DNA from: Rickettsiales bacterium
Lineage (GTDB): Bacteria; Pseudomonadota; Alphaproteobacteria; Rickettsiales; UBA1997
Assembly (NCBI GenBank): GCA_016778745.1
Contig: JADHOZ010000004.1
Coordinates: forward strand, 1 to 36,396
Length of the DNA stretch: 36,396 nt
Direction: 5' to 3'
Below are positions 1-36,396 of this stretch, in pieces. Within the stretch, counting starts at the first letter, position 1; every line of letters starts with the position of its first letter. The notes under the pieces were generated by a model, which saw only the letters and a program-made list of their open reading frames with translations, was not told where the DNA came from and ran no database searches. The translations under genes and the position numbers were made by a program.

Positions 1-1
1 A

Positions 2-1567
2 GCCACTACAATTGCGAAAGAAATTGGTTTTCCAGTAATGGTCAAAGCATCTGCGGGAGGAGGTGGAAAAGGCATGAGAATTGTATGGAAAGAAGAAGAT
101 ATGGAAGAAGCATTTATCTCAACAACGAACGAAGCAAAAAATAGCTTTTTGGATGATAGAATTTTTATTGAAAAATTCATTGAAAATCCTCGTCACATCG
201 AGATTCAAATTATTGCTGACAAACAAGGTAATATAGTATGTTTGGGTGAAAGAGAATGCTCTATTCAAAGAAATAATCAAAAGGTTATTGAGGAAGCCCC
301 GAGCCCTTTCATTGATGAAGAAACGAGGCAAAAAATGTATGAGCAATCAAAAGCTCTAGCAAAAGAAGTTAAGTATTTTTCGGCTGGGACTATCGAATAT
401 ATTATGGATAAGAACAAGAATTTCTATTTCTTAGAAATGAATACCAGATTACAAGTTGAGCATCCAGTCACGGAACTAATCACGGGTGTAGATTTGGTTG
501 AGTTAATGATCAAAGTTGCCAATGGGGATAAATTACCATTCAAACAAGAGGATATTAAGCTTAACGGTTGGGCAATGGAATCAAGGATTTATGCCGAAGA
601 TCCATCGCGTGGCTTCCTACCCTCGTCTGGTAGAATCAATTTGTATATTGAGCCAGAAGCGAGCGAAAATGTACGTGTTGATACTGGTGTTTATGAGGGT
701 GGTGAAGTGAGTATGTTTTACGATGCCATGATTGCCAAATTATGTTCTTATGGTAAAGACAGAAAAGAAGCAATTGAGCATATGAGGCGTGCATTAGAGA
801 GCTACGCAATTGGCGGTGTATCACATAATATCAGCTTCCTCGAAACGATCATGAAAAATGATCGTTTTGTTAAAGGAAACCTTACTACAGGATTTATCAA
901 AGAAGAATTCCCGGCAGGATTTTCTGGTAGTGAGCTAGATTCTCAGGCGGCAGAAGTTTTAATTGCGAGTGCGATGGATGTATTCCTAAAGAACTATGAG
1001 AGAAACTCTCACATGACTGGTCAACTTAGAAATAGAACTAAACAAATTTCAGAAAGATGGGTGGTTATGATAGACAATAAATCATATTTGGTAAATCTAA
1101 TTAGCAGATCTACTCAGGAGACGGTTTTGAGTTGTAACAACAAAAAAATCAGCTTAAGTAGCCCATGGAATAACGGCGAAAAATTATTTAGAGGAAAGGT
1201 AAGTGGTCGTGAAGTAGGGGTGAAAATCAGAGAAAATAACAATACAGGTAGCTATTTAATGCAATATTCTGGTTTAGATGCCTTTGTTAGTGTTTATTCT
1301 CCAAGAACAGCAGAGTTATCTAAATTCATGCCAAAAATAGATAAAAATGCTAAGCCAACAAAATTATCTTCGCCAATTACCGGTAAAATCGTTAGATTCA
1401 AAGTATCCGAAGGTGATGAAGTAAAATCCGGCAGCGAATTAGTGGTGATTGAAGCGATGAAAATGGAAAATTCAATTAGAACCGACCACGATGTAACAAT
1501 TAAATCAATCAAATTCAGTGAAGGCGAGGCTGTAGGAATTGGTCAAGTCATTATTGAATATGCTTAA
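2..1567 (+). CDS. pccA: Propionyl-/acetyl-CoA carboxylase alpha subunit (biotin carboxylase + BCCP), 5'-truncated by the window edge
   Basis: Frame is open from base 2 (ATTIAKEIGFPVMVKASAGGGGKGMR, ATP-grasp glycine-rich loop); FLEMNTRLQVEHPVTE motif; C-terminal biotin-attachment motif EAMKMEN; stop TAA at 1565-1567. Confidence 0.95.
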   Translation, partial: ATTIAKEIGFPVMVKASAGGGGKGMRIVWKEEDMEEAFISTTNEAKNSFLDDRIFIEKFIENPRHIEIQIIADKQGNIVCLGERECSIQRNNQKVIEEAPSPFIDEETRQKMYEQSKALAKEVKYFSAGTIEYIMDKNKNFYFLEMNTRLQVEHPVTELITGVDLVELMIKVANGDKLPFKQEDIKLNGWAMESRIYAEDPSRGFLPSSGRINLYIEPEASENVRVDTGVYEGGEVSMFYDAMIAKLCSYGKDRKEAIEHMRRALESYAIGGVSHNISFLETIMKNDRFVKGNLTTGFIKEEFPAGFSGSELDSQAAEVLIASAMDVFLKNYERNSHMTGQLRNRTKQISERWVVMIDNKSYLVNLISRSTQETVLSCNNKKISLSSPWNNGEKLFRGKVSGREVGVKIRENNNTGSYLMQYSGLDAFVSVYSPRTAELSKFMPKIDKNAKPTKLSSPITGKIVRFKVSEGDEVKSGSELVVIEAMKMENSIRTDHDVTIKSIKFSEGEAVGIGQVIIEYA

Positions 1568-1619
1568 TTTTTAAAGCATAATTACCAATAGTTGTCTTAA
1601 CTAGCTAAGATCCAAATCA

Positions 1620-2270
1620 TCATTCTAAAAGTATTTTTGCGATCTTGCTAGCGGCTAAAGTTGTAAGTGATATAGATAACAAGGTGATAGCAGTTAGTGT
1701 CGTCAGTAGGTTTTCTGTTGGTGAGGTAATTTGGTTAAATGACAATATTAATATCGGAATGATGAGTGGCAACATGATGATAGCGGATATTGGTGCTGAA
1801 TTTTTTATGGTGCAGAGACTACCACTTAAGCAGCTTATAAAATTGATGGTAAGTGCTGTTAATGTGAGGGTGACAATCAAGTTTTTTGGGTCCAGAGTGA
1901 TACCGCTGAGGGCAATAATTGCGGGAGTTGAAATGATGATGGGTAGGTTGTTTATAATAAAAATATTTAGGATTTTGGCGGTGATGTAGGTTTCTAGATT
2001 TTCTATTTTTCGCGAGATTTGCTCTAATGTTCCATCTTCAAAATCCTCATTTAAGAAAGTAGAATTGATAAAAATTGATGATGATACTAGGCAAAATAAG
2101 ATGATTGTAGTAAGGTAGTCTGAGTTATTTTCTTGAATAACGAAGTTTTTAGATAGAATAGTAAAGATGGAAGATAATATAATAAAAAATAGAAAATTGG
2201 TGACTATTCTTGAAATGTTAGTCAGGCTGAGTTTTAGTTCATGTTTTAATATTATCCAAAAAGAGATCAT
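1620..2270 (-). CDS. ccmB: Heme exporter protein CcmB (cytochrome c biogenesis ABC permease)
   Basis: 216 aa, multiple TM segments; CcmB-like 'FLNEDFEDGTLEQI' region after the first TMs; ATGA overlap with upstream manC. Confidence 0.85.
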   Translation of the reverse strand: MISFWIILKHELKLSLTNISRIVTNFLFFIILSSIFTILSKNFVIQENNSDYLTTIILFCLVSSSIFINSTFLNEDFEDGTLEQISRKIENLETYITAKILNIFIINNLPIIISTPAIIALSGITLDPKNLIVTLTLTALTINFISCLSGSLCTIKNSAPISAIIMLPLIIPILILSFNQITSPTENLLTTLTAITLLSISLTTLAASKIAKILLE

Positions 2271-3688
2271 CTTCCGTACATGTCGCTGAAGCGGATTATG
2301 TCATCTTCTCCTAAGTAAGATCCGGTTTGAACCTCTATCACTTCAAGAGGAATCTTCCCTTTATTTTCTAAGCGGTGCTTTTCCCCTATGGGTATATATG
2401 TTGATTGATCTTCGGTGAGAATGAATTCTTTATCATCGCATGTGACATATGCGGTGCCTTTGATTACGATCCAATGCTCTGCTCGGTGATTATGCATTTG
2501 TAAAGATAAGCATGATTGTGGATTGACGGTGATTTTTTTGACTTTGGACCTGCCGGTTAAGTATATTGTTTCAAAGCTACCCCAGGGTCTATGCGTTTTG
2601 GTATGTTGAATGCATTCTTCACGCTTTTCTTCTTTTAGGATATTAAATAGAGTCTTAACATCTTGAGAGGAATTTTTATTGGCTACTAATACTGCATCTC
2701 TCAGAGATATGATGATTAAATCCTTTACACCTATTGTTGTTATCAATTTGTCAGAAGAATGTATGTAGCAATTTTGAGTATTTAGGGCTTTTACGTCTCC
2801 TATTAATGAATTATTATTTTTATCTTTATCGCTGATTTTGTGGATTGAATCCCAGGATCCAACATCCGACCATTTTGCATCCAGAGGTACTATGGCTGCT
2901 TTTTTGGTCTTTTCCATTATGCAATAATCAATGGAGATATTATCGCATTTGTCAAAATACTCTTTGTCTAGCCTGGTGAATTCTAGATCCTTAGTTGCAT
3001 TATTGTAACTGTTGCAACAATCTAGAAATATTGGATTATTATGTTTTTGTAATTCCTCTAGATAGGTAGAGGCTTTGAATAAGAAAATACCACTATTCCA
3101 GAAATATCCATTATCTTTAATGAATTTTTCAGCAGTTTTTACGTCTGGTTTTTCAACAAACTTATCAACGTGATATGCTTCTTTTAAACCTTTTATTTTT
3201 GTTGACTTCTTAATATATCCATATCCTGTTTCTGGGGATTTTGGCACGATTCCAAAAGTGACTAAATGTTCTTTCTTTGCTACTGTCGCTGCTATTTCAA
3301 CTTGTTTTAAAAAAATCGTTTCATTCTCAATAATATGATCTGATGGCATTACAAGCATTAAATCGTCGTTCTTCTCATTGTGTGTAATGATATCAATTGC
3401 TGCGATGGCTATTGCGGGTGCGGTGTTTCTGCCCGACGGCTCTAATATTATTGATTTGGGAGTGATATTAATATTTTTTAGAGATTCAGACACGCTGAAT
3501 CTGTGTTCATTGTTGCATATGGTGATAGGGGTGTGGAATGTTTTATTATTTTGTGTTCTAAGAATTGTTTGTTGGAACAAGGATTTGTCGCCAAAAAAAT
3601 CCGAGAATTGTTTTGGATCCAGTTTTCTCGAAACAGGCCAAAGTCTTGTTCCTGTACCGCCAGAAAGTATGACTGGTGTAATTTTCAT
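2267..3688 (-). CDS. manC: Mannose-1-phosphate guanylyltransferase / mannose-6-phosphate isomerase (bifunctional)
   Basis: N-terminal ILSGGTGTRLWPVSRKLDPKQF nucleotidyltransferase motif; C-terminal cupin RPWGSFETIYLTGRSKVKKITVNPQSCLSLQMHNHRAEHW. Confidence 0.95.
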   Translation of the reverse strand: MKITPVILSGGTGTRLWPVSRKLDPKQFSDFFGDKSLFQQTILRTQNNKTFHTPITICNNEHRFSVSESLKNINITPKSIILEPSGRNTAPAIAIAAIDIITHNEKNDDLMLVMPSDHIIENETIFLKQVEIAATVAKKEHLVTFGIVPKSPETGYGYIKKSTKIKGLKEAYHVDKFVEKPDVKTAEKFIKDNGYFWNSGIFLFKASTYLEELQKHNNPIFLDCCNSYNNATKDLEFTRLDKEYFDKCDNISIDYCIMEKTKKAAIVPLDAKWSDVGSWDSIHKISDKDKNNNSLIGDVKALNTQNCYIHSSDKLITTIGVKDLIIISLRDAVLVANKNSSQDVKTLFNILKEEKREECIQHTKTHRPWGSFETIYLTGRSKVKKITVNPQSCLSLQMHNHRAEHWIVIKGTAYVTCDDKEFILTEDQSTYIPIGEKHRLENKGKIPLEVIEVQTGSYLGEDDIIRFSDMYGR

Positions 3689-3691
3689 AAG

Positions 3692-4291
3692 CTATAATTT
3701 AAAATAATCTATTGCGCCAAAAGATGATATGTTGGTTTTGGCAATTTTTTTTATATTGTTATGTGAAATACCGCCTAAAGCGAATAATTTAGGCGTATTG
3801 TAGGGTAATTTTTTATATTTTAAAGATATTTCTGCCAATTTAGTAATCCCAATTATTTTTGAACTATTATGACTTGTGGTGGGAAAAATTGGTGAGATAA
3901 ATAGCCAATTAATTTTATATTTTGAGTATCTAAGAAGATTGGTAAAATTGTGGCACGAGATACTTAAAATAAAGTCTTTCTTGAAAGATTTTTTGTTAAA
4001 AAATTTGAGTGGAATGTTATCGTTGTCAGAAAAATGTACACCGTTGGCTTTATATTTTTTAGCTAGCGCAATGTCTTTTCCTATTATAATCTTTATTTTT
4101 TTCTTCTTTAATTTTAGAAGGGCTTTTTGAATAAATTGCTCTCTTTTTCTTTTTGGAAGGTCGTACTCTCTAATAATGATTGCAGAAAATCTAGGTAGAT
4201 TGTTGATTGTTTTATCAAAGTTGGTAATTTTTCGTCTATCGCTAAATAATACTGGCATTTCCAGCAATTGATAAATTTTTTTAAAGTTCAT
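3692..4291 (-). CDS. Thiamine phosphate synthase / TenI-like protein (divergent)
   Basis: ThiE/TenI-like motifs 'GKDIALAKKYKANGVHFSDND', 'ISPIFPTTSH', 'ALGGI'. The track ORF starts at 4354 with TTG; the first ATG (MNFKKIYQ) is at 4291. Confidence 0.6.
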   Translation of the reverse strand: MNFKKIYQLLEMPVLFSDRRKITNFDKTINNLPRFSAIIIREYDLPKRKREQFIQKALLKLKKKKIKIIIGKDIALAKKYKANGVHFSDNDNIPLKFFNKKSFKKDFILSISCHNFTNLLRYSKYKINWLFISPIFPTTSHNSSKIIGITKLAEISLKYKKLPYNTPKLFALGGISHNNIKKIAKTNISSFGAIDYFKL

Positions 4292-4946
4292 GACAATTAA
4301 ACATAATTTAGAAGTCTTGCAGTTTAAGATAGAAAAATATTGTAAAATATACAATAAAAAAGCCGCTTTAATAGATTTAGTTGCGGTTTCAAAAAAGCAG
4401 TCAAAAGAAAAAATTTATCAAGCGATTGACTTGGGATGTAAGTGTTTTGGCGAGAACTATATCAAGGAGACAAAAGAAAAGTGGTCACAGATCAGAAAGG
4501 ATCATAAAGTTACATTACATTTTATTGGTCATTTGCAAAGTAATAAAGCTAAAGATGCAGTTGAATTATTTGATGTAATTGAGACGGTTGATAGCAAGAA
4601 GTTAGCTTTAGAAATTTCAAAAGCGGTGAAAAAATTAGAAAAAAATCCGGACATTTTTATTCAAGTAAATATTGGTGAAGAAGAACAAAAAGGTGGTGTC
4701 TATCCAAGCGAAGTGAACGAGTTAGTTAGATATTGTCAAGTAGAATGTCAATTAAATGTTGTTGGATTAATGTGCATACCACCAAGTGACGAAGAGGCTT
4801 CTCCTTACTTCGCGCTTTTATCTGAGATTGCTAAGGAAAATGGTTTGGAGAGGTTATCAATGGGCATGAGTTCGGATTTTGAGCAGGCTATTGCTTGCGG
4901 TACAAGTCAGATTAGGATCGGAACAGCGCTGTTTGGAAGTAGGTGA
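4290..4946 (+). CDS. yggS: YggS/PLPBP family pyridoxal-phosphate homeostasis protein
   Basis: LVAVSKKQSKEKIYQAIDLGCKCFGENYIKE, HFIGHLQSNK, IQVNIGEEEQKGG, MGMSSDFEQAI..G.SQIRIGTALFG are family hallmarks. Confidence 0.93.
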   Translation: MTIKHNLEVLQFKIEKYCKIYNKKAALIDLVAVSKKQSKEKIYQAIDLGCKCFGENYIKETKEKWSQIRKDHKVTLHFIGHLQSNKAKDAVELFDVIETVDSKKLALEISKAVKKLEKNPDIFIQVNIGEEEQKGGVYPSEVNELVRYCQVECQLNVVGLMCIPPSDEEASPYFALLSEIAKENGLERLSMGMSSDFEQAIACGTSQIRIGTALFGSR

Positions 4947-4958
4947 GAAGGGCTAATT

Positions 4959-5035
4959 TGGTGAGCCCGAGAGGATTCGAACCTCTGACCCACAGCTTAG
5001 AAGGCTGTTGCTCTATCCAACTGAGCTACGGACCC
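4959..5035 (-). tRNA. tRNA-Arg (anticodon TCT), with encoded CCA
   Basis: Reverse complement GGGTCCG-TA-GCTC...ACAGC-CTTCTAA-GCTGT...AGAGG-TTCGAAT-CCTCT-CGGGCTC-A-CCA folds as a cloverleaf; 7-nt anticodon loop CTTCTAA. Confidence 0.95.
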
Positions 5036-5218
5036 CAAATTAACGAGGCGTGTATTGTAAAGGCAGTGGATGTGAAAAATCAATAAAAATTTAATGTAGC
5101 GGTAAAATATCTTCAAAAACTTCTGTACAAATTAGTTTGGCAGTTGTAAAAATGTACTCCCATCTAGGGGAATAGTAGGTTCCTCATCTTATATTTTTAA
5201 ATTTCCAAATTTTATTTT

Positions 5219-6652
5219 ATGACTAAAAGCAAAAAGAATAGTTCTGTGACTGTTTCTGGTATCCTCAAGATGGTTAAAGACAATAACGTTGAATTTGTTG
5301 ATTTTCGTTTTTGTGATTATAATGGTAAATGGTTGCATATCAGCCACTGTGCTGACATGGTTGGCGATGAGGCGTTAACAACCGGTGTTGCTTTTGATGG
5401 TTCTTCGGTTGAAGCGTGGAAGGATATTAATGAATCTGATATGGTTTTGAAACCGCAGCTTGATTCTGCTTTTATTGATCCGTTTAACAGCTCTACTACT
5501 TTAGTGTTAATTTGCGACGTTATTGAGCCGCAAACCGATGAAGGTTATGATAGGGATCCAAGAAATACCGCTAAAAAAGCTGAAAAATATTTAAAAGATA
5601 GCGGCATTGGTGATGTTGCCTATTTTGGCCCGGAACCAGAATTCTTTGTATTTGATGATGTTAAGTTCGGTACTAATAATTGTGGCAATTTCTATGAGGT
5701 AAATGGTTCAGAGTTGCCAAAGAATTCTAGCATTTCTATTGAAGGTGGCAATATGGGGCACAGATCCCAGCCTAAAGGATCTTATTTTGATCTATCTCCT
5801 TTAGATAGCGGTCAAGATTTAAGATCTGAGATTGTTGATTCAATGAAGCAGGTTAAGTTGGTGCCAAGTTTGCACCATCATGAAGTTGCTAATGCGCAAC
5901 ATGAAATTGGGTTTGAGTACAGTACGCTTACTCATACTGCGGATAATATTCAAAAATTTAAATATGTTGTGCAAAATGTTGCTGATGCTTACGGAAAAAC
6001 AGCTACTTTTATGCCAAAACCAATTTATCAAGATAATGGTTCTGGTATGCACGTGCATCAATCAATTTGGAAACAAGGTAAAAATCTATTTAGCGGTACT
6101 GATCATGCTAATTTATCTGAACTAGCGCTATATTATATTGGTGGAATTATCAAACATGCTAAAGCCATTAATGCTTTTTCTAATGCCACTACTAATAGTT
6201 ACAAAAGATTAGTTCCAGGTTTTGAAGCTCCTATTATTCTAGCTTATTCAGCTAAAAATAGATCGGCCTCCATTAGAATTCCTCATGTTGCCAATGAAAA
6301 AGCGAGAAGAATCGAGACTCGCTTTCCTGATCCGGCTGGAAATCCTTATTTAACTTGTTCAGCTCTTTTGATGGCAGGTTTGGATGGAATCAAAAATAAA
6401 ATTCACCCAGGTGAGCCAAGAAACCAAAATCTTTATGATTTATCAAGAGAGGAAGTGAAATCTATCCCGCAAGTTGCAAGATCTTTGCGCGAAGCGCTTG
6501 ACGCTTTGGATAAGGATAGGGGATTCTTACTTGAGGGTGGAGTATTTACTAATGATCAAATTGACGCCTATATCGAACTAAAAACTAAAGAAGTTGAGGC
6601 TTATGAACAAACGCCTCATCCTATAGAATTTAGTATGTATTATAGCCGCTAA
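5219..6652 (+). CDS. glnA: Type I glutamine synthetase
   Basis: FDGSSVEAWKDINESDM, NGSGMHVHQS, NRSASIRIPHV; adenylylation-type motif 'NLYDL' retained. Confidence 0.97.
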   Translation: MTKSKKNSSVTVSGILKMVKDNNVEFVDFRFCDYNGKWLHISHCADMVGDEALTTGVAFDGSSVEAWKDINESDMVLKPQLDSAFIDPFNSSTTLVLICDVIEPQTDEGYDRDPRNTAKKAEKYLKDSGIGDVAYFGPEPEFFVFDDVKFGTNNCGNFYEVNGSELPKNSSISIEGGNMGHRSQPKGSYFDLSPLDSGQDLRSEIVDSMKQVKLVPSLHHHEVANAQHEIGFEYSTLTHTADNIQKFKYVVQNVADAYGKTATFMPKPIYQDNGSGMHVHQSIWKQGKNLFSGTDHANLSELALYYIGGIIKHAKAINAFSNATTNSYKRLVPGFEAPIILAYSAKNRSASIRIPHVANEKARRIETRFPDPAGNPYLTCSALLMAGLDGIKNKIHPGEPRNQNLYDLSREEVKSIPQVARSLREALDALDKDRGFLLEGGVFTNDQIDAYIELKTKEVEAYEQTPHPIEFSMYYSR

Positions 6653-6710
6653 TAAATTGTAGCACCACCAACAAACCCGCTCTACACCAATAATAATAAA
6701 CCCAAAGACC

Positions 6711-8210
6711 ATGGTCGCTAAAATTAAAACCTTCGCATTTCGCGGAATTGAAGTTGTAGATGTTGACGTTGAAGTAAAAATCATTTCCGGAGCACCTAAT
6801 TTTAACATTGTTGGATTACCAGATAAAGCTGTTGGAGAGTCGAAAGAAAGAGTCATGGCCGCTATTTGTTCCATTGGTCTTGAATGGCCTTTTCAAAGAA
6901 TTGTAGTTAATTTATCCCCCGCTGATTTGCAAAAAGAAGGTAGTCATTTTGATTTGCCAATCGCCTTGGCAATCTTGATGGAAATGGGCGTTGTGAAGAA
7001 AAAAGATTTAGAAAATTATTGCGCTCTGGGAGAGCTTTCTTTGGATGGTGGTATAAAACCAGTTAGTGGCGTAATTTCTGCAGGTATTGGAGCAAATGAA
7101 AGAAAATGTGGAATAATTTGTCCAAAAGAAAATGGTCCTGAAGCTGCTTGGGCAGGAAATTTAGAAATTATTGCTGTAGATAATTTATTATCTTTACTAA
7201 ATCATGTTAAGGGGTTGCAAATTTTAGAAAGACCAGAAATAGGTGGTGGGGCAGTGGAAGAGGATTATCCAGATTTGGTTGATGTTAAAGGTCAGGATAT
7301 TGCCAAACGAGCTTTGGAAATTGCCGCTGGTGGTAGTCATAATATATTGATGATTGGCCCTCCGGGAACAGGAAAGTCAATGTTGGCCTCAAGATTGCCT
7401 GGAATATTACCAAAAATGACTTTAGAAGAAATATTAGAAGTTAATATGGTGCAAAGTATTAGTGGCAAAATTGTTGGTGGAAAATTATTAACAAAAAGAC
7501 CATTTGTTGAGGTGCATCACTCTTGTTCAATGCCAGCAATGGTTGGGGGAGGGCAAAAAGCAAAACCCGGTGAAGTTTCTCTAGCCCATAATGGTGTATT
7601 ATTTTTAGATGAATTAGCCGAATTTCCACGACAAGTTTTAGATTCGCTGAGACAACCTTTGGAAAATGGTGACATTTCAATTTCCAGAGCAAACTCCCAC
7701 GTCACTTACCCCGCCAGTTTTCAATTAATCGCAGCAATGAACCCATGTAAATGCGGATATTTAGGGGATGCAAAAAAAGAATGCCGAAAAGCACCAGATT
7801 GTGGTATGCAATATAAATCTAAAATTTCTGGACCATTGTTGGATCGTTTCGACTTAGTTGTTTATGTTGGCAATATTGATATGATTTCTCTAAGAAAGTT
7901 AAGGCCAGGAGAATCATCGCAGCTGGTAAAAGAAAGGGTAGAGAATTTACGAAAATTACAATATGACAGATTTACACAACAGCCTTACAAAATTAATGCT
8001 AAGCTTACTGGATCATCTTTAGAAAAATATTGCGAACTACAAGAAGAAGATGAAAAACTTCTAAATGATTTTATTGATAAAATGGGAGTTTCAATGCGTG
8101 GATTAACAAGAATTTTACGAGTTGCGAGGACGATAGCTGATATGGATGGCGAAGAGAAAATAAAGAGAAAGCATTTACTTGAAGCGATGTCTTATCGTAG
8201 GGGGATATAA
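6711..8210 (+). CDS. comM: YifB/ComM family Mg-chelatase-like AAA ATPase
   Basis: MVAKIKTFAFRGIEVVDVDVEV N-terminus, Walker A GPPGTGKSMLASRLPGILP, Zn-like cysteine cluster NPCKCGYLGD..C, C-terminal RGLTRILRVARTIADM. Confidence 0.95.
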   Translation: MVAKIKTFAFRGIEVVDVDVEVKIISGAPNFNIVGLPDKAVGESKERVMAAICSIGLEWPFQRIVVNLSPADLQKEGSHFDLPIALAILMEMGVVKKKDLENYCALGELSLDGGIKPVSGVISAGIGANERKCGIICPKENGPEAAWAGNLEIIAVDNLLSLLNHVKGLQILERPEIGGGAVEEDYPDLVDVKGQDIAKRALEIAAGGSHNILMIGPPGTGKSMLASRLPGILPKMTLEEILEVNMVQSISGKIVGGKLLTKRPFVEVHHSCSMPAMVGGGQKAKPGEVSLAHNGVLFLDELAEFPRQVLDSLRQPLENGDISISRANSHVTYPASFQLIAAMNPCKCGYLGDAKKECRKAPDCGMQYKSKISGPLLDRFDLVVYVGNIDMISLRKLRPGESSQLVKERVENLRKLQYDRFTQQPYKINAKLTGSSLEKYCELQEEDEKLLNDFIDKMGVSMRGLTRILRVARTIADMDGEEKIKRKHLLEAMSYRRGI

Positions 8211-8422
8211 TATCAATTCCCATCTTTTAGATGCGCGATGGAAAAGATAGTTTATATTTTTCATATTTTTGGTAAAAATTATCATAAAGCCTCAGAATTC
8301 TTGATGTAGATCGTTCTTTGCTTCTAGCTTCATTAAAAAATACTTGGTAAGGCGTTATGAGAAATGCGTGTCAATTATTTGATTATCTGGTTCTTAATTT
8401 CTCTAAGGGGTAGTAAATTATA

Positions 8423-9127
8423 TTAAAGTAATCTCACAGAGATGATGCGTGTTACTTTGTCTGGGTCGTTGAGGTGAGGGGCGTGGCCGCAGTTGGGGAA
8501 TTGTTCTAGGGTAAAGTCTTTGATTCTTGCTTGGAAATATTGGGTTTGGTTGGGGTGGACTATCATGTCACCGCTTCCTTGGCAGAAGATTGTTGTGGGG
8601 AAGTCGGTAAAATCTACGTTGAAGCAGGTGAAATTTTTTAGTTCTTCTAGCCAGAATTTTAGGTTTTCTTGGTTTTTATCATTTATGTCTAGGGTTTTGG
8701 TGATTTCTTTGGCGTGTTTGTCATTCATGGCCGTTAGGATGGAAAATTGTTTTAGGGTTTTGGTGGGGGAGGTGGAGAAACTTTGATAGAATTCTTCGTA
8801 GGTTTTTTTTGACATTGCGGTGCTGATTTTTTTGTCTTTTACCATTTGGAAGGGTGGCGCGATTAGGATTAGGGTTTTTGGAGTGATTATTTTCTTTTCG
8901 ATTAGTCGGATCGCTAGTTGGCCCCCCAAACTCCAGCCGATTACCATTTTTGGATTTAGGTTTTGGAATTTTATTTCTTTGAAGAAGTCTTGCGTGTTGT
9001 TGAATTTGGTGTAGTCGAAGTGGATGATTGGGTTTTGGGCAAAAAAAGAGGGGTCAAAATTTTGATTTCTAAAAATTACTTTTAGAGAATCAAATTTTTG
9101 ACCCCATCCCGATAGAGTTAGTATCAT
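8423..9127 (-). CDS. bioH: Alpha/beta hydrolase, BioH-like (pimeloyl-ACP methyl ester esterase family)
   Basis: Nucleophile elbow GWSLGGQLA, late 'GCGHAPHL..DP' (read as NCGHAPHLNDP), N-terminal SGWG oxyanion region. Confidence 0.7.
   Translation of the reverse strand: MILTLSGWGQKFDSLKVIFRNQNFDPSFFAQNPIIHFDYTKFNNTQDFFKEIKFQNLNPKMVIGWSLGGQLAIRLIEKKIITPKTLILIAPPFQMVKDKKISTAMSKKTYEEFYQSFSTSPTKTLKQFSILTAMNDKHAKEITKTLDINDKNQENLKFWLEELKNFTCFNVDFTDFPTTIFCQGSGDMIVHPNQTQYFQARIKDFTLEQFPNCGHAPHLNDPDKVTRIISVRLL
9050..9105. repeat. 56-bp near-perfect palindrome inside bioH
   Basis: GGGGTCAAAATTTTGATTTCTAAAA-ATTAC-TTTTAGAGAATCAAATTTTTGACCCC: ~25-nt arms with one mismatch and one small indel, ~5-nt loop. 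Confidence 0.9.
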
Positions 9128-9397
9128 CTAGTTTGCTTTCTTTGCGGCAAATTTAAAATCACCAAATTTATTTTTAAATTTAGTAAGTCTTTCGTCGTTA
9201 GCATTAACGAAGTTTTGTGCTTTTTCTTGCCATGCTGGGTGGTTTTTTGGATCTACGTCCAAAGTTAAAGTATCACCTTCTTTACCCCAGGTGGTAAGGA
9301 TTTCTATTTTTGAACCATCTGTCAATACAACATTAACTTTATGTTGTTGTGGGTCTACTCCAGAGATAGCACTTTTAGTAGTAGCTGGTTGTGACAT
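9128..9397 (-). CDS. rpmE: 50S ribosomal protein L31 (cysteine-free, alphaproteobacterial type)
   Basis: 'LDVDPKNHPAWQEKAQNFVNANDERLTKFKNKFGDFKF' matches the L31 C-terminal pattern; ATG at 9397 gives MSQPATTKSAISGVDPQQHKV (the track ORF is extended upstream). Confidence 0.75.
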   Translation of the reverse strand: MSQPATTKSAISGVDPQQHKVNVVLTDGSKIEILTTWGKEGDTLTLDVDPKNHPAWQEKAQNFVNANDERLTKFKNKFGDFKFAAKKAN

Positions 9398-9579
9398 TTC
9401 GATAAATAATATTATTAATAAATTGGGGCGCAAACTATAATTGTTTCTTTCTATTTAGTCAATATCTTTGTGATGTGGTAAATTTTTTAAGTTTTTTGCA
9501 TAAAGGTCTTGACACAAATGTAAAAAATTCAAGAATCTGACCCAGCATATTTTTTATAAAAAATTTTCAGTTTGTACCA

Positions 9580-10794
9580 ATGTACTCCTTTGCGAAGCAA
9601 GTAAAATTAATATCCTACCCTTTCTTATTGTTGCGAAAGGCTACTGCATTTGTGGTGTTGGGTGTTTACGATTTTTTGAAAAAAGAAAGAAAGTTATTAT
9701 TGGTTACTTCTAGCGGTATAAAAACTTTTAATCTGGGATTTTTTATCCAGCTTACTGCTTCGATCTTTGTTATTTTTGTTGGCTTGTGGTTTGTAAAGTC
9801 TTTTAATTACGGTATCTACATGGCAAAAAAAGATAGTGAGATGAATAAGCTAAAAGCTGCAAACAAGTATTTTGACGGAGAAGTTAGGGGGGTTAATACT
9901 AAGTTACAGAAAATTAGTGAATATTTATTATCCATAACTGATGAAGACAAAGGTACAGTGATTCCAGATCATAATTTTAATGCGCCTGAAAACTTTACAG
10001 AAGATGATTTGAGTAAATTAGATCAAGGCATTTTTAATGAAATCAAAACGGCCACCAGTCAAATATCTAGGATTCAACATATTGCTTCGCAGAGAATAGA
10101 AAAAATAGAATCTGCTATTAGGCAGGCTGGTTTAGGGCGCAGGATAGCTGGTGAAATAGAAGGTGCTAAATTTGATTTTGAATCAGAATTGGTTGATAAA
10201 GTTAGTGCTAAAGTTAGTGCTAAAGTTAGTGCTAAAGGGGGTCCGTTATTGGATGAAGAAATTGCCGAAGATGATTTGATCTCCAATGGTAATTTAGAGG
10301 ATCATTTGAGCGATGTTAAGTTTAGTGGTGATTTTGATTACTTAATGACTTTGGAAAAGTTGGTTGAGATTATTCCTTTTGCTAAGCCTATGAAAAATTA
10401 TTATATATCAAGTGGTTTTGGAACTAGAGTTGATCCAATAACGAATAGAAAGGCTAGGCATAGAGGTTTAGATTTTGTTGGACCAAGTAAAGAAGAAGTC
10501 TATAGTCCGTCCGAAGGGAAGGTAATTCTGGCTGGTAGATTTAATGATTATGGCAAGGCCGTAGTGATTGATCATGGTTATGGGATTACAACTCGTTACG
10601 GTCATTTGTCTGCAGTTAATGTTAAGAAAGGAGATATAGTCAAAAGAGGTCAGCTGATTGCTTTGCAAGGTAATACAGGTCGAAGCACTGGTTCTCACTT
10701 GCATTATGAAGTTAGATATAAGAAATCTCCGCTAAATCCTTACAATTTTATACAGGCCGGAGAGTTGTTGTATAAAAAAGATAATAAGAGTTAA
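9580..10794 (+). CDS. M23 family metallopeptidase with N-terminal TM and coiled-coil region
   Basis: C-terminal M23 motifs HRGLDF..., VVIDHGYGITTRYGHLS, GSHLHYEVR; single N-terminal TM; in-frame VSAK repeats. Confidence 0.93.
   Translation: MYSFAKQVKLISYPFLLLRKATAFVVLGVYDFLKKERKLLLVTSSGIKTFNLGFFIQLTASIFVIFVGLWFVKSFNYGIYMAKKDSEMNKLKAANKYFDGEVRGVNTKLQKISEYLLSITDEDKGTVIPDHNFNAPENFTEDDLSKLDQGIFNEIKTATSQISRIQHIASQRIEKIESAIRQAGLGRRIAGEIEGAKFDFESELVDKVSAKVSAKVSAKGGPLLDEEIAEDDLISNGNLEDHLSDVKFSGDFDYLMTLEKLVEIIPFAKPMKNYYISSGFGTRVDPITNRKARHRGLDFVGPSKEEVYSPSEGKVILAGRFNDYGKAVVIDHGYGITTRYGHLSAVNVKKGDIVKRGQLIALQGNTGRSTGSHLHYEVRYKKSPLNPYNFIQAGELLYKKDNKS
10201..10236 (+). repeat. 12-bp tandem repeat x3 in the M23 peptidase gene
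   Basis: (GTTAGTGCTAAA)x3, exact, in frame, encoding VSAKVSAKVSAK. Confidence 0.97.
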
Positions 10795-10796
10795 AT

Positions 10797-11192
10797 ATGT
10801 CTATATCTAAAGTTATTTCATCATCTACAAAGTCTAACAAAGGTCTTTTAAGTAGCAAACCTCAAACTCCTAAGTCGACGCCTACAATTATATCTCGTGA
10901 TGTTGTGATGGAAGGTGATATTAAAAGCACAGGATTGATTGAAATTGAAGGTAAGTTTAATGGCACTATCAATGGTAATTTTATTGTTATTAGAGAATCT
11001 GGCTTTGTTGACGGTACAATATCAGCAGAATCGCTTGTAGTAAAAGGCGAGGTGACGGGTAATATTAATGCAAAATCGATCAATATTGCTAATAAAGCCA
11101 AGATAAACGGAAATATCGACTACGGCACCTTGTCGGTTGAAGATGGTGCGTGTATTGACGGGAATTTTAAAAGAATTTCTAAAGAATCTTAG
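10797..11192 (+). CDS. Bactofilin family protein
   Basis: Right-handed beta-helix-like repeats: VVMEGDIKSTGLIEIEGKFNGTINGNFIVIRESGFVDGTISAESLVVKGEVTGNI; 2 bp after the M23 peptidase stop. Confidence 0.93.
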   Translation: MSISKVISSSTKSNKGLLSSKPQTPKSTPTIISRDVVMEGDIKSTGLIEIEGKFNGTINGNFIVIRESGFVDGTISAESLVVKGEVTGNINAKSINIANKAKINGNIDYGTLSVEDGACIDGNFKRISKES

Positions 11193-11230
11193 GCTTTGTT
11201 AAGTTGCTAACAATAATTTGTGAATAGAGT

Positions 11231-12562
11231 CTAGCTGCCTAGTCTTTTTATTATTAGATCTCTTTCTAATAAATTAATTAGATATCTTAACTCTGGTCCG
11301 TGATTTTGTCCGGTAAGGGCTACTCTGATGGGCATGAATAATTGTTTTCCTTTGCGATTACTTATTTTTTTAATTTCTCCTATCCAATTTTCCCAGCAAT
11401 TTTCGTCTTTAGTGTCTTGAGGTAGGAAGTGCGAGATCTCTTTTAAGAAATCTTTATCTTCAGGATTTGTTGCGAAGACGGTTTCTTGTGTGCAGATTTG
11501 TAGCCAGTCAAATATTTCCTTAAAAAAGGTGATATTTGGAGATATGCATTGCCATAATTTTTTGGCATATTGCTCTTCAATATTTGGCAACCTATTTTTT
11601 ATTTCTTCAAAATGTGTGGAGATTAGTAGTTTTTGGTTGAGATTATTTAATTCTTGGATTTCGTAATTTGTTGATGATTTTGAGAAAATATTAAAGTCAA
11701 ACTCTTTGGCAAGTGAGTCAATATTTTTATGTATCTCAATTGGTTTTGACGTGCCAATTTGACTCAGCAAGTTGATGATTGACATTGGTTCAAACCCTTC
11801 TTGTCTGAGAGTTTTAATGTCGTATCCACCTTCTCTTTTTGATATTTTTCCTTCTCTTGCTTTGATCAGTCCCAAGTGAGCAAAGTTAGGTGCTTTTACG
11901 CCTAAACTTTCAAATATTTGAATTTGAATTGCTGTATTGGTGATGTGATCTTCACCTCGGATGATGTCGGTTATCTTGAAATCTATATCGTCAATTACTG
12001 AGCAAAATGTGTAAGTTGGAATATTGTTTTCTCTAATGACTACGGGGTCAGAAAAATGTCTTCCTGGGTAGGTGATTTTGCCTTTGATTTTGTCTTCCCA
12101 AGAGGTTTCCTCATCTTTTAGTTTGAAACGAAAATAAGATTTTATACCTTTTTGTCTTAGATTATCTTTTTGTTCATTGGTTAGATTAAGTGCGCTTCTA
12201 TCATAAATTGGGCGCATACCGGCTGCTGTTTGGGATTTTCTTTGTAGCTTTAGTTCTTCTGGAGTTTCAAAACATTCATATAAATGGCCTGATTTTATTA
12301 GCTGGTTTTTTGCTTCTTCATATCGTTTTAAAAAGTCAGATTGTTTGGTCATTTGATCATAATGGATGCCAAGCCATTTTAAATCTTCGAGGATCATGTT
12401 TTTATATTCATCTTTTACTCTTGATGCATCAGTGTCGTCAAATCTAAGTAAGAATTTGCCATTGGTATTTTTGGCGTATAGGTAATTGATAATTGCAGCT
12501 CTTATATTGCCAACGTGCAAAAAGCCAGTAGGGGAAGGGGCAAATCTACAGATTTTTGTCAT
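11231..12562 (-). CDS. gltX: Glutamyl-tRNA synthetase
   Basis: RFAPSPTGFLHVGNIRAAIINYLYA (HIGH-class motif region), GKISKREGGY (KMSKS-like). Confidence 0.95.
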   Translation of the reverse strand: MTKICRFAPSPTGFLHVGNIRAAIINYLYAKNTNGKFLLRFDDTDASRVKDEYKNMILEDLKWLGIHYDQMTKQSDFLKRYEEAKNQLIKSGHLYECFETPEELKLQRKSQTAAGMRPIYDRSALNLTNEQKDNLRQKGIKSYFRFKLKDEETSWEDKIKGKITYPGRHFSDPVVIRENNIPTYTFCSVIDDIDFKITDIIRGEDHITNTAIQIQIFESLGVKAPNFAHLGLIKAREGKISKREGGYDIKTLRQEGFEPMSIINLLSQIGTSKPIEIHKNIDSLAKEFDFNIFSKSSTNYEIQELNNLNQKLLISTHFEEIKNRLPNIEEQYAKKLWQCISPNITFFKEIFDWLQICTQETVFATNPEDKDFLKEISHFLPQDTKDENCWENWIGEIKKISNRKGKQLFMPIRVALTGQNHGPELRYLINLLERDLIIKRLGS

Positions 12563-13120
12563 TTAATGATGAAACTTTACTACTCTTGTGTCACAAATGC
12601 GGTCGTGCAAAGATATTTTTTCTCGTGAGTAGAGTGCTGTTAAAAAACTAATAATTCCAATTGGCAACATTAAGAAAGAAATAAAGGTTAGTGATGATCT
12701 TAATAATGCCTGACCTATATTTAAGCCTGATCCATCGTGATTTACAACAATTATTTTAAAAATTGACTTTCCGGGTGTGCATCGTTGGGTAGATATTTTG
12801 AAAAAAGATGAATATAGGGTGAAGGTTAAGAATAACATTGCCATATACTGTAAATTGTCTTGGGAAAAATAAATTTCTTTTAGTTTTAACAATTTCCAGC
12901 CATCCACTTCTAGATAAAACGAATATAATCTCGATAAGAGATTATCTATTTCTATGAGATTAAAATATGATAAGGTGAGGATAATTAAGAAGGTTATAAT
13001 TTTGCAGATAAATAGGTCGATAAATAATGCTAATATTCTGGGGATAAGTCCGCTATGTCCCTCGCATTTTATGGGAATGTGTTTTGTTACTATCGATAAG
13101 ACTCCAAGAATATTCATCAT
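12563..13120 (-). CDS. RDD family membrane protein
   Basis: 'IPRILALFIDLFI' RDD-type TM1; C-terminal 'REKISLHDRICDTRVV'. Confidence 0.8.
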   Translation of the reverse strand: MMNILGVLSIVTKHIPIKCEGHSGLIPRILALFIDLFICKIITFLIILTLSYFNLIEIDNLLSRLYSFYLEVDGWKLLKLKEIYFSQDNLQYMAMLFLTFTLYSSFFKISTQRCTPGKSIFKIIVVNHDGSGLNIGQALLRSSLTFISFLMLPIGIISFLTALYSREKISLHDRICDTRVVKFHH

Positions 13121-13132
13121 AGTGTTGATAAT

Positions 13133-13570
13133 TTAGTTTACTTTGTAAAATACTCTAGTTTTACATATAAAATCATGTAAAGAGATTTTTTCTTTGGTGA
13201 ATAATACTGATAAAAATCCAATTCCTAATGTCATCGAAGTAACCGCGGACATTAATGAGCGACTAAGGGATCTTTTATGTGATAATTGTGATGCGTCTAT
13301 ATTTCCTACATAAATTCCTAGCGCTTTTTTTCCAATTGTGGCTTGGGAATTGCTGGCGATAAAATAGGTTAGATAAGGAATAGTGATGATTACGCTTATA
13401 ATGTTTAGCGTGTTTTCGTTTTCTTTAAGAATGGTTGTTAGCGACGAAGTGGAGCTAAAATCAATTAATAAATAACTCAAGATGAATAATGGTGGCAATA
13501 AAACGATTACATCAATGATTCCTGCTAATAGTCTAATAAAAAATCCGGCATATTTTTTATTGTGTGACAT
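13133..13570 (-). CDS. RDD family membrane protein
   Basis: 'FFIRLLAGIIDVIVLLP' and 'KEKISLHDFICKTRVF'. Confidence 0.85.
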   Translation of the reverse strand: MSHNKKYAGFFIRLLAGIIDVIVLLPPLFILSYLLIDFSSTSSLTTILKENENTLNIISVIITIPYLTYFIASNSQATIGKKALGIYVGNIDASQLSHKRSLSRSLMSAVTSMTLGIGFLSVLFTKEKISLHDFICKTRVFYKVN

Positions 13571-13576
13571 GTGCGG

Positions 13577-14119
13577 TTATTTATTTACTTGATTGAAAAC
13601 TCTTGTGGTACAAACAAAGTCATGGACGGTCAGTTTCTCTTTGCCAAACATTACGCTAAAGATATTTAGAATTGTTGGTGTAATCAGAATTATTCCTAAC
13701 TTTGCTGCTTCTAGTCCCATAAGAGCTAGTTCTTGATTTTTTAATAGAGAGATTCCCATAAAAAATAACAATATTACCAAATATTTCAGTAATATTCTGG
13801 CGAATGCTACAAATCTTGATATTGCTACACCATTTTCTTTATGACCAATGAAGGTGCGCAGGGTTTTCTTTCCGGGAGTTGTTTGCCAAGGCGATGAAAT
13901 AAATAGTATTTCGGCCATTATTGTGAACAAGACGGGAATGATAAATATACATAATAAGAATATTATGTCAAAGAACGTCATGTTCTGGGAATTGTTAATG
14001 TTTGGATAAAATAAACTGTGAGATATTTTTAGGATTGCGTAAAATAGAAAAGAAAAAAAGATGCCATCTATTATGAAGGCTAAGATTCTGCGCCAGAAGG
14101 ATGCATATGTATTTGTCAT
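13577..14119 (-). CDS. RDD family membrane protein
   Basis: 'FWRRILAFIIDGIFFSF' and 'KEKLTVHDFVCTTRVF'. The track start (14125) is TTG; ATG at 14119 gives a 4-bp ATGA overlap with the nadE stop. Confidence 0.85.
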   Translation of the reverse strand: MTNTYASFWRRILAFIIDGIFFSFLFYAILKISHSLFYPNINNSQNMTFFDIIFLLCIFIIPVLFTIMAEILFISSPWQTTPGKKTLRTFIGHKENGVAISRFVAFARILLKYLVILLFFMGISLLKNQELALMGLEAAKLGIILITPTILNIFSVMFGKEKLTVHDFVCTTRVFNQVNK

Positions 14120-15777
14120 TGGCAATGTCTATTCGTAATTGGATATCTTCTTTCAACTCCAAAGGCCATTTTTGATATTTTAGGACCGATGGGCGCTTGA
14201 TTTCTTTTATATTCTGAATGGTAGAAAAGTTTTGCAACTTTTTTTACCTCATTTTCATTAAAGCCGAGTGCGATTATGTCATTTATAGATTTTTGTTCTT
14301 CGATGATTAATTTTAGGATTTGATCTAATATTTCATATTCGGGCAATGAGTCGGAATCTTTTTGATTTAGTGATAGTTCAGCGCTTGGTTCTTTGGTAAT
14401 GATATTATTGGGAATTAGATTTTTATTCTTAAGTAATGCAATTGATGGAATGTTATTATTTCGCCATTTTGCTAAATGAAAAATTTCGGTTTTGTAGATA
14501 TCTTTTATTGGGTTAAATGCGCCACACATATCACCGTAAATTGTAGCATAGCCAACTGCTAATTCTGACTTATTTCCAGTGGAAAGTAGAAGTGCTCCGG
14601 TTGTATTTGAAAGTGACATTAAAATATTACCACGAATTCTTGATTGTAGATTTTGTTTCGCTATTTCATTGATTGCGGGTAGAGTCCGTAGCATTTGTTG
14701 GAAGAGATCTTCAATATCTATTATTTCTAAATGTAGCTTTAGGTTTTTTGCACAGGCTTTTGCGTCATCGATTGATGACTGGGCGTTAAATTGTGTAGGT
14801 AGGGCGTATATTGTGACATTTTTAGGGCTTAAAGCATCAACTGCTATTGTTGCGGCAATAGCGGAATCAATGCCGCCAGACATTCCAAGGATTACTTTTT
14901 TAAAGCCATTTTTTTGGATGTAGTCTCTTAAGCCCAAGATACAAGCTGAATATGTTTTTTCATCATTATCTAAAATATCTTCTTCTTTTTCGTTGGAGGT
15001 AATGTTTATTTTTTGCCCTTTTTTTGTGATTTCGATTATTTTTTGATCCTCTTTAAATGATTTTAGAGTTAATATCTCTTTGCCTTTTGCATTCAGAGCG
15101 AAAGATGATCCATCAAAAACTAATTCATCTTGTCCGCCGATTGCATTACAATATAATAGTGGTTTATTAGTATTTTTGACAAAATTTTTGGCGGTTTTTA
15201 ACCTTTCTTCTTGTTTATTTTGGTGAAAAGGCGAGGCGTTTATTGAGACTGAAAAATCAAATATTTGTTGACTTGCAAGTGTGGCGTTGAAGTTATTCCA
15301 CATATCTTCGCACACCAGGATGTTTAAGGTAAATCCTTTTAAGGTCGGGTAAGAGAGATATTTTGATTCGCTAAAATATCTTTTTTCATCAAATACTTCG
15401 CTATTTGGGAGTGTTTTTTTATTGGCAATGTTTCGAATCTCGCCATTTTCAATTAGAATTGCAGAGTTGTAGAGTTTTTTTTGGTTTTTACTGTTAACAG
15501 ATATTGTTGGAGCGCCAAGCAAGATTGCGCAATTTTTTCCTACAGTTTGTTGGCAAATTTTAAGAATGTTTTCTTTGATCTCTTCTAAGAAATATTCTTT
15601 CAGAAGCAGATCTTTGCAGTCGTAACCGCAAATTGCCATCTCTGGAAAAATAACTAAATCACAAATTTGAACACTATGTTCAAATTTGTGATATTTGGAA
15701 ATTATTTTTTGAAAATTACCTTCAATATCACCAACAATTGAGTTAATTTGACAAATTGCTACTGTTAATTTTTTCAT
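14116..15777 (-). CDS. nadE: NAD+ synthase, glutamine-hydrolysing (nitrilase domain + NadE)
   Basis: Nitrilase-like FPEMAICGYDCKDLL, LVCEDMW; synthetase P-loop LGMSGGIDSAIAATIAVDAL. Confidence 0.95.
   Translation of the reverse strand: MKKLTVAICQINSIVGDIEGNFQKIISKYHKFEHSVQICDLVIFPEMAICGYDCKDLLLKEYFLEEIKENILKICQQTVGKNCAILLGAPTISVNSKNQKKLYNSAILIENGEIRNIANKKTLPNSEVFDEKRYFSESKYLSYPTLKGFTLNILVCEDMWNNFNATLASQQIFDFSVSINASPFHQNKQEERLKTAKNFVKNTNKPLLYCNAIGGQDELVFDGSSFALNAKGKEILTLKSFKEDQKIIEITKKGQKINITSNEKEEDILDNDEKTYSACILGLRDYIQKNGFKKVILGMSGGIDSAIAATIAVDALSPKNVTIYALPTQFNAQSSIDDAKACAKNLKLHLEIIDIEDLFQQMLRTLPAINEIAKQNLQSRIRGNILMSLSNTTGALLLSTGNKSELAVGYATIYGDMCGAFNPIKDIYKTEIFHLAKWRNNNIPSIALLKNKNLIPNNIITKEPSAELSLNQKDSDSLPEYEILDQILKLIIEEQKSINDIIALGFNENEVKKVAKLFYHSEYKRNQAPIGPKISKMAFGVERRYPITNRHCQ
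15658..15692. repeat. 35-bp perfect hairpin inside nadE
   Basis: ATCACAAATTTGAACA-CTA-TGTTCAAATTTGTGAT: 16-bp perfect arms, 3-nt loop. Confidence 0.95.
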
Positions 15778-16769
15778 TATATTTGCCCTAAAATTTGCCC
15801 TAAAATTTGCTTTTCGTAGAATTCTTGTATGAGGTTTTGGACTTCCTCTTTGCGATGGGTTGTATTTATTTTGGCTCTATATTCTGCTGAACCAGGAATC
15901 CCTGCGCTGTACCAGCCAATATGTTTCCTTGCTAATGGTATGGCGGTTTTTTCACCGTAATGATCAATCATTTCATTGAAGTGATTTAGTACAATATCCT
16001 TTTGTTCTGCTAAGGTTGGTGTGGGGCTGACTTTTTGGCCATTTATTTCTTCGTTAATTTGGTTAATTAACCATGGTTTTCCGTAACAACCTCTGCCAAT
16101 CATTACACCGTCGGCTTTTGATAGTTTTAATGCTTCTTTGGCGTTCTCGCCAGTTTTGATATCGCCATTTGCTATTACTGGAATTTTGACATTTTCTTTT
16201 ACTTTGGAGATTAGTTCCCAATTTGCTGAGCCATTATACATTTGGCATCTGGTGCGTCCGTGGACTACAAGCATTTTTATACCGACATCTTCTGCTTTTT
16301 TTGCGAGGCTTGGAGAATTGAGGTTTTCGCTATTCCAGCCTAAACGCATTTTCATGGTGACCGGTATTTTTACCGCCTTGACTACTGCATCCATAATTCT
16401 TGTGGCTAAAGCCTCATCTTTCATTAAAGCACTTCCGGCAAAGCCATTTACTACTTTTTTGACTGGGCAGCCAAAATTAATGTCAATGATATCTGCCCCC
16501 AGATCTTCATTTAATTTGGCAGCTTCAGCCATGACTTCTGGATCGCATCCAGCAAGTTGAACCGACGTTGGATAGTGACTAGTATCTTTTTGGCATTTTT
16601 GAATGGATTGTTTCGTTTGCAATATCATGGCGCGTGAAGCAATCATTTCTGATATTACAAGGCTAGCACCGAATTGTTTTACTAATCTTCTAAAAGGCAG
16701 GTCTGTTACTCCTGACATGGGTGCAAGCAAAACATTATTTTCAAGAGTAATGTTGCCTATTTTAATCAT
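15777..16769 (-). CDS. dusB: tRNA-dihydrouridine synthase B
   Basis: APMSGVTDLPFRRL, DINFGCPVKKVVNGFAGSALM, GDGVMIGRGCYGKPWL-like motif (DGVMIGRGCYGKPW). Confidence 0.95.
   Translation of the reverse strand: MIKIGNITLENNVLLAPMSGVTDLPFRRLVKQFGASLVISEMIASRAMILQTKQSIQKCQKDTSHYPTSVQLAGCDPEVMAEAAKLNEDLGADIIDINFGCPVKKVVNGFAGSALMKDEALATRIMDAVVKAVKIPVTMKMRLGWNSENLNSPSLAKKAEDVGIKMLVVHGRTRCQMYNGSANWELISKVKENVKIPVIANGDIKTGENAKEALKLSKADGVMIGRGCYGKPWLINQINEEINGQKVSPTPTLAEQKDIVLNHFNEMIDHYGEKTAIPLARKHIGWYSAGIPGSAEYRAKINTTHRKEEVQNLIQEFYEKQILGQILGQI
15782..15810. repeat. 12-bp tandem repeat x2.4 at the 3' end of dusB
   Basis: (TTTGCCCTAAAA)x2 + TTTGC; encodes C-terminal ILGQILGQI on the minus strand. Confidence 0.95.
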
Positions 16770-16774
16770 GGAAT

Positions 16775-18085
16775 TTAAATATTCTTATTTCCGATATAAT
16801 CGTAGTTAAAATCTAGAGCGTCTATTGCAGAAGGCTCAAATAAATTTCGTAAATCTAACACTGTCTTACAATTTGTTAGAGTTTTGATTTTGTCAAAATT
16901 TAATTTTTTATATTCTTCCCATTCCGTTGTTATTATTATTAAATCAGAATCTGAAATGGCTTCATATTGATCCTGGAAATATTGAATATTTTTTAGATCC
17001 GCTAACTCTCTTTGGCTATTTTTTAGAGCAGCAAAATCATGACATTTGATTAGAGATCCTTCTTTATGTAATTCTCTAATTAATTGAATGGCTGGCGAAT
17101 ATCGTATATCGTCTGTGTTGGCTTTGAAGGCTAATCCAAGAATAGAGATTTTTTTGTTTTTTAGGTTATTATTTAAATGCTTTTTGGCCTTGTTAACCAT
17201 TTTGATAGCGCGATTCTTATTTGAGGTGATAACGGAATTAATGAGTGATAAATTAACATTATTTTGATTGGCGATATTGAGGATTGCCATGATGTCTTTT
17301 GGAAAGCAACTGCCACCAAAACCTGGTCCGGGATTTAAAAACTTATTGCCAATTCTTTCATCTAAACCCATTGCATAAGAGAGTTTTTTGATGTCTCCAC
17401 CAACGATTTCGCATAAATCTGCCATTTCATTTATAAATGAAATTTTGGTTGCCAGAAATGAATTGGAGGCATATTTAATGAGCTCTGCTGTAATTATGTC
17501 GGAGGATACAAGCTTTTCTTTTGGGAAATATTGATAGACTTCTTGGAGTATTTTTAGAGACTTTTCGTTGTCAGTGCCAATCACAATGCGGTCTGGTTCT
17601 AGAAAGTCGTTTATTGCCACACCTTCGCGTAGGAATTCTGGGTTTGAGGCAACGTCAAATTTAATATGAGGATTTTCTTCTTCGATGAGTTTTTTGATCT
17701 TTTTTCCCGTTCCGGCAGGTACAGTAGATTTAGTGACAATCAATTTATAGTTATTTGATTGTTGAGCAATTTCTTTTGCCGCGCCTAATACATAAGACAA
17801 ATCGGCGCTGCCATCTTCGTCTTGAGGTGTGCCAACGGCTATGAAGACCACATTTGAGCTATGAAGTGCTTCTTGTAAGTTGGTGGTGAAGGAGATATTC
17901 TCTTTTTCTTTGGCTTCTTGTAGCAGCTCTTTTAAACCAGGTTCAAAAATTGGGATGATATTTGATTTTAGTTGGGTGATTTTATTTTCATCCTTGTCAA
18001 CGCAGGTTATTTTGTGGCCAATTTTTGCTAGGCATATTCCAGAAACTAATCCGACGTAACCACTGCCAATAATAGTTATATTCAT
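16775..18085 (-). CDS. ugd: UDP-glucose 6-dehydrogenase
   Basis: MNITIIGSGYVGLVSGICLAKIGH, NPGPGFGGSCFPKD catalytic motif, LGLAFKANTDDIRYSPA. Confidence 0.96.
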   Translation of the reverse strand: MNITIIGSGYVGLVSGICLAKIGHKITCVDKDENKITQLKSNIIPIFEPGLKELLQEAKEKENISFTTNLQEALHSSNVVFIAVGTPQDEDGSADLSYVLGAAKEIAQQSNNYKLIVTKSTVPAGTGKKIKKLIEEENPHIKFDVASNPEFLREGVAINDFLEPDRIVIGTDNEKSLKILQEVYQYFPKEKLVSSDIITAELIKYASNSFLATKISFINEMADLCEIVGGDIKKLSYAMGLDERIGNKFLNPGPGFGGSCFPKDIMAILNIANQNNVNLSLINSVITSNKNRAIKMVNKAKKHLNNNLKNKKISILGLAFKANTDDIRYSPAIQLIRELHKEGSLIKCHDFAALKNSQRELADLKNIQYFQDQYEAISDSDLIIITTEWEEYKKLNFDKIKTLTNCKTVLDLRNLFEPSAIDALDFNYDYIGNKNI

Positions 18086-19428
18086 TTTGGTAAAAATATT
18101 GTTACTCTTAATCCTCCAAGATGGGACTCCGATAATCTAATATGTCCGCCTTGAGAAGTGATTGCATCTGTGGCAATGGCAAGTCCTAATCCTGATCCTG
18201 AAGAATTGGATTTTTTATCAAGATTTCGTGAATTGTCAATGCGATAGAACGGTCGAATTACTTTTTCTCTTTCCTCTTTTGCGATTCCGGGACCGTTATC
18301 ATCAATGATGATCATTAAATTAGAATTTGATTCGGATACTATTAATTCTACTGAGTCGGCATGATTAAAAGCGTTATCAATTAGGTTGATTAGGGCTCTT
18401 TTTAGAGATAGTTTTTTTAGACTTAGTTTTAATTTGTTCGTGACGTTGAGGTGGCAATTAATTTCTTTGCCCATTTTGGCATAATATGTGATTATTTGTT
18501 CTTTGATAAATTTCTTTATTTCGATCTGGCTTGATTTTTCCTTATCGTCATTTTTGGCAAAATTTAGATATTCTTCTACCAGTTTTTCCATATCGGCTAT
18601 GTCATTTTTAAGATCTGTGGTTTCTTCGCTTTTTGGCATTAATTCTAATTGTAGCTTCATTCTAGTAAGAGGGGTTCGTAGATCATGGGATACGCCAGAT
18701 AACATATCGGTTCTTTGAGACATTTGTCGCATTAATCGTTCTTGCATTTTTTTAAAGGAAATTGCTAATAGCCTTACTTCTTTTGATCCGTAAGCTTTAA
18801 GATTGGGGCTATCTATTCCTCTTCCTAGTTTTTCTGCTGCTTCTGAAAGATTTTTAATGGACCGTACTTGGTTTTTTAAGAAGATGATAGATATGCTTAA
18901 GGTTATTATCGCTGTTAGAGCCATCCATAAGGTAAAGACATAGCCACTGGAGCTTGTTAATCTTTTTGTTGATATTTTGAAGAGAATAGTTTGGTTGTTA
19001 TGGGGTATTTCAACTATGATTTGCTTAGAATCCGCGGGATCTTCGCCAATATGCGTAGGTTCTAAACCGTATCTTTCTAGTTCCATTTTAAATTGATTGT
19101 ACGGATCAATTATTGGTTTTATATATTGGTAGTTATTATTAATTATGCTTTGCGTTGAGTGCGCTTGAGATTTATTTTTTATTTCAAAGGCTAGGTTGAT
19201 TCGTTTAGAAAAATTTTGTAGGAATTTCTGTGATTTTTGATCATCAATTGTTTCTTGAATAAACTTCATTTCCTCTACGACGCCCCTGGCCATATGTTTT
19301 GATATATTATCAATATGTGTGTAGAAAAACACGTATATTGAAACAATTTGAACGATTAAAATAGGCACAGCAATTATGAGCAGAAATCTGCCATATAGTG
19401 AGTTTGGTATGAATCTTTTTAGTTCCAT
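18082..19428 (-). CDS. EnvZ-like sensor histidine kinase
   Basis: Two TMs, HAMP, H-box LSGVSHDLRTPLTRMKLQLELMP, N/G boxes DNAFNHA, DDNGPGI, GSGLGLAI. Confidence 0.93.
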   Translation of the reverse strand: MELKRFIPNSLYGRFLLIIAVPILIVQIVSIYVFFYTHIDNISKHMARGVVEEMKFIQETIDDQKSQKFLQNFSKRINLAFEIKNKSQAHSTQSIINNNYQYIKPIIDPYNQFKMELERYGLEPTHIGEDPADSKQIIVEIPHNNQTILFKISTKRLTSSSGYVFTLWMALTAIITLSISIIFLKNQVRSIKNLSEAAEKLGRGIDSPNLKAYGSKEVRLLAISFKKMQERLMRQMSQRTDMLSGVSHDLRTPLTRMKLQLELMPKSEETTDLKNDIADMEKLVEEYLNFAKNDDKEKSSQIEIKKFIKEQIITYYAKMGKEINCHLNVTNKLKLSLKKLSLKRALINLIDNAFNHADSVELIVSESNSNLMIIIDDNGPGIAKEEREKVIRPFYRIDNSRNLDKKSNSSGSGLGLAIATDAITSQGGHIRLSESHLGGLRVTIFLPK

Positions 19429-19499
19429 TTTGAAAATTATCGACTAGTATTTAAGCTACTTCTGAATTATAAACTAAGCTATATTAGATTTAAAGAGTT

Positions 19500-20258
19500 A
19501 TGACGAATAAGATTTCAGCGAAGAACGTTAATTTATTTTACTCAAAAAAGCAGGCATTATTTGATATAAATTTGGATTTTAAAACAAATAGTGTGACGGC
19601 GTTAATTGGCCCTTCTGGATGCGGTAAATCTTCTTTCTTAAGATGTATTAACCGAATGAATGATACTATTTTGGGGTGTGATATTAGGGGCGAAATTACG
19701 TTAGATGGAAAGAATATTTATGATAATGATTTAGATTTGGTTCTTTTGCGCGCAAATGTTGGCATGGTTTTTCAAAAACCAAATCCTTTTCCAAAATCAA
19801 TTTATGAAAATGTGGCTTATGGCCCAAGGATTCACGGACTATTTAATAGTAAAGTCGAACTAGATGAGATTGTTGAAAAAAGCTTAACGAAAGCAGGCTT
19901 GTTTAATGAAGTTAAAGATCGTCTTCATGATCAAGCAACGGGCTTGTCTGGTGGCCAACAGCAAAGATTATGTATTGCGAGGACAATTGCCATAGAGCCA
20001 GAAGTAATTTTGATGGACGAACCTTGTTCTGCTCTTGATCCAATAGCGACAGCTAAAATTGAGGAGTTAATTGATGAACTAAAAGATAACTTTACTATTA
20101 TTATGGTAACACATTCAATGCAGCAAGCCGCTAGAGTTTCGAATATGACGGCATTCTTTAATATGGGTGAAGTGGTTGAGTATGGGAAGACGGATGTCAT
20201 TTTTACAAATCCTAAAAAACAAAAAACGCAAGACTATATTACTGGTCGATTTGGTTAA
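19500..20258 (+). CDS. pstB: Phosphate ABC transporter ATP-binding protein PstB
   Basis: [68 protein letters not shown]. Confidence 0.95.
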
Positions 20259-20263
20259 CGAAA

Positions 20264-20620
20264 ATGTTTGGAATTTCCATTACAGAATTAATAATAGTCC
20301 TAATAGTAGCTCTCTTATTTATTAGACCTGCTGATTTACCTGAAATTGCTTATTTTATTGGTCGATTTATTTATAAGGGTAAAAAACTGTATATGGATGC
20401 AAAAAATTATCTAAAAATCTCGGGTCGTGACTTTGGGCTTGATGAAGTTAAATACGAACTTGATCGTGGTATTGCAGATGAGAAGGCTAAGTTAGATGAT
20501 GATATAACGGTTATTGTTGATATGGATGGCAATGAACATAAGGTTAATCTAAAACATCTTGATAGAGAGGTTGATGAAAGCGAAATAGAAGAGTTAAATT
20601 CAAATAATAAACCTTTATAA
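20264..20620 (+). CDS. TatA/TatB-like Sec-independent translocase component
   Basis: N-terminal MFGISITELIIVLIVALLFIRPADLPEIAYFIGRF (short TM then amphipathic helix) with acidic tail; 5 bp after pstB. Confidence 0.65.
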   Translation: MFGISITELIIVLIVALLFIRPADLPEIAYFIGRFIYKGKKLYMDAKNYLKISGRDFGLDEVKYELDRGIADEKAKLDDDITVIVDMDGNEHKVNLKHLDREVDESEIEELNSNNKPL

Positions 20621-21421
20621 ATCAAAAATTACTCCAAATGTTATACTTCGATTTAAAAGGTTGACTACTCTTCTATTTTCGTCGTCTTCATATTTTCGTT
20701 GCTCAAAATTATGCCTTAACTCGACCGATAATTTATTATTTAGGCGATATACTAGCCTGGTTTTTATTCCGTTATCTAAACTTTCATTATCGATGAATAA
20801 ATAGCCTCTCTGCGTTAGTCTGAGGTTTTTACTGAGCTGGAAATTTGTTCTAATTGAAGGTATAAAACTTATGGAATTTCCTGCATTATGCGTTCTTCTT
20901 TGGCCAATACTGACGTCTATTTCAGTTTTTTCATTAAAGAATATTTTTCCTATTCCAACGGCATTGTAGATGTCATAATAATAAATTGATAGGTCATCAT
21001 AGAGTGTTCTATGAAATAGGGCCGTATAGTATTTACCATGTTCTTTGAATCTAATTTTGCTAGATAATACTAGATCGTAACTTTCTGATGTTTTGACGCC
21101 ATATTTTCTATTTTCTCCGCTGCCGCGGTCGTCATATTCATTTTCATTTATGAAATTTAATTCATTAATAAATTTGGAAGTTTGGTGTAGATATCTGGTG
21201 GTGAGATCTATTTCTTTTGAATTGTACTTTGATGCGTAAGAACCGCCAATTGCTAGATACCGACGTGATTTATTTGATTTTTCGTAGAATCTTTTAGACC
21301 TGGCGGTGACTACCTCTTCTCTGTTCGCTTCTTTTTCGATGGCAAAAGATCGATTGGAGATTATAATATGAAAGATAAAGAAAAATAATGCGGTTTTAGG
21401 GAGAATAGGTGTTTTTCTCAT
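20615..21421 (-). CDS. Secreted beta-barrel-like outer membrane protein, DUF481/YdiY-like
   Basis: N-terminal signal peptide (ALFFFIFHIIISNRSFA); alternating beta pattern; 'NFQLSKNLRLTQRGYLFID...TRLVYRLNNKLSVELRHNFE...SITFGVIFDL' resembles the DUF481 C-terminus. Confidence 0.5.
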   Translation of the reverse strand: MRKTPILPKTALFFFIFHIIISNRSFAIEKEANREEVVTARSKRFYEKSNKSRRYLAIGGSYASKYNSKEIDLTTRYLHQTSKFINELNFINENEYDDRGSGENRKYGVKTSESYDLVLSSKIRFKEHGKYYTALFHRTLYDDLSIYYYDIYNAVGIGKIFFNEKTEIDVSIGQRRTHNAGNSISFIPSIRTNFQLSKNLRLTQRGYLFIDNESLDNGIKTRLVYRLNNKLSVELRHNFEQRKYEDDENRRVVNLLNRSITFGVIFDL

Positions 21422-21462
21422 GGTTTTTTGGGTGTTGGTTTTTTTCTTTGGTGGTTTTGTTT

Positions 21463-21720
21463 TTAGTCAATTTCGCCAAATTCTTCGAGTTCTGGTGAGT
21501 CGGTTTCTTGTGCGTCTTCAGTGATTTCGACTTTTTTTTCTATTATTATTGGTTTTGCGATATTTTGTTCTGTATTGGTTTCGAGGATATCAACTTCTTG
21601 CTCTTTTACTTCGAAAAGCCAACCAAAATTTTCCTTAACAGGACCGGAATATCCTACACCAAAGAAGAATGCCGATAATAGCAAGACAGATATCATCACC
21701 AATTCAAGTATTTTCGACAT
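21463..21720 (-). CDS. Small membrane-anchored protein of unknown function (85 aa)
   Basis: N-terminal TM (LELVMISVLLLSAFFFGVGY) then strongly acidic tail; plausible start, in line with flanking minus-strand genes. Confidence 0.5.
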   Translation of the reverse strand: MSKILELVMISVLLLSAFFFGVGYSGPVKENFGWLFEVKEQEVDILETNTEQNIAKPIIIEKKVEITEDAQETDSPELEEFGEID

Positions 21721-21863
21721 AATTATTTATGTGTGATTAATGATATAAACAGCTCGAAAGTTTCTTCATAAAAACTTTAGTTTCAAGCAATTTTTTTTAA
21801 TGCAACCTAAAAATAATAAATCTTTTTCAGTTTTTGACATTGTCTTTTAATGAGACAGTTCTT

Positions 21864-23165
21864 TTATAACAACATCAAAACTGGTTGCTCTATGTATTTT
21901 CGAAGAGATTTGAGAAATTCAGCTCCGACAGCGCCATCAACTGATCTGTGATCTGAGGATAGTGTCACATTCATTAAGTTAGATATTGTGATTTGATCAT
22001 TATCACCGACTACCGGTTTTTTAACTGCTCGAGATACCGCTAGAATGCAGCTTTGCGGAGGATTAACGATAGCGCTAAAATTATCGATTCCAAACATTCC
22101 TAGGTTAGAGATACTAAATGACCCGCCTTGAAATTCTTCTGGTTGCAACTTATTCTCACGCGCTTTTTTTGCTAATTCTTTTGTTTCAACAGATATGGTT
22201 TTAAGATCTTTTTGGTCAGCATTTTTTACAATTGGGGTAATGAGTCCACCATCTATTGCTACAGCCATTGAAATATCTATATTGTTGTAAACGATAATTT
22301 CTTCTTCGCTCCAAGACGAATTCGCTAGAGGCACTTCTTTAAGGGATAGGGCGCAAGCTTTGATGATTAGATCATTTACTGATATCTTGTAGGCTGGCTT
22401 TTTATTCTCATCTACTGGCGCAACAGAATTGATTGTTGCTCTAATTTCTAAAAGTCTATCAATGTTGAATTCGCAAGATAGATAGAAGTGTGGTGTGTTT
22501 TGTTTAGACTCAAGTAATCTACGTGCAATAACTTTTCTGATATTGCTATTTTTAACGGCGTAATGTTCTTGGGGATTTCTTCTAACTACACCAGATGCGG
22601 ATCCAGGATTTCTTAGAAAATCAATAATATCGTCTTTGATAATTCTTCCATGAGGACCGCTGCCAGTTACTTGATAAAGGCTGACATTTTCTTCTTTAGC
22701 AATTCTTTTGGCTAAAGGACTGGCTTTAATTTTATTATTAAATGATCCGGTGGATCCAGATTTGGTGGTCATAGGGGCGGTTGGTGTTGCTGGGATTTCT
22801 TTGGTCTTAGCTTCTTGGGTGTTTTTCTTGTCGGAGCTATTTTCTGTTTTGTCAGTTTTTTCTGCTGTGGTTTCCTTTGGGGTCGAAGTAGATTTATAGT
22901 CTTTCAGCGCGGATTTATCTTCTCCATCTTCGAGAAGTAGAGCGATAACCGAGTTCACCCCTACATTTTCTGATCCTTCGCTCACTAATATTTTACCTAA
23001 CGTTCCTTCGTCAACGGCTTCAACTTCCATTGTCGCTTTATCTGTTTCGATTTCAGCAATAACGTCACCAGCTTCTACTTTGTCGCCTTCTTTTTTAATC
23101 CATTTTGCAAGATTACCTTCTGTCATGGTTGGTGATAGTGCTGGCATTGTAATTTCTATAGGCAT
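21864..23165 (-). CDS. pdhC: Pyruvate dehydrogenase E2, dihydrolipoamide acetyltransferase (one lipoyl domain)
   Basis: [28 protein letters not shown], lipoyl [12 protein letters not shown]3-binding [14 protein letters not shown], catalytic [16 protein letters not shown]. Confidence 0.95.
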
Positions 23166-23197
23166 ATTGACTTAATAAATTGTTAAAGTTTATTTAT

Positions 23198-23361
23198 TTT
23201 ATACCAAGCCTCGTCTTTAATCACTTTTTTATCGCTTTTATTTTTAGTCTAAAATTATAAAAAAACCTTTATATATCATGATACACGCAGATTTTCTTGA
23301 TAATTTGATCCTCAAAAATATTTTGTTTAAAAAGGCAATTAAAGACGAGGCTTGGTATAAA
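23198..23361. repeat. 164-bp interval bounded by perfect 24-bp inverted repeats (MITE-like)
   Basis: Left arm 23198-23221 TTTATACCAAGCCTCGTCTTTAAT; right arm 23338-23361 ATTAAAGACGAGGCTTGGTATAAA (exact reverse complement); TTAT on both outer flanks (23194-23197, 23362-23365). Confidence 0.85.
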
Positions 23362-23393
23362 TTATTTTAATTTAGTTTGGTAGAAAATTACAA

Positions 23394-24404
23394 CTATTCT
23401 TTTCTACTGTCAAAGCTGTCTCTCAATGCTTCTCCGATAAATACTAATAAAGTTAATAATAACGTGATGGTAAGAAAGCTGGCAATACCTAGCCATGGGG
23501 CATTGATGTTGTTTTTTCCTTGCGATAGTAATTCTCCAAGAGAGGGAGAACCTATTGGCAGTCCTAATCCCAAGAAATCTAAAGAGGTGAGGGTGGTTAT
23601 TGATCCCGCTAGTATGAATGGTAAGTTAGCTATTATTATAGGTGAGGCGTTAGGTAATATATGTTTAAAAATAATACGTGAGTTTTTTGCGCCGAGTGAT
23701 TTGCTTGCTTTCACAAAGTCAAAATTTCGTAGTCTTAGAAACTCTGCTCTGACGTAAGAGACGATTGATATCCAGCTAAAAGCAAGCATTAGCAATAATA
23801 ACGTGAAAAATCCGGGCGTGATTATAGTTGATAAAATGATGAGTAAAAACAAGATAGGCATACTTGACCATATTTCTATAAATCTTTGTAGAATTAGGTC
23901 GCACAATCCACCAAAATAGCCTTGAATTGCGCCAAGGGAAACACCAATCACCATGCTAAAAAAAGCGAGGGTGATACCAAAAATTAGCGATATTCTGATG
24001 CCATATAATATTCTAGCTAAAACATCACGACCATTATCATCTGTTCCCAGTAAGTTTGTTAACGTTGGTTTTGAGGGGGCGGGAGAGGGTAGATTGAAGT
24101 TAATGGTGTTGTAAGAAAATTGTATCAGAGGAAAAATAATAAATCCGTTTTTTGTTATCTTTTCTTGAACGAAAGGGTCTTGGTAGTCTGTATGTGTTTT
24201 TAGGTGTCCTCCAAAAGTTGTTTCTGGAACATTGTTTATAAAAGGAAAGAAGATTTGGTTGTCGTATTTAACCAATAAAGGTTCGTTGTTAGCTATTATT
24301 TCTGAGAATAGGGTGAGGAAAAATATTGTGATTAACGTTATAAAAGAGTAGTAGCCTCTTTTATTCTTTTTGAACTTTTTTATGAAATTTGCATCGAATG
24401 TCAT
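23394..24404 (-). CDS. ABC transporter permease, YejE-like (oligopeptide/microcin C type)
   Basis: LLGTDDNGRDVLARILYGIRISLIFG, EFLRLRNFDFVKASKSLGAKNSRIIFKHILPN, LDFLGLGLPIGSPSLGELL. Confidence 0.9.
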   Translation of the reverse strand: MTFDANFIKKFKKNKRGYYSFITLITIFFLTLFSEIIANNEPLLVKYDNQIFFPFINNVPETTFGGHLKTHTDYQDPFVQEKITKNGFIIFPLIQFSYNTINFNLPSPAPSKPTLTNLLGTDDNGRDVLARILYGIRISLIFGITLAFFSMVIGVSLGAIQGYFGGLCDLILQRFIEIWSSMPILFLLIILSTIITPGFFTLLLLMLAFSWISIVSYVRAEFLRLRNFDFVKASKSLGAKNSRIIFKHILPNASPIIIANLPFILAGSITTLTSLDFLGLGLPIGSPSLGELLSQGKNNINAPWLGIASFLTITLLLTLLVFIGEALRDSFDSRKE

Positions 24405-24414
24405 TCGTTCTTAT

Positions 24415-24453
24415 TAAAAAAGCTTGGGAGCTGAATCTTCCAACTCAGCCCCC
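24415..24453 (-). terminator. Rho-independent terminator downstream of rpoC
   Basis: Minus strand GGGGGCTGA-GTTGGAAGAT-TCAGCTCCC followed by AAGCTTTTTT; 9-bp stem with one G-U pair and a T-tract. Confidence 0.85.
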
Positions 24454-24465
24454 CTTGGGAAATAT

Positions 24466-27400
24466 TTATTCGATTTCTTTAAGAACTTCTTTTGCCGAAT
24501 TCAAAAGATCTTGTTTTTCAAGTTCGAATTTTGCCTCATCAGATGCTTGCCTACGATACTTGGAAGCCATTAATCCAGTACCAGCTGGTATTAGTCTACC
24601 AACAATAATATTTTCTTTTAGACCTCTTAGGCTATCAACTTTTCCTTGAACGGCAGAGTCAGTTAAAACTCTAGTGGTTTCTTGGAATGAAGCAGCGGAG
24701 ATAAATGATTTTGTTTGAAGAGAGGCCTTTGTAATACCTAAAAGAACCGGAACGCAAGATGCAGGTTTTTGTTTATTTTCAATAGCTTTAACATTTGTTT
24801 CTTCAAATATATCGCGATCAACATATTCACCAGCTAATAGTGTAGTGTCGCCAGAATTTGTAACCTCTACTCTCTTAAGCATCATATTAAGAATTACTTC
24901 AATATGTTTGTTATCAATTTTTACACCTTGCATACGATATACTTTTTGTACTTCATTTACCATATAGTTGGTAAATGCCTGCATGCCAAGGATTCTTAAG
25001 ATGTCGTGAGGTACAGGGTTACCATCAACTAAGATATCTCCTTTTTTCACGAAGTCACCCTCCCCAACGAATAAGTGCTTAGTTTTGGAAATACTATATT
25101 CTACAGGCTCAAGCGATGCATCTTTTGATCTGATAATAATTCTACGTTTTGTTTTGTAGTCTTTACCAAATTCAACATGACCATCAATATCGCACATTAC
25201 AGAAGCATTCTTTGGTTTTCTTGCTTCGAATAGTTCAGCAACTCTTGGCAGGCCGCCAGTAATATCTCTGGTTTTAGAAGATTCTTTTGGAATTCTTGCT
25301 ATAATATCACCAGCCCTTACTTCTTCATTATTTGAAATACCAATAATTGTTTGAATTGATAGTGGGTACTCCTTAATTAACTCGTCTTTAGAATCAGAGA
25401 TCGATAGTCTTGGTTTTAACTCTTGCTTACTATATTGTTTCCAATCAATTACGATTTTTGATGAAACGCCAGATGCTTCATCAATCTTTTCACGCAAGGA
25501 AACGTTTTCAGTTAAATCATTATAGGTCACTTTACCATCGGTTTCAGCAATAACAGGAATGTTGTAAGGATCCCATTCTGATAGTACTTCACCTTTTTTA
25601 ACCGCTGCACCATCTTTATGGTGAATGAATGCGCCATAAGGAAGTTTGTAGCGGTGAATCTCTTTGCCTTTGGGATCATTTAGAGCAATTTCACAGCCTC
25701 TGTTAATTACAACAACTTTACCATTTCTATCGGTGATGGTATTTTCTTTTGCAAATTTGATTTTTGCATCCGCAATAGCAGAAATTGAAGATTGTTCAGA
25801 ACCTCTTTGTGCGGCACCACCAATGTGGAATGTTCTCATTGTAAGCTGAGTTCCTGGTTCACCAATAGATTGGGCAGCAATTACGCCAACTGCTTCACCG
25901 ATACTGACAATATTTCCTGTTGCTAGATCGCGACCGTAACATTTAACACAAACACCATCGCGTGAGTTACATGTTAGAACTGAGCGAGACTTGATAGACG
26001 AAACCTCTGCTTTTTCAATTTTTTCAGCAATTGCTTCATCAATCATTTCGCCGGCTTTGGCAATTACGTTGCCATTATTATCAAGCACGTCTTCAAATGG
26101 CACTCTACCAAGAGATTGATCTGATAGAGATGAAATAACCCTTCCATCGTCAAGAACTGGCTCAAGAGTTATGTATTCTGAAGTTTCGCAATCCTCTTCG
26201 ACAACGATACAGTCTTGTGATACGTCAACTAGTCTTCTGGTTAGGTAACCAGAGTTTGCTGTTTTAAGCGCAGTATCTGCCAAACCTTTTCTCGCGCCAT
26301 GTGCAGAAATAAAGTATTCAAGTACTTTAAGACCTTCTTTAAAATTTGAGGTAATTGGGGTTTCAATAATTTCCCCAGATGGTTTGGCCATCAAGCCACG
26401 CATACCAGCGACCTGTTTAATCTGGTTTTCTGAACCTCTTGCTCCAGAGTCAGCCATCATGAAAATTGAGTTAGCATCAACTGGTTCTTGGAATGCTGAA
26501 ATTTCTTTCATCATTTCTTTTGAGATATCGTTGGTGCAGCTAGTCCATTCATCGACTACTTTGTTATATCTTTCGCCGCCGGTAATTAAACCTTCGCGAT
26601 ATTGTTTTTCTAGTTTTTTAATCTGTTCAATTGAATCAGAAATGCGATCAGTTTTGCTTTGAGGAATGATCATATCATCTTTGCCAATTGAAATACCAGC
26701 TTTACACGCATTTTTGAAGCCGATCTCCATAATTTTATCGCAGAAGATAACAGTTTCTTTTTGACCACAATTACGATATACGTTGTCAATTAGGTTGGTT
26801 ACTGCTTTTTTGGTCATGACTTGGTTAGCTATTTTAAAGTCAGACTTCATGATGCTTGGCAATATATTGTAAATAGCTACTCTACCTGGAGTTGTTTCAA
26901 CTTTAGTAAAGTGTCTTTCACCGCTAGAATCTTTAACCATGTGACGGTATAAGATTTTTGAGTGAAGAGTTAGGTTTTTACTGTTAAGAGCATGCTCAAG
27001 TTCATAGCCGTTGGCGATTGGATGTGCTTTGGATTCTTTGTAGTTTTTACTTTCCATTGTCATGTAATAAAGGCCTAAGATAATATCTTGAGATGGAACT
27101 ATAATAGGTTTGCCATTTGCTGGACTTAGAATATTGTTTGTAGACATCATTAGAGCTCTGGCTTCGACTTGCGCTTCTATTGATAAAGGAACGTGAACGG
27201 CCATTTGGTCACCATCAAAGTCAGCATTAAATGCTGCACAAACTAGGGGGTGAAGTTGGATAGCTTTACCTTCAGTTAGGATTGGTTCAAATGCTTGAAT
27301 ACCGAGTCTGTGAAGTGTAGGGGCACGATTTAGTAATACCGGGTGTTCTTTGATGACCTCGTCTAAAATATCCCAAACCTCAGGCCTGCCTGTTTCTACC

Positions 27401-28629
27401 AATTTTTTAGATACCTTAATTGACGGGGATTTTCCATATAGTTCTAATTTTGAGTAGATGAATGGTTTAAATAATTCTAGAGCCATTCTTTTCGGGATAC
27501 CGCATTGGTGTAGTTTTAGTTCAGGACCGACAACAATTACACTTCTTCCTGAGTAGTCAACACGTTTACCAAGAAGATTTTGTCTGAATCTACCTTGTTT
27601 TCCCTTAAGCATATCACTTAGGGATTTGAAAGGTTTTTTGTTCGCATTTTTCACGATCGCTCCAGATCTGCCATTATCTAATAGGGCATCTACTGATTCT
27701 TGAAGCATTCTTTTTTCGTTCTTAATGATGATCTCTGGAGATCCAAGTTCTATCAGTCTTTTAAGACGGTTATTTCTGTTAATTACTCTTCTATATAATT
27801 CATTTAAGTCAGAAGTAGCAAATCTTCCGCCATCTAGCATTACTAGGGGTCTGATATCAGGGGGAATAACTGGTAGTACATTCATTACCATATATTCAGG
27901 TTTGTTATCATTAGATTCTAGGAATTGCTCAACAAGCTTTAGTCTTTTGATTGTTTTTTCTTTTTTTAGTTCTGAAGTTTGAGTAGCGAGATCTTCTCGT
28001 AAATCTTTTTGTAATTTTTTAAGATCAAGTTTTTGTAATAGGGTTTGGATTGCTTCTGCACCCATTCCAGCTTCAAAACTTCCATAACCATGCTCTTCTT
28101 GAAGTTTTTCATACTCTTCTTCTGTAATAATTTCACCTTCTTGAAGTGGAGACATTAAGCCATCAGTGATTATGTAAGACTCAAAATAGATAACTTTTTC
28201 GACTGCCTTTAGAGTTGTACCCAAAATTGTACTAATTCTTGATGGTAGAGATTTTAAGAACCAGATATGCGTTACAGGAGCAGCTAGTTCAATATGACCC
28301 ATTCTTTCTCTTCTAACTTTAGAAGAAGTAACTTCAACACCACATTTTTCACAGACGATTCCTTTGTACTTAATTCTTTTATATTTACCACAGAGACATT
28401 CGTAGTCCTTGATTGGTCCAAAAATACGCGCACAAAATAGGCCTTCTCTTTCGGGTTTGAAAGTACGATAGTTGATTGTTTCTGGCTTAGTTACTTCGCC
28501 AAAAGACCAGGATCTAATCTTGTCTGGATCGGCTACTGAGATTTTAATAGCATTAAAGTCAAGTAGGTCAACAGCGCTATTTGAATTCAAACTTAATAGA
28601 CCGTGTGAAGAAGTTCCTGCTAATGACAT
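24466..28629 (-). CDS. rpoC: RNA polymerase beta' subunit
   Basis: 1387 aa; [16 protein letters not shown] active site; zinc motif [23 protein letters not shown]. Confidence 0.99.
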
Positions 28630-28693
28630 ATTAATATAAGTTTGTTTTGTTATTAATTACTTTGTTTATTCCCATTTTTCTTTGGGAGCAAAA

Positions 28694-31600
28694 TTAATTT
28701 TCTATTAATTCGATATTTAAGCCAAGTGATCTGACTTCTTTAATCATTACGTTGAATGATTCTGGAATTCCACAATTGAAGTTTTGGTTTCCTTGAATAA
28801 TTGATTCATAGATTTTAATTCTTCCAACTACATCATCAGACTTAACGGTTAGCATTTCCTGAAGTGAATATGCGGCACCGTATGCTTGTAGAGCCCAACA
28901 TTCCATTTCACCGAATCTTTGACCACCAAAGTGAGATTTGCCGCCAAGAGGTTGCTGGGTGATAAGGCTGTATGGGCCAATAGATCTAGCATGAATCTTA
29001 TCATCAACTAGGTGATGAAGTTTCAGCATATAGATGTAGCCTACTGTAGTTTTGCGATCGAATTTTTCTCCGGTTTTTCCATCAGTTAACTGGATTTGAC
29101 CAGATCTGTCTACGCCGCTAATCTCAAGAAGGTCACCAATATGAGATTCTTTGGCATTTTCAAAGATGCCTGTGGCAAAAGGTACGCCTTTCTTCAATTT
29201 TGCAGCAAATTTAACGATTTCATCGTCAGAAAGGGATTTGATATGCTCAATTTCTGATTCTAAAGTGTAAACTGTTAATAGTTTAGTGCGAAGTTCTTTG
29301 GCAATCTTAGATTTTTCGTTAGCTACGTTATCAATAATTTTACCAATTTGCTTACCTAGCTCCTTTGAAGCAAGGCCCAAATGAGTTTCAAGGATTTGTC
29401 CGATGTTCATACGAGAAGGTACACCTAGGGGATTAAGAACAATATCAACCGGCTCTCCATCCTCTGAGTAAGGCATGTCTTCAACGGGTGCGATTTTTGA
29501 AACAACACCCTTATTACCGTGACGTCCAGCCATTTTATCACCTGGCTGTAGGCGGTATTTAGAGGCTACGTAAACCTTAACAACTTTTAATACTCCTTGC
29601 CCCAATTCGTCACCAGCCTTAATTCTAGTTACCTTTTCTTCGTAATTTTTTTCGATGTCAGAAATTTTTTGGGCATTTTCTTTAATAAGTTTTTCTGCCT
29701 TATCCATCGCTTTTGAATCGTCCACTGCTAGTTTGCATAGCTGATATTTAGAAAGCGATTTTAAAGCAGATAAATCAACTTTAGATTTGGCATTGATATC
29801 ACCAATAGCGTTGATTGATTTTTTGCCATTGAATAGTTTGTAAAGATTATCTTGAAGAGAGGAATCTAAGAAAGAAATTCTAAGGTCTTTTGCTTTAGAA
29901 AGCTTCTCGATTTCTTGCATTTCAATATAAATAGATCTTTCGTCTTTTTCTATACCTTTCCTAGAAAATACTTTTACATCAACTACTGTTCCGCTAATTC
30001 CAGTTGAAGCGTAAAGAGAAGAGTCTTTTACGTCGGCCGCTTTTTCTCCAAAAATGACTTTAAGAAGTTTTTCTTCTGGAGTCATAGGAGATTCACTTTT
30101 AGGAGTTGTTTTGCCAACCAAAAGATCTCCTGGATTTACTTCAGCACCGATATGAATAATACCTTCTTCATCTAATTTACTTAAAATATCTTCGCTAACA
30201 TTTGGAATATCGCGTGTGATTTCTTCGGGCCCTAATCTAGTATCTCTGGCTACTATTTCTAGCTCTTCAATATGAATTGAAGTGAAAGTATCATCGGCTA
30301 AAAGTTTTTCAGAGATAATGATAGAGTCCTCAAAGTTGTAGCCATTCCATGGCATGAAGGCAACTCTAACATTTTTACCAAGCGCAATTTCACCGCCTGA
30401 TATACTGTGTCCATCAGAAATGATTTGATTTGCTTTTACTTGCTGGCCAACTTCAACGATTGGTTTTTGGTTAATACATGTATCTTGGTTAGTTCGAGTA
30501 TATTTTTGTAGATTGTGAATTTCAATTTCTGAAGAATCTTTTTCACTAGATTCAATAACAATTTTAGATGAATCTACAAACTTAACCACGCCGTCTCTTT
30601 CTGCCTTGATAGTCGCTCCAGAATCAGCAGCAATCACTGCTTCCATTCCGGTACCTACCAAAGGTGCGTCTGGCTTTAACAAAGGCACAGCCTGACGTTG
30701 CATGTTAGATCCCATTAATGCACGGTTCGCGTCATCATTCTCAAGGAAAGGGATCAGAGTTGTTGCAATGGAAATCAATTGCTTTGTTGAAACGTCAATG
30801 TAGTCGATATTTTCCGGTGCAGTCATAATATATTCACCATTTCTACGGCAGCTGACTAGATCTTGAGAGATTTTGCCACTTTGATCAATATCTACATTTG
30901 ATGGCGCAATTGTGAAGTCTATTTCCTTCATAGCAGAAAGATAATCGACTTGGTCAGTGATTTTACCGCTTTCCACTTTGCGGTAAGGTGTTTCAATAAA
31001 ACCGTAATTATTAACTTTAGCATAGGTTGCTAAAGAATTAATAAGCCCAATATTTGGACCTTCTGGAGTTTCAATTGGACAGATTCTGCCATAGTGAGTA
31101 GGGTGGACGTCGCGGACTTCAAAACCCGCTCTTTCTCTCGTAAGACCACCTGGCCCAAGAGCAGACAATCTTCTTTTGTGCGTAATATCTGATAATGGAT
31201 TTGTTTGATCCATGAATTGAGATAATTGTGAAGTAGCGAAGAAATCTCTGACAGCGGTAATTAATGGTTTTGAATTAATTAGGCCTTGAGGCATAACTGT
31301 ATCAACTTCAACAGAATTCATTTTTTCTACAATTGATTTTTCAATTCTAGACATGCCGATTCTAAGTTGGTTTTCTATTAATTCACCCACTGATCTAACT
31401 CTCCTGTTAGTTAGATTATCAATATCATCAGTTTTTAAATCATTATGCTTGATAAGACTTAGAATTTTGATAGTTTGTTCGATATCTTCTTTGGTTAGGT
31501 ATGTAGTTTCTTTATCTACCGATAATTCAAGTCTGTGATTCATTTTCATTCTACCAACTTCGGATAGGTTGTACCTGGTGTCGTTGAAGAATAGGTTATC

Positions 31601-32779
31601 AAAATAGCTTTTTGCGATTTCAACAGTTGATGGAGATTCGCCTAATCTAATTGATTTGTAAATATCAAAAAGGGCGTCTTTTTGCGTTTCATTTTTATCA
31701 ACAACCATAGTATTGTATAGGTAAGGTCCTATATCTGACTTACTTGGATTAACGATTGATACTTTTTTGAAGTTTAGTTTTTGTAAAATTTCTAAACTTT
31801 CCGTAGTTACGATGCTTCCAGCTTCTAGTAATAACTCACCAGTGTCTGATTCAATAAGGTCTTCGGCCACAACATAACCCAACAAAACTTCCTCAGTTAG
31901 TAAATAGTGAGTGAATTTTTGCTCTTTAAAACTTTCAATTATTTTTCTGTTAATTTTTTCGTCTTTTCTAGCCACAACTTTGTTTGTATTGGCGCAAACA
32001 AGATCAAAAGTTAGTTTTTTACCCTTGAAGGAATTGGAATCGAATTCTAAGGACCATCCATTTTTTGAAATAACAGCGTCGACTGAGCCATAAAATCTTT
32101 TAATAATTTCTTCTGAGCTGATTTCGACTGCTTTCAATAAAGAGGAAACAGGAATTTTTCTTTTCTTATCAACCCTGAAATACATGATATCTTTACTATC
32201 AAACTCGAAGTCTAACCATGATCCGATGTGAGGGATGATTTTTGCAGTATAAGATTTTGAACCTGATAATTTAACATTTTCACTATCAAAGAATACGCCA
32301 GGAGCTCTTCTCATTTGTGAAACGATAACTCTTTCGGCACCATTAATTATAAAGCTTCCTGATTTAGTCATTAGAGGTATTTCGCAAAGATATACCTCTT
32401 GCTCTTTGATTGAGCGTATTTCTTTTATATCACTGCCTTCTTCTTGATGCCATAAAATGAGGCGAAGTTGCGCATGCAAGGGTGCAGAAAATGTTCTCCC
32501 GGCTGATAAGCATTCAGTTGCTTCATATTTTGGTTGAGCAAGATTGTAGCTTATAAACTCTATTGTTACTCTTCCAGCCGAATCAGATAATGGGAAAAAG
32601 GATTTAAAAACAGATTGAATTCCAGTATTTTCTCTTTTTTCAGGAGTAATTTCTGCCTGTAGGAATTGTTTGTAAGATTCGTTTTGGAGAGAAATTAAAT
32701 GAGGAATTTCATTTTTATCCTGGTTTTCGCTGAAAGTTTTTCTCAGAATAGTTTGATCAAAATTACGCTTTTGGATCAC
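28694..32779 (-). CDS. rpoB: RNA polymerase beta subunit (GTG start)
   Basis: 1361 aa; SQLSQFMDQTNPLSDITHKRRLSALGPGGLTRERAGFEVRDVHPTHYGRICPIETPEGPNIGLI; start codon at 32779-32777 is GTG preceded by AGGTAGCAAAG. Confidence 0.99.
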   Translation of the reverse strand: MIQKRNFDQTILRKTFSENQDKNEIPHLISLQNESYKQFLQAEITPEKRENTGIQSVFKSFFPLSDSAGRVTIEFISYNLAQPKYEATECLSAGRTFSAPLHAQLRLILWHQEEGSDIKEIRSIKEQEVYLCEIPLMTKSGSFIINGAERVIVSQMRRAPGVFFDSENVKLSGSKSYTAKIIPHIGSWLDFEFDSKDIMYFRVDKKRKIPVSSLLKAVEISSEEIIKRFYGSVDAVISKNGWSLEFDSNSFKGKKLTFDLVCANTNKVVARKDEKINRKIIESFKEQKFTHYLLTEEVLLGYVVAEDLIESDTGELLLEAGSIVTTESLEILQKLNFKKVSIVNPSKSDIGPYLYNTMVVDKNETQKDALFDIYKSIRLGESPSTVEIAKSYFDNLFFNDTRYNLSEVGRMKMNHRLELSVDKETTYLTKEDIEQTIKILSLIKHNDLKTDDIDNLTNRRVRSVGELIENQLRIGMSRIEKSIVEKMNSVEVDTVMPQGLINSKPLITAVRDFFATSQLSQFMDQTNPLSDITHKRRLSALGPGGLTRERAGFEVRDVHPTHYGRICPIETPEGPNIGLINSLATYAKVNNYGFIETPYRKVESGKITDQVDYLSAMKEIDFTIAPSNVDIDQSGKISQDLVSCRRNGEYIMTAPENIDYIDVSTKQLISIATTLIPFLENDDANRALMGSNMQRQAVPLLKPDAPLVGTGMEAVIAADSGATIKAERDGVVKFVDSSKIVIESSEKDSSEIEIHNLQKYTRTNQDTCINQKPIVEVGQQVKANQIISDGHSISGGEIALGKNVRVAFMPWNGYNFEDSIIISEKLLADDTFTSIHIEELEIVARDTRLGPEEITRDIPNVSEDILSKLDEEGIIHIGAEVNPGDLLVGKTTPKSESPMTPEEKLLKVIFGEKAADVKDSSLYASTGISGTVVDVKVFSRKGIEKDERSIYIEMQEIEKLSKAKDLRISFLDSSLQDNLYKLFNGKKSINAIGDINAKSKVDLSALKSLSKYQLCKLAVDDSKAMDKAEKLIKENAQKISDIEKNYEEKVTRIKAGDELGQGVLKVVKVYVASKYRLQPGDKMAGRHGNKGVVSKIAPVEDMPYSEDGEPVDIVLNPLGVPSRMNIGQILETHLGLASKELGKQIGKIIDNVANEKSKIAKELRTKLLTVYTLESEIEHIKSLSDDEIVKFAAKLKKGVPFATGIFENAKESHIGDLLEISGVDRSGQIQLTDGKTGEKFDRKTTVGYIYMLKLHHLVDDKIHARSIGPYSLITQQPLGGKSHFGGQRFGEMECWALQAYGAAYSLQEMLTVKSDDVVGRIKIYESIIQGNQNFNCGIPESFNVMIKEVRSLGLNIELIEN

Positions 32780-32863
32780 CTTTGCTACCTCTTTTGATAT
32801 AAATTTTTAATTATTTAAGTGAAAGCTAGCTCTTAAAGCCAACTTTTGGTTAAATATGGCCAC

Positions 32864-32900
32864 AAAAGCACCAAGCCCTAAAAAGTAGCTTGGCGCTTTT
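32864..32900 (-). terminator. Hairpin between rplL and rpoB (candidate attenuator)
   Basis: AAAAGCACCAAGC (32864-32876) / GCTTGGCGCTTTT (32888-32900): 13-bp arms, one wobble, 11-nt loop; T-tract on the 3' side in the minus direction. Confidence 0.75.
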
Positions 32901-32908
32901 TATATTGT

Positions 32909-33283
32909 TTATTTTAATTCAACTTTAGCGCCAGCAGCTTCAAGTTTAGACTTGATTTCTTCTGCTTCGTCTTTGGCTACATCCGATTTCAATGCTTTAG
33001 GAGCTGACTCTACAAGTTCTTTAGCTTCTTTAAGACCTAATCCAGTGATTGTTCTAACTTCTTTAATAACAGCGATTTTGTTTCCGCCCATTTCAGCTAG
33101 TACAACTTCAAATTTGTCTTTTGCTTCACCAGCACCAGCGTCACCACTTGCAGCAGGAGCAGCTACTGCCATAGCGGCAGCTGATACACCCCATTTTTCT
33201 TCTAGATGTTTGCTAAGATCTGCAAGTTCTAGAACTGTTAAATTTGATAAAGTTTCTGTTAATTGTTCGATATTTGCCGACAT
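32909..33283 (-). CDS. rplL: 50S ribosomal protein L7/L12
   Basis: Ala-rich hinge; EKDKFEVVL-like, [25 protein letters not shown]. Confidence 0.98.
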
Positions 33284-33341
33284 TTATATTACCTTTTTAG
33301 ATTGTTAATAAGTTGTTAAAATAAAATTGTAAGTTTTTAAA

Positions 33342-33836
33342 TTATTCTTTTTTTAATTCCGCTAGACCTTGTTCAGGAGCATTAAGAATTCTAACGAAGT
33401 TAGATTGTGCGCCTTTGAGTATTCCAATAAACGAAGCACGAACATCGTCTAGAGACCCCAGTTTTGCCATATTTGTTATGGCAGATTCGTCAATTAACTC
33501 ATTATTGAAATGGGCTGTGACTATTTCTAAAGCTTTAACTTGCTTGGAGAAATCATGAATAATTTTTGATAAAGCAACTACATCTTGAGAATAAAGAATT
33601 GCACATGGTCCCGTTAAGTGTGGTGTTAGCTTCTCAAGTTCCGTATCTTTTACAGCTATTTTGACCAAAGTATTTTTAGCAATCTTTATGCTGCATTCTT
33701 TGGATTTCAGTTGAACTCTCATATCATATAGTTCTTTGTCAGTCATTCCGCGATAGTAAACAACTGCAACAAAAGCACTGGATGTTAGATTTTTCTTTAA
33801 AGAGGCAACTAATTTTTCTTTTTGACTTCTATCCAT
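33342..33836 (-). CDS. rplJ: 50S ribosomal protein L10
   Basis: MDRSQKEKLVASLKKNL, YRGMTDKELYDMRVQLK..; position in rplKAJL order. Confidence 0.95.
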   Translation of the reverse strand: MDRSQKEKLVASLKKNLTSSAFVAVVYYRGMTDKELYDMRVQLKSKECSIKIAKNTLVKIAVKDTELEKLTPHLTGPCAILYSQDVVALSKIIHDFSKQVKALEIVTAHFNNELIDESAITNMAKLGSLDDVRASFIGILKGAQSNFVRILNAPEQGLAELKKE

Positions 33837-33857
33837 TGTTAATAAAATTTTTAAAGA

Positions 33858-34550
33858 TTAAATAGAGCTAACATCAATTTGAACTGATGGTCCCATAGTC
33901 GTGCTTAGGAAAAGATCTTTAATATATTTTCCTTTAGATGATTCTGGCTTTAAATCTTTTACAGATTTTAAAATAGCTTCAACATTTTCTATTAAAGCTT
34001 TGGTTTCAAAATTAATTTTACCCGCTAAGCAATGCACGGTTCCTGATTTATCATTTTTGAAATCGATCTTCCCCTTAAGGGCGTCAGATATGGCTTTTTT
34101 GATGTCCGTGGTAACAGTGCCATTTTTTGGACTTGGCATTAAGCCACGAGGTCCAAGTTTTTTAGCTACTTTAGAAATTTTTGACATGACAGATGGGGTA
34201 GCAATACAGCAATGAAAATCTAAGAATCCGTCATTAATTTTAGCAATTAAATCATCTAATCCGGCAAGTTTAGCGCCTTCTTTTAGGGCTATTTTTTGCT
34301 CTTCTTCACTATCGGTAAAAACAATAACTTTAACTTCCTTACCTGAACCGTGAGGTAAAAGAGTGGAGCCTTTAATTGATTGGTTTGATTGCTTTGCGTC
34401 AATACCAAGATTGATAGCAACGTCTAAGGACTCAACAAATTTTCTTTGTTTTTCTATGCTAAATTCTTGTAGTTTAGTAATGCCTTCTTCTAAGTTTTTA
34501 ACACTCATCTTGTTCGAGCCCTTAGAATTATCTTTTTTAGTTTTTTTCAT
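33858..34550 (-). CDS. rplA: 50S ribosomal protein L1
   Basis: GPRGLMPSPKNGTVTTDI, STTMGPSVQIDV; possible alternative start at MSVKNLEEG. Confidence 0.97.
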   Translation of the reverse strand: MKKTKKDNSKGSNKMSVKNLEEGITKLQEFSIEKQRKFVESLDVAINLGIDAKQSNQSIKGSTLLPHGSGKEVKVIVFTDSEEEQKIALKEGAKLAGLDDLIAKINDGFLDFHCCIATPSVMSKISKVAKKLGPRGLMPSPKNGTVTTDIKKAISDALKGKIDFKNDKSGTVHCLAGKINFETKALIENVEAILKSVKDLKPESSKGKYIKDLFLSTTMGPSVQIDVSSI

Positions 34551-34569
34551 GTTATAAACGAATTTAAAT

Positions 34570-35001
34570 CTATTCTGCTACTTCCAGACCCATAGAAATT
34601 GCTGTACCTTTAACCATTTTTTCGCAGGCAGCAAGATCTGTCGCATTCATGTCGTCAATTTTTTTCTTGGCAACATTGGATACTTGGTCCTTTGTAATTT
34701 TACCAGCAGTTTCCTTACCGGGTGCAGATGAGCCTTTTTTAAGCTTGATTTCCTGCATAATGAGGTATGAAACTGGAGGATTCTTTGTTACTATATCAAA
34801 GCTTTTGTCTTTGTAAGCTGTGATAGTGACGGGTATTGGAGTACCTGGAGGAAAATCAAAATTAAGAGCGTTAAATTGCTTACAAAACTCCATAATGTTA
34901 AGACCTTTTTGCCCAAGAGCGGGTCCGATTGGTGGAGCAGGATTCGCTTTTCCTACTGGTACTTGTAATTTAATAATTCCTATTGATTCTTTTGCAGACA
35001 T
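34570..35001 (-). CDS. rplK: 50S ribosomal protein L11
   Basis: KLQVPVGKANPAPPIGPALGQKGLNIMEFCKQFN; ATG at 35001 (MSAKESIG) preferred over the track's upstream extension. Confidence 0.97.
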   Translation of the reverse strand: MSAKESIGIIKLQVPVGKANPAPPIGPALGQKGLNIMEFCKQFNALNFDFPPGTPIPVTITAYKDKSFDIVTKNPPVSYLIMQEIKLKKGSSAPGKETAGKITKDQVSNVAKKKIDDMNATDLAACEKMVKGTAISMGLEVAE

Positions 35002-35132
35002 GTGAAATTTACTTATAAATCTTGTGTTAATACTTATCGCCGTTTTTTGCAAGGCGCGATAAATTATTTTCTTTTAAGTTAATATGCAACCAATTTTTTT
35101 AAAAAAGATCAACTTTTTTTAAAAAATGTAGT

Positions 35133-35669
35133 TTATAATATTTTTTCAACTTGATTAATATCAAGTTCTACTGAAGTTGCGCGGCCGAAAATTGATACTG
35201 AAATTTTTACTTTTTGTTTTTCACAGTCAAATTCTTCTACAGTTCCGGTAAATGATTCGAAGGGGCCTTCGATAACATTTAGAGTTTCTCCAACTTCAAA
35301 GATAATATCTTTATTATCAGCTTCTTTAGAAGAGGATAATTCTAATATTTCTATCATTTTCTTTTCTTCAACAGGCTTTGGATTATTTTTCGAGCCTAAG
35401 AAATTCATTGACTTTGGGATTGATGTGATGATGTTTGAAATTTCTCCGGATAAATCAGCATTTATAAACACATATCCAGGAAAAAGTTTTTGGGCTTCTT
35501 GTACTTTCTGCCCTTTTTTTATCTTGATGACGTTTTTAGTCGGCACAAGAACTTCTGCAATATTTTTGCCATGCTCAGATCTGGTTTGAAGAGATTTGAT
35601 TTCTAAGGCTATCTTATTTTCTTGACCAGCCATTACATTTAATATGTACCAGTTTGTTTTATTTTCCAT
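35133..35669 (-). CDS. nusG: Transcription termination/antitermination protein NusG
   Basis: NWYILNVMAGQENKIALEIK, LFPGYVFINADLS, VGETLNVIEGPFESFTGTVEEFD (KOW). Confidence 0.97.
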   Translation of the reverse strand: MENKTNWYILNVMAGQENKIALEIKSLQTRSEHGKNIAEVLVPTKNVIKIKKGQKVQEAQKLFPGYVFINADLSGEISNIITSIPKSMNFLGSKNNPKPVEEKKMIEILELSSSKEADNKDIIFEVGETLNVIEGPFESFTGTVEEFDCEKQKVKISVSIFGRATSVELDINQVEKIL

Positions 35670-35690
35670 ATTATGGTAGTTAATTATTAG

Positions 35691-35867
35691 TTATAGACCA
35701 AAAATTAGGCCGATGAATTTTGAAATAATAAAATCAGCAAATGTTATGGTCAAAGAAACTACAATTATTGTTACAACTATTGTTGCTGTAGTTATATATA
35801 CTTCTTTTTTTGTCGGGAATTGAAGTTTTTTTGATTCTTCTAGTGCACCCTGAAAGAATTTTAGCAT
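35691..35867 (-). CDS. secE: Preprotein translocase subunit SecE (58 aa; below the ORF-track length cutoff)
   Basis: Translated by hand: MLKFFQGALEESKKLQFPTKKEVYITTATIVVTIIVVSLTITFADFIISKFIGLIFGL*; canonical 'E..K..WP'-like region (KLQFPTKKEV) and TM; sits between tRNA-Trp and nusG. Confidence 0.9.
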   Translation of the reverse strand: MLKFFQGALEESKKLQFPTKKEVYITTATIVVTIIVVSLTITFADFIISKFIGLIFGL

Positions 35868-35925
35868 TATAATTATATCAATTTATGGTGGCGGGAGTGA
35901 GATTTATAATAACGTCTCCAGCCGG

Positions 35926-35948
35926 AAAAACGATTATTAATCGTTTTT
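35926..35948. terminator. Hairpin with flanking A/T tracts between tRNA-Trp and secE
   Basis: AAAAACGAT-TATTA-ATCGTTTTT perfect 9-bp stem; T-tract in either reading direction. Confidence 0.55.
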
Positions 35949-36005
35949 AATTTTAAATGGGTATTCGTTTTAGTAAATCCCGGTGTTAATTCAATCTCTG
36001 TACTG

Positions 36006-36081
36006 TGGCAGGAGTGAGAGGAGTCGAACCCCCAACCAACGGTTTTGGAGACCGCTACTCTACCAATTGAGCTACACTCCT
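36006..36081 (-). tRNA. tRNA-Trp (anticodon CCA), with encoded CCA
   Basis: Reverse complement AGGAGTG-TA-GCTC..GCGGT-CTCCAAA-ACCGT..GGGGG-TTCGACT-CCTCT..CACTCCT-G-CCA; anticodon loop CTCCAAA. Confidence 0.95.
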
Positions 36082-36145
36082 ATAACCAACTAAATCTCAA
36101 CTCTAATCACCTAAATTATCAGAGTTGAGATTTGAGCTTTTTCAA

Positions 36146-36181
36146 AAAGTTGTCGATACTTTATCTAGTACTGACAACTTT
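36146..36181 (-). terminator. Rho-independent terminator downstream of tuf
   Basis: Minus strand AAAGTTGTCAGTACT-AGATAA-AGTATCGACAACTTT then TT: 15-nt arms with a 2-nt interior mismatch, followed by T's. Confidence 0.75.
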
Positions 36182-36183
36182 GA

Positions 36184-36396
36184 TTACTTAATAATTTTAG
36201 CAACGACGCCGGCGCCAACAGTTCTACCACCTTCACGGATAGCAAATCTTAATCCTTCTTCCATAGCAATTGGAGAAATTAGCTCGGCTGTTAATTTAAC
36301 ATTATCACCTGGCATAACCATCTCAGTGCCCTCGGGAAGAGTGACAGATCCGGTCACATCAGTCGTTCTGAAATAAAATTGTGGACGGTAGTTCTT
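36184..36396 (-). CDS. tuf: Elongation factor Tu, C-terminal 70 codons (continues beyond window)
   Basis: Reverse strand encodes [70 protein letters not shown]. Confidence 0.97.

Follow-up and report, generated by a model that had tools for sequence, protein, structure and literature searches.

The analysed DNA is a stretch of 36,396 nucleotides from a Rickettsiales bacterium (hereafter the window), in which the gene for ribosomal protein L31 and a gene for a BioH-like alpha/beta hydrolase follow each other on the same, minus strand, the stop codon of rpmE (9130-9128) abutting the ATG of the hydrolase gene. The features of this junction are:

9434-9462, minus strand: TTGACT-17-TATAGT upstream of rpmE, promoter-like by consensus only
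9128-9397, minus strand: rpmE, ribosomal protein L31 (Pfam PF01197, E 1.7e-11; NCBIfam NF001809, 71.7 bits for a cut-off of 70)
8423-9127, minus strand: coding sequence of the BioH-like alpha/beta hydrolase, 234 aa (Pfam matches above cut-off), with the hairpin in codons 8-26
9080-9105, minus strand: hairpin 5' arm, encoding GQKFDSLK, which is conserved and lies close to the predicted oxyanion hole (covariance-model match G000:C70:9038-9106, minus strand)
9075-9079, minus strand: hairpin loop
9050-9074, minus strand: hairpin 3' arm, encoding (I)FRNQNFDP, with GACCCC as its final letters
9041-9049, minus strand: U-tract TCTTTTTTT, adjoining the end of the stem and read as the Ser-Phe-Phe codons TCT TTT TTT

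The hydrolase has orthologues at 42-63% identity. It scores 46 bits against the BioH model TIGR01738, for a cut-off of 207, so that the label bioH given in a first-pass annotation holds for a BioH-like alpha/beta hydrolase and not for BioH proper; we keep bioH as a short name for the gene. By its 16S sequence, about 82% identical to Rhizobiales records, the organism is a deep alphaproteobacterium. A literature search for rpmE linked with bioH returned no relevant paper.

The inverted repeat at 9050-9105 has arms of 25 bp around a loop of 5 nt. In its 18-nt core, 94% of the positions are complementary; the full stem of about 25 bp is bulged, with a single mismatch and an indel of 1 nt between the arms. 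Read on the coding (minus) strand, the sequence is GGGGTCAAAAATTTGATTCTCTAAAAGTAATTTTTAGAAATCAAAATTTTGACCCC, and TCTTTTTTTGCC comes immediately after it. The first-pass annotation had noticed a near-perfect palindrome here, which was borne out by the inverted repeat, the fold and the recoding described below, and the peptide that it encodes was as claimed; the T-tract after the 3' arm and the abutting rpmE had both gone unmentioned. The RNA of 9030-9130 is predicted to fold with -31.3 kcal/mol (z = -4.15), a stability matched by 0 of 200 dinucleotide shuffles. Synonymous recoding that left the protein unchanged reached the -28.4 kcal/mol of the site in 0 of 2000 trials with the codon frequencies of the gene itself (z = -5.2) and in 1 of 2000 with a wider usage table (z = -3.7). 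In 16 of the 19 relatives bearing the hairpin, 0-2 of 300 such trials were as stable as the observed sequence, with z values from -1.9 to -5.9 across the hairpin genomes. A palindrome produced by protein constraint or chance codon use could draw on the left-arm peptide GQKFDSL, which is conserved on account of the protein, but it is refuted by these recoding trials and we give it practically no weight. Within a 248-kb sample, about 20% of the 1.22-Mb genome, the site is by a wide margin the strongest hairpin followed by a T-tract in the sense of a coding sequence, the next one having -19.8 kcal/mol. A simple consensus terminator scan did not list it, the bulged 25-bp stem falling outside a rule of short loop and limited stem, and an Rfam search returned no family above the gathering threshold, the sub-threshold matches being mostly to hairpins of the miRNA type.

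The palindromic elements of Rickettsia are likewise in-frame palindromes in coding sequence; they are longer and recur within the genome. The first-pass annotation had proposed such an in-frame insertion (RPE). For an insertion of the RPE or REP type speaks that the palindrome lies in frame within a gene and that the genome is alphaproteobacterial, small and A+T-rich; in another genome (G070), moreover, GGGGTCAGA...TCTGACCCC-like ends are common to two places. At first an insertion was favoured for the window, G013 and G022 being without five of the residues, and was dropped after the rest of genus g12 had been aligned. These two genomes, the nearest relatives in the first comparison, form the hairpin too, with a shorter loop. 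In the ortholog alignment, residues 9-26 are no insertion and the peptides of the relatives are equally long: residues 20-26 (RNQNFDP) have counterparts of equal length in many of them (RESNFDP, RDSSFDP, NESNFDP, SELNFDP, KESFFDP), and in a family search of 61 genomes the g12 peptides at the same place read IFRESNFDP, IFRDSSFDP, IFNESNFDP, IFSELNFDP and IFKESFFDP. BLASTN of the palindrome against the 1.22-Mb genome found one copy, which is no dispersed element, and the position is orthologous across genera. The aligned sequences refute a recent insertion; a palindrome that is not inserted, not repeated and common to several genera leaves the RPE or REP reading with virtually no probability.

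Twenty genomes have the hairpin at this position: that of the window, in genus g1, a single one of g11, and 18 out of 19 examined in g12. In most of them it starts at the GGGG of the Trp-Gly codons, and in all 20 the best match of a covariance model lies at the rpmE-bioH locus, the one place with strong matches; the three extra matches that were read (G001:C6; G070:C100 and C163) resemble terminators or palindromic repeats. The element at the two G070 places (L100, L101) is palindromic, with the GGGGTCAGA...TCTGACCCC-like ends and identical upstream sequence, and looks like a repeated terminator or a REP-like unit.

Covariation was followed in an ungapped alignment of ten long forms, in which 88.8% of the cells are paired, against at most 69.2% with the partner slid. 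Cells in which both bases changed and the pair was kept number 15, for a mean of 5.8 after shuffling (0 of 500 shuffles as high, relatedness being ignored by these controls) and at most 5 in the slid-partner controls. The clearest link joins two codons: in codon 15 (Leu) the first base, at which the change is silent, pairs with the middle base of codon 20, CTN going with Arg or Ser (xGN) and TTN with Lys or Asn (AAN), in 10 of 10 sequences. On the bioH gene tree, which is poorly resolved and too weak for counting gains and losses, each of the two codons changed at least three times; the independent-pairs test of this link had too few pairs and was underpowered. The pattern argues that the hairpin has been kept folding by compensatory codon changes, even where the protein changes, and the constraint on the RNA appears strong enough that silent changes in the left arm accompany amino-acid changes encoded by the right arm.

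The T-tract is as constant as the stem. Directly 3' of the stem, at least six of eight bases are T in 20 of 20 hairpin genomes (19 relatives and the window), and the tract occurs in two registers, an outer one in which GACCC is followed by T and an inner one in which GAGTC is followed by T7. In six genomes the outer base of the stem is altered and the inner stem GACTCGYTGG...CAGCGAGTC abuts TTTTTTT, while G070 and G072 hold both versions nested. Predicted energies are -20 to -42 kcal/mol for the long forms and -15 to -20 kcal/mol for the inner stems. The Phe-Phe codons of the tract are TTT in 40 of 40 cases over the 20 genomes, while the remainder of these genes has TTT for 257 of 375 (Fisher p about 1e-6, relatedness uncorrected); outside the tract the window's own gene uses 6 TTT and 15 TTC. 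As in an intrinsic terminator, the base of the window's stem consists of G+C pairs (GGGGTC/GACCCC), the T-tract follows immediately on the transcribed strand and a gene read in the same direction lies just upstream. The window has no A-rich run before the left arm, which makes the signal one-directional.

This upstream gene is the same throughout, rpmE ending at most 62 nt before the host gene on the same strand in 20 of 20 hairpin genomes. Two close relatives are without hairpin and T-tract. In G080, where the T-tract at the bioH site is absent, bioH stands behind another gene; rpmE is at a different place, ahead of trpS, and its stop codon is followed by a textbook terminator (GGCGCCTC TTTCAAC GAGGCGCC ATTTTTATT). 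In G011 a gap of 122 nt separates rpmE from bioH and contains a terminator-like hairpin, CGATTTTATTG...CAATAAAATCG, then a T-rich run. The association of the hairpin with rpmE adjacency (20/20 versus 0/2) gives p about 0.004, with relatedness uncorrected and two informative losses only. A hairpin with a T-tract also follows shortly after rpmE in many of the family members without the rpmE-bioH pair (L068, L071, L075, L076, L078, L080, L082 and L083), and elsewhere in the window's genome intrinsic-type terminators lie 8-39 nt past stop codons. Genera g13, g4 and g9 also have rpmE next to bioH, but no terminator is evident in them, and termination is accordingly not compulsory there. Finally, genus g14 (L023, L062) has a separate hairpin, AAAAAACTTACTATA...TATAGTAAGTTTTTT, at about codons 29-43 of bioH (recoding z = -5.5 and -6.0), which is possibly an rpmE terminator embedded independently; this pair of related sequences suggests that embedding may have arisen more than once.

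Together, these observations make it highly probable that the palindrome is the intrinsic (Rho-independent) terminator of rpmE, carried in frame by the downstream gene. In this family intrinsic terminators often stand at the end of rpmE. Here its stop codon abuts the start of bioH and leaves no intergenic room, so that hairpin and U-tract would have come to lie inside the next gene, in codons 8-29. The main competitor is an mRNA structure that would not terminate transcription but affect the translation of bioH, processing by RNase or protection of the rpmE 3' end. The first-pass annotation had also considered an mRNA hairpin near the 5' end that affects translation: its functional hairpin stands, while the T-tract and the link with rpmE favour termination over an action on translation. 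A hairpin that begins 23 nt into the coding sequence is just ahead of an initiating ribosome, and covariation suits any selected RNA structure. Such an element nevertheless leaves unexplained why the T-tract is kept in all hairpin genomes and shifts with the register of the stem, why its codons are biased to TTT and why intergenic hairpins occur where rpmE is not adjacent, and we judge it unlikely.

A mutational origin was weighed as well, in which template switching, recurring at a quasi-palindrome, makes the arms alike without selection for structure. The arm differences in the window, one 1-nt indel and one mismatch, are such as these events leave, and the palindrome in the nadE-like coding sequence at 15658-15692 is not common to relatives. 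Template switching, however, predicts neither the T-tract nor the link with rpmE adjacency, and G080 lost the hairpin along with its rpmE neighbour, whereas relatives of the same genus kept it; this origin seems very improbable to us.

If the site is an rpmE terminator, RNA polymerase moving past rpmE would transcribe the stem and pause on the U-tract, about 87 nt beyond the rpmE stop codon. Most transcripts would be released there, leaving abundant rpmE (L31) mRNA and little hydrolase mRNA. The left arm begins 23 nt into the coding sequence and stop and start codons abut, a geometry in which a ribosome starting bioH early could cover or melt the left arm and allow read-through. Termination would thus probably be relieved by ribosomes translating bioH; we infer this relief, like termination and its efficiency, from the arrangement of the sequence. 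Going further, the site might be a translation-responsive attenuator, in which ribosomes that reinitiate from rpmE to bioH set how much transcription goes onward, and embedding might be a recurring, protein-shaping strategy in this compact family. We put this forward tentatively, as a possibility that we consider rather doubtful; if it were true, the output of the BioH-like enzyme would be tied to translation capacity.

The site shares with the canonical intrinsic terminators surveyed by TERMITe (PMC12207403) a G+C stem base beside a U-tract, on the strand of the upstream gene, and its end about 87 nt past the rpmE stop falls among the species medians of 37-91 nt past the stop codon given there. 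It differs in lying wholly inside the coding sequence of the next gene and in a stem that is longer and more A+U-rich than in a textbook terminator; its U-tract begins with UCU. Intrinsic terminators inside coding sequence are known from rsxC and narY of E. coli and, together with the pyrL attenuator, are masked by coupled ribosomes (PMC5021804). There too, hairpin and U-tract are read as codons and a translating ribosome is expected to block the hairpin, but rsxC and narY have theirs within the gene, downstream of a polyproline pause, and pyrL in a leader peptide, while the window's site stands at a gene junction, would serve the gene before it and has been maintained across genera through compensatory change. 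E. coli has other transcript ends within ORFs, some of which score high as intrinsic terminators (aceK int, 5.9); the passages considered here do not present such ends as a maintained terminator of an upstream gene, unlike our reading of the window (PMC7815308). In other operons, stoichiometry depends on partial termination behind a strongly expressed first gene: internal terminators there lower the downstream genes relative to r-proteins (archaeal ioTTS, PMC10450193) or to binding proteins (clostridial ABC importers, PMC9045158). Both of these kinds are intergenic, unlike the window's site. The archaeal ioTTS are not known to use a hairpin terminator of the bacterial type.

Because terminators internal to coding sequence were already known, the unusual part here is the long-term upkeep of one at the rpmE-bioH junction by covariation, with visible effects on the protein. 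One stretch of DNA would stand under two codes, as a terminator for one gene and as protein for the next. In compact genomes, terminator searches confined to intergenic DNA will overlook sites of this kind, and the N-terminal loops of these proteins may be misread as adaptive. The junction also offers a test of competition between ribosome and terminator.

Several other hairpins and palindromes were seen. At the mdh-ftsI junction of this genome, another candidate for an embedded terminator looked plausible by eye: at 9863-9920 of another contig (L094, G000:C44), the hairpin GCCAACC...GGTTGGC, then TTTTTTGC, occupies codons 1-20 of the ftsI/PBP gene, 12 nt past the mdh stop. It was rejected, with a recoding z of -1.7 (64 of 1000 trials) and relatives, which have larger gaps, without the hairpin. 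In the window, a perfect 16-bp palindrome at 15658-15692, in the N-terminal part of the nadE-like gene (14116-15777, minus strand), has a recoding z of -2.5 and is unconserved in relatives. A 46-nt inverted repeat at 23186-23373, 83% complementary and with arms 96 nt apart, lies between a dihydrolipoamide acyltransferase-like gene (21864-23165) and an ORF at 23394-24404. Finally, a 16-bp inverted repeat at 36092-36133 (AAATCTCAACTCTAAT / ATCAGAGTTGAGATTT, then GAGCTTTTTC), outside any long ORF, is possibly an ordinary intergenic terminator.
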